From positions 1 to 40,625 of IMG/VR virus record IMGVR_UViG_3300023108_000060: a DNA stretch of 40,625 nt. The stretch is one strand, 5' to 3'. Numbering within the stretch: position 1 is the stretch's first letter; every line of letters begins with the position of its first letter. The translations under genes were made by a program, and so were the position numbers. The notes under the pieces are model-generated. The model ran no database searches and was not told the DNA's origin. It saw nothing but the letters and a program-made list of their open reading frames with translations. The stretch is from a virus. Shown piece by piece: positions 1 to 40,625 of the stretch.

Positions 1-304
1 CTAAATAATCTGCTGTGTTTGTAAGCCCAACATTTGCCCAAATGCAATATACACCAGCAACAGGAACTGTATAACTAGCACCAAGCGTTGAGGAGTTGTC
101 TAAGCCACCCCCACGACTTTCTTCAATCGCATCAAAATATACTGGCTTATCTGTTCCTGCGATTGCGCTTGTTGCAACACCAGCATATCCTCTAAAATAA
201 AAATAAGGAACTTGAGGTGTAAGAATATGTCCAGTGCTATCAATGCTAATCGCACTAGTCCCAGAGGAGTTCTGGATGTTGTCTACTTTTAATACTGAAG
301 TCAT
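1..304 (-). CDS. Short tail-fibre accessory protein, jelly-roll (C1q-like) type, N-terminal part
   Basis: First 101 codons of a gene cut by the window edge. ATG at 304 follows AGGAG by a good spacing, 9 bases after the upstream stop. The N-terminus (VLKVDNIQNSSGTSAISIDS) closely resembles that of the neighbouring 186-aa protein, suggesting a shared docking segment. The rest ends in a TVPVAGVYCIWANV stretch typical of C1q/TNF-like phage fibre heads. If the contig is circular, the frame continues without a stop into 40625-40510 and the protein has 139 aa. Role inferred: virion surface adhesin or fibre tip. No catalytic motif is visible. Confidence 0.75.
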   Translation of the reverse strand, partial: MTSVLKVDNIQNSSGTSAISIDSTGHILTPQVPYFYFRGYAGVATSAIAGTDKPVYFDAIEESRGGGLDNSSTLGASYTVPVAGVYCIWANVGLTNTADYL

Positions 305-313
305 CCTGTTCTC

Positions 314-874
314 CTATGCTTCATCTGTTTGATAGGTCATCTGCAACATAATCGTTGAACTACCTGAACCAAAAAGACCATTTGTTACAAGGGCGGCAAC
401 ACTAGTACCATCCGCATAAACAAGATTTATTGTTTTTGTATTATAAGAGGCATACCCCATAGGGGTATATCCTGTAGCAAAAGAAGCCCAACCATTAAAA
501 TAACCAACAACGGCACTTGCATTATAATTTGTAAGATTTCTTACTTTAAACGGCAACCCAACTATAGTTACATTTTGTCCTGTTGCGCCACCGTTTGTAT
601 AAGTTAAAGTGCTGGGGCTACTTAACATAATATCAACATGAACTGTATCACCTATTCTAACATACTCACCTATTTGAAACGCATAAGTCCCACTTAAAAT
701 TCCTGCGGTAGGGTCGGTTGCCGCAGTTGAGGAATACTCAGGCGTAAACGTGCCAGTCCTATAAAATGCGCCTGTGCCTACTTGAGGTAAGGCTACGTTA
801 CCACTACTATCAATCGTAATAGCATCTGTGCCGTTGGTGTGTTGGAGCGTTTCAACGCCTAATATACTTGCCAT
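314..874 (-). CDS. Short tail-fibre accessory protein (186 aa)
   Basis: Begins with a segment (LQHTNGTDAITIDSSGNVAL) that matches the start of the next gene downstream, then a glycine-, threonine- and asparagine-rich beta-type sequence without cysteines or enzyme motifs. Such composition is usual for phage fibre and adhesin domains. It lies in a co-directional array of seven short fibre-like genes after the T7-type tail fibre. Receptor binding is inferred only from context. The C-terminus (TIMLQMTYQTDEA) looks like a closing beta strand. Confidence 0.7.
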   Translation of the reverse strand: MASILGVETLQHTNGTDAITIDSSGNVALPQVGTGAFYRTGTFTPEYSSTAATDPTAGILSGTYAFQIGEYVRIGDTVHVDIMLSSPSTLTYTNGGATGQNVTIVGLPFKVRNLTNYNASAVVGYFNGWASFATGYTPMGYASYNTKTINLVYADGTSVAALVTNGLFGSGSSTIMLQMTYQTDEA

Positions 875-884
875 TGATTATCTC

Positions 885-1391
885 CTATTTAGCTATTTCT
901 AAGAACATTACTGATGAAGGTGAGCCAGAATAGCCTGTAGAAGCTGACCTATTTACAATTAATGTTCCACCACCTACTGAACCTTGACAAACTACAGTTA
1001 CATTACTTCCATCAGTATTTTCCACACTTGTAATCATTGTAGAAGGCATATACCCTACATTATTCAAAGAAGTAGCACTATAAAAAGCATGAGTAGCATA
1101 AGGGGCTGTTCCTGTAGAAAGAAAATCAGAGCCGTTTATTACCCATTTGTAATAACAATAATTGTTATTTTCACTATCTAAGTTAGCTACACCTTGTATA
1201 AGTATTGTACTGTTTGTTAGCTTTGGTGTATAAAAACCAAAATCTAAATCATCAGCCCAAGCCGTAGCACTAGACCTAGTAGTTTGGGCAGTTATTTGTT
1301 TTACTTCTGCACCTACAATCATCCCTGCTGGAAGTGTTATAGTATTACCAGTAGTCTTTGGATGTATTTCATCCACATATAATTTACTCAT
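885..1391 (-). CDS. Short tail-fibre accessory protein (168 aa)
   Basis: N-terminus SKLYVDEIHPKTTGNTITLP is a further variant of the short docking-like segment in this array (Leu-x-Val, then Gly-x-x-Ile-Thr). The body is rich in Asn, Thr, Ser and aromatic residues. It ends in a beta strand (SSVMFLEIAK) comparable to the ends of the other jelly-roll members. Virion surface role is inferred from composition and position. The plus-strand frame over 984-1181 is a shadow of this gene. Confidence 0.7.
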   Translation of the reverse strand: MSKLYVDEIHPKTTGNTITLPAGMIVGAEVKQITAQTTRSSATAWADDLDFGFYTPKLTNSTILIQGVANLDSENNNYCYYKWVINGSDFLSTGTAPYATHAFYSATSLNNVGYMPSTMITSVENTDGSNVTVVCQGSVGGGTLIVNRSASTGYSGSPSSVMFLEIAK

Positions 1392-1862
1392 CTAAACCAC
1401 CGTAAACGTGCCGTTAATAGTCAAGGTAACGCCACTCCCTATAGTAAATGCACCAGCCACCATAGCGTTCTCATCAGCCGCTATAGTCACGTTGCTGGTA
1501 AGAGTAGTGTCGTTCACTCTGATTGCGTTGTTCTTCATAATGCTGGATGACATCTTGTTGATATCCACTGAGCCATCTACAGGCGTTACAGTGTTACCCA
1601 CCTCACCTAGAGCCACGATAAAGTCAATCACATCGCCTGTTACTAGGTTCTCGCTGAAGGTAATCGTTGAGCCTGACACTGTGTAAGCATCGTTAGGGGC
1701 TTGAATAACACCATTGACAGATACAATAAGCTGTTCAGCAGTAGCTGGTTTGAAGTTTGCACTGCTGTACTGCATTGTGTATGCGGCCTGACCGTTTACC
1801 ACAGTGATGCCGTCTAGCTTTTTGAATTGCCCACTAGAGGGGGCTATACCTATGTATGGCAT
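1392..1862 (-). CDS. Short tail-fibre accessory protein (156 aa)
   Basis: Starts MPYIGIAPSSGQFKKLDGI, a form common at the start of marine phage fibre proteins. It then carries a module shared with the 302-aa protein upstream: a YTM segment, an IVSVNGVIQ strand, YTVSGSTITF, then a short D-x-I-x-F strand and a PVDGSVDINKM linker. The second half is a small beta domain ending VTLTINGTFTVV. The shared module suggests duplication and head swapping within the array. Function (adhesin or fibre part) is inferred. Confidence 0.75.
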   Translation of the reverse strand: MPYIGIAPSSGQFKKLDGITVVNGQAAYTMQYSSANFKPATAEQLIVSVNGVIQAPNDAYTVSGSTITFSENLVTGDVIDFIVALGEVGNTVTPVDGSVDINKMSSSIMKNNAIRVNDTTLTSNVTIAADENAMVAGAFTIGSGVTLTINGTFTVV

Positions 1863-1871
1863 TTACTTCTC

Positions 1872-2405
1872 CTATTGAGCATCTGCTAAACGAATAAATG
1901 TTGCGGCACTTCTGTTGTAATCTGTATCGCCATAAATACTGCTACCAACAAGGCTTTCTACATAAAAACGACACCTAAAAGTAGAAGCGTCTGTTACATT
2001 TACTACAGTATTAGAACTTGCTGTGTAACTTTGACCAGCACTACCGCCAATTGCTTTTGCTAAAAAGTCATAAGTAGAACCGCTATCTTGGCTAATCTGC
2101 GTTCCCATGACTACAGCGTTGTCACCAGAACCAGCAGTTCCTTGAAAGTAAGCAAATATTTGATAAAGCCCTGTTTCTGGAAATGTAAATATTCCACTGG
2201 AATGAGACATAGCTGTGCCTAGATTGGAAAAAGAAGCATCGTCTTGTTGTTCCCAATTATTGATGGGAGTTTCGTCTGTATTGTATGTGCCTGTCATACG
2301 CCATACATCAACCATAGTTATACCCCCAGCACCACTCACAGTACCAGTGAACGCATAGGTATCAGCGAGGTTCATGCTTTCGGCTTGTATTTTTGATAAT
2401 GCCAT
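1872..2405 (-). CDS. Short tail-fibre accessory protein with C1q-like head (177 aa)
   Basis: I use ATG at 2405 (MALSKIQAE), preceded by GAGG at suitable distance and overlapping the upstream stop as TAATG; a longer upstream frame has no good ribosome site. After a short N-terminal segment (KIQAESMNLADTYAFTGTVS) comes a jelly-roll-like domain with a FPETGLYQIFAYFQG strand and a C-terminal AATFIRLADA strand, the layout of C1q-like phage head-fibre domains. Inferred to sit on the tail or fibres and contact the host surface. Confidence 0.72.
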   Translation of the reverse strand: MALSKIQAESMNLADTYAFTGTVSGAGGITMVDVWRMTGTYNTDETPINNWEQQDDASFSNLGTAMSHSSGIFTFPETGLYQIFAYFQGTAGSGDNAVVMGTQISQDSGSTYDFLAKAIGGSAGQSYTASSNTVVNVTDASTFRCRFYVESLVGSSIYGDTDYNRSAATFIRLADAQ

Positions 2406-3313
2406 TATGCTATCCTCACTATAGATAAAAATGTACAACGTGCATTAGTACTGCCAGAAGGAGCAGTGCCTGTTAAACTTCCAGCGTGTTCAGTAATTAT
2501 CCAATCAACAATGTTAGTTCCTGAGGTATTAACATACCCTTGTAATTGAATTTTTGTTGTAGCGGTGGTTGCTTTGTAGATAAAAGTGCCACTTAAAGTT
2601 AAAGAGCCAATTTCGTCAGATACACTATCTTGAACGTGTGCGCCAGAACCATGTGTGACTGAAAAGTTTGTGCCATCTTCAGATATTCTTATATATGCTG
2701 CCGCATCAACTATAGATTCTGCACCTAAATCTTCACAACGAAGTCCAATGCTGTAAGAAATTAAATAAACACCATCACTGCTATCAAGAAGATACGCATC
2801 ATTTGCGGAATCAAAGTTTGATTTAGTATCATACTTAACAGTACCACTACCCCCAAAATCTACAGTTGCTTTGACATTATCTGATAAACCAGATTGAGCC
2901 GTTGTCAAATCAACGTGAAAGTATTCTTTACCAGACTCAGTAATTTGCCCAGTAACATCTAATGTCCCACTTATAGCTATGTTTGTATCTAGCTTTGCAG
3001 ATGTCACAGCACCACTAGCCAGCTTGCCTGTACTTACAGAACCATCAGGCGGTACTACAGTCTGCAATGCTTTGCCCTGATAGATAACGTAGAAGTCATC
3101 TGTGCTTGCCACGTTGCCTGTCATGCTCAGTGCAGTACCAGCCACTGTGTACGCAACGCCAGCTTCCTGACGCACATTGTTTACAAACACTTCAATCTCT
3201 TGAGCATTGGCTACAGCATGGGTCAGAGTGTAAGACGCACCGCCATCACCAGTGATGGTCTGCTTGTCCATTGAGGAGTATGCGTTTGTAGTTTGATTTC
3301 CTACATATCCCAT
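2405..3313 (-). CDS. Tail-fibre-like protein with C1q-like head (302 aa)
   Basis: The largest of the short fibre-like proteins. Residues 1-100 hold the module common in marine podovirus fibres: TITGDGGASYTLTH, EIEVFVNNVRQEAG, YTVAGTALSMTG, DDFYVIYQGKA, then PDGSVSTGKL. A jelly-roll-like domain follows, with DGVYLISYSIGL near residue 185 and CTFLSIVRIA at the very end. The first module recurs in the 156-aa gene at 1392-1862. Inferred distal fibre or adhesin component. Confidence 0.78.
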   Translation of the reverse strand: MGYVGNQTTNAYSSMDKQTITGDGGASYTLTHAVANAQEIEVFVNNVRQEAGVAYTVAGTALSMTGNVASTDDFYVIYQGKALQTVVPPDGSVSTGKLASGAVTSAKLDTNIAISGTLDVTGQITESGKEYFHVDLTTAQSGLSDNVKATVDFGGSGTVKYDTKSNFDSANDAYLLDSSDGVYLISYSIGLRCEDLGAESIVDAAAYIRISEDGTNFSVTHGSGAHVQDSVSDEIGSLTLSGTFIYKATTATTKIQLQGYVNTSGTNIVDWIITEHAGSLTGTAPSGSTNARCTFLSIVRIA

Positions 3314-3323
3314 TGCTTACTCC

Positions 3324-3659
3324 TTATGTGCTAATGTCATCAACAGCAGATACCCAGCAGTCTACTGAACTAGCTGTATCTGATTTAATCCATAGTCTGT
3401 CACCAGACTGGACTACAATCTTTGCGCCACCATCAAGTACCTGTAGCGCACCGCCAGCAGCGATAGGCGCACCTTTGACTAGGTAGATATCGTTAGTACC
3501 ATCGTTGATGTAGCAATCTACATTGATGGCGTTGTTTGTAATGTTTGTCATGTGGATACCTACAATCGTATCGTAGCTATCAAAGTTAGCCCCATCAGGA
3601 ATATCTGCGGCTGAAGTGCCTACGCCCTGTAGGGTATATCGTCTAAAATTCTGTGCCAT
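3324..3659 (-). CDS. Conserved small beta-rich virion protein (111 aa)
   Basis: Compact beta-rich protein: IHMTNITNNAINVDCYINDG, DIYLVKGAPIAAGGALQVLD, GGAKIVVQSGDRLWIKSD and a closing VDCWVSAVDD strand. I recognise this pattern from small structural proteins next to fibre genes in marine T4- and T7-like phages, but its precise role is not known to me. It lies directly between the T7-type fibre gene and the fibre-like array, so a connector or decoration role is inferred. Confidence 0.7.
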   Translation of the reverse strand: MAQNFRRYTLQGVGTSAADIPDGANFDSYDTIVGIHMTNITNNAINVDCYINDGTNDIYLVKGAPIAAGGALQVLDGGAKIVVQSGDRLWIKSDTASSVDCWVSAVDDIST

Positions 3660-3673
3660 AATTATTCCTTAAT

Positions 3674-4903
3674 TTATAGAGCCACGCTCATGGCTATACT
3701 GAAGCCAGCAGTAGCAAATGTGCTAGTATCCACTGCTTCCACATTGTTCCATGCTGAACCATCGTAGTATCTTAGTTTACTTGTGGTGGTATCAAAGTAT
3801 AAGTCACCAGCAGTCAGAGGGTCTCCATCATTATCCACTGTTGGCGCACTACTCTTACCGCCCAGATATACATCATCAAAGCTGTCTAAATGTGAGGCCG
3901 CAAGTTCTGCATAATACTTAGCTGAGTAGTTAGTACCTTCTACAGCAGTGTTAATGTCAAAGCTTGCCCCACCACCAATAGCCCACTGTTTAGATGAACC
4001 GCTTGTATTAGCCACCTGTGCGCCAATGGCGTACTCTTTGGCTGAATATTCAGTACCATCTACAGTAGCTGTAGTCTTAGTAGCCCATTCCTCAGAAGCA
4101 CCACCGCCTGATTGATTAGTAACACCTGTGCCACCTGTAGCCCATGCTTTAGATGAGTAGCCAGTAGCATCTACAATACCATTTGTCTTTGTTGCCCACT
4201 CTTCAGCTTCGTCAGCAAATCCACTAGCTTCACCAGCTTTAGTTGTAGCTGTTGCGGCATTAGCTGATGCGTTCTGAATGTCTGTGATATTTGCAGCGTT
4301 AGTATTTATTGAAGCTATGTTAGTAGCGTTTATGTTTACATTAGCAATATTTGTAGCTACAGTACCAATGTCTGTAGCATCGGCTGCAACTGCTGTAACA
4401 TCGCTAGAAATACCTGCAACAGTTGTGACATCACTAGAGATACCAGCAACAGTGTTGATGTTAGGTAGGTTCGTAGAGATAAACTGCTTGTTTACAGCGT
4501 CTGTGTTGTCTACAGGGTCTGCAACATTCTTAATAATCTTACTCTGTGCATCCCACTTGTCATCACTGTCAAGGGTAATACCATCGTTAGACTTGTCCAC
4601 AGCTTCCTGTGCAGCGTGGAAGACCTGAATGTTACTATCATCCAAGTCTTCTTCAGTTAGTACTGAGCCAGATGCAAAGTCTACTGAACGTGCTGTAAGG
4701 TCTGTAGTTCTCCGCACCTGCACAAGCGTACCTGTAGCAGGGGCAGAGGTTAATTGTACACTAGCAGCAGAAGGAAAAGTAAGGCCAGTTTCAGCCACAC
4801 CGTCTACTGTTACACTGATTTCAGAGTTATCAGTGAAAGTAAAAGGGATAGCGAAAGTGTCTGTCGTATTATCCCCTGTATAGTTTTGATATGAAAAAGC
4901 CAT
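3674..4903 (-). CDS. T7 gp17-like tail fibre protein (409 aa)
   Basis: The N-terminal 130 residues (YQNYTGDNTTDTFAIPFTFT, then VQVRRTTDL, LTEEDLD and FHAAQEAVDKS) are the T7 tail-fibre N-terminal domain that attaches to the tail. A long stretch with repeated GISSDV and TNIANVN units at about 155-215 suggests a coiled or beta-helical shaft. Three similar EEWATKT / SAKEYAIG-type units at about 235-335 precede a small C-terminal domain containing GDLYFDTTTSKLRYYDGSAW. T7 gp17 has 553 aa, so this fibre is short and may depend on the downstream array for receptor contact. A putative phage promoter lies just upstream. Confidence 0.88.
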   Translation of the reverse strand: MAFSYQNYTGDNTTDTFAIPFTFTDNSEISVTVDGVAETGLTFPSAASVQLTSAPATGTLVQVRRTTDLTARSVDFASGSVLTEEDLDDSNIQVFHAAQEAVDKSNDGITLDSDDKWDAQSKIIKNVADPVDNTDAVNKQFISTNLPNINTVAGISSDVTTVAGISSDVTAVAADATDIGTVATNIANVNINATNIASINTNAANITDIQNASANAATATTKAGEASGFADEAEEWATKTNGIVDATGYSSKAWATGGTGVTNQSGGGASEEWATKTTATVDGTEYSAKEYAIGAQVANTSGSSKQWAIGGGASFDINTAVEGTNYSAKYYAELAASHLDSFDDVYLGGKSSAPTVDNDGDPLTAGDLYFDTTTSKLRYYDGSAWNNVEAVDTSTFATAGFSIAMSVAL

Positions 4904-4927
4904 TGCTTATCCTTTTGTTTAGTCCAT

Positions 4928-4941
4928 GATGTAACTTTAGG
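4928..4941 (-). promoter_or_regulatory. Putative phage RNA polymerase promoter (phi17 position)
   Basis: Minus-strand CCTAAAGTTACATC directly behind the stop of the gp16-like gene and 25 bases before the tail-fibre ATG. It is one of five co-oriented copies of the same motif, each between transcription blocks. T7 has promoter phi17 at this place. Promoter function is inferred from repetition and position. Confidence 0.7.
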
Positions 4942-7900
4942 TTAGTTAGCAAATTCGTTTGCAACACCGTTCAGAATTTGTCTAGCACCATACAATGATT
5001 GTAAGGGTAGTATTCTTAGTAAGGTTCTATATTCAGTTTCAGTTAAATCACCTTCCCATACATTTTTACCTGATTGCATCATAGATTGAGCAATAGAGAA
5101 AGCAGGTGGGGTAATAGCATAAGTGTTACCATTCATAGCCCCTGTTGTAACTTGTAACAAGTAGCTAAACAAAGATGCTGCTCCTATCTGAGATAAAGCA
5201 CCAGAAGCCCACCTTGAAGGAGAAAGGTTATCACGTACATATTCATCTGCATCACTACGTCCCTGTGCGTTCAACTGTACACGAGCAGCATACATAAGAC
5301 CACCCATCATAGCAGCAGATGTTAAAATCTTAGCAGCAGTCATATCGCCACGTGCTAGACGTACACCTAGTCTCTGACCTTGTTGCTCCATAGAAGCCAT
5401 CGTAAAGCTAAGAAACTGAAAGAATGTACGCCCAAACTCACTACGCATAAACGCATTGGTAGAGCCTATGTTAGCTTCCTGTACGTTCTGTCTAGCATCT
5501 TTAAAACCAGAAGCCTCAAAAGCATCTCGCACTTGTTTAGGCCATTGCTTTAGATTAAGCCGCTTGATAGTGCCGTTTGGTCTTTTCTCTACAATGTTAC
5601 TACGCATTATAGTCTGTATATTACGTGCCATATCTTCGCTAAGTCCTAGCTGTTGACGCTTAGTAACAGAGAAAGGTAACTTACCGTCAGCAGACTTTAA
5701 TGCCCATTCATTAACGTAGTGGTGCATACTCATTCTACGAAGTACTTGTGTTACGCTAGTCAAACCTGACCAGTATGCTACAGTCTTCTGCAAACTTTGA
5801 CCAGCTTGCATTGCTCTAGCACCAAAGCCTTTCTTATCAGCCCAAGCACGTTCAGGTGATATGGTTACACCTACGTCATCCATATCATAACGTGTTACAT
5901 TGTTCCACTTACCTAAAGCAACTTCTTCACCTAGACCAAAAGCGTCAATGAGTTCTACCATCAGAGGGTCATTCTCATCTAACTGACCTTTACTCATCTT
6001 AGTAAGTAAGTTGTTGTACTCAGGAGCAGACTTAAGAATAGTCTTGAACGAATACTCAAACAGTACGTTGGTCAACTCCATCAGAGCAGACATACCAGAC
6101 ATACCCATATTGACAGCAAAGCTGTACGCTCTGAAGCCTACATTAAGGTCACGTGTTCGGTTGCTAATGTCTTCTCGTTGAGGTAGTCTACCAGTAATCC
6201 CATCATAGATAAACTCTAAAGCATCTAGTTCGCCTTTTAATTTCTCTTTATCTAATGCAGGTGCTGCCCTGATGTCATCGTTAATTTGCTTTACTAGAGA
6301 TTCCCAGCTAGAGTTAGCAGCGTTGGTATTAATACCATTACGAGCAAGCCCGATAGCACCTGACAGTTGAAATACATAACTGTTAAACAACTGCTCTGCG
6401 TCTTGCTCTAGTAGGTCATTGAAGCTGTATTCCTCAATACTACCGTCAGCATTACGTAAAGGCATCCTAGCACCTTCGTTAAGAACCATGCGGTTTCTTG
6501 CTCTCTTATGTGCTTTAGGAATGTTTGTACGAGTTAATACCTCTGTTAAGTCATCAATCTCATCTTCACCAAAACCACCAGCACGAAGGATATCAGCAAG
6601 GTCTTGAAGGTTCATCTCGTTAGCACCAGCATGACCCATCTTACCAAGCTTGGGGTCAGTGATAGACTTAGTGTACGCCATAGAGATACGCTTGATGTAA
6701 TCAGCTACCTGTTTAGGTGTACCCTTACGTCTACCATTACTACGTTTGATAAGCCAGTTCTTGACATTCTCTTCAATGTTAGGCTGACCTTCTCGTATTG
6801 CTTTTTCTACAAGCATGGCTATCTGGTCATCAGCGTCATCACCTAATCTTACACGAATAGCTGCAATCTGGTCATCGTTAAACAAACGTGTCATGTAGTT
6901 CTTGTTAGCGTTTAACATATCTACGCTAAAACCTACTACATCTTCTGCTACAGCTTCTTCAGCTATTTCTCGCTGTAGTTTCTTTACTGCTTCACCTGCC
7001 TTTTGTACTTCAGGGGCTACGTCAGTATCAATACCACGTACATAACGAGATAGAGCAGCATTAAACTCTGCTACAGATAGATTTGTTCTCTTTTTCCATA
7101 ATGCTTGGGCATTAGGTAGTATTTCTGACATTCTGCTTCTGTATTTTAGCTGTAGTCTTTCAGCTACTTCAGACGCAGATTGGTTATTAGTTTCTAGTTT
7201 ACCACCCTTGTACCCTGCACTATTTTGAGACAGTAACCTAGCTGCGTAACGTATACGGCCTAACTCAGAGTTAGCTGCACGTGCGCCTGAAGAAATAATG
7301 TTACGAAGACCGAACATATTAAAACCAGCTATCTTAGGTATAGCTTCTACTTCTTCTTTTGTGGCTTCGGTAGCTGCTTTGCGTGTGGCTATAGTAGGAA
7401 TACCATCCACAGCATCAATCAGTTCAGTACCTTGTAGTTCCCTATCTATTAGCTTAGTTGCTAGGGCATCTACGTTATACTGGTCATGGAATAGTCGCTC
7501 GTTAGGTGTCAGTTCTTCTCCCCTTGCTACTTTAGCAGCAATACGAGAACGATGCCCTGCTCTTATAAATGCAGTAGTAGCGGCATCCAAACCACCACTA
7601 AGACCTGCACCTATACCTGCCGCAATCATAACGTCATGTGCTTCAATATCATAGCGATACTTAGCCCTGATAGATTCAAAAGCTGCCAGTTCAGCACCAC
7701 CTAATGCAGCAACCTTTGCGGTGCGATAGGCGTTACGTCCCTGCTTACCTGCACCTACAAGGAAAGCACCAACGCCAGCAGCAGGTGTACCTAAAGCACC
7801 TACAGTAGCACTTGTTCCAAATATAGCAGCCCATTCAACAGGGTCAAACATTACTGCTAATGCTGTAGCTGCTACACCTGACCATCCATCCTGATTTATT

Positions 7901-8292
7901 TGCTTTAGGTTATTCTGTGTACGAAGAAAAGATTGTTGTGCTAGTTTGGCACTAGAGTACCCATTTACTTGAGCATCCTCTAGCACCTCGCGTACAGCCC
8001 GACTATCTTCTAGTCCCTCTGTTAAGTCTCTCACCAATTCTGGTGTAAACTTATCAATAGGCTCACCTGAAGGTGCAGTAATCCTATCTATATTATTAAT
8101 GACTGTGGGCAGTACCCACTCTTCTTGTATTGCACTGCCCAAGCTAGTAAAGAACTTTGACTTTTGGCTATCAGCCAATAGCTGCTGCTTTAAAAACACA
8201 GACTCATCCATGTTTGTGACGAGAGGTAAAGCCTCTACGTCAGCAGGAGCAATGTTCAAGCCCTCAAGCAAGTTGTTTTCTAGCGTTGCCAT
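4942..8292 (-). CDS. Internal virion protein, T7 gp16-like (1116 aa)
   Basis: Very large protein between the gp15-like gene and the tail fibre, the place of T7 gp16, which forms the ejected core channel through the cell envelope. Visible features: hydrophobic, Ala/Gly-rich segments around residues 140-240 (FLVGAGKQGRNAYRT, AAGIGAGLSGGLDAATTAF), long charged helical regions in the middle and a C-terminal FFQFLSFTMASMEQQGQRLG region. T7 gp16 (1318 aa) starts with a lytic transglycosylase domain. I see no such domain here; lytic domains sit instead on the preceding gp15-like protein. Ends immediately before the phi17-like promoter. Confidence 0.85.
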   Translation of the reverse strand: MATLENNLLEGLNIAPADVEALPLVTNMDESVFLKQQLLADSQKSKFFTSLGSAIQEEWVLPTVINNIDRITAPSGEPIDKFTPELVRDLTEGLEDSRAVREVLEDAQVNGYSSAKLAQQSFLRTQNNLKQINQDGWSGVAATALAVMFDPVEWAAIFGTSATVGALGTPAAGVGAFLVGAGKQGRNAYRTAKVAALGGAELAAFESIRAKYRYDIEAHDVMIAAGIGAGLSGGLDAATTAFIRAGHRSRIAAKVARGEELTPNERLFHDQYNVDALATKLIDRELQGTELIDAVDGIPTIATRKAATEATKEEVEAIPKIAGFNMFGLRNIISSGARAANSELGRIRYAARLLSQNSAGYKGGKLETNNQSASEVAERLQLKYRSRMSEILPNAQALWKKRTNLSVAEFNAALSRYVRGIDTDVAPEVQKAGEAVKKLQREIAEEAVAEDVVGFSVDMLNANKNYMTRLFNDDQIAAIRVRLGDDADDQIAMLVEKAIREGQPNIEENVKNWLIKRSNGRRKGTPKQVADYIKRISMAYTKSITDPKLGKMGHAGANEMNLQDLADILRAGGFGEDEIDDLTEVLTRTNIPKAHKRARNRMVLNEGARMPLRNADGSIEEYSFNDLLEQDAEQLFNSYVFQLSGAIGLARNGINTNAANSSWESLVKQINDDIRAAPALDKEKLKGELDALEFIYDGITGRLPQREDISNRTRDLNVGFRAYSFAVNMGMSGMSALMELTNVLFEYSFKTILKSAPEYNNLLTKMSKGQLDENDPLMVELIDAFGLGEEVALGKWNNVTRYDMDDVGVTISPERAWADKKGFGARAMQAGQSLQKTVAYWSGLTSVTQVLRRMSMHHYVNEWALKSADGKLPFSVTKRQQLGLSEDMARNIQTIMRSNIVEKRPNGTIKRLNLKQWPKQVRDAFEASGFKDARQNVQEANIGSTNAFMRSEFGRTFFQFLSFTMASMEQQGQRLGVRLARGDMTAAKILTSAAMMGGLMYAARVQLNAQGRSDADEYVRDNLSPSRWASGALSQIGAASLFSYLLQVTTGAMNGNTYAITPPAFSIAQSMMQSGKNVWEGDLTETEYRTLLRILPLQSLYGARQILNGVANEFAN

Positions 8293-8294
8293 TA

Positions 8295-11200
8295 TTAGTC
8301 TCCAAGTACGTTGTCATATAGTCCAGTAAAGAACTTACCAAGTTTGTCTGCATATTTACCAAGTTTACCATATTCCATCTCTAATAGACTAGGTAACTCC
8401 TCACGTGGTATCTGCTTTACATCTTTTAATCTACGTATGCGTAAGTCTTTACTACCGATACCATAAGACGATACCTTAACTTTATCACCAGTATTACCAC
8501 CAATGTAATAAAGTTCACCATCTTTAGCTTCTACGACAATACCTACGTGACCAAAGGATGTTAGCTTCTTACCCTTTTGCTTAAAGTACTTAGCTTTATC
8601 TTCTTTGCTATGTACAGCTACCATGACATCACCAGCTTTAACATCTGAGATATCTACAGCTTCACCTATGTTTAGATAGGATTTAGCCCTAGTCTGGTCA
8701 AACCTGTCTTTACCACCTATAGCCTTTTGTACGTCAATACCAGAATCAGCAAGTACTTGGGCTAAGAAAGCAGCACACCACGCATTAGTAGTGGCTAACT
8801 CATAAGCAGATTTATCAGGTGCAAACTCACCACCTACAGCATTGTCAAAGAAACCCTTGACAGCTTGAGAACCGTTCTTACTACTTTCAGAAATACCCAT
8901 GTATTTCATAGCAGCAGTTACAGGGTCAGGAGATGTAGCCACTGCTACAACACCCTCTGCGTCTGGCTTATCACCTACTTTCATAGGTGTTAGCGTAGCG
9001 GCTTGTGCTTCAGGAATTATAGAATTAAACATACCTTGTGCTGTTTCAGCAACATCTGCTGCCATACCTTCAGCCATTCTCATAGCCCTGTCAGCCGTCT
9101 GTGTAGCCCACTTAGTAGCTGTTACAGCACCGTCCTCTGCTACATTGTATAGCATATTGAACTTAGCTTTAGCAAGTGCGGCAGCTTGTTCAGCCGAACC
9201 TTCTGCGTACTGTCCAGCTTCTTTAATAGCTTCCATAAACTTAGGCCACTCACGTGCCACGTTCTCTTTACCTAGTTGATATGCCATACTGATAGCTGAT
9301 ACCTGAGAGGATTGCGGCAGGTTTTTGAAACCTTCTACAGTTTCATCCCACCAGTTCTCTAGCTTAGATACCTTTAAGTCTAGTACAGATTTAGCCTCTT
9401 CTTCAGTGACGTTATTGATATCCTTGATTAGGGCTTTTTCATCTGCCTCAAGGCTTTCTATTTGAAAACCATAACCCACAGATTGTTTACCCATGTCATC
9501 GTATGGTGTAGCTTCAAAGCCCTCTTCAGCTATTAGTGTAGATGCGGCAGCACTACTAATAGGATTAAGGGTATCTAAAACATCAGATATAGGCATACCT
9601 TCTATAGGTCTAGCTACTTCACCAGTACCACTTCCAAATAAATCTTTAGCTGCATCTAATATAGCATTAGTAGCCTGTTGTGGAAGCGATAAGTATGCTT
9701 CATCAGCATCAGTAGAGAATGTAATATCACCTGTTTCTTTATCAATGTTAAAGATTGGTGGGTTCTCTACAAACCATTGTCCAAGACTATCTAGTACACC
9801 GCCCAAATCAGATAGTACAGGTACACCTTCTACACCTTTACCACCTAGTAGGTACTGAGGAATAGTTAAGTCTTGTTGTAACTGACCTTCAATAGCAGCA
9901 CCAGAAGTAGACATTGTATTAATGTCAGGTGTTATAGCTGTTGATACGTCATCAGGAGCAATTAGATTAGCTATGATATTATTTAGCTGCTGTCTATCAG
10001 ATAACAAGGTAACCTTGTCCAACTTACCAGTAATAATACCAATGTCTGTTACCTGCCAATCTTGCTTTCTAAACGCACGAATAACTGCGTTCTTAGGATT
10101 AGTGGGGTCAGGTTGTACCTGCAACACAAAATCCTTTGCTCCAAACTTTTCAAGCATAAATCTTTTTACTTGTGGAGAGGAAGCTAGGGCTTGATTATAC
10201 TCAGTCACAATACCTGCAACATCTAATGCTTTATCCATACCTGTGTTTAAATCTTTGAAAGCGTATGGAGTACCATCACTTGATGTAGGTATTTGATAAT
10301 CTGCTTTAACGATGTTAGCAGCTTTCTGTATTAACTCTTCCTGTGTACCACGTTCACCTAATATAGACAAAGCTTCATAGGCTTTGATTACAGCGTTTTC
10401 AACATCCACAGTATTGTAGGTTTCAGATAAGTCAGTACCAAACACATCAGCAAAGATACCTGCTTGTAATTTGTCTGTAACCTCTGACCTCGCTTTAGCA
10501 TCAATTCTGACTAGCCTGTCCTCATCAAGACCCTGTATTTGCATAGCTGCGTTACCAAAGTCTTGTACTGTTAGTACACCTGTCTGCGTCATCATCTCTT
10601 CCTCGTACTGAGGAATTTCAATAGTACCTACATCGGCTTGGTCATAGACTTTAAATGCAAGTAAATCATAACGCATTTTCTGGTCATCAGTTAAGTCCAT
10701 CTTGATGCCAGAGTTCTTCATCATAAGATACATCTGCAAGCCCTGCTGGACTTTTTCAAATCCTTGAGGACTAGAAGGGTCTCCTGAAACAAGAAGAGTA
10801 GCACCATCATTCACAAAGTTCATAAACCTTGTTGGGGTTATCCCAGCATCCCTGAACATATCCAACTGTCCACCAAGACCTAGACCCTGTTCTTTTGCTA
10901 GTGCAAACAAAGCATCTTCTTTTTCTTTAGCAGTATACTTTACAGTTGTACCATCTTTTTTAGTGTACCCAGCATCAGTTAGTACGCTACCTTTCCTTGT
11001 TAATCTAAACTGTTCAACAGCACTAACCAAACCCGAAGCTTTAGCATTAGCATTAAACTGTGTCACAGCCAATGCTGCTTGCTTAGTAGTGATATCATCC
11101 GATTGCTGTGTGTAACGTGACTTACCTAGTTGGTTTTTAGAGTAAGTAGGGTCTTGTAGATACTGAGTAAGTGCAGAGTTAGGATTAGAATCTTTTAACT

Positions 11201-11885
11201 TATGCGCTATATCCACAAGAAAATCGTTTACCTTGTTATCATTAACTGCAAAGTAATCGTTATTTACCTGATGAAAACCTGTAAATAACTCTGCAATCTC
11301 TTGTTTAGCTTCATCTGCTGTTAGTAGTCCAGCAGCATACTGTGTATTAATATCACGTACAGTATCGCCAAAACCTTCTAATAGTGTGTTCTGTGTGTGT
11401 ACATACTTAGCAGGGCGAAAGGTCTCACCCATGAATGTTTCAAGACCTAATTCAACAGTCTGGTCAAAGATTTGAATAATATCATTATCTACACCGGATT
11501 GTGTTAGGGTGTCAATGTATTCGTCTTTCTGTCCCCTGATACCATCATATACAGCATTTTGGTCTTGTGCTAAATAGTTCTGTTCGTTCTTAGTATAATC
11601 AAGCGCAAGGTCTCCCATAAACTTCTTAGCTTGAAGTTTTACCTGAAACTCTTTGTTAGCCTGAATACCATCAGCAATTTCTTTTTCTTTTTTAAGTCTA
11701 TCTACCTTACGCTGTTCTGCCTGTATTTCAATAGCAGGTGTTATAGCTGTAAGAAACTGCGATAGTTCGCTAGGTTGTGTAGTTGTAGCGGCCTGTCTTA
11801 CAAAGGTATCAACAGGACGAGCCGCTGGCCTAACATCAGCCTGAGTAGGGGCTTGAAACTGTCTTACTTGTGGTCTTTGTGCCAT
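8295..11885 (-). CDS. gp15-like internal virion protein fused to GH24 lysozyme and CHAP/NlpC-type domain (1196 aa)
   Basis: Residues 1-760 are a mostly helical, charged sequence in the position of T7 gp15 (747 aa), an ejected core protein. A GH24 muramidase-like domain follows: E787, eight residues, D796, five residues, S802, then VGYGF, matching the Glu-8-Asp-5-Thr pattern with Ser replacing Thr. At about 990-1155 is a cysteine hydrolase domain of the TIGR02594 / CHAP-NlpC kind: C1037 in NAWCAAFLAQ, H1113 in FGHVGIVVE, N1131 in IGGNTGD. Two different cell-wall-cutting domains on one ejected protein would open peptidoglycan during DNA entry. That role is inferred. Gaps to neighbouring genes are only a few bases. 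Confidence 0.85.
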   Translation of the reverse strand: MAQRPQVRQFQAPTQADVRPAARPVDTFVRQAATTTQPSELSQFLTAITPAIEIQAEQRKVDRLKKEKEIADGIQANKEFQVKLQAKKFMGDLALDYTKNEQNYLAQDQNAVYDGIRGQKDEYIDTLTQSGVDNDIIQIFDQTVELGLETFMGETFRPAKYVHTQNTLLEGFGDTVRDINTQYAAGLLTADEAKQEIAELFTGFHQVNNDYFAVNDNKVNDFLVDIAHKLKDSNPNSALTQYLQDPTYSKNQLGKSRYTQQSDDITTKQAALAVTQFNANAKASGLVSAVEQFRLTRKGSVLTDAGYTKKDGTTVKYTAKEKEDALFALAKEQGLGLGGQLDMFRDAGITPTRFMNFVNDGATLLVSGDPSSPQGFEKVQQGLQMYLMMKNSGIKMDLTDDQKMRYDLLAFKVYDQADVGTIEIPQYEEEMMTQTGVLTVQDFGNAAMQIQGLDEDRLVRIDAKARSEVTDKLQAGIFADVFGTDLSETYNTVDVENAVIKAYEALSILGERGTQEELIQKAANIVKADYQIPTSSDGTPYAFKDLNTGMDKALDVAGIVTEYNQALASSPQVKRFMLEKFGAKDFVLQVQPDPTNPKNAVIRAFRKQDWQVTDIGIITGKLDKVTLLSDRQQLNNIIANLIAPDDVSTAITPDINTMSTSGAAIEGQLQQDLTIPQYLLGGKGVEGVPVLSDLGGVLDSLGQWFVENPPIFNIDKETGDITFSTDADEAYLSLPQQATNAILDAAKDLFGSGTGEVARPIEGMPISDVLDTLNPISSAAASTLIAEEGFEATPYDDMGKQSVGYGFQIESLEADEKALIKDINNVTEEEAKSVLDLKVSKLENWWDETVEGFKNLPQSSQVSAISMAYQLGKENVAREWPKFMEAIKEAGQYAEGSAEQAAALAKAKFNMLYNVAEDGAVTATKWATQTADRAMRMAEGMAADVAETAQGMFNSIIPEAQAATLTPMKVGDKPDAEGVVAVATSPDPVTAAMKYMGISESSKNGSQAVKGFFDNAVGGEFAPDKSAYELATTNAWCAAFLAQVLADSGIDVQKAIGGKDRFDQTRAKSYLNIGEAVDISDVKAGDVMVAVHSKEDKAKYFKQKGKKLTSFGHVGIVVEAKDGELYYIGGNTGDKVKVSSYGIGSKDLRIRRLKDVKQIPREELPSLLEMEYGKLGKYADKLGKFFTGLYDNVLGD

Positions 11886-11894
11886 GTCTACCTC

Positions 11895-12518
11895 TTAAAA
11901 GTCTAAGTCTAACGCACCAAAATCACCCATCCAGCTACTACTATTATATCCAGTAGTTTTAGGAATGATATAATTAGGTTTTGTTTTTGCTATCGCTTGT
12001 CCAGTAAATAAGTTCTTACCTGTTATGTCAGCCTCTGCTGCATACGCACTAGCTGCTGTACCAATAGCATGAGCCATGATGTTAGGCTTCTGTCCTCTTG
12101 GCATACTATTAATGAGGTTCTTCATCTGTGTATTAACGCCAATCTTTTCATCTTCAATCTGGTCTAATACCATCTCAAGATTGCCTGATATAACATCTTT
12201 AGCACGTAGCTTACGAGCCTCTACATTACTTGCTTTTAGTTCTTCAGTTTGACCTGCTAAACCTGATTCACCAGATACTACTACTCTTGATTCAGCCTCT
12301 TGCATAGCCTGTATCTGTAACTCAAACTTTCTACCTGCGGCAGCTTCAGCTTCTTGTATGGCTCTTTTATTTAATGATTGTATAGAGGCGTCTCTTGATT
12401 GAGCAGCTTGCTGACGATTACGCTGATAAGCAATCTCAGTGTCTCTGGCTGCTCTACTAGCATCCAAAAACTTAGCAGCACCTTGACCAATCATTAATAA
12501 GGTATATGGGTCAGCCAT
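11895..12518 (-). CDS. Internal virion protein, T7 gp14-like (207 aa)
   Basis: Size (T7 gp14 is 196 aa), position between gp13- and gp15-like genes, and composition fit internal core protein B, which T7 ejects into the outer membrane. The N-terminus YTLLMIGQGAAKFLDA is hydrophobic, followed by a long Gln/Ala/Glu-rich helix (about 20-120) likely to form a coiled coil. The C-terminal part is Gly/Ser/Asn-rich. Start ATG overlaps the end of the upstream gene by 8 bases, consistent with coupled translation. Confidence 0.8.
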   Translation of the reverse strand: MADPYTLLMIGQGAAKFLDASRAARDTEIAYQRNRQQAAQSRDASIQSLNKRAIQEAEAAAGRKFELQIQAMQEAESRVVVSGESGLAGQTEELKASNVEARKLRAKDVISGNLEMVLDQIEDEKIGVNTQMKNLINSMPRGQKPNIMAHAIGTAASAYAAEADITGKNLFTGQAIAKTKPNYIIPKTTGYNSSSWMGDFGALDLDF

Positions 12519-12963
12519 TGTCTATCCTCACAAATTCTAAAAAGGGTTTATTACCTACACCCCATGTTTCATGTCGTTTAATAAATGTGAAGCCGACAAA
12601 GCATAGCCAATCAATAGCTACCTGATAGTCTGCATCAACAGCGTTAGTTAGTAGGGGGTACTTCTTGTTTATCTCTCTTACCCACTTACGTGAGCCACGT
12701 AGGAAGGGTACTGTAACCTTAGTTATAGGTGGGGCTGTAAGAAGCCATACAACTCCCTCATCACCCACACCATACATACCTGCAATCTCGTTGGTATCCT
12801 TTACAAGGAATGTCCAACATTCGTCAGAGTGGTCAAAGCCTAGCTGTAATGCTATCTCAGGGCTACCATGTGAGGCTGTAACCTCTGCTGCGTCTTCTGG
12901 TCTAAGGTTATCCTTTAACCAATCCACGTCAGCTTGGACACTTCTCCTCACACGTGCTTGCAT
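12511..12963 (-). CDS. gp13-like virion assembly protein with GNAT-like sequence (150 aa)
   Basis: I choose ATG at 12963 (MQARVRRSVQADVDWLKDN). AAGGAG stands 6 bases upstream and the start overlaps the stop of the tail tube B gene as TAATG. T7 gp13 (138 aa) has the same place and a similar run: an N-terminal region, a central CWTFLVKDTNEIAGMYGV strand pair and a C-terminal VGFTFIKRHETWG like the end of acetyltransferase folds. An acetyltransferase-like fold recruited for virion assembly is known for this group. No enzymatic role is claimed. Confidence 0.78.
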   Translation of the reverse strand: MQARVRRSVQADVDWLKDNLRPEDAAEVTASHGSPEIALQLGFDHSDECWTFLVKDTNEIAGMYGVGDEGVVWLLTAPPITKVTVPFLRGSRKWVREINKKYPLLTNAVDADYQVAIDWLCFVGFTFIKRHETWGVGNKPFLEFVRIDNG

Positions 12964-15302
12964 TACATTCTCCTTGAACGTAGTACGTAGAAGCCTTCCC
13001 ACTCTGCGCTTTGAAAAGCAGCAGGTAAGTGGCTATCACTCTCTATTATTATATTGGTTTCCCCAGCGTGTCCAACCACACCAAATCTATATGTACCGCT
13101 ATCAATAGCAGCCTTATTAAGTATGTTAGCTGCACCACCTACGATACGACCTGTAAAGGTACGTGTATAAGTATTACGCTTTAGTGGTTCAATCTTTACT
13201 TTGAAGAAACCTGTTTTATCGTACACCACTGCGTAGTTACGTATATGTAGTACAGCAGTAGTAATCGGTTTGTTGTCTTGTTTCAGTACAGGTTCAGAGA
13301 ACTGGTACTTAAATGTAAAAGGAATACCAGCAAACACTACCTCACCAGCAGATAGCTTACCTGCTACAGATGATAGGGGTATGATGCCACCATCCTCTGC
13401 TATGTATATCGTACTGCTATCTGTATAGGGTACAGTAGTCAACCCTGAGGTCTCAAGTCTTACACGTCTATCTAAGTGAATAGAGAACGCACCGTCTGTA
13501 TATTCAGTAGCTTCATCCACTGATAGATTAATACGCTCTAGGAATAGGTTAGTACCTCGTTTAATAAGCATATAGATATCTGCTCTATTAAATGATACAC
13601 CTATGACATCTCCATCAAATACCCAACGTGACCACGAAGCCTGTAGCTTCTCTCTGCCCTGCCAGTAGTATCTGTACACATAGAAAGCCTGTGCGTCATT
13701 ACTAGACTGTACAATTAACATATCCTCATTAGAGGATGCTTCTATGTTAGTTATCTCACCATCAATGTACTCAGGTACGTGCGAGGTAATCTCACTAGCA
13801 TCGTTAGTATCTGTATCGCTATCTACAAAGTACTCCCACATACCCGACCAAGCACCACGCTTAGAGGCGAAGTACACATACTTACCAGACTGTGCTGGTT
13901 TAGCACGTAGGGATGCCTCAAACTCTGTGGTATTAGCCACGTTCACAGTCTCAGGGGTAAGTACAGGGTCACCTGTTAGCTTGAACTGTGTAAGGTCTGA
14001 GAAGAGCAACAATGCCTCGTTAAATGGTACAGCGTGTTTAAGTATGCTAACCTTGTTTGAGGATACCGCAACATCAATAGGGTCACTATCTACAATAGTT
14101 AGTGCTGACTTGCGGAAGAAGTCAAAGTCTACGAACTCACCAGCCCTAGAGAAGATAACATTCTCATCAGCTAGTAGTCCCAGCCTGTTACGATGGAAGA
14201 AGATATCAGCTAACTTAAAGCCTACGAAGGAAGGGAAGGGGTTAGTAGTATCACTACCCACACGTCTGTCCTCATAGGATTGTACGTCAAATGTAAAGTT
14301 AGCACTAACATCTTTTACCAGCTTATGTGGCATAGTACTTGCGTCTAAGTCAATAACGATATTAGGTTCTACAGTCTCTTTCCATACACCATTGTCAAAC
14401 TTAACGTAGTAATCGTCCTGTGCTTTCTGATTGTCACCAGCTACCTCAATAACAAAGTCATTGGGTGCTTCTATCGGAAGCTTTTTGAAGTCAGGAGTAG
14501 TATCTTTGAATACAAGTAAGTGGTCACCACCATGCGAATCGCCTACAACTACTTGGAAGTCTGTGGTATCAGTAGATTGAATATGCAGCACTGAGCCATA
14601 GCGTGTAATGGTAAGACCAGTTACAGCAGAAGCGTTAGTAATGTTATCATAGTACGTAGTACTTACGCCTGTGGCTGAGAACGTGTCTAGGTTCTCTGCA
14701 ATAATATCTGTAGATGCTCCACGCTCTGCGTTCTGTGTAAGGGTTGTACTACTCTGTGTAGAGGATTTAGTAGCAAACTCTACTGTACTAGTACTAGCAC
14801 CCTTAGTTAAAGTTAGCCTGTACGTAGAAGAATAGTCAGCCTGTTTAACAAACACCAAAGCTTCTGGGTTACGTGCAGGGGATGTTGTACTACCTTGAGC
14901 AACTGTTACATTCTTATTAACAATAAAGGTATTATCTGCGATAGATACAGCAGCAAGTTCTTGGCTAGGGTCAGTCAATCCAGTAAGGTACGAGGGAGCG
15001 TTATTAGTGATAGTACGCGATGTACCATCCTTATCAAATACACGTATCGTACCAGCAGTGTCAATCACTAGCGAGTAAAACTCGTTCTCATCTCTGCGAA
15101 TAGTATGAATAAAAGCTTTGTCTAAGTTTGATATAGTTCCTAAGTCAGCCACGTGCTGAGTGCTAGGACGCTTTGACAAGCCTGATACCACACTAGACAG
15201 ACCATTCTCTTGTAGTTCAGCCTGTGTATTAAGGCGAAGAGATGGTGGCTGCTGAGATACCCCATTGATTAGGTTGGGGATAGATTGACTGATGAGTGCC
15301 AT
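12963..15302 (-). CDS. Tail tubular protein B, T7 gp12-like (779 aa)
   Basis: Length (T7 gp12 is 794 aa), position after tail tube A and the start ISQSIPNLINGVSQQPPSLR, the hallmark beginning of T7-type tail nozzle proteins, make this assignment firm. The protein forms the tail nozzle below the gp11 ring. Further visible family stretches are FFHRNRLGLLADENVIFSRA near residue 365 and the SALTIVDSDPIDVAVSS segment. The ATG overlaps the stop of the upstream gene as TAATG. Confidence 0.93.
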   Translation of the reverse strand: MALISQSIPNLINGVSQQPPSLRLNTQAELQENGLSSVVSGLSKRPSTQHVADLGTISNLDKAFIHTIRRDENEFYSLVIDTAGTIRVFDKDGTSRTITNNAPSYLTGLTDPSQELAAVSIADNTFIVNKNVTVAQGSTTSPARNPEALVFVKQADYSSTYRLTLTKGASTSTVEFATKSSTQSSTTLTQNAERGASTDIIAENLDTFSATGVSTTYYDNITNASAVTGLTITRYGSVLHIQSTDTTDFQVVVGDSHGGDHLLVFKDTTPDFKKLPIEAPNDFVIEVAGDNQKAQDDYYVKFDNGVWKETVEPNIVIDLDASTMPHKLVKDVSANFTFDVQSYEDRRVGSDTTNPFPSFVGFKLADIFFHRNRLGLLADENVIFSRAGEFVDFDFFRKSALTIVDSDPIDVAVSSNKVSILKHAVPFNEALLLFSDLTQFKLTGDPVLTPETVNVANTTEFEASLRAKPAQSGKYVYFASKRGAWSGMWEYFVDSDTDTNDASEITSHVPEYIDGEITNIEASSNEDMLIVQSSNDAQAFYVYRYYWQGREKLQASWSRWVFDGDVIGVSFNRADIYMLIKRGTNLFLERINLSVDEATEYTDGAFSIHLDRRVRLETSGLTTVPYTDSSTIYIAEDGGIIPLSSVAGKLSAGEVVFAGIPFTFKYQFSEPVLKQDNKPITTAVLHIRNYAVVYDKTGFFKVKIEPLKRNTYTRTFTGRIVGGAANILNKAAIDSGTYRFGVVGHAGETNIIIESDSHLPAAFQSAEWEGFYVLRSRRM

Positions 15303-15886
15303 TAGAAAGTTCTCCTACCCTGCCTATCTATTATACTAAAGGTATCATAGTTATCAAATATGTTATGGTCATCCGCAGCTTTGTCAAACTCTTTCAGTTC
15401 AAACATCGCACGTTCTTCATCTCTAATCTGGAAATCATGTAGAGTATTAGACCCTACAATACGGTCTTGGAATATTCTGGTTGCCCTGAGTGTAATGTAT
15501 CTCTTACATACCTCAGGCAAATCATCAAAGTTTAATTGAACTACTACATCTAACTTGGTGTTAGCACCTATGTTAAACGTGTGGTTCTTTCTGTCATACA
15601 TCTTTAAGCCACGCTGAACTAAGTCAGGGCTGTTTGCCTCTAATGTAGCGTCTGCACGTAGGATATCAGTACCTAGTACTATCTCACCACTAGAGTTCTG
15701 AGCGTATGATTTATTTAATTCTGTGTTAAAGTGCCAGCCCATTGACTGCACTTCTCTGTCTACAGTGTTAAGTATAGTCTCTGCTATTTCGGCCTCAACC
15801 AAACCAGAGGAAAGGCTGTTGACAGGTGCTTCACCTATCGCAGAGAGCATAGTATTTACTGCATCTAGTTGGGTTGTTGTTGCCAT
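15302..15886 (-). CDS. Tail tubular protein A, T7 gp11-like (194 aa)
   Basis: Almost identical in length to T7 gp11 (196 aa) and directly upstream of gp12-like. It begins QLDAVNTMLSAIGEAPVNSL and continues with VDREVQSMGWHFNTE, both characteristic of the gatekeeper ring that joins portal and nozzle. The C-terminal half (VCKRYITLRATRIFQDRIVG) also fits the family. Translated 5 bases after the DUF6321-like gene. Confidence 0.92.
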   Translation of the reverse strand: MATTTQLDAVNTMLSAIGEAPVNSLSSGLVEAEIAETILNTVDREVQSMGWHFNTELNKSYAQNSSGEIVLGTDILRADATLEANSPDLVQRGLKMYDRKNHTFNIGANTKLDVVVQLNFDDLPEVCKRYITLRATRIFQDRIVGSNTLHDFQIRDEERAMFELKEFDKAADDHNIFDNYDTFSIIDRQGRRTF

Positions 15887-15890
15887 CTTA

Positions 15891-16142
15891 TCACCACTTT
15901 ACTTTGTTAGCCCAGTACGCTGCGCTACTCTCACCCTTTGCTATATTCTTACGATGTCTAGCCTTGAATGATGCACGTTGTTTAGCGTTTTGGTTGGTCT
16001 TAGCACCCTGTTCACCAAACCTAATTATTCTTGGGTCATCTCTTGAGCCTACTAGGACAGCATGAGACTTGGTAGGATGACTAGGCGTTCTCTTAGGTAT
16101 CTTCATACCTTTGAATGTCTCACCTGCGTGTTCTATTCCCAT
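15891..16142 (-). CDS. Small basic conserved phage protein, DUF6321-like (83 aa)
   Basis: Lys/Arg-rich protein ending KARHRKNIAKGESSAAYWAN, a C-terminus I recognise from a family seen near capsid genes of many marine phages (DUF6321, from memory). IRFGEQGAKTNQNAKQRASF precedes it. Charge suggests nucleic acid or capsid-interior binding, but function is unknown. It is the first gene after the capsid terminator, so its expression may be reduced relative to the capsid. Confidence 0.75.
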   Translation of the reverse strand: MGIEHAGETFKGMKIPKRTPSHPTKSHAVLVGSRDDPRIIRFGEQGAKTNQNAKQRASFKARHRKNIAKGESSAAYWANKVKW

Positions 16143-16156
16143 GTCTTACTCCAAAC

Positions 16157-16189
16157 AAAAAAGGAGAGAGGCACTAGTAACCTCTCCCC
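16157..16189 (-). terminator. Rho-independent terminator after the capsid gene
   Basis: On the minus strand, GGGGAGAGG, a 9-base loop and CCTCTCTCC form a 9-bp stem (one G-U pair) followed at once by TTTTTT. It starts 8 bases after the capsid stop codon. T7 has its late terminator T-phi in the same place, just after gene 10, so it likely sets capsid mRNA levels above those of the tail genes. Confidence 0.88.
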
Positions 16190-16197
16190 TCTGTTAA

Positions 16198-17316
16198 TTA
16201 GGCTTCAGACAGACCGATACAGGCTGCTGGACGCAGGACGTTATGCCCCATTGCGTACTTTGCAACCATCAGTGTGCCTTGACGATTAATCTGGTACTCA
16301 GATTCCATGCCCAAGTCAAGAAGCTTGACAGTAGCAACAGCGTCAGGAGTGAACACAAAGCCCTTGAACTTAGAAGCTTCAGCTACCATGTCACGCCCAT
16401 CTACAGCAGCAGTAGGCAAGTCATAGTGAGTTGTGCGACCTGAACCAGCAGTGTTTGCCAGTGGAGCATTGTCAGAAGTCTTACCTTCGTCAGCATCGCC
16501 AGTAGTGAAGTTCACATACAGGTTAGATACATTAGCGTGGTTAGACATAATTACAGGCATACCTGCGATTGATGGTACTGTAGCACCTGCTACTGAACCT
16601 ACGCCACCGAAGTCGCGGTTCATGTATACAAGCTTGCTACCATCGGTAACATCCAGCAGCGCATAGTACTGGTCAGGAGCAAGAACAACAGTAGCACCAT
16701 CAGTAGGTACGTTCTTTACTTCCATCTCTTTACGTGCGTCAAAGATAGCTTTAGCAATCTTAGCTGGGTCTAGTGCATCGGCAGCAGCAGTACCAATGTC
16801 CACGTTGTTAGTGAAGTCTTCTTCAGTGAAAGACTTATAGTCCTGAACGAGACCAGCAGCAGCAGTAGCGTTAGTTGACAGAGCAGCCTTAACCAGCATA
16901 CGTGCTACGTTACGGTCAGCTTCGTTAGCCAACGCAATACCAGCTTCTTTAGAGTAGATGCTGCGTACATCGTAGTGGTTGATTGCTTCATCAATGTTAG
17001 CAATAAACTGTGCAGATACCAGCAAGTCATCAATAGTGACAATGCGTTCACCTGCGCGGATTGCGCCACCAGTGATTTCATTTCCGGGAGTTAGGTACTC
17101 AGCAGATGCACGTCCTGTCATTGGGAACGATGCTGATTTACCTTTGCTAATGGTACGAGTGCGTACCTTGTCCATAAGGACTTTCTTTTCCTCAAAGGCG
17201 GTCAGGACTTCCCCAGCATACAGCTTAAGGAAGAGGTCACGAACGTCACCTGAGAGGTTATTCTGACCCTGAAAGCTTACAGTGTAAGCAGGGTTAGATG
17301 CGGCTTGGATAGCCAT
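16198..17316 (-). CDS. Major capsid protein, T7 gp10A-like (372 aa)
   Basis: Follows portal and scaffold genes and is framed by a putative promoter and a terminator, as T7 gene 10 is. Sequence FLKLYAGEVLTAFEEKKVLM near residue 30 and SASFPMTGRASAEYLTPG near residue 60 are typical of T7-type HK97-fold capsids. AKAIFDARKEMEVKNVPTDG near 190 and DQYYALLDV follow. T7 gp10A has 345 aa. ATG at 17316 has GAGG eight bases upstream. No sign of a 10A/10B frameshift extension: the terminator begins right after the stop. Confidence 0.95.
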   Translation of the reverse strand: MAIQAASNPAYTVSFQGQNNLSGDVRDLFLKLYAGEVLTAFEEKKVLMDKVRTRTISKGKSASFPMTGRASAEYLTPGNEITGGAIRAGERIVTIDDLLVSAQFIANIDEAINHYDVRSIYSKEAGIALANEADRNVARMLVKAALSTNATAAAGLVQDYKSFTEEDFTNNVDIGTAAADALDPAKIAKAIFDARKEMEVKNVPTDGATVVLAPDQYYALLDVTDGSKLVYMNRDFGGVGSVAGATVPSIAGMPVIMSNHANVSNLYVNFTTGDADEGKTSDNAPLANTAGSGRTTHYDLPTAAVDGRDMVAEASKFKGFVFTPDAVATVKLLDLGMESEYQINRQGTLMVAKYAMGHNVLRPAACIGLSEA

Positions 17317-17414
17317 AGTATCACCTCATAAATTAAAGTTAAAGTTTGTGCCTCAAATTTACTGAACTTTCTCCAGCAGATTGTCCCTCGCAAGGGGTCA
17401 GGGTTAGTCGTACC

Positions 17415-17428
17415 TAGTAACTTTGAGA
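17415..17428 (-). promoter_or_regulatory. Putative phage RNA polymerase promoter (phi10 position), variant
   Basis: Minus-strand TCTCAAAGTTACTA, followed by GGTACGAC, is a diverged copy of the motif found in four other gaps (TCTAAAGTTACATCTAGGAC behind the terminase). It lies about 100 bases before the capsid ATG in the only long gap of the virion block, where T7 has its strong phi10 promoter. The variant lacks two bases of the consensus. Confidence 0.55.
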
Positions 17429-17509
17429 TAGGGGATAGCCCCTTATAAATACACCACGTAGATGTACTTATAAGGAGAGGGGGACGAACCCCCTACTCCC
17501 ATGCAACAA
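17429..17509 (-). other. Hairpins in the scaffold-capsid gap
   Basis: The 193-base gap between scaffold and capsid holds no gene. Its upstream part has two strong GC hairpins on the minus strand: AGGGGG-TTCG-TCCCCCT at about 17477-17493 and GGGG-CTAT-CCCC at about 17431-17443, separated by two copies of TTATAAG. A third, CCCT-TGCG-AGGG, lies downstream at about 17385-17396. None is followed by a T run, so RNA processing or mRNA stability elements are more likely than terminators. Confidence 0.5.
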
Positions 17510-18268
17510 TTAGAACAGGCTAGAACGAGCAAGCTTATCAGCTACCTGTTGCCTGTAGGCAGGGTCTTTGCTGTATCTAGGGTCACTCATAGCAGCAGTG
17601 AGTTCCGCATTACTTTCAAAACGCCCACCAGAGGATACAGCACCACTACCACCTTGCAGTAGATTTGGTTCTGCCTCTGAACGATAACGTGCGTTAAGAC
17701 CTTGTATTGCAAGTCTAATCATGTTAGGGTCTTGCGTTTCCATTGTAGCATTAAAGGCATCAATCTCACTCTCAGGGAGTGTATCTGCTGCCCATGAAAC
17801 CATTTGTGTGTATTCTTCTTGTCCACCTACTACGTCATACATCTGACCAGTAATCTGTGACGCAAGAGCATCCTGTCCCTGTATCCACGTGTCTACTAGG
17901 GAGCGAGAGAAGCCAGCTTCCTGTAGTGCTTCATAAGCATCCTCAGATAGTCCACCAGTTTCGTTGTACTCTTGTTGGAATACATCAAAGTCTAAGCCCT
18001 TGTTGTCCAAGAGTTCAGCTACTTCAGAGGCGTTCTCCTCTCCTGTAACTTCTGCTTGTTCTTCAGGCTTCTGCTGTTGAGGTTGGCCTAGCTTACTCTC
18101 TAATTCAGAATAAGCTTTAGCCATATCTTCAGCAGACTTAAACTTTTGAGGTAGCCACTCAGGACGTTCAGGGTCTTGTTGACTACCCTCTACTTTCTCA
18201 AGCATAGCGTTGACGTGTTCTTGAGATTCGGCTTCAGGTTCTTGATAAGTGTTAATAGCTTCTGCCAT
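17510..18268 (-). CDS. Capsid assembly scaffolding protein, T7 gp9-like (252 aa)
   Basis: Very acidic, Gln/Glu-rich protein between portal and capsid genes, the invariant place of the T7-type scaffold (T7 gp9, 307 aa). Features: WLPQKFKSAEDMAKAYSELE near residue 38, a motif common in these scaffolds; predicted helices throughout; and a basic C-terminus (RQQVADKLARSSLF) of the kind that binds capsid subunits. Inferred to guide prohead assembly and leave before or during packaging. Confidence 0.9.
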   Translation of the reverse strand: MAEAINTYQEPEAESQEHVNAMLEKVEGSQQDPERPEWLPQKFKSAEDMAKAYSELESKLGQPQQQKPEEQAEVTGEENASEVAELLDNKGLDFDVFQQEYNETGGLSEDAYEALQEAGFSRSLVDTWIQGQDALASQITGQMYDVVGGQEEYTQMVSWAADTLPESEIDAFNATMETQDPNMIRLAIQGLNARYRSEAEPNLLQGGSGAVSSGGRFESNAELTAAMSDPRYSKDPAYRQQVADKLARSSLF

Positions 18269-18271
18269 TTA

Positions 18272-19807
18272 TTACTCCGCTTCCATTGCTCCTTTAGCTA
18301 ACTGTGGTGCTGCACTCTGCAATGCACCCATAGCTGCCTGTTGTTCCATTTGTTGTTGCATCATCATCTGTTGCTGCATCATCTCTTGCTGCTTCTGCTC
18401 TGGAGATTTAATCAAACCAGATGTATCAATACCTAGAGAGGCTGCTAGTCTATCTATGTAATCACCTAAGTTCATCTCACTAGCAATCACTTCTGCGCCT
18501 AGTGGCTGTAAGTACTGCAAGAATGTTGCAAGTTTATTTAAGTCTTGTCCTCGTCCAAGTGCTTCAATACCTGTAACGACAGTAGGTTTCACACTGTCCT
18601 TAGGCATCTTAGGCATCTTGCCCTGCTTCTGTAATGTATCTAATAGCAGGTTAATCAGTGGCATCTGAAACTCTTGCGATAGTATTGAATATATACCACC
18701 GATAGCAGTCTCTAATTCCTGTGCCATGAAGCGTACTTCTTCAGCAGTCACACGTTCTGCTGCTCGTTGTACTGAAGAGTTTAACAGAAAGGCAGCAGCC
18801 AGTCTGTCGTTAATCATACGCATAGTTTCTAGTGCTACTCTGAAATCACCTGACTTCTGCACTTGCAGAGTGGAGACATCGTTAGCATCACCATTTACAA
18901 ACGCACCATTAGGTGCTTTAGATAAGTCCTTAGACTTAGTAGTACCATTAGGACGTACCATGAATAGTACTTTAGAAGAAGCAGCACTACCCTGTACGAT
19001 TGCCTGTGTCAAAGCCTCTAGGCTACGCAGGTCTCCCATGTATTCTTCAATGAAACCACGTCCATAATCCTCACCATCAATACGAATAAAACGTAATGGA
19101 ATGAATGGGTTAGTTTCTTTCTTAAATGTACCACGTGAATTAGGAACTTCAATACCAGCTACCTCTTGGTAGGTACTGAAGCCTTTATCTGTAGTCTTTA
19201 GACACGTAAATAAATCGTAATTCTTTACTGGTGTATCACTTGGCGGTATCATCGCCTTGACTTCATCAGGTAACATCAGTGGTGCGATACTTTCCTTAGT
19301 AATAATCTCTAGTAGATTACCCATTGCATCACGTTTAACACAGTACCTGTCTGGTCTATACACCTTCATGCCACCATCTTTAGGCATATATACTAGCGCA
19401 TTACCAGTTACGATAAGCAGCTTCAATGCCTCAAATACAGGTACACGTATAGACTTACTCTCAATCTCTTGCATTGCTGCACGTTCAATACGTGCCAAGC
19501 CTTCCTCTACTTGACCACGATTGTCACCAGCAATAGCTTGTAAATCAAAATCATCAATGGTCAGCCTGAAGAAAGGACTGTTTGGTGGTAGTAGAGCAAG
19601 TAACAATTTGGATGCTAGGTTATTAACACCCCTTGCCCCTATGCCCTGATACGGTGTAGCATACCTAGTGGTGCTGCTGTGTCCTTCATCTGGCAGAAGA
19701 GTAGGGATTGTTAGCTTTGCTGCTTCACGTCCTCTCTCAAGGAACGTATCTCGTTCAGCCTCTAGTTGGCTGTAGCGTTTAGCTAGAGTTCCTACGTCTT
19801 GTTCCAT
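18272..19807 (-). CDS. Head-tail connector (portal) protein, T7 gp8-like (511 aa)
   Basis: T7 gp8 has 536 aa. N-terminus LAKRYSQLEAERDTFLERGR and the following LTIPTLLPDEGHSSTTRYAT with YQGIGARGVNNLASKLLLAL are diagnostic of T7-type portals. RAAERVTAEEVRFMAQELE near residue 350 is another strong family stretch. The C-terminus is a Met/Gln-rich tail (about 462-490) of low complexity. The protein forms the dodecameric portal at one vertex. ATG at 19807, 4 bases after the upstream stop. Confidence 0.95.
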   Translation of the reverse strand: MEQDVGTLAKRYSQLEAERDTFLERGREAAKLTIPTLLPDEGHSSTTRYATPYQGIGARGVNNLASKLLLALLPPNSPFFRLTIDDFDLQAIAGDNRGQVEEGLARIERAAMQEIESKSIRVPVFEALKLLIVTGNALVYMPKDGGMKVYRPDRYCVKRDAMGNLLEIITKESIAPLMLPDEVKAMIPPSDTPVKNYDLFTCLKTTDKGFSTYQEVAGIEVPNSRGTFKKETNPFIPLRFIRIDGEDYGRGFIEEYMGDLRSLEALTQAIVQGSAASSKVLFMVRPNGTTKSKDLSKAPNGAFVNGDANDVSTLQVQKSGDFRVALETMRMINDRLAAAFLLNSSVQRAAERVTAEEVRFMAQELETAIGGIYSILSQEFQMPLINLLLDTLQKQGKMPKMPKDSVKPTVVTGIEALGRGQDLNKLATFLQYLQPLGAEVIASEMNLGDYIDRLAASLGIDTSGLIKSPEQKQQEMMQQQMMMQQQMEQQAAMGALQSAAPQLAKGAMEAE

Positions 19808-19811
19808 TTAC

Positions 19812-20045
19812 TTATCCCTTCGGAATCTGTAGTCCTGATGAACCCTCACCACCTACATTAGTACCTGCTGTCTGTGTTACTGGTGTACGCAGTTTACGCT
19901 TGCCTCTACGTTGTTGTAGACTTTCACCTGCTGTTTCCATAGTGGTTGGGGCTTCTTCATCTACCTGTTTGGCAGCACCAGTGACCTGTTTAGCAGCCAT
20001 AGCTGGGGCTACTGGAACAGGTGCTTTCTTAGTAAATCCACCCAT
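19812..20045 (-). CDS. gp7.3-like small virion protein, copy 2 (77 aa)
   Basis: I use ATG at 20045 (MGGFTKKAPVPVAPAM), preceded by AAGGGG. The ending GKRKLRTPVTQTAG...GLQIPKG matches its upstream neighbour (ALRTDITTQQAG...GLQIPKGQ), and both start MGG followed by a Pro/Ala-rich stretch, so the two are tandem paralogues. T7 gp7.3 (99 aa), just before the portal gene, has the same build (basic GRKKARAGGKK stretch then a Gly-rich end) and is needed for tail and adsorption function. Homology is inferred from this build and position. Confidence 0.65.
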   Translation of the reverse strand: MGGFTKKAPVPVAPAMAAKQVTGAAKQVDEEAPTTMETAGESLQQRRGKRKLRTPVTQTAGTNVGGEGSSGLQIPKG

Positions 20046-20046
20046 A

Positions 20047-20277
20047 CTATTGCCCCTTAGGTATCTGTAGGCCAGCACCAGCCATAGGTACTTGTCCAGC
20101 TTGTTGCGTTGTAATGTCTGTACGTAGTGCTTTCTTATTTCTTTTCTTACCTTGTCCTAACTCTGTCTTAACATCTGTATCATCAAGTTCCAACTCAGGT
20201 GTCTTGGTTACAGCAGTTACAGGACGAGCAGGGGTAGGTAGAGGCGCAGGTGCGCGGCCTCCCATTAATCCACCCAT
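20047..20277 (-). CDS. gp7.3-like small virion protein, copy 1 (76 aa)
   Basis: ATG at 20277 (MGGLMGGRAPAPLPTPARPV) with GAGGAAG upstream inside the end of the previous gene. Pro/Ala-rich N-terminus, acidic middle (LELDDTDVKTELG), basic GKKRNKKALRT stretch and C-terminal GLQIPKGQ. Paralogous to the next gene. See that entry for the comparison to T7 gp7.3. Intrinsic disorder is likely. Confidence 0.65.
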   Translation of the reverse strand: MGGLMGGRAPAPLPTPARPVTAVTKTPELELDDTDVKTELGQGKKRNKKALRTDITTQQAGQVPMAGAGLQIPKGQ

Positions 20278-20278
20278 A

Positions 20279-20461
20279 TCAATCTTCCTCAAAATCTTGG
20301 TTTTGTAATTCTTTTAGTTTACTTATTACAGACTGTTGACCCCTGAGGAAAGCTAAATCCTCAGGAGTAATCTGTTCAAGCGGTAGTTTGTTGGGATAGA
20401 TTGAGGTTAGATGGTTTAGTAATCCATCTGTTATATTAAAATCGTTACCTAATACTTTCAT
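20279..20461 (-). CDS. Small conserved phage protein before gp7.3-like genes (60 aa)
   Basis: Start chosen at ATG 20461 (MKVLGNDFNITDGLLNHL); the longer frame would need a TTG start. The second half, PEDLAFLRGQQSVISKLKE, is a helix with a pattern (LAFLRGQQSV) that I have seen in small proteins encoded near portals of marine podoviruses. First gene behind the putative phi6.5-type promoter, so probably a late or structural gene. Function unknown. Confidence 0.6.
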   Translation of the reverse strand: MKVLGNDFNITDGLLNHLTSIYPNKLPLEQITPEDLAFLRGQQSVISKLKELQNQDFEED

Positions 20462-20482
20462 AATAAACAAACTTTCGCTAAT

Positions 20483-20496
20483 AATGTAACTTTAGA
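20483..20496 (-). promoter_or_regulatory. Putative phage RNA polymerase promoter (phi6.5 position)
   Basis: Minus-strand TCTAAAGTTACATT. It includes the TAA stop of the RNR gene and lies 22 bases before the first gene of the virion block. The RNR ends ATC TAA AGT exactly as the terminase does at 36157. T7 has phi6.5 at this boundary between replication and structural genes. Confidence 0.7.
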
Positions 20497-22369
20497 TTTC
20501 ACAGATGCCAGCAGTACAGGCTAATTCTTGAGAAGATGTGGTATTATCAAGGGCTTCTGCGTACTGAGAGAAGTCTAACTTAGGCATATTAATGATAAGA
20601 TTATCATACTCTTCCTGTGTTATCTCCTCGTATGGGGCTTGTGCGTATGTATGGCTGTCATCCTCACGAGGTAGGAACGATACACCACACACCTCATCCC
20701 AATGTTTCCATACCCATGCACCTACTTCAGCCCATTCATCCTCACCAACATAGATAGTTACTGATGGATTGTGGTCAGTCCAGTGCTTACGATATGTCAG
20801 CCATAGTTCAAGATGCTCTAGTGCTGAGATATCATGGCGTGTCAGGCTGTTATCGGCAGATGCCATAGGGAAGCTGAACACTACGTTCTGTGGATTGTAC
20901 ACATCAACCTCACATGGTACACCCTGCTCTTGCATCCATGTAGCCAGAGGGTCTTTAACATCTGCACGTACTCTACGAATGTAGTAATGAGCATAGCGAG
21001 GATGGATACCACTACCACTATTAACTAGTTGTGATACTGTACCTGATGGCTTAACTGTAGTGATAGCCTTTGATTCTGGTATGCCCAGCTTCTTAGCCCA
21101 CTCCTTGTTTACCTCACGTGTAACCTCACGTAGTTGCTCAAGTGTTCCACCTAGTACAGACTTCTCATACTCTCCCTGACCTGACATAATCTTGTGGTCA
21201 AAGATACCTGTAAGAGATACACCAAGCAGACGTTCTTCCTCAGAGTTCTTCTTCCACTGTGGTGACAGATACTTAAAGTCTACCAGTGCTGACTGTATTG
21301 TACCAATGATAGTAGCAATCTCTACCTTACGCTTCAAGTCACCTACTCCATCTGTCTCACGAATGATAACTTCAGACAGGTTACAGAACTGCTTACTGCG
21401 TAGGCTAATCTCACCACATGGGTTAGTACCAAAGTCATCACGAGGCTCACGTCCGATAGCTACAGCCTTTTGCTTGGCTGCTTCACGATTAAAGATACCA
21501 CGCTCACCTGACTTGCTCTCATACACAGCAGTCCACTCACGTAGGAAGCTACCCATGTCAGGGCGTTCAGTAAAGGAGATGGAGTTGTTAGCATAGCTAC
21601 GATTAACTTGGTCATTCCACCAGTTACCCATCTTAGCATGGCGCATCCTGTCATCACTCAGGTTGGACAGACTAATCATTGCTGACCTACGTACACCACC
21701 TACCACTACTGCTGCTGCTACCTGACACATAAGGTCATGGCACTCAAGGCTGTTCAGCTTACGTCCAGCAGCTTTGGTAAATGTATTGATAGCAAACTTA
21801 AACAAGTTCTCTAGTGGTTCAGCACCTGATGCTCTACCCCCAAAGGTCTTAAGCCTAGCACCAGATGGACGTACCTTAGATACATCCCACTTAGGTATCT
21901 CACCAGCATACAGGCGAGAGATAACTTTACGTAGTGCTTTAGCCCAGCCCTCTTTGCTGTCACCTACCACTACTACTTCATCTGTCTCTACTAACTCTTG
22001 TGGTATCTCAGGTAGCTTGCTGATGAACTGACGCTCAACAGAGAAGCCTACACCAGTACCACACATCAGGACAAGTAACGCCTCGTCAAACGCTTTAGGG
22101 TCATCAACAGCAAGAAAGCTACAGTTATAAGCAGCCACATGATTTCTCTCCAATGCTTCACCAGCAGTCATAATAGTACGCATAGATGGAACGACATCTA
22201 GTTGATAGATAGCATCTTTAACATCCTGTCGTTTCTTCAGTACAGGAAACTTACCTGTCATAAAGTTCCACCACCTGTCAACAGTCTCGTCCCATGTCTC
22301 TCTTCGTTCTTTATCTTCTAGCCAACGAGCGTAGCGACTAGCATGGATGTATGATTGATAGCTATCCAT
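20492..22369 (-). CDS. nrdJ: Class II (adenosylcobalamin-dependent) ribonucleotide reductase, monomeric type (625 aa)
   Basis: Makes deoxynucleotides for phage DNA. Key residues match the monomeric class II enzyme: first redox Cys83 (YNCSF), thiyl-radical Cys318 in NPCGEI, second redox Cys329 eleven residues later, and the C-terminal redox pair Cys618/Cys623 (ACTAGIC) three residues from the end. Other family stretches: LVLMCGTGVGFSVE near 100 and KPSGTVSQL. No small subunit gene is present, as expected for a B12 enzyme. B12 dependence lets it work without oxygen or iron but requires cobalamin from the host. Start overlaps the MazG stop as TAATG. Confidence 0.93.
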   Translation of the reverse strand: MDSYQSYIHASRYARWLEDKERRETWDETVDRWWNFMTGKFPVLKKRQDVKDAIYQLDVVPSMRTIMTAGEALERNHVAAYNCSFLAVDDPKAFDEALLVLMCGTGVGFSVERQFISKLPEIPQELVETDEVVVVGDSKEGWAKALRKVISRLYAGEIPKWDVSKVRPSGARLKTFGGRASGAEPLENLFKFAINTFTKAAGRKLNSLECHDLMCQVAAAVVVGGVRRSAMISLSNLSDDRMRHAKMGNWWNDQVNRSYANNSISFTERPDMGSFLREWTAVYESKSGERGIFNREAAKQKAVAIGREPRDDFGTNPCGEISLRSKQFCNLSEVIIRETDGVGDLKRKVEIATIIGTIQSALVDFKYLSPQWKKNSEEERLLGVSLTGIFDHKIMSGQGEYEKSVLGGTLEQLREVTREVNKEWAKKLGIPESKAITTVKPSGTVSQLVNSGSGIHPRYAHYYIRRVRADVKDPLATWMQEQGVPCEVDVYNPQNVVFSFPMASADNSLTRHDISALEHLELWLTYRKHWTDHNPSVTIYVGEDEWAEVGAWVWKHWDEVCGVSFLPREDDSHTYAQAPYEEITQEEYDNLIINMPKLDFSQYAEALDNTTSSQELACTAGICEI

Positions 22370-22692
22370 TATCTATTATCCCCCTCACCATGCAGTGTAC
22401 CTGCCTGTTGCCTAGCCTTTAGTTTCTCTAAGTTCTTCTCAGCAATAACCTGAAGGGAAGTACCACAGTCATGTGCTAGTGCTGCTAACATCCAGAGTAC
22501 GTCACCCATCTCAGCTTCAATCTTCTCTCGCTGGTCTGTAAGTTGGATACCATCACGCATCATCTTAGCAATCTTACCTGCTACCTCACCAGCTTCTTCA
22601 GCTAGTCCTAGTGCTGGGTATGAGATGTTGTACGTTTTGGGATACACTGCTGTAGTAATAGCTTTCATCTGGTAATCATAAAAGTTAATCAT
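22369..22692 (-). CDS. MazG-like nucleotide pyrophosphohydrolase (107 aa)
   Basis: All-alpha NTP pyrophosphatase of the MazG superfamily: LGLAEEAGEVAGKIAK (EExxE metal site, about 30-45) and EAEMGDVLWMLAALA (ExxD motif, about 59-73). Length is that of the short single-domain phage forms. Cyanophage MazG proteins act on dGTP and dCTP in preference to ppGpp. Here a housecleaning or nucleotide-pool role is inferred from placement next to the RNR gene. Confidence 0.88.
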   Translation of the reverse strand: MINFYDYQMKAITTAVYPKTYNISYPALGLAEEAGEVAGKIAKMMRDGIQLTDQREKIEAEMGDVLWMLAALAHDCGTSLQVIAEKNLEKLKARQQAGTLHGEGDNR

Positions 22693-22697
22693 CTGTT

Positions 22698-22907
22698 CTA
22701 TCGCTCCGAAGCTGTCTCATTGCCATCATCCTTAATAGCAACTACTTGTTCAACATAGGTAAAGGTCATGGCTACAAGGAAGTCCTTGAAGTTGTCTACC
22801 ATGTCTTGAAGACAACCCTCTGTCTGGAACACGTGTTCTGTGTACCCATCAATCTCCCCATCCATGTTATATCTATCTACTCTAAATGTTACTTCATTCG
22901 CTTTCAT
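22698..22907 (-). CDS. Hypothetical protein (69 aa)
   Basis: Acidic protein without recognised motif (MKANEVTFRVDRYNMDGEID...). It sits between DUF3310 and MazG genes, its ATG touching the upstream stop at 22907, so it belongs to the nucleotide-metabolism cluster by location only. Confidence 0.6.
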   Translation of the reverse strand: MKANEVTFRVDRYNMDGEIDGYTEHVFQTEGCLQDMVDNFKDFLVAMTFTYVEQVVAIKDDGNETASER

Positions 22908-23188
22908 TACCAGTTCTTCCCTTTAGTCTTTTCCATTAACTCAATCATCTTGTTAAGATACCATACAGCTTTCTTGGCATCCTCAATAGGCTTGTCTTTA
23001 TTCCATAGACGTGAGCCTGTATACTTAATCACGTTACCATGACAGTAGTGGATAGCATCGTACTCACCCAGCACATCAACGATGTAGTCAATGGTCTCAA
23101 TGTTACCATCAGCATAGTGAGGTGGGCTATTAACCATATCATAGTTAGGTGCAGTTGGTCTATCTAAATCAATCATGCTGGTGTCCAT
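22907..23188 (-). CDS. DUF3310 protein (93 aa)
   Basis: Contains the DUF3310 signature: VNSPPHYADGNIETIDYI, then HYCHGNVIKYTGSRLWNKDK and a closing EDAKKAVWYLNKMIEL helix. In T7 the same domain forms part of the nucleotide kinase gp1.7; here it stands alone. ATG at 23188 has AGGAGAGG upstream; a second ATG at 23176 overlaps the exonuclease stop as ATGA and could also serve. Role in nucleotide metabolism is inferred from the family and neighbours. Confidence 0.85.
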   Translation of the reverse strand: MDTSMIDLDRPTAPNYDMVNSPPHYADGNIETIDYIVDVLGEYDAIHYCHGNVIKYTGSRLWNKDKPIEDAKKAVWYLNKMIELMEKTKGKNW

Positions 23189-23889
23189 AGCTTTACCTCT
23201 CCTGTATCTGTATCGTATTCACCATTGCGTAGGATACGTGCTAGTCGTGCGTTCTCTAAGGCTACTTCTTCTGAGAGACCTTTACTAATAAACGCTCTAA
23301 CCACTGCTCCCCATCCATCACCAAACTCAAGAATTTTCTCAGCAGTTTTATAACCAACGCTAGGGCAACCTTTGTAGTTATCAGTAGCATCACCAACAAG
23401 TGTTTGAGTAAGGAAGTTATAGTCAGCTTCTTCTTCACTGATTTCAACCACGTCACCATCAATCCAATGCTTTGCTGGTATAGTATGTAAGTCCTTATCT
23501 TCAGACCAGATAATAGTATCTGTATTCGCAGTACCCAATATCCCCAAGACATCATCAGCCTCTAATCCTTTATATATAATTGTATTGTAGTGTTGGTGCA
23601 TATATTCTTTTGCATAACTTAGTAGCATAGGCTTACGCACGTTAGAACGATTAGCTTTGTAGTACGATGCTACCCTCTTACGATAGTTATCTTTATCAGA
23701 TAGGGCAATAACACAATCGCTTACTGGTGCTTCTGCTAGAAGCTTCTCTATCTGTTCCTCTACACGTAACGCTACGTCCTGTTCAAAGCAGTGCAGTGTC
23801 CATAAACCATCTCCCCAATTAATAGGGGTCTCTGCTGATGCTGCTGCCTTGTATGCAATGATGTCACCATCAATGAGCAAAAGGGTCAT
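23173..23889 (-). CDS. 5'-3' exonuclease, T7 gp6-like (FEN family, 238 aa)
   Basis: ATG at 23889 (MTLLLIDGDIIAYKAA) with GGAG eight bases upstream. The metal-binding carboxylates of FEN/T7 gp6 nucleases are visible: LLIDGD near residue 6, GLEADDVLG near 105, WSEDKDLH near 128, and LVGDATDNYKGCPSVGYKTA (helix-hairpin-helix, about 163-182). Degrades host DNA, removes RNA primers and processes concatemers in the T7 model. Overlaps its upstream neighbour by 20 bases. Confidence 0.9.
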   Translation of the reverse strand: MTLLLIDGDIIAYKAAASAETPINWGDGLWTLHCFEQDVALRVEEQIEKLLAEAPVSDCVIALSDKDNYRKRVASYYKANRSNVRKPMLLSYAKEYMHQHYNTIIYKGLEADDVLGILGTANTDTIIWSEDKDLHTIPAKHWIDGDVVEISEEEADYNFLTQTLVGDATDNYKGCPSVGYKTAEKILEFGDGWGAVVRAFISKGLSEEVALENARLARILRNGEYDTDTGEVKLWTPA

Positions 23890-24076
23890 CGTCAAACTCC
23901 TGTCCTGATTGTTGTTGTTGCATTTCTTTTAGTTGCTGTAGTGTAACTACTTTAATACCTGTCATTACTTGTACGTAGTCAAGGTAAGCTTCCATTATCC
24001 ATTTGATACAGAGGCAGACAGTCACACCCATGAAGCAGCAAGTTAGTATCATCTTCCATAAGAAATCAAAGTCCAT
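23870..24076 (-). CDS. Small single-pass membrane protein (68 aa)
   Basis: ATG at 24076 (MDFDFLWKMILTCCFMGVTV), GGAG ten bases upstream. One strong transmembrane helix at about 7-27, rich in Cys, then a Gln-rich cytoplasmic-type tail (LQQLKEMQQQQ) and acidic end (EFDDDPF). It overlaps both neighbours by 11-20 bases, so translation is coupled. Function unknown. Placement between polymerase-region nuclease and exonuclease is unusual for a membrane protein. Confidence 0.65.
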   Translation of the reverse strand: MDFDFLWKMILTCCFMGVTVCLCIKWIMEAYLDYVQVMTGIKVVTLQQLKEMQQQQSGQEFDDDPFAH

Positions 24077-24614
24077 GCTGTATGCACTCCTTCGCCTGAC
24101 CCACTGACATCTTGAACCATTCACCTCTACGCTCTGCTACTTTCTCAGCAGCTTTGTGGGCTAACGCTTCTGCCTTACGTCTGTCTTTTGTATTGACAGC
24201 ATACATAACTTTGTAGTCTCTGAATGGGCTGCTAGTTTGGTAACCATTACACCTGTCTTCTGCATCAACAGCCATACCTATCTTTACCCACTCAGGCCAT
24301 GCTGAGTTAGTAATGATGTACACCTGTCCTTCTTTACTACGTGTGTAGTTCTGAAGACCAGAGAAAGCTGCCTCATCAAAAGACTTGTAGTTACCTGCCT
24401 TGTATAGTGGATGAGACTTTGGTATGTACTTACCATTAACAAACATTCTTTCTGGATTATTATCCTTATTGTTATTAGCATTATGTCTTTTATTATAACA
24501 ATCCTTACAAGTTTTGTTGTTATTCTTTTTAAAAGATGGTGACCAGTTATCATCATTTAGTTCTGTGTCACAATCCCTACAGGTATTAGTGGGTGTCTGC
24601 CCAGTTTCTTCCAT
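24066..24614 (-). CDS. GIY-YIG-type endonuclease with N-terminal zinc finger (T5orf172-like, 182 aa)
   Basis: C-terminal half has the T5orf172/GIY-YIG-like core: GQVYIITNSAWPEWVKIGMA, EDRCNGYQTSSPF, then KAEALAHKAAEKVAERRGEW (Glu-containing helix). The N-terminal half has CRDCDTEL and CKDCYNKRHN, a CxxC-CxxC zinc finger like those in phage HNH and GIY-YIG homing enzymes, joined by an Asn-rich linker. Start uncertain: ATG at 24614 gives a 29-base overlap with the polymerase gene; ATGs at 24665 and 24701 are possible. Lying across the end of the DNA polymerase gene, it may be a free-standing homing endonuclease (inference). Confidence 0.72.
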   Translation of the reverse strand: MEETGQTPTNTCRDCDTELNDDNWSPSFKKNNNKTCKDCYNKRHNANNNKDNNPERMFVNGKYIPKSHPLYKAGNYKSFDEAAFSGLQNYTRSKEGQVYIITNSAWPEWVKIGMAVDAEDRCNGYQTSSPFRDYKVMYAVNTKDRRKAEALAHKAAEKVAERRGEWFKMSVGQAKECIQHGL

Positions 24615-26298
24615 ACTTGTACTCGCTGTCAAGCTGACATCTGAAGTTGAAGTGTTGTTGGACATCTCGCATACACTGTTGAATAAGTCTGCCTGTTTCA
24701 TCTTCTTGACCTTCCTTTACTACTAACTGTACCTCATCGTGAATGAACGCTACAATCTGTGCGTCCAAGTTTGCTTCCTTGATAGCACGTGATATGTACA
24801 CGTACCATGTCTTACAGATTATAGCACCAGCACTCTGTAGTAAAGTGTTCAGTGCAGCATGGCTGTGTCGGATAGGAATGATACGTCCATCCAATCCTTT
24901 AATCCAACCACGCTCATCGGCTGCTGAAGATACAGCATCCTTAAGATACTTCAGGGCAGGTAGTTGTTTAAGAAACTTGTTCTTAATACGCTTACCTTCC
25001 TTTGCTCCCTTACCAATAATCTTACCAATCTTCTCATCACCTGCGCCATACAAAAATCCATATATGAATGTCTTTGCGTTGGAACGTGTGGGTAGACCAG
25101 CAGCTTCTTGGTTTGTGGTATGCACATCACCACTAACTACCTCATGTGAGTAAGACCCATCATCGTAAGCAGCCATGTAATGAGCAAGGCAGCGCAACTC
25201 CAACCCACTAGCATCAGCACCCAAGAGGGAATAACCTGAGGGTGCATGAAACAGAGACCTACACTCCTCACCAAATGGCGCACCCACGCTAGGAACTTGA
25301 GCCATGTTTGGGTTGCTGTGCGTACAGCGCGAAGTGACAGCACCCATGTGATTAACTCTTCCATGAAGTCTTCCTTCCTTCTCCATCTTGAGCCAAGCCT
25401 GTTTGCCTGTAGCTATCTGACCAATACGCTTATTTAGTAAGAGGTACTCATTGAGTAACTGTGCCTCAGGCATATCTATGTTAGCTAGTATATTCTCGTC
25501 TACCTTAGGCTCTCCTGTATTTGTAAAAGCCTCAGGCTTCCACCCTCTCTTCATCAGTCTATCTGCTATCTGCTGACGTGATGCTGGATTGAATGGAATA
25601 GTCTTAGTCTTAGTCTTGAGTTCTACAATCGTAGGCTCAAAGGTATCCTGTAATTCCTGTTCAATGTCCTGTCTACGCTGCGCCAGTTCTGCGTACAGTT
25701 TCTGTGCAGTAGCTGCATCAAAGGGGAATCCATATTCCTGTTGCTCCAACAACAGAGTATGTAATTCTGTCTCTAAGTCAAGGGCATCTTGGCTAAAATT
25801 TTTTGCCAGAATTTTTTGATATAACTCAGATGTAACCTTCGTGTCTTGGACACAGTACTGTAACATCTCTGTGGTGTAAGTTCCAAAGTCCTGATTATCA
25901 CTACCGAAATCACCTTTTAATTCTCCTAGTCTGTATCCCCAAGCCTTCAGGCTATGACTACCTACCAGCTTCTGAGGGAAGTTAATCTTACTGACCAACT
26001 TAAAGTCTAATTCCTTTATGTCAGGCCAGATTGTCCTAGAGTATACCAAAGTGTCAAGAATCTGTTGTCCATCTTCCAACTCAAAACCATACAGCTTTTT
26101 CAATACTGCTAAGTCATAATCAATAATGTTATGACCTATCAACATCTCAGCACTGGCTAGATGAATCAACCCATCCTCAATACAAGTGGGGTCAAAGGCG
26201 TACACTTCGTTAGTATCTACATCTCTTGTTACAATGCACCACACCTGTGTTACATCATCCAAAAGATTATCTGCTTCAATATCAAATATAAGTTTCAT
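24586..26298 (-). CDS. DNA polymerase, family A, T7 gp5-like (570 aa)
   Basis: 3'-5' exonuclease domain: D6/E8 in FDIEAD, IGHNIIDYDLAVL (D60/D62), YCVQD (D152). Polymerase motifs: A at 360-368 (GADASGLEL, D362), B at 405-414 (RSNAKTFIYG), C at 518-522 (FIHDE, D521). Tyr413 in motif B agrees with T7 Tyr526, known for weak discrimination against dideoxynucleotides. T7 gp5 has 704 aa; this protein is shorter, in line with the compact forms of marine podoviruses. Ends overlapped by the putative endonuclease gene. Confidence 0.95.
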   Translation of the reverse strand: MKLIFDIEADNLLDDVTQVWCIVTRDVDTNEVYAFDPTCIEDGLIHLASAEMLIGHNIIDYDLAVLKKLYGFELEDGQQILDTLVYSRTIWPDIKELDFKLVSKINFPQKLVGSHSLKAWGYRLGELKGDFGSDNQDFGTYTTEMLQYCVQDTKVTSELYQKILAKNFSQDALDLETELHTLLLEQQEYGFPFDAATAQKLYAELAQRRQDIEQELQDTFEPTIVELKTKTKTIPFNPASRQQIADRLMKRGWKPEAFTNTGEPKVDENILANIDMPEAQLLNEYLLLNKRIGQIATGKQAWLKMEKEGRLHGRVNHMGAVTSRCTHSNPNMAQVPSVGAPFGEECRSLFHAPSGYSLLGADASGLELRCLAHYMAAYDDGSYSHEVVSGDVHTTNQEAAGLPTRSNAKTFIYGFLYGAGDEKIGKIIGKGAKEGKRIKNKFLKQLPALKYLKDAVSSAADERGWIKGLDGRIIPIRHSHAALNTLLQSAGAIICKTWYVYISRAIKEANLDAQIVAFIHDEVQLVVKEGQEDETGRLIQQCMRDVQQHFNFRCQLDSEYKYGRNWADTH

Positions 26299-26320
26299 GC
26301 TCTGTCTCCGCAGTAGCTAG

Positions 26321-27931
26321 TTAAAATTCTATGTCATCCTCATCTTCATCAAAGATTGTCTCAGTCATACGTCCAGTATCTGAACTGTATAACAGTGAAC
26401 AACATAGTCCTGTCTCACCAGACCACCTGTTCTTCAGAACTCTAACGTGGCTGATGTGAGGATTGTCCTTGTCCTGTTGGTCACGCTCTAATCCAATCAC
26501 CATATCTGATAACTGTCCTATTGCTGCTGACCCACGTAATTGTGACAAGCTAGTTTGTGCGCCATCCTCATGTCCTCTGTCACCAGAGGGACGCTTCAAG
26601 TGTGACACAAGTATCATACCACAGTTAAGTTCCTCAACTAAGGCACGTAGTCGTGTCATTGTATTATCAATTAGTCTCCTCTCATCTCCACCCTCAAGAC
26701 CACTGACTACGATACTAATGTGGTCAAGGATAATGTACTCACATCCACAACCATGCACTAAGTATCTTATCTTGTCAAGTAGATTATCGCTATCAGTAGA
26801 ACCCCAATGGTCATAAAGATATACTCTACCAGTTCCAAGTGTAGCATTGAAAGCATTTCTCATCTCCTCTTCAGGTACGTCATTAGACTGTAGATGTAGA
26901 GGCTTGTTCATCTCAATGGACATCAAGCCTAAGGCAGTACGCTTCACGCTCTCCTCAAGAGCAATGTAACCCAGTGTCTTACCATGCCTGATAAGGTTAT
27001 GTGCAAACTCACGTGCGAGTTGTGACTTACCAATGCCAGAGCCAGCAGTTACTGTGGTTATCTCACCCATGCGACAGCCACCTGTCTTCTCTTGCATACC
27101 TATGTATGGGTATGGAACAGAGTCTCTGCTGTCATCTTCAGTAATGATATCCCACGTATCAGTACCAGCTACGATACCATCGGGACGATAAGTTCTAGCT
27201 TCCCATACAGCATCAATGAGTTCCTTAACTCTACCTGCCTGTAACATTTCATTAGCATCTTTAAGTGGTAGAGATGCTATCTTACATTTGTTAGGTGGTA
27301 GTACAGAAGCACATTCTTTAGCTGCCTTCTGCCCTGCCTCATCCATATCAAACATGAGTATAACATACTCGTATTTGGATAGCCATTCAATAGCTTTACC
27401 TACTGCTTTCTTAGCAGAGGTACTGCCAGAAGGTAGTGAAACGACAGGCCACTTGTGGTCTTGTACTTGCGATAGAGATAGTGCATCTAGTTCACCCTCA
27501 ACTATGGTAATGAACCTACCACCATGACCATCACGCCATAGATGCTCACCAAACAGTGAGACATCCTTAAGATTTCCTATAACAGAGAAGTCCTTATTAA
27601 CAAAGCGTATCTTCTGTGCCTTTAGTTCTCTTCCTCTGTTCCTATAATTAGCAACCTGAACCTTCTGTCCTCTATAGTCAGCAACACCATACCCCCAAAA
27701 CTCACAGGTCTTCTGCGTGATACCACGCTTGGGTAAATCCCTGTACTCTACATCTAGGAATATAGTATCGTGTGTCTCTAACTTTGCCATCACTTCCTCA
27801 GTTGTATCTGGTGGTGTTAGTGTCTGACAAGAGAAGCAGTAGCGTTTACCAGTGCTATACAAAGCGTTGGCATCGCTACTGCCACAGTGAGGACAGGCTT
27901 CATGCCTGATAAACTCACCATCCTCAATCAT
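26321..27931 (-). CDS. Primase-helicase, T7 gp4-like (536 aa)
   Basis: Zinc-binding primase domain with C13/C16/C32/C35. TOPRIM-type catalytic part: VEGELDALSL (E145) and FDMDEAG (D195, D197). DnaB-type helicase domain with Walker A TAGSGIGKS (K302), LEES near 326, and YIILDHISIVVSG as Walker B. T7 gp4 has 566 aa. Acts as hexamer at the fork, making primers and unwinding DNA. Acidic C-terminus (IFDEDEDDIEF) resembles the T7 gp4 tail that contacts polymerase. Starts inside the last codons of the 85-aa gene. Confidence 0.95.
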   Translation of the reverse strand: MIEDGEFIRHEACPHCGSSDANALYSTGKRYCFSCQTLTPPDTTEEVMAKLETHDTIFLDVEYRDLPKRGITQKTCEFWGYGVADYRGQKVQVANYRNRGRELKAQKIRFVNKDFSVIGNLKDVSLFGEHLWRDGHGGRFITIVEGELDALSLSQVQDHKWPVVSLPSGSTSAKKAVGKAIEWLSKYEYVILMFDMDEAGQKAAKECASVLPPNKCKIASLPLKDANEMLQAGRVKELIDAVWEARTYRPDGIVAGTDTWDIITEDDSRDSVPYPYIGMQEKTGGCRMGEITTVTAGSGIGKSQLAREFAHNLIRHGKTLGYIALEESVKRTALGLMSIEMNKPLHLQSNDVPEEEMRNAFNATLGTGRVYLYDHWGSTDSDNLLDKIRYLVHGCGCEYIILDHISIVVSGLEGGDERRLIDNTMTRLRALVEELNCGMILVSHLKRPSGDRGHEDGAQTSLSQLRGSAAIGQLSDMVIGLERDQQDKDNPHISHVRVLKNRWSGETGLCCSLLYSSDTGRMTETIFDEDEDDIEF

Positions 27932-28181
27932 CTACTTGATTATCCTCTGCCTCTTCTAGTATGTCTAGCATAGTCGCTAGTCCTCTACGTATCCACCTCA
28001 TTACTTCAGGTGGGTACTTGTCCTCATCCTGTATCATCATGTATGCCATGTCATCATAGTCTACGTGTTCAACTACCTCTGCCTCATCTACATAGACAGA
28101 GATACGCAGACCATCCTTATTGAACTCAGCTTGGACATCAATCTCAGATACAATCTCTTCTGTAATATCTACGATACTCAT
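27924..28181 (-). CDS. Hypothetical acidic protein (85 aa)
   Basis: ATG at 28181 (MSIVDITEEIVSEIDVQAEF) overlaps the endonuclease stop as ATGA. Strongly acidic, no known motif, a likely helix at the C-terminal half (EVMRWIRRGLATMLDILEEA). Conserved placement between endonuclease I and primase suggests a replication-time role, but function is unknown. Confidence 0.65.
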   Translation of the reverse strand: MSIVDITEEIVSEIDVQAEFNKDGLRISVYVDEAEVVEHVDYDDMAYMMIQDEDKYPPEVMRWIRRGLATMLDILEEAEDNQVDD

Positions 28182-28537
28182 AACCAATCCTCAGGTATAG
28201 TTCCTTCACTATAGACAAAGCCATTACGCTCTGCCCACTCAGCGCAGGTCATCTTTGACCCATCCTTTCTTTTCTTAGCACCCTGTATAGTAGCGTCTGC
28301 CTTCTGGAATACAAACCTGATGTCCAACTCTGGATGCTGTGCCTTGACAGCCTTCATCTTTCGTTGTGCATCCTGTCTGAAGTATCCCTTCAACTCTACA
28401 TACATAGTGCCAAGCTTTAAGTCAGGTACGTAGTGACGCTCCACATAGTAGGCCAACTTCTCTGGCTCATACATATATGGAACATCACGCACGTTCAGGT
28501 CATCAATGACCCTCTCCTCAAAAGTCCCCTTCGGCAT
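28178..28537 (-). CDS. Endonuclease I (Holliday junction resolvase), T7 gp3-like (119 aa)
   Basis: ATG at 28537 (MPKGTFEERVIDDLNV), inside the end of the SSB gene. Catalytic set of T7 endonuclease I is present: E7/E8 in FEERV, D39 in VPDLKL, E48 and K50 in VELKG. AQHPELDIRFVFQ near 66-78 is nearly identical to the T7 stretch. T7 gp3 has 149 aa. Resolves branched DNA before packaging and breaks host DNA. Start further upstream is unlikely since it would run deep into the SSB gene. Confidence 0.93.
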   Translation of the reverse strand: MPKGTFEERVIDDLNVRDVPYMYEPEKLAYYVERHYVPDLKLGTMYVELKGYFRQDAQRKMKAVKAQHPELDIRFVFQKADATIQGAKKRKDGSKMTCAEWAERNGFVYSEGTIPEDWL

Positions 28538-29123
28538 CAGCAGCATCACCAAAGATATCAGAGGCATCATCCTTTGCTACTGCCTGAGTAACAAACCCAT
28601 CCTCTTCATCAAAGAGATTGGACGCACCCTGATATTCAACAAGGTCAATCACCTGCACACCCTTCAAGCGTAGGCTAACACCTGCTTGTTTGTTTGATGG
28701 CATATAGTATGGCGAGGCATCTAGTGCAACCTTTACAATAGAACCATTACCAATCAGGGTGGACTTGTCCAGTGGTGTACGCTTTGCATCAACAACCATT
28801 GGCTTTTGTGTGAAGGACTTACCATCACGTGTAGTACCACCAGCTTTCATCTTAACCTTGAAGAGAATATCACCAGTTGGATTACCCTCTTCATCATACT
28901 CAGTTTCGTATGGGGTACGTGTGGACAGGGAAGCTTTTAGTTGTGGCTTCTCCTTGACTAGCTTGGTTGTATACTCGCTGAGTATTGTATCAAACTGTTC
29001 ACACACTTGTGCTGCTTCTTCTTCAGGGATGGACACATTAATTGAGTACACTCCTTCAGGATTAAACTTAGTATCTGGTTGAAACACCTTCGCCCAAGTT
29101 GCTTTGCCTTTTAATATAACCAT
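28518..29123 (-). CDS. Single-stranded DNA-binding protein, T7 gp2.5-like (201 aa)
   Basis: Position after the RNA polymerase and before endonuclease I, size (T7 gp2.5 is 232 aa) and architecture fit gp2.5: an OB-fold region with KGKATWAKVFQPDTKFN at the start, IVKVALDASPYYMPSNK near 130, GVSLRLKGVQVIDLVEY, then an acidic tail ending DAADAEGDF. The acidic tail with a terminal Phe is the T7 signature that contacts polymerase and helicase. First gene behind the phi1.1-type promoter. ATG has GGAG seven bases upstream. Confidence 0.88.
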   Translation of the reverse strand: MVILKGKATWAKVFQPDTKFNPEGVYSINVSIPEEEAAQVCEQFDTILSEYTTKLVKEKPQLKASLSTRTPYETEYDEEGNPTGDILFKVKMKAGGTTRDGKSFTQKPMVVDAKRTPLDKSTLIGNGSIVKVALDASPYYMPSNKQAGVSLRLKGVQVIDLVEYQGASNLFDEEDGFVTQAVAKDDASDIFGDAADAEGDF

Positions 29124-29156
29124 GTATTTTCTCCATAAAATTTTACGTATGGCATA

Positions 29157-29170
29157 GATGTAACTTTAGA
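29157..29170 (-). promoter_or_regulatory. Putative phage RNA polymerase promoter (phi1.1 position)
   Basis: Minus-strand TCTAAAGTTACATC, then TATGCC, one base behind the RNA polymerase stop codon and 33 bases before the SSB start. T7 places its first class II promoters right after gene 1. The flanking bases (TTCTAAAGTTACATCTATGC) are almost the same as those of the inverted copy at 31620-31633. Confidence 0.72.
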
Positions 29171-29171
29171 A

Positions 29172-30821
29172 TTATGCAAAGAAATAATCTGACTTAAGTA
29201 CATTGCGTAAGTCCAAGTTACCTTTACTAGGTGGCAGAGGTATATCCTCTGTACCTATAGTTTTTATAGCATGGTCTCTCAACTCTGTCAAGACATCATG
29301 CTCCTCGTACATATTAACAAACTCTTCCCTCAGTATCTCAGACATCTTAGGCATGAGTGGTGAGTGTGTACCATAACTGTCATGCACCATTGCGAAGTCC
29401 TCAATGTTTTGTTCAGCACATCTGTTAATAGTCTTGGTCATAGCAGCAGCATCTAACGAGTGAATAAAGTTAGGGCTACTACCTAATCCAGTTCTCTGTT
29501 TGTTTACCTTGTTCTCAATCTCCTTTGGAAAAGATAGAGACACAGTGTTACCATTGATATGTGTCTTTATTCTCTTCTTCTCTAAGTCATGGTACTGCTG
29601 TAACACCAGCCATCCAGTAGGTGTTACCCATTCCATGTGCTTGTTGTGCTGTGCATATACATCAGCCACATCCTTAACATAATCCATTACCTTCCTTGCT
29701 GATGTAATCACATCCTCAATGGATGACCAGATGTGTTTGGATATGTAGGCACTAGCCTCAAACAAGTCATCACCAAATGGGTTGGGTGTACCTTCCTTAA
29801 TCTTATCCTGCATTGCCTCAACTATGTACTGCCTACAGGCATGACGTGTACCTGAGTAGGGTACAATCATAACAGGACGCTTGGCTAGTTTCCTGTCTAC
29901 ACCAAACTCAAGGCACAGTTTAGCAAGAGGGTTATCATCCTTCTGCATTGTGGCCTTTGCTTGTTCAGCTACCTGCGTGTAGATATCCTGAGGTAATTCA
30001 GATGGTATCAGGTTGGTAGCCAGACCACCACGCTCATCACGTAGGATAGCAGAGAGATGCTGAAGTCCATTGCAACTACCATCAGCAGATACAGGGAAGC
30101 GTGTCTCGTACCCCCAGCCATGCTTGAGTAGTCCAGCCATCTCATAGCACCAGCCTAGAAACTGGAAAGGTTTATCTGCCTCAGTCCAGACCAGACAATC
30201 GTATGGGTTGGATACTATCCTGTGTACCCACATCTCAGCGTAGTCCCAAGCCCAACGCTCACGCTCATCAAGTGTTACCTTGTCATTACCAAACAGGTTA
30301 GCACCATGAATACACAACCAACGTGCGTCATCCCAACTGTTGATGGGTAGTGCATAGCTAAACTCTAGTAGTGACTTGCTCCAATCGGCTGACTGAGGTG
30401 AGAGGAACGTACTACCTGCATACTTGCGTGACCTAAAGTCATTCTGCCACACATAGTAGAACCTATCATACCTGCTGTACTGTTCAGCAATCTGTAGGGT
30501 ACGCTCTACTTGTATACGCTTGCTCACACTGCGATTGTTTTCGGAGTAGATATGGCTTCGCTTGCGTGACCAATTACGAAACGCTACCTTCTCATCCTCA
30601 GTCAATTCTTCTTTCTTATTATCAAATGGGTAGGGTGGTAGAGGTAAGTCCTCTCTTGGTGGCAGCTTACCAATCTCTGCACCATTAGACCACAACTGAC
30701 GTACCACTTCAAGTACCTTTGTGTTGATACGCCACTCAGTTTGTTGCAGTGTATTGAGACACTGGTATTCCTCTGTTATATCACAGTCTCTTAATCTATT
30801 CAAGTGTTTTCTCAAACTCAT
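29172..30821 (-). CDS. RNA polymerase, T7 type, C-terminal catalytic polypeptide (549 aa)
   Basis: Carries palm, thumb and fingers of T7 RNA polymerase with all catalytic residues: D247 (ADGSCNG, T7 D537), K315 and Y322 (RKLAKRPVMIVPY, T7 K631 and Y639), D481 (MVHDSYG, T7 D812). It ends SKGNLDLRNVLKSDYFFA, very close to the T7 C-terminus. It lacks the first roughly 300 residues of T7 RNAP; these are in the preceding ORF. ATG at 30821 overlaps the upstream stop as ATGA and has GAGG five bases upstream, so separate, coupled translation is plausible. Alternatively a one-base sequencing error or recent frameshift splits one gene. Confidence 0.93.
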   Translation of the reverse strand: MSLRKHLNRLRDCDITEEYQCLNTLQQTEWRINTKVLEVVRQLWSNGAEIGKLPPREDLPLPPYPFDNKKEELTEDEKVAFRNWSRKRSHIYSENNRSVSKRIQVERTLQIAEQYSRYDRFYYVWQNDFRSRKYAGSTFLSPQSADWSKSLLEFSYALPINSWDDARWLCIHGANLFGNDKVTLDERERWAWDYAEMWVHRIVSNPYDCLVWTEADKPFQFLGWCYEMAGLLKHGWGYETRFPVSADGSCNGLQHLSAILRDERGGLATNLIPSELPQDIYTQVAEQAKATMQKDDNPLAKLCLEFGVDRKLAKRPVMIVPYSGTRHACRQYIVEAMQDKIKEGTPNPFGDDLFEASAYISKHIWSSIEDVITSARKVMDYVKDVADVYAQHNKHMEWVTPTGWLVLQQYHDLEKKRIKTHINGNTVSLSFPKEIENKVNKQRTGLGSSPNFIHSLDAAAMTKTINRCAEQNIEDFAMVHDSYGTHSPLMPKMSEILREEFVNMYEEHDVLTELRDHAIKTIGTEDIPLPPSKGNLDLRNVLKSDYFFA

Positions 30822-31636
30822 CTGCGCCTCACTATTGGTAGCTTATCTATCTCATGCCCATGATACCCACCACCTGTAACATCTGTCCAGTTCTTAGGTG
30901 GTATAACACATGGTAAGTATCTAGGTCTGGCTGTCTCCATGTAGCTATTGAAAGCAGCAATCCATTCCTTTGTCTCTTGTTCAGGTATAACGTAGGTAGT
31001 CTTGCGCTTTCTCTCAGACTGCTGAGTGTGTAGCTTGACGATGCCTGTCTCTCTGATAATGATGTCCACCATCTTGAAGCCTACGTGTACACGTTCTGAC
31101 TTATCCCATGCTGTATCCTGTCCATCCTTATTCATCTTGTGGGTAAGGCCATAGCGTCTAGCACCATAGGCTTTCTTCATTGCTTCCTTGATTGTGTTCT
31201 TAGCTATGTCACCATCATCAGCTATCCATCTGTCTAGTCTGTCTTGTATTTCTATTGACCCACCAATAGACCTAGCTATGAACAGCAGTGTGTTCTTTCT
31301 ACTGAGACCATCAATCAGTGTGACCAGTGATAGGTATGCTACCTGCTCTGCATCCATGTGATTGATACGCTTCCATGCTATATCTCTTGATGTGTTTGTT
31401 GGGTTGGACAACCACTCAGTTATACCATTGGATACATCAGCCACTAGCCTAGCTATGATAGCCCTGCCATGTGCAGTACGTGCTTCCTTGCCAGCCTCTA
31501 TGGACTTGTCTCTCTCTTTACGAAAGCGAGTAATCCCACCTGTTATCATGTCTGTTTCTAATTCTAATTGGTGGTCAATTAGTTCTTGGTCTGTGATAGC
31601 AAAGCCATCGCTGGTTGTTTCTAAAGTTACATCCAT
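30818..31636 (-). CDS. RNA polymerase, T7 type, N-terminal polypeptide (272 aa)
   Basis: Matches the N-terminal, promoter-binding domain of T7 RNAP: MDAEQVAYLSLVTLIDGLS near 93, VHVGFKMVDIIIRETGIVKL near 185 (T7 IHVGVRCIEMLIESTGMVSL), and CVIPPKNWTDVTGGGYHG near 248. It stops with TGA a few residues later (LPIVRRR), where T7 continues LALVRTHSKK. The catalytic part follows in the -1 frame. Start ATG 31636 has AAAGGGGG upstream. The first codons (ATG GAT GTA ACT TTA GAA) are the reverse complement of the phage promoter motif, see separate entry. Confidence 0.9.
   Translation of the reverse strand: MDVTLETTSDGFAITDQELIDHQLELETDMITGGITRFRKERDKSIEAGKEARTAHGRAIIARLVADVSNGITEWLSNPTNTSRDIAWKRINHMDAEQVAYLSLVTLIDGLSRKNTLLFIARSIGGSIEIQDRLDRWIADDGDIAKNTIKEAMKKAYGARRYGLTHKMNKDGQDTAWDKSERVHVGFKMVDIIIRETGIVKLHTQQSERKRKTTYVIPEQETKEWIAAFNSYMETARPRYLPCVIPPKNWTDVTGGGYHGHEIDKLPIVRRR
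31620..31633 (+). promoter_or_regulatory. Inverted copy of the phage promoter motif over the RNA polymerase start
   Basis: Plus-strand TCTAAAGTTACATC, identical to the copies at 29157 and 36145 but pointing against all genes, just inside the RNA polymerase coding start. If active, transcripts would run antisense through the early region. It could serve polymerase autoregulation. Activity is inferred from identity only. Confidence 0.55.
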
Positions 31637-31691
31637 GCCAGTACCCCCTTTGAAACTAACTATATTATTACTAAGGTATACTAGAGTATAC
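31620..31691 (+). repeat. Left arm of a long inverted repeat (element A)
   Basis: Motif TCTAAAGTTACATC (31620-31633), 10 bases, a 21-base block beginning CCCCCTTTGAAACTAACTAT (31644-31664), 11 bases, then palindrome GTATACT-AG-AGTATAC (31676-31691). The right arm at 36158-36079 has the same motif, the same 10-base spacing, the identical 21-base block and its own palindrome of different sequence. The arms point towards each other across the early genes. Confidence 0.8.
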
Positions 31692-31836
31692 TAAACATAC
31701 CTGCTACACCTATCACCAGTACACCTGCTAACATAACTATTGTGAATGGTATACTAATATCTTTGTGATTATTATACACACCATACAATGTAGTACCTAT
31801 CATACAAAGTATCCAACCTGTTAGTACTACAGTCAT
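31681..31836 (-). CDS. Small membrane protein with two transmembrane helices (51 aa)
   Basis: ATG at 31836 overlaps the upstream stop as ATGA. Hydrophobic segments TVVLTGWILCMIGTTLYGVY (about 2-21) and FTIVMLAGVLVIGVAGMFSI (about 31-50) joined by a short polar loop NNHKDISIP. Last early gene before the RNA polymerase. Its stop falls in the palindrome of the inverted repeat. Function unknown. Such small early membrane proteins often alter host physiology. Confidence 0.65.
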   Translation of the reverse strand: MTVVLTGWILCMIGTTLYGVYNNHKDISIPFTIVMLAGVLVIGVAGMFSIL

Positions 31837-32018
31837 ACCACTTCACCATAGTTCTGTAACATAAAGGTTTCATAAGGTGTATCTTGTACTACATCAGGCT
31901 CAGTAGTCCATTCAGCATAGCAGTTATGACAGTAACATTCAACCTTATGGTCTACTGCATACAACTTCTCAGCTTCACCTGAGTTACAGTATGGACATCT
32001 AGTGTATCCCAAACTCAT
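31833..32018 (-). CDS. Zinc-ribbon early protein (61 aa)
   Basis: Two cysteine pairs: RCPYCNSGEAEKLYAVD (C8, C11) and VECYCHNCYAEW (C28/C30, C33) form a likely zinc ribbon, a frequent fold in small phage proteins acting on transcription or replication complexes. AAGGAG eight bases before ATG 32018. Overlaps upstream gene by 20 bases. Specific target unknown. Confidence 0.7.
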   Translation of the reverse strand: MSLGYTRCPYCNSGEAEKLYAVDHKVECYCHNCYAEWTTEPDVVQDTPYETFMLQNYGEVV

Positions 32019-32181
32019 TCCACTTCTCCTTGTTTCTCATCTTGTTTCCATCCTCAAACCCATGCTTGTACTTGATGTGGTACTGAGGCTGCTTGTCCTT
32101 GTTGTACTCATTGATGTACCCAATACCATGATAGGCATTGTGGTATCCCATTACATACGCATCATCATACTTGTTTCTCAT
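31999..32181 (-). CDS. Hypothetical early protein (60 aa)
   Basis: ATG at 32181 (MRNKYDDAYVMGYHNAYHGI) with AAGGAG five bases upstream; overlaps the previous stop as ATGA. Rich in Tyr, Asn, His and Lys, with YVMGYHNAYHG and YKHGFEDGNKM pointing to a small helical protein with repeated aromatic-Gly pattern. No function known to me. Confidence 0.6.
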   Translation of the reverse strand: MRNKYDDAYVMGYHNAYHGIGYINEYNKDKQPQYHIKYKHGFEDGNKMRNKEKWNEFGIH

Positions 32182-32666
32182 ACTGTCTCCTTCCACCACG
32201 TTGGTGTGTCGCTGTAGTTCCAGACTGCAAACTCAGACTTCTCGCCTATGTAGTATGCACGATAGGCATCTACTGAACAGTCAGTCTTGTATTGGTCAGG
32301 CATACACTGTGGTGGTTGAGTGAAGCCTTCGTCTGGTATGTTCTCTGGTAGTACTGCAAGACTGTCAAGCAATCTCATGGTCTTGTGTATCTTACCATAT
32401 CTTAGTGTGTAATTCTTGCACAGATAGAACAGCAAGTCAAGTGTCCACTTGTAATGGTCAGCACTAGCACGTACCCATACAGTAGATGGATGGTTGATGT
32501 GCGTACACTTATACAAGTCTACATAGTCTGCCCATTCATCCCCATCTAGTACCCTGTGTGCAGTACTGAGTAGCTGTGCTGTCTCAAGTATCATCTTGAC
32601 TACGTGCTTGTCGCAGTGCATCTCTGCTGCTTCCTCTGCTATCTCGCTCAGATAAAATATGTTCAT
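32178..32666 (-). CDS. Conserved phage protein of unknown function (162 aa)
   Basis: Contains MHCDKHVVKMILETAQLLST near residue 16 and WVRASADHYKWTLDLLFYLC near 64, followed by YTLRYGKIHK. I recognise this as a widespread phage protein family with a helical core and conserved His/Lys residues. Some annotations compare it to pyrimidine-dimer glycosylases, which I cannot confirm from the sequence. Begins inside the 60-aa gene upstream by 83 bases. Confidence 0.72.
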   Translation of the reverse strand: MNIFYLSEIAEEAAEMHCDKHVVKMILETAQLLSTAHRVLDGDEWADYVDLYKCTHINHPSTVWVRASADHYKWTLDLLFYLCKNYTLRYGKIHKTMRLLDSLAVLPENIPDEGFTQPPQCMPDQYKTDCSVDAYRAYYIGEKSEFAVWNYSDTPTWWKETV

Positions 32667-32766
32667 GCCTGTCCCTCTTCCTGTTGTACTTCTTCTTATC
32701 TGGTACGTACTGTGTCCTACGTCTGCTCTGTAGCAGTGCCTTTGCTACTGGATTTATCTTTGTCAT
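32584..32766 (-). CDS. Small very basic protein (60 aa)
   Basis: ATG at 32766 (MTKINPVAKALLQSRRRTQY) continuing VPDKKKYNRKRDRHE. Strong positive charge suggests nucleic-acid or ribosome binding. The TKINPVAKALL...VPDKKKYNRK pattern is common among marine podo- and myoviruses. It overlaps genes on both sides by 50-83 bases, unusual even in this dense region, so either its C-terminal part is expendable or the neighbour starts later. Confidence 0.6.
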   Translation of the reverse strand: MTKINPVAKALLQSRRRTQYVPDKKKYNRKRDRHEHILSERDSRGSSRDALRQARSQDDT

Positions 32767-32923
32767 CAAATAACTCCTCAGGATATCCATCCTTTAATAC
32801 ACCTGCCCTACGATACAGACCAGCTATGAATAATAGGTAGTCTTCTTGGTCAGCTATCATGTGATAGTCAAACTCAGCCATAAGTAGGTACTCATCCATA
32901 CTTGTATCACTTGTCGTTGTCAT
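32717..32923 (-). CDS. Hypothetical acidic early protein (68 aa)
   Basis: ATG at 32923 (MTTTSDTSMDEYLLMAEFDY) within the end of the upstream gene. Helical acidic middle (YHMIADQEDYLLFIAGLYRR) and polar tail rich in Lys and Ser. No recognised family. Confidence 0.55.
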   Translation of the reverse strand: MTTTSDTSMDEYLLMAEFDYHMIADQEDYLLFIAGLYRRAGVLKDGYPEELFDDKDKSSSKGTATEQT

Positions 32924-33212
32924 TGTCAACTACTAACTCCAACTCTGGTTGCAATTCTATATCATACTGGTTCAGAAAGTATGACCAATCCTCATTGTGA
33001 ATGACATTATACATCACATCATACGCATCTGTCAAGTCATAAACCTGTATTGGGTCTCCAATAAATACAAATTCTTTATAGTCATTAGTACCCATCAATG
33101 CAATCTCATGTGTCTTATACTTCTGACCTGCTTTGTTCTCGTGTTCCAACTCTGCAAAGGATAGTACTGCATCAAACCCTTTGAGTGGTATCTTAAAATT
33201 CTTTACGCTCAT
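32907..33212 (-). CDS. Hypothetical early protein (101 aa)
   Basis: ATG 33212 (MSVKNFKIPLKGFDAVLSFA) overlaps the previous stop as TAATG. Alternating beta-like segments (YKTHEIALMGTNDYKEFVFI), then acidic C-terminal part ending VVDNDNDK. No recognised motif. The acidic, small form resembles T7 early inhibitors only in composition. Confidence 0.58.
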   Translation of the reverse strand: MSVKNFKIPLKGFDAVLSFAELEHENKAGQKYKTHEIALMGTNDYKEFVFIGDPIQVYDLTDAYDVMYNVIHNEDWSYFLNQYDIELQPELELVVDNDNDK

Positions 33213-33502
33213 TACCACAATCTCCTGTATTCATCCAGTTGTGTATGGCCTACACTTTCCTCATCACGATAGATTTCATAGGCAGTGCAGTGCCACTGTT
33301 CTGCTTCTTCATCATACCAGAAGTTCAGGTCATAGTCCATGTATGAACAGTGTCCCCCTGCTGATAGTGGTGTATCGTTTACCTCTTGCCAATCATCTAT
33401 CTCAGATATATCACCTGTCTCTAACACTTGGTCAAATATCCTGTATGATTCTGCTAGTAGGAAACCATGTGCAAACTCTGGTATGTTTAGTTCACCTGTC
33501 AT
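33212..33502 (-). CDS. Hypothetical acidic early protein (96 aa)
   Basis: ATG 33502 overlaps the stop of the 52-aa gene as ATGA. Very acidic, rich in Glu, Asp, Tyr and Trp (ISEIDDWQEVNDTPLS, YDEEAEQWHCTAYEIYRDEE). Such charge is typical of DNA-mimic inhibitors like T7 Ocr, but no sequence match is claimed. Function unknown. Confidence 0.58.
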   Translation of the reverse strand: MTGELNIPEFAHGFLLAESYRIFDQVLETGDISEIDDWQEVNDTPLSAGGHCSYMDYDLNFWYDEEAEQWHCTAYEIYRDEESVGHTQLDEYRRLW

Positions 33503-33657
33503 TCTTCTTCATCCTCTTCTATATCAAAGTAAAAGAATACTCTTATATTATCTCCGTTGTCATCACCTACAAACCATCCACTACTAGCATTATCTAAACG
33601 TCCTACCTCTTGTGCTGGACAGCTTTCCATCCACTTCCAAAACTCTTTACGTGTCAT
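33499..33657 (-). CDS. Hypothetical early protein (52 aa)
   Basis: Reads MTRKEFWKWMESCPAQEVGR, then NASSGWFVGDDNGDNI and an acidic end (FDIEEDEEE). Start and stop overlap the neighbouring genes as ATGA on both sides, a strong sign that it is real despite its length. The N-terminal KEFWKWMES helix with a following acidic beta part is unlike any family I know. Confidence 0.65.
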   Translation of the reverse strand: MTRKEFWKWMESCPAQEVGRLDNASSGWFVGDDNGDNIRVFFYFDIEEDEEE

Positions 33658-33881
33658 TCGTCCATCCCCTCTAATGCTAACTTAATACTACGCCTGTTGA
33701 ATACACCCCCATCAGGTGTACGCTTGTCACCCCACCAGTTAGTCAGTATCCTTACAGCTTTGTTCATGCCTTCACGCTGTACTAAATCATAGGCTGTCTT
33801 ATATAAATTGTACTCGTTGTTAATCCACAAGCTGACGTTCCAACTGTTCCAACTTGGGTATCCTTCGTATGGTTTAGCCAT
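33654..33881 (-). CDS. Conserved phage protein, DUF7249-like (75 aa)
   Basis: YPSWNSWNVSLWINNEYNLY near residue 8 followed by LVQREGMNKAVRILTNWW is a pattern frequent in small phage proteins (DUF7249, from memory). Predicted helical. Overlaps upstream gene by 8 bases and downstream by an ATGA. Function unknown. Confidence 0.68.
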   Translation of the reverse strand: MAKPYEGYPSWNSWNVSLWINNEYNLYKTAYDLVQREGMNKAVRILTNWWGDKRTPDGGVFNRRSIKLALEGMDE

Positions 33882-34095
33882 GCTTAAACTCCCCTAATTC
33901 TATGCCCTTCTTTACACCCTGTAAGTACGATAGCATCTGTCTGTATGGTATCCTATGCACTACTATATGCGAACCCTTATTGCTTGTCAATGCCCACCCA
34001 CCATAAATAGTGTTCAAGTCCAGTTCAAATTCAGTATTCATCTTGGCATTGATTGTATCAAGATGGCTCTGTAATACACCTCTGCTTGCACTCAT
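33874..34095 (-). CDS. Conserved phage protein of unknown function (73 aa)
   Basis: Sequence LDTINAKMNTEFELDLNTIY, GGWALTSNKGSHIVVHRIPY and RQMLSYLQGVKKGIELGEF is typical of a small conserved phage family of alpha/beta build whose role I do not know. Preceded by AAGGAG a few bases before ATG 34095. Confidence 0.68.
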   Translation of the reverse strand: MSASRGVLQSHLDTINAKMNTEFELDLNTIYGGWALTSNKGSHIVVHRIPYRQMLSYLQGVKKGIELGEFKHG

Positions 34096-34100
34096 TGTCT

Positions 34101-34211
34101 CTACTCCTTAAAGCTATCTAGTATCATCCCTGCATAGGCTATACCTGCTAGACCTAATGCAATCCCTATTGCTACTACATTTACCACTAGTAGTACATCA
34201 ATTATAAACAT
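34101..34211 (-). CDS. Tiny single-pass membrane protein (36 aa)
   Basis: MFIIDVLLVVNVVAIGIALG followed by LAGIAYAGMILDSFKE: almost entirely one transmembrane helix with a short charged tail. AAGGAG lies about 9 bases before ATG. Stop is 6 bases before the next start, whose ribosome site it contains. Function unknown. Confidence 0.6.
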   Translation of the reverse strand: MFIIDVLLVVNVVAIGIALGLAGIAYAGMILDSFKE

Positions 34212-34224
34212 CTGTCAAGTCTCC

Positions 34225-34824
34225 TTATCCAATCCCATGTATTCTACGCCATGCTACCCATGTTATAGCTTGCATCTCAAAAGCCTTCAATGCTCTACCA
34301 TTGAGCCGCACTTTCTTACCTGCCTTTACATACTCAGCTTGCAGTGTTGCATACTCTTTCTTACCTATGCTGATACTACCTGTCAAGCCTTCACGTACAC
34401 CATACGCAATGTTACGTGCATGACCATCAATAGTACAGGTATCATAGCCCATGATGTTCTGAAAGAAGCTAATAATCTTCTGCCCATTGAGGATAGTGAT
34501 TACCTCTGCCTCTGTCTCTGGCATTGCCTCTAATATACCCCAAGCCTTCGCCTTCATAGCGTGATACGTGCTTACCTTGAAGCTGTCAATATCATCACCA
34601 TTGATGAAGGCTTGCACCATGTCCAGTGTATTCTGTACGTTTCTTTCCCACCTATTATTAGGTGACAAGGCCGCACAAACACCGACCACGATATGTAAAG
34701 GTACGTCATAGTCTAGCGCAATGCGATTGCACTCTGCTAGTGCTTGAGCATACCATACAACACCATCACGCTTTTCCTCTGGTGTTGCTAGTCTATAGAT
34801 TGATATAATGTTCTCTACTGTCAT
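34225..34824 (-). CDS. HhH-GPD-like conserved phage protein (DUF7178-like, 199 aa)
   Basis: ATG 34824 (MTVENIISIYRLATPEEKRD) with GAGGAG upstream is preferred over the longer TTG frame. ALSPNNRWERNVQNTLDMVQ near residue 54 and KIISFFQNIMGYDTCTIDGH near 122, then ARNIAYG, recall the helix-hairpin-helix/GPD fold of DNA glycosylases, where the Asp in TIDGHA would take the catalytic place. I recall a phage family of this kind named DUF7178. Enzymatic activity is unproven. Confidence 0.68.
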   Translation of the reverse strand: MTVENIISIYRLATPEEKRDGVVWYAQALAECNRIALDYDVPLHIVVGVCAALSPNNRWERNVQNTLDMVQAFINGDDIDSFKVSTYHAMKAKAWGILEAMPETEAEVITILNGQKIISFFQNIMGYDTCTIDGHARNIAYGVREGLTGSISIGKKEYATLQAEYVKAGKKVRLNGRALKAFEMQAITWVAWRRIHGIG

Positions 34825-34862
34825 TACTCTACTCCTCTTTACTATACACAAGGCACAATGCC

Positions 34863-34891
34863 ATGATAAAGCATTGTCCCCTGTAAGTCAA
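34863..34891 (-). promoter_or_regulatory. Candidate host sigma-70 promoter P2
   Basis: Minus-strand TTGACT, 17 bases, TATCAT: five of six matches in each box at ideal spacing. It overlaps the stop of the 58-aa gene and would start transcripts just before the 199-aa gene. The expected start falls in the palindrome GGCA-TTG-TGCC (34852-34862), a possible operator. Confidence 0.5.
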
Positions 34892-35064
34892 ACACGTAAT
34901 GACTTAAACTGTCCTGTCAGTACATCACGGCCTACCATTAGATAGCGTGAATTACTGGACATTGTACCCTTGCGCTTGCCATAGCGATTAGTCTTGCGTC
35001 TAAACAGGACTTGCTCTGGTTTAACGATGGTGATTGTTGTTTCAGTGTTACGATTCTTTGCCAT
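34888..35064 (-). CDS. Small basic early protein (58 aa)
   Basis: Sequence MAKNRNTETTITIVKPEQVL, then FRRKTNRYGKRKGTMSSNSR and a C-terminal YLMVGRDVLTGQFKSLRV. Strongly basic, probably nucleic-acid binding. GAGGAG nine bases before ATG. It lies between two inverted copies of a 15-base sequence. No family recognised. Confidence 0.65.
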   Translation of the reverse strand: MAKNRNTETTITIVKPEQVLFRRKTNRYGKRKGTMSSNSRYLMVGRDVLTGQFKSLRV

Positions 35065-35082
35065 TGTTATCTACTCCTCTGG

Positions 35083-35217
35083 CTATACAGGCACACCATT
35101 ATGCCTTGTGTATAGTAAGAGATAGGGCTTTGTGCATGGCATACGCGTAAAGCTACACTCCACCCTATCTTGTAGCATCTCTCCGCTATACTGAATTATA
35201 CCGATTACTTTATTCAT
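35083..35217 (-). CDS. Possible first early gene (44 aa)
   Basis: Reads MNKVIGIIQYSGEMLQDRVE, then CSFTRMPCTKPYLLLYTRHN and GVPV. AGGA nine bases before ATG; stop 18 bases before the next start. Three basic residues around Cys21 and Cys28. No known family. Its end holds one arm of the 15-base inverted repeat. Could be a chance frame, though ribosome site and spacing argue for it. Confidence 0.45.
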   Translation of the reverse strand: MNKVIGIIQYSGEMLQDRVECSFTRMPCTKPYLLLYTRHNGVPV

Positions 35218-35480
35218 CTACTGTTATCCTATTGCTAGGTCTACCACTTTAAGCTTTTGACACCAATGATAGCGTTACAGTATAGCAGGTAAATAGGTGC
35301 TGGTTTTACAGCTTGGCTACCCAGACTTCACGTGATACGCTACGCCCTTGCGTTTATGACATACTCTTGCGAGTGTTAGCGTCTATTACTGGTGCAAGTT
35401 ACCTAGTATGATTAAGCTATCTGGTTTTATCTGCCTTTCTGTTTATCTTGTCTATATCGTTACATACTTTTCTAATCTTG

Positions 35481-35540
35481 TCTAGGTTTTTTTAGTCTTT
35501 CATTTATCAATCGGATAAAACCTAGAAAATCCCTTGATAA
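35481..35540 (-). ncRNA. Candidate H-type pseudoknot in the early leader RNA
   Basis: On the minus strand TTATCAA (35540-35534) pairs with TTGATAA (35510-35504), extended inside by GGAT/ATCC. The loop holds TCTAGGTTTT (35526-35517), perfectly complementary to AAAACCTAGA (35490-35481) after the hairpin. The crossing order is that of an H-type pseudoknot, or two exclusive stems. The spot is about 150 bases behind promoter P1 in an untranslated leader. Function unknown. Confidence 0.45.
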
Positions 35541-35681
35541 CTTATAGCCCTATTCTATTGACCTAAGGGCTGGCCTGTATTGTATAGCTATCCTCGCTAG
35601 GCACGTTTCACTTTATAACCTTATCGTCTACTAGGCCAAGCCCTTGTCTCTTTGGTATAAAGCTTTATTCGCTATGATTAC

Positions 35682-35710
35682 ATTAAACAACATTATTCAA
35701 ACATTGTCAA
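35682..35710 (-). promoter_or_regulatory. Candidate host sigma-70 early promoter P1
   Basis: Minus-strand TTGACA (perfect -35), 17 bases, TTTAAT (5 of 6). Directly upstream lie A/T tracts at 35711-35755 resembling an UP element. This is the best host promoter in the window and stands where T7 has its early A promoters, driving all early genes including the RNA polymerase. Confidence 0.75.
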
Positions 35711-35956
35711 ACAAAAAAACAAATAAAATTAAAAATAATTTAAAAAGTTTTGGACATTATATAGTATATACAAAAAAAATAGATAGAGAGAGACAGAAAC
35801 ACCCAAGAACCCAAGAAGTTTAGCCTGTACTAACTTTATAAGAACACCCTAGAATCCTTAGGTATGCCATAGAATCCTATGCAATCTATGCGCGAGTGTT
35901 GCAGAAATGCCACAGTGTTGCTAAGGTGTCACAGGGGGTCACGCGGTTCTACTATT

Positions 35957-35984
35957 ATTATATACCCTCTCAGATTTTTGTAAC
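35957..35984 (-). promoter_or_regulatory. Weaker host sigma-70 promoter candidate P0
   Basis: Perfect TATAAT -10 box with GTTACA (4 of 6) 16 bases upstream. The palindrome TTAGGT-G-ACCTAA (35989-36001) lies just upstream and could bind a regulator. Confidence 0.35.
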
Positions 35985-36078
35985 TATTTTAGGTCACCTA
36001 AGGCAATACAAAAGAAATACCCATATCTAGCCATCAGCTAAGAACCAGAACAACAACAACTATAGACCACTATAGAAC

Positions 36079-36158
36079 ACCCTAGTATTACTAGGGTATT
36101 CTTTAGTATATATTATAGTTAGTTTCAAAGGGGGGCTTGTCCTAGATGTAACTTTAGA
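36079..36158 (-). repeat. Right arm of a long inverted repeat (element B)
   Basis: On the minus strand: promoter motif TCTAAAGTTACATC (36158-36145), 10 bases, the 21-base block shared with element A (36134-36114), 16 bases, then palindrome ACCCTAGTA-A-TACTAGGGT (36097-36079). Same order and same 10-base spacing as at 31620-31691, opposite orientation. The motif includes the terminase stop codon. Confidence 0.8.
36145..36158 (-). promoter_or_regulatory. Putative phage RNA polymerase promoter (phiOR position)
   Basis: TCTAAAGTTACATC followed by TAGGAC, overlapping the terminase stop. Directed away from the terminase into the presumed end region, as T7 phiOR is. The GTTACATCTAG core resembles the SP6 promoter core GTGACACTATAG with one base less, which supports the assigned direction. 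Confidence 0.68.
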
Positions 36159-37839
36159 TTTGTATCCACCCATCATTGCTAGTAGATTTACTACCAAAAT
36201 TGAAGCTAGACATGAACTTATCTAGTTCTTCATCTAGTAATTCTTCCTTACGTACCATTATCTCGTTATCAGCATCAGCAGCCATCTGGTCAACCCAGTA
36301 CTGTACTGCCATAGCTAGTACATCAAGTCTATCATCATGGGCTAATGCACCACGTACCTTCGTGATACGTGTCATCTGATAGGTAAGCATATACTTAATA
36401 CCCTTATCAGGTGGCATACTCTGTACACTATCGTAGTCTTTCTGTATTACCTTAGGGTCTATTATAAGCCTATGCTGGTTCATAACAGGTTCTAAGGTGT
36501 CAATGATACGACTTTCCTTCTGTGTATTATGCCTGACCTCTTCTATGGTACATGGATAGGTCTTAATCATGTATGGCTTTAGCAGTTCAGTGAACATACC
36601 ATCACCAAAGTTACTCTCAATGAGTACCATATTGACCTGATGTATCTTAGCTAGGTCTGTAAGGTGCTGTAGTGTAGCGTCAGAGTACCCACCCTCAACA
36701 CCACCAGCATCCACCACGTACAGAAAACCATTAAGCATCTTAACAACAGCATAAGCTGTCTCGTCACTACCTCTACCAGAAGGGTCAATAGCCAGAACAG
36801 AGCCAGTATACTTAGCCCTACCTATGGTATCCTCAGGTGCGTAGTACTTATCTCCACTCAGACCCACGTTAGGAATGTCAGACACTGGCTTCATAATACC
36901 ATACACCATCTTTTCAGGTGCTGTATCCTTGTCACAAGACATAATCATCAAGTCTGCTAGTTTAAGTGGGTACTTATTAGCGTCAGATAGGGAAGTGTCC
37001 AGCATAAACTGCAAAGCAAAGCCACTACGCCCATAACTTAACTCTCTTTCCAGTAGGTCTTCGTCATCAAAGCGTTTCTCGTCCGTAGGAAGGCCGTAGA
37101 GTGCGCTTCCTTTGTCCTGTAGTAGGTTGTATAGCGTAGGAGCAAGACGGCCACCATACGCCTTCTCAGCGCGTTCTAGGGTAGGATACCTAGCTGGCCA
37201 CACTCTCATCTCATATCCACGTGACAGGAGTACGTTATACAGGCTCATCTCGTTCTGAGGTGTACCAAGATAGATAATCTTACCATCAGGCTTAAGAACA
37301 GCGTCAAATTCCTTAACAGTCTCCCCAAGCTTCTCACGCATCATGTGTGTCATGGAGTTGTTTGGTACTTCCACGTCATCAGCAATGATGATGTCAGCAC
37401 GTGAACCTGTAAGCTGTCCAGTAACACCCACAGACTTAACTGAGGGACTACCAGATGCTTTAGCTGGTGCTACATCAAAGGCAATCTTAGACCATCTCTG
37501 TCCATCTTTAGCAATCAAATGCTGACATATAGGAAGTTCAGTGATGATACGCTGCGTAAACGTAGAGAAGTCATCAGCACGTGCCTTAGACGCTGACACA
37601 ACCATAAACTTAAGCTGTGGGTCTAGCAGTAGCTGGTGTACTACGTATGCAGCAGTGATGTAGGACTTACCCACACCACGAAATGCCTCAATAATACTAC
37701 GCTTGGGACTTGTCTGCAAATAATGTGCAATATCGTACTGCACTGGTGTAGGCTCTGGTAGACCTAAGTGTTGCCATACTAAGTATGTAAAGTTCCTAAA
37801 GTCTCTCAGAGCCTCAGGGATTGCGTTCTCTTGTTGCAT
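36154..37839 (-). CDS. Terminase large subunit, T7 gp19-like (561 aa)
   Basis: ATPase: Walker A FRGVGKSY (K58), Walker B ADIIIADDVEVPNN (about 148-161), coupling region GTPQNE near 192. Nuclease: D352 in LAIDPSGRGSDETAY, E409 in LIESNFGDG, D503/D506 in HDDRLDVLA, the RNase H-like set of phage terminases. T7 gp19 has 586 aa. Packages concatemeric DNA through the portal and cuts at the terminal repeats. Ends with an Ile codon followed by TAA inside the phiOR-like motif. Confidence 0.95.
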   Translation of the reverse strand: MQQENAIPEALRDFRNFTYLVWQHLGLPEPTPVQYDIAHYLQTSPKRSIIEAFRGVGKSYITAAYVVHQLLLDPQLKFMVVSASKARADDFSTFTQRIITELPICQHLIAKDGQRWSKIAFDVAPAKASGSPSVKSVGVTGQLTGSRADIIIADDVEVPNNSMTHMMREKLGETVKEFDAVLKPDGKIIYLGTPQNEMSLYNVLLSRGYEMRVWPARYPTLERAEKAYGGRLAPTLYNLLQDKGSALYGLPTDEKRFDDEDLLERELSYGRSGFALQFMLDTSLSDANKYPLKLADLMIMSCDKDTAPEKMVYGIMKPVSDIPNVGLSGDKYYAPEDTIGRAKYTGSVLAIDPSGRGSDETAYAVVKMLNGFLYVVDAGGVEGGYSDATLQHLTDLAKIHQVNMVLIESNFGDGMFTELLKPYMIKTYPCTIEEVRHNTQKESRIIDTLEPVMNQHRLIIDPKVIQKDYDSVQSMPPDKGIKYMLTYQMTRITKVRGALAHDDRLDVLAMAVQYWVDQMAADADNEIMVRKEELLDEELDKFMSSFNFGSKSTSNDGWIQI

Positions 37840-37884
37840 AGTGGGTATGTACCTCTCAAGGCTCTAAAGCCTGTCAGTGGGCTT

Positions 37885-38001
37885 CTATGAGCGATTAAAC
37901 AGTATTCTATTTGCACATACATAGCAGAGTAGTTTCATACCCTCAAATAGCTTTGGAATGTACTGCACATTCTTACAGTGCTTGCAGGTGTGTTTAGTCA
38001 T
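37885..38001 (-). CDS. Tiny zinc-finger protein (38 aa)
   Basis: Reads MTKHTCKHCKNVQYIPKLFE, then GMKLLCYVCANRILFNRS: C6-x2-C9 and C26-x2-C29 form a complete zinc-ribbon. ATG overlaps the end of the upstream gene by 8 bases. Placed between packaging genes. Function unknown. Too short for standard length cut-offs but well supported by the cysteine pattern and overlap. Confidence 0.65.
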   Translation of the reverse strand: MTKHTCKHCKNVQYIPKLFEGMKLLCYVCANRILFNRS

Positions 38002-38305
38002 CATATACTACTTCAATGTCGTGTGCATGGGCATCATTTACCTTTGCCCACACAGCGTTGATAGGTGCTACAGAGAACTCCCACGTAGCAGCTTTGTCAC
38101 CAGCTTGTGCTGAACCAGCTAGGTTCATACCAGTAGTAGGGGCTGTGTTGTTGTCACTGAAGCCAATAGTAATGTAATGGTTGTCGTGGTCATTCTGTAT
38201 TGCTAAGTACATACGGCTAGGGTTATTGTCTAGTATCTTTACCCAAGATTGGTCAGCAGGTAGCGTGATGTTCTTAGAGGCTAGACTAGCGTTGTGTCCT
38301 CTCAT
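37994..38305 (-). CDS. Small beta-rich protein, probably virion-associated (103 aa)
   Basis: ATG overlaps the small-terminase stop as ATGA. Contains ITLPADQSWVKILDNNPSRM, YLAIQNDHDNHYITIGFSDN and ATWEFSVAPINAVWAKVND, a small beta sandwich pattern loosely like the 111-aa protein at 3324-3659. Related sequences occur in marine phages near fibre or packaging genes. Function unknown. Confidence 0.68.
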   Translation of the reverse strand: MRGHNASLASKNITLPADQSWVKILDNNPSRMYLAIQNDHDNHYITIGFSDNNTAPTTGMNLAGSAQAGDKAATWEFSVAPINAVWAKVNDAHAHDIEVVYDD

Positions 38306-38517
38306 TGTACACTCTCCGCTACCTCAAAGGGTAGGTCTTTCAGTAGGTTGTCCATAGGGCTTTCAGCCATGATAACGTCAAGACTAGCACCATTGTCCTT
38401 GAGAAACTTGACAGCTACTGACAGTTCTGATGCTGTAGCTTCTCCGCTACGTACACGTAAGAGTAACTCTTGTGTTACAGCTTCGTGTAGAATATCCATC
38501 TGTTGTTTTTGTGTCAT
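38302..38517 (-). CDS. Terminase small subunit, T7 gp18-like (71 aa)
   Basis: ATG 38517 (MTQKQQMDILHEAVTQELLL) overlaps the endolysin stop as ATGA and has AGGAG seven bases upstream; the longer GTG start has a poor site. RSGEATASELSVAVKFLKDN is the helix common to small terminases of marine T7-like phages. T7 gp18 has 89 aa. Position just before the large subunit fits. Recognises the packaging site in the concatemer. Confidence 0.75.
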   Translation of the reverse strand: MTQKQQMDILHEAVTQELLLRVRSGEATASELSVAVKFLKDNGASLDVIMAESPMDNLLKDLPFEVAESVQ

Positions 38518-38927
38518 TGCCACTCTCCTGTACGTATTTGCTCAGTAACTTCTACTGCACGTTGGCCTACTTGTTTAGCCCACTTACTGTTCAGAAACTC
38601 GTCTGCTGCCATATCGTACTTTCCATCCTTTAGCAGAGCCATTGCGTTTACGAACTTTGCGACTGTTCCTATCCCTACGTTGAAGGTAAAGTTGATAAGG
38701 GCTGCAAAACGTACCTCGTCTAGGTCTTTCGTCCACGCAAACCTTCGTGTCAGTTGTACTACTGCCTCTTGTATGTCGTGTTCTAGAAGTATGTCTGCTT
38801 CTTTCTCTGTTATACCAACATCGTCTAAGTTTCTTCCAACGCCTATAGTACATTTGCCCTGCGTACAAAAATAAGGTTTAAGTTTGACACCTTCGTGCCG
38901 CTTCAACTGCTCTATTAACTTTGTCAT
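38514..38927 (-). CDS. Endolysin, T4-type GH24 lysozyme (137 aa)
   Basis: Catalytic triad in the T4 spacing: E12, eight residues, C21, five residues, T27 (RHEGVKLKPYFCTQGKCTIG). Cys takes the place of T4 Asp20, a variant known in active phage lysozymes. FAALINFTFNVGIGTVAKF near 78 is the second family block. No signal peptide, so a holin is required for release. ATG overlaps the upstream stop as ATGA. Unlike T7, which uses an amidase (gp3.5). Confidence 0.93.
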   Translation of the reverse strand: MTKLIEQLKRHEGVKLKPYFCTQGKCTIGVGRNLDDVGITEKEADILLEHDIQEAVVQLTRRFAWTKDLDEVRFAALINFTFNVGIGTVAKFVNAMALLKDGKYDMAADEFLNSKWAKQVGQRAVEVTEQIRTGEWQ

Positions 38928-39070
38928 GCTTTCTTCTTGTATTTATCTGTGTTTTTCTTAGGAAACCCAGCTTGCATATTCTTATATGCTTTAGCAGAAA
39001 TTGTTGACTTACTCTTTGGGCGGCTAGTGCCAGCCTTCTTACGTTTGTTAATGTTTTCGTACAGGCTCAT
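38924..39070 (-). CDS. Small basic conserved phage protein (48 aa)
   Basis: MSLYENINKRKKAGTSRPKS, KSTISAKAYKNMQAGFPKK: a short Lys-rich sequence very common in marine phages (related in style to DUF6321). Both ends overlap neighbouring genes as ATGA. Function unknown. It is part of the lysis cassette by position. Confidence 0.75.
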   Translation of the reverse strand: MSLYENINKRKKAGTSRPKSKSTISAKAYKNMQAGFPKKNTDKYKKKA

Positions 39071-39165
39071 TTTTTAATCCTATATACTATGTTTACACCA
39101 GTGTTTACCATTACAGCTACTAGTGTTAAGATTTGCAAAAATATACTTATTAGTTCTAGTTCCAA
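39067..39165 (-). CDS. Possible tiny membrane protein with TTG start (32 aa)
   Basis: From TTG directly after the stop of the 3TM holin: MELELISIFLQILTLVAVMV, then NTGVNIVYRIKK. One transmembrane helix with a basic C-terminal end, and a stop overlapping the next ATG as ATGA. The overlap and membrane character favour a real lysis-cassette gene. The non-ATG start and weak ribosome site (AAGAAG) keep it tentative. Confidence 0.4.
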   Translation of the reverse strand: MELELISIFLQILTLVAVMVNTGVNIVYRIKK

Positions 39166-39549
39166 TTACTTCTTACCAAACATCTTAGTTGCACCCTTGA
39201 TACCAAAGCTTGCTGATACGATTACACCAAGAGTATATTTGTACCAGTCAGGTGTTTGTGCCAACGCCTCAAAACCCCTCTCCACGTAATCAACAGTGAA
39301 AGGTAGGAAGCATAGTAGAAGTGGGATTGAAAACAGGATGGTAAGGTACTCGTCTTTCCAGCTACCTTCTGAGTTCTTTTGTGCCGCAATGTCCCAATCA
39401 ATCTCACCTGCAATCTGCTTCTCCATTAAAGTAGTTTCTGCTTCTATTTGCACAAGCTTTTGCTTTGCTTTGGCTTTCTTAGTTTCTACAAAGCCAGAGA
39501 TAGCATCACCTGCTATACCTACTAAGCCTTGTACTAGTAGGTTCATCAT
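39166..39549 (-). CDS. Holin, 3TM (gene transfer agent type) family (127 aa)
   Basis: Hydrophobic N-terminal segment LLVQGLVGIAGDAISGFV, a charged helix (about 22-62), then YLTILFSIPLLLCFLPFTV and, after a TPDWYKYTLG turn, a third segment VIVSASFGIKGATKMF. The order charged helix, W-K-D-E-Y-L-T, proline-rich membrane helix and PxWY is that of the 3TM holin family (PF11351). Sits four genes before the endolysin end and probably permits its escape. Confidence 0.82.
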   Translation of the reverse strand: MMNLLVQGLVGIAGDAISGFVETKKAKAKQKLVQIEAETTLMEKQIAGEIDWDIAAQKNSEGSWKDEYLTILFSIPLLLCFLPFTVDYVERGFEALAQTPDWYKYTLGVIVSASFGIKGATKMFGKK

Positions 39550-39743
39550 GTCATATCTCCCTTACGTTCACACTTAGCACCAATTATTCCATACTGAGGT
39601 AGTAGTGATTTAATACTATTTACCATCTCCCCAATACGTTCTTCACACTGTACTCTAGTAGCCTTTAGTCCCCAAGTGTCCTCAAACTTTAGACACTGTT
39701 CAGGTGCTTGTAGCATACAGGCAAATACAATAACTTTAAACAT
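39546..39743 (-). CDS. Small cysteine-containing, possibly exported protein (65 aa)
   Basis: Begins MFKVIVFACMLQAPEQCLKF, a hydrophobic start followed by cysteines at 9, 17, 33 and 58. Spaced cysteines and a hydrophobic N-terminus suggest a periplasmic protein with disulfides. Similar short proteins accompany lysis genes in marine phages. A spanin role is possible but not shown. ATG has AAGGGA upstream. Confidence 0.62.
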   Translation of the reverse strand: MFKVIVFACMLQAPEQCLKFEDTWGLKATRVQCEERIGEMVNSIKSLLPQYGIIGAKCERKGDMT

Positions 39744-39744
39744 A

Positions 39745-40179
39745 TTATAGTCCCTTCAAATATAAAGCCCACCATATCAAAGCTATAATACCTACCCCCA
39801 TTACTACCATAAGCGCAGCTATAATAGTAATCTCTATTATCTTACGCTGTCTCTTTCGCTTTGCTTCTGCTGCTGCTAATCTTTTCTTTCTTGCATCTGC
39901 TTGGAAACGCTGCCAATCACTCCACAGGTTTGGTCTACCTGCGTAAATCATCCACTGCTTAAGTTCTTCTTCTTGTTGCTTAAGTTTTTCTAGGTGAAGA
40001 AACTCATCAAGGTCAGAGTGACCCTGCCTCTTACGCTTCTCACCCCTCTTACGCAAATCCTCAGTAGCATTTACGTAGTCACTAACTTTGTCAGCACAAT
40101 CAACTAGTTCCTTACCATTCATAAGAAACTGCTTTATGACGCTGAAAGCCGCATTTGCGGCAGCGATTTCAGCAAGCAT
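39745..40179 (-). CDS. Coiled-coil protein with C-terminal membrane anchor (144 aa)
   Basis: MLAEIAAANAAFSVIKQFLM, then ELVDCADKVSDYVNATEDLR, a long charged helix with LEKLKQQEEELKQWMIYAGR, a basic stretch (KKRLAAAEAKRKRQRK) and one membrane helix at about 116-141 (IIAALMVVMGVGIIALIWWA). I recognise the family from marine podoviruses. Size equals T7 gp18.5 (143 aa, spanin), yet the membrane helix is at the opposite end, so that role is uncertain. Confidence 0.72.
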   Translation of the reverse strand: MLAEIAAANAAFSVIKQFLMNGKELVDCADKVSDYVNATEDLRKRGEKRKRQGHSDLDEFLHLEKLKQQEEELKQWMIYAGRPNLWSDWQRFQADARKKRLAAAEAKRKRQRKIIEITIIAALMVVMGVGIIALIWWALYLKGL

Positions 40180-40188
40180 CAGACGCTC

Positions 40189-40365
40189 CTATCTAGTGCG
40201 TCTAATGTTTTGCATTGGTTGTTGGTTTGGTGAGTATGTGCGAGAACCACTATCATTGGTAGAAGCACCAGCACTAGAAATTCCTAAGACTTTAGCAAGA
40301 CCCTTGAAGGTCTCTTTAAAACCTTTTGGTTTAGTTTTTACTTTGTATTTATTTGTGTCTGCCAT
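40189..40365 (-). CDS. Small basic protein (58 aa)
   Basis: MADTNKYKVKTKPKGFKETF, KGLAKVLGISSAGASTNDSG, then SRTYSPNQQPMQNIRRTR. Basic, Ser/Asn-rich tail. AGAGATACTA precedes ATG (weak GAGA site). Position between holin and the coiled-coil gene. No family known; the Gly/Ser/Asn tail recalls gp7.3-like tails. Confidence 0.55.
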   Translation of the reverse strand: MADTNKYKVKTKPKGFKETFKGLAKVLGISSAGASTNDSGSRTYSPNQQPMQNIRRTR

Positions 40366-40534
40366 TAGTATCTCTCCACATCTGATATATCTTAAATCCC
40401 AAGTAGCAGATGGACATAACCCCCACTACCAAAGCTACCCACTCGTTCAATTCATGCAGCCACAGAGGTGCAGAGACCCCACCAACGGCTATAGCTAAGT
40501 CGTTCTGGTTCACCCTGCAATCTCCGTTACACAT
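40349..40534 (-). CDS. Class II holin, T7 gp17.5-like (61 aa)
   Basis: One membrane helix in ELNEWVALVVGVMSICYLGF, followed by KIYQMWRDTNGRHK. T7 gp17.5 (67 aa) has SLNEWFYVAAIAYTVVQIG and a basic tail at the same place, so the LNEW entry to the helix, length and basic end agree. It follows the fibre genes, exactly as 17.5 follows 17 in T7. Start overlaps the fibre-array gene end by 25 bases. Confidence 0.78.
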   Translation of the reverse strand: MCNGDCRVNQNDLAIAVGGVSAPLWLHELNEWVALVVGVMSICYLGFKIYQMWRDTNGRHK

Positions 40535-40625
40535 ATCATTGAAATACCGCGCTCCATGTCAACCGCGTCTGTATCTGATACACATCTGTTTAAGTAGTAA
40601 TTTATAGCAGTGCCACGATTATTTT
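40510..40625 (-). CDS. C-terminal part of the fibre accessory protein begun at 304
   Basis: 37 codons open to the window end: NNRGTAINYYLNRCVSDTDA then VDMERGISMICVTEIAG and TGA. Joined to base 1 (split codon GAA) it continues the frame of the CDS at 1-304 without a stop and completes a C1q-like domain (139 aa) ending in the usual closing strand. This strongly suggests that the window is circular. Confidence 0.72.
   Translation of the reverse strand, partial: NNRGTAINYYLNRCVSDTDAVDMERGISMICVTEIAG

Follow-up and report, generated by a model that had tools for sequence, protein, structure and literature searches.

A predicted hairpin and H-type pseudoknot in the early leader RNA of T7-like and other phages

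The locus and its untranslated leader

The DNA analysed here, referred to as the window, is a stretch of 40,625 nucleotides from a virus record, and its main genes lie on the minus strand. TerL, a protein of 561 aa with a Terminase-T7 RNaseH-like domain, ends at 36154 (minus strand). Downstream of it, no gene is recognised for about 940 bases; two small ORFs (44 and 58 aa), neither of which has a PHROG or Pfam match, come next, and then the gene of a DUF7178 protein. A T7-type RNA polymerase is encoded still further downstream on the same strand. By TerL DNA, the closest isolates are mostly Roseobacter and Pelagibacter phages (among 60 of 181 records listed).

Two other features of this region were observed. 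The T7-type RNA polymerase is distributed over two ORFs of 272 and 549 aa that share an ATGA overlap (31636-30818 and 30821-29172, both on the minus strand), and the same frame change is kept in two related phages (loci L415, 4427-6861, and L416, 4496-6936). A sequencing error is therefore unlikely, and the enzyme may be a two-piece polymerase. Additionally, the 58-aa ORF is flanked by a 22-nt inverted repeat that is 95% complementary (34839-34860 and 35097-35118).

The features of the gene-free region are listed in Table 1. The consensus scan, which demands an A at position 2 of the second hexamer, did not list the proposed early host promoter P1, whose second hexamer has none there. Its boxes are also present in L003 and L004, in which the block 35797-35671 is 88-91% identical. 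Counted from the start predicted near 35675, the leader would run for about 458 nt up to the 44-aa ORF at 35217, or for about 610 nt if the 58-aa ORF at 35064 is the first gene. A leader of about 450 bases, as given in the preliminary description of this DNA, is thus correct for a start at P1 and the 44-aa ORF as first gene. The second promoter-like site, P2, shares 4 nt of its -35 box with the end of stem S2, and the first ORF of at least 40 aa starts 263 nt past S2. Over 34850-36200, the consensus scan showed no terminator-like site on the minus strand, and control of a terminator, one of the roles initially suggested for the knot, would find no such site nearby.

Among the conserved noncoding pieces shared with many relatives is the block TCTGTCTCTCTCTATCTATTTTTTTT (35797-35771, minus strand), which we take to resemble the class II pause/concatemer-junction signal of T7-like phages. 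Another such block, TCTGAGAGGGTATATAATAATAG (35992-35933, minus strand), is possibly a promoter of the phage polymerase.

Table 1. Coordinates of the RNA element and of the neighbouring features in the window
Feature	Position	Strand	Remarks
P1, proposed early host promoter TTGACA - 17 nt - TTTAAT	35710-35682	minus	read directly; predicted start near 35675
P0 hairpin, stem AGCCCT/AGGGCT (35571-35566 with 35551-35546)	35571-35546	minus	stem covaries in relatives
P0 loop TAGGTCAATAGAAT	35565-35552	minus	14 nt, conserved
S1a 5' strand TTATCAA	35540-35534	minus	7 bp with S1a 3' strand
S1b 5' strand GGAT, inner helix	35532-35529	minus	4 bp with ATCC
S2 5' strand TCTAGGTTTT, in hairpin loop	35526-35517	minus	10 bp with AAAACCTAGA
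S1b 3' strand ATCC	35516-35513	minus	
S1a 3' strand TTGATAA	35510-35504	minus	
Linking loop L3 ATGAAAGACTAAA	35503-35491	minus	13 nt
S2 3' strand AAAACCTAGA	35490-35481	minus	
P2, sigma70-like site TAGACA - 17 nt - AACGAT	35484-35456	minus	weak, 8/12 consensus positions
First small ORF past the leader, 44 aa	35217-35083	minus	no family match
DUF7178 protein	34851-34225	minus	

Architecture of the element and the evidence for its pairing

The element is predicted to be a bipartite RNA of about 91 nt, transcribed from the minus strand, in which the hairpin P0 is followed by an H-type pseudoknot. The preliminary description had reported a hairpin of 7 and 4 bp, a 10-base stretch in its loop complementary to a downstream strand, a linking loop of 13 bases and the crossing order of these parts at 35481-35540, all of which are present to the base. 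The knot lies where it had been placed; the whole element is larger, as it includes P0. The inner helix S1b is GGC/GCC in the larger subfamily, and none was drawn for L019 and L023. In the window, S1b may compete with the full 10-bp S2. In an alignment of 15 versions, the GA of L3 (35501-35500) and the first AAA of the S2 3' strand do not vary.

By energy alone, the knot of the window is only moderately unusual. Stems S1 and S2 as strong as those observed arose in 0 of 1000 dinucleotide shuffles of its own 65-nt segment and in 6 of 400 shuffles of the whole 456-nt leader. For each of 16 versions, the stem energies were reached by 0 to 19 of 1000 segment shuffles. Nested folding of the window element is ordinary (z -0.37, with 73 of 200 shuffles as good), a caution that real pseudoknot elements can escape nested folding scores. 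Because the energy is moderately special and the nested folding ordinary, comparison with relatives had to decide.

Counting the window, this comparison yielded 17 distinct versions of the element from 24 virus records. Among the 80 loci surrounding the closest TerL genes, DNA similarity across the whole element is confined to L007; it carries one compensated S1 pair (A-T to G-C), with S2 as in the window. In L113, L114 and L115, both stems are replaced yet paired (S1 CTAACAA/TTGTTAG, S2 GATAATTTTT/AAAAATTATC), and the same three loci revealed that the element starts earlier, with P0, whose stem covaries around the constant loop TAGGYCAATAGAAT. The set is extended by L019, L023, L123, L126 and L145. 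L019, L023 and L026, likewise among the 80 loci, were recognised afterwards through P0.

Sixteen versions were cut by hand into segments, all of which stand verbatim in their loci. L007, whose S1a is bulged, is omitted from the S1a column counts. Since the stems were hand-drawn, the lack of mismatches in P0, S1a and S2 of this table is by construction, and the evidence for the structure consists of permutation, shuffle and automatic tests. When the own strands of each stem were compared with strands exchanged among distinct types, the mean energy for S2 (10 types) was -8.0 versus -2.7 kcal/mol, with 0 of 100,000 permutations as good. Similarly, S1a (12 types) gave -6.3 versus -0.7 kcal/mol (0 of 100,000), and P0 (8 types) gave -6.6 versus -2.8 kcal/mol (4 of 100,000).

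Covariation was also counted in MAFFT alignments built without structure. For the larger subfamily, represented by nine versions, pairing is 100% in P0 and S1a, and both sides have changed in 6 of 11 pairs; the covariation score was as high in 0 of 500 shuffles, and a slide by one column lowered pairing to 28-40%. Four versions with S2 in register are 98.9% paired (0 of 500 shuffles as high), with a change on both sides in only 1 of 8 S2 pairs. The six versions of the window's subfamily reach 81.8%, again with 0 of 500 shuffles as high, counts that are lowered by L019 and L023 standing out of register. Four further versions are nearly identical to one another and carry no information on covariation, the score being equalled in 88 of 500 shuffles. 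Further pair types were not outstanding (68, 63 and 14 of 500 shuffles for the six-, nine- and four-version alignments, respectively), nor were pairs with both sides changed in the six-version alignment (25 of 500).

The element can also be retrieved automatically. A pattern of P0 only, blind to S1 and S2, found 20 stretches in IMG/VR and 27 in GTDB genomes, and the sequence behind it was scanned for crossing stems starting no more than 15 nt past the end of the pattern. Of the 20 viral stretches, which represent 13 distinct elements, 19 show such stems behind P0; the twentieth, L423, is truncated where its extracted piece ends, and the same record is complete in L133. They also follow in 6 of the 27 GTDB stretches, where the stems are unrelated to those of the element. 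In L420, the best-scoring S2 of the scan differs from the hand-drawn one. Moreover, a covariance model of P0 and S1a, made from nine versions of the other subfamily only, recovers the window (E 8e-7) as well as L019, L023, L113 and L115 (E 7e-7 to 9e-12), with L007 only at E 0.68. This model also uncovered a new version outside the 16 tabulated, L358 (the same as L146), in which P0 itself is rebuilt and S2 is close to that of L418. A single pattern describes the 14-nt loop of P0 in 14 of the 17 versions, even as the stem changes, although 13 of the versions were retrieved with that very pattern.

Other searches added little. The 12 stretches matching a pattern of S2 alone include L083, which comes from the same record as L007; no other was named by the descriptor scan. 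A loose linker pattern with at least 120 matches contributed only L222 and L244 among the matches listed, both of them records of known versions, and a second linker pattern (45 stretches) met the element only in known loci among the distinct contexts listed. In isolate genomes, the element was not matched by distant searches with L019, L126, L132 and L113 as queries, and in the listed records (60 of 181), TerL was the only part of the window's region to match. A generic pseudoknot descriptor run over the collected loci produced 32 matches, mostly unrelated. Besides L007, the covariance model had 17 weak matches (E 0.16 to 4.7), and the eight that were inspected contain no such element; L372, a weak match, has a loose crossing pair unlike it. 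L125 was rejected as a carrier, having a long hairpin of another kind instead.

Two crossing stems, each with compensated changes, are what distinguishes an H-type pseudoknot, and covariation with relatives, the check proposed at the outset, strongly supports this reading. Lack of covariation combined with a folding energy no better than that of shuffled sequence had been named as the outcome that would speak against it; nested folding is indeed no better (z -0.37), but covariation is present, so that the two do not coincide. The stretch almost certainly encodes a structured RNA, composed of P0 with its conserved loop and an H-type pseudoknot, in the untranslated early leader. As judged from the compensated changes, the predicted structure is under selection at the level of RNA.

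An optional module of unlike phages

The element is found in two unlike groups, T7-like phages and a second group. In T7-like phages, it separates terL from the first early genes; a T7-type TerL is encoded by the window, L007, L019 and L023, and split T7-type polymerase genes occur in the window, L415 and L416. Within the second group, L425 has a different terminase, and L418 has an integrase, a DnaB-like helicase and a DNA polymerase. A long region that separates leftward from rightward genes harbours the element in L113, L126, L132 and L145. No T7-type TerL was seen in 22 loci of the other versions (L358 being outside this set), which is no proof, as these loci are fragments.

Upstream of DUF7178, the element occurs in 16 of 89 distinct leader regions, near-identical phages included (15 exact matches and L358). 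It is missing from the other 73 and is thus not generally needed. A DUF7178 tree of 83 rows, 16 of them with the element, requires at least 11 label changes, or 7 when only well supported branches are counted, compared with 14.9 on average for shuffled labels (2 of 500 as few). The element is clustered on this tree but does not form one clade. Related pairs with and without it are L115 and L112, whose flanks are 89% and 94% identical, L126 and L125, and the window and L031. The DUF7178 proteins of L344 and L343, which are records of L126 and L125, are identical, with the element present in the former and absent from the latter. The alignment of the window with L031 is poor past the missing module, where BLAST pieces and the sequence itself do align. 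On this comparative evidence, the element is an optional module common to at least two unlike phage groups.

Other structures were noticed in related leaders. Some relatives have a different hairpin about where the pseudoknot sits, for example GTTAGTTTAGA/TCTAAACTAAC, with varying stems and a similar loop around CGGT..AAT..TCC (L002 from 2781, L003 from 5546, L004 from 7255, L049 from 4255, L094 from 221 and L096 from 299). L116, L123, L127, L132 and others carry a second leader hairpin, with the loop GAAGSCGAATTGAT on three different 6-bp stems in four contexts, as well as a third one with the loop AACCGCYAMGGCAAYVT and short stems. The leaders of these phages look like strings of structured cassettes.

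Possible roles in early expression and comparison with known RNAs

A promoter-like site usually accompanies the knot. In 10 of 16 versions, or 11 of 17 with L358, the first base of a sigma70-like TTGAC box lies at an offset of -1 to +2 nt relative to the point where S2 ends. The window and L007 (2 of 16) have a TAGACA box with a 4-nt overlap with S2, and in four of the 16 the offset is +15 (L019, L023) or +16 (L412, L414). A -10-like hexamer follows 17-18 nt on in 14 of 16 versions at a lax threshold (7 of 12), and the consensus scan gave no upstream promoter for several versions and a different site for others. By gene position, the element lies in the early leader, usually at a fixed spot before a P2-like site. 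In L112, L125 and L031, which lack the element, the flanks and the -35 box are kept and the box stands behind an A-tract, from which it follows that the A-run of the S2 3' strand occupies the A-tract position. A simple pattern of A-tract and TTGAC anywhere in the locus is found in 31 of the 73 leaders without the element, some of these matches being plainly outside the leader. The A-rich S2 3' strand probably doubles, as DNA, as an A-tract upstream of P2, and the fixed place of the element could simply reflect the A-tract that P2 needs.

Its position suggests that the element probably helps to control early gene expression. The leading, though tentative, proposal, drawn by analogy with the put RNA of phage HK022, is that it acts in cis during transcription, on the host RNA polymerase. 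Host polymerase starting from P1 would transcribe P0 and the pseudoknot, both of which would fold on leaving the exit channel, with the active site then inside P2. The folded RNA might block backtracking or sigma-dependent pausing at P2 and would keep the polymerase fast and resistant to pausing and termination, so that P2 would be cleared and the early region read through. Such action would be put-like, with the pseudoknot replacing the second hairpin of put. Several points weigh against this proposal: the action on RNA polymerase comes from analogy, the -35 box lies 15 or 16 nt off in 4 of 16 versions and is weak in the window, the consensus scan shows no local terminator on the minus strand, and 73 of 89 leader regions do without the element.

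Alternatively, the knot might be a stability element that blocks decay by an RNase J-type 5'-3' exonuclease or by RNase E scanning, allowing the early RNA to survive. A compact knotted fold within a long leader would suit this role, and flaviviral exonuclease-resistant RNAs, as presented in PMC5760640, offer a precedent of principle. However, the element would lie about 100 nt inside the predicted P1 transcript, P2 transcripts would start downstream and lack the knot, and in some relatives other hairpins take the same place; this reading is considered rather unlikely. The probability is similarly low that P0 and the knot form a trans-acting early RNA that binds a host factor or a defence protein, for instance as a decoy for a pseudoknotted antitoxin RNA. 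The P0 loop pattern recurring on varying stems (14 of 17 versions, 13 retrieved with that pattern) would fit such binding, as would the patchy presence, which is as for host-interaction genes, and type III antitoxin RNAs are described as pseudoknots (PMC8860590, PMC5086642). Yet the window has no tandem array, Rfam gave no antitoxin-type match at E up to 10, the consensus scan places no terminator behind the element, and the P0 loop is without a complement in the window beyond chance.

The remaining explanations carry far less weight. The hairpin with an H-type pseudoknot, the conserved unpaired bases and the leader position recall aptamer architecture, and in L113 and L115 a 72-aa ORF follows 57 nt past S2, but a ligand-sensing riboswitch or attenuator is very unlikely in view of the distance of 263 nt to the window's first ORF of at least 40 aa, a minus strand on which the consensus scan lists no terminator and the lack of an Rfam riboswitch hit. 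If the element worked as DNA, being an operator or UP-element for P2 with incidental RNA pairing, or a mark of the terminal repeat as first suggested, it would be understandable that, in 12 of 16 versions, the -35 box directly adjoins the S2 3' strand or shares bases with it, and that the A-run of this strand stands at the A-tract position of relatives. A protein operator would keep its sequence, whereas S1 and S2 change wholesale with pairing kept, and it is hard to see what two inverted repeats in crossing order would do in double-stranded DNA. Since the second phage group, in which a different terminase (L425), an integrase (L418) and a control-region position are found, has the element too, a terminal-repeat mark in particular becomes less likely, and action as DNA is judged highly improbable overall. 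Chance pairing in AT-rich sequence could draw on the equally strong crossing pairs in 6 of 400 shuffled leaders and on the nested z of -0.37, but it is contradicted by recurrence with compensated stems in other versions, which leaves it a negligible probability.

In Rfam 15, no family matched the element at the gathering threshold, either in the whole window or in seven member loci; the sole hit in these loci was a tRNA that lies elsewhere. Relaxing the cutoff to E 10 gave four hits, all far below threshold and none credible. No description of the element was found in the titles and opening lines of abstracts of papers on phage leader and structured RNAs. As far as these searches go, it represents a new RNA family. 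Its general type, structured RNAs containing an H-type pseudoknot, is known, but the location is unusual. In effect, a covariation-supported pseudoknot RNA family, unmatched in Rfam 15 for the loci tested, is added to phage early leaders.

Some known RNAs share part of this architecture. Riboswitches of the SAM-II kind have two crossing stems and an A-rich linking loop. The element has both features, but it has no Rfam match, and identity with SAM-II, considered because of this resemblance, was dropped for that reason. It is also reminiscent of type III antitoxin RNAs of the ToxI kind, described as small pseudoknotted RNAs of phage-host conflict; unlike these, it shows no tandem copies at 34600-36300 of the window. 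In the neighbouring ORFs of 44 and 58 aa, PHROG and Pfam recognise no toxin. Flaviviral exonuclease-resistant RNAs, with their protective fold, are a possible working analogue, from which the element differs in lacking such an Rfam match and in its hosts and nucleases.

The HK022 put RNA, as described in PMC9378689, is an early-leader RNA of about 70 nt with two stem-loops. Bound to the zinc-binding domain of the RNA polymerase subunit beta', it counteracts pausing and termination; one pause it relieves lies 21 nt past stem II, with spacing being important. Like putL and putR, the element is a bipartite phage RNA of similar size, a predicted product of host RNA polymerase, and its gene position indicates the same early-leader location. 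Additionally, its promoter-like element lies a short and often fixed distance downstream, comparable to the pause at 21 nt of put (PMC9378689). Measured against the published description of put, the element differs in its length of about 91 nt and in combining a hairpin with an H-type pseudoknot instead of two stem-loops, and the word pseudoknot is absent from the main text of PMC9378689. The element is accordingly likened to put in its probable mode of working but is not counted as a member of the put family. The three natural pairs with and without the element, together with the usually tight link to a promoter-like site, make it a testable question whether RNA alone steers host RNA polymerase in phages besides HK022. 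It is conceivable, albeit doubtful, that the element constitutes a protein-free family of pseudoknot RNAs that reprogrammes host RNA polymerase early in infection, as an exchangeable cassette of unlike phages. If true, this would be a second, structurally distinct answer to the task performed by HK022 put.
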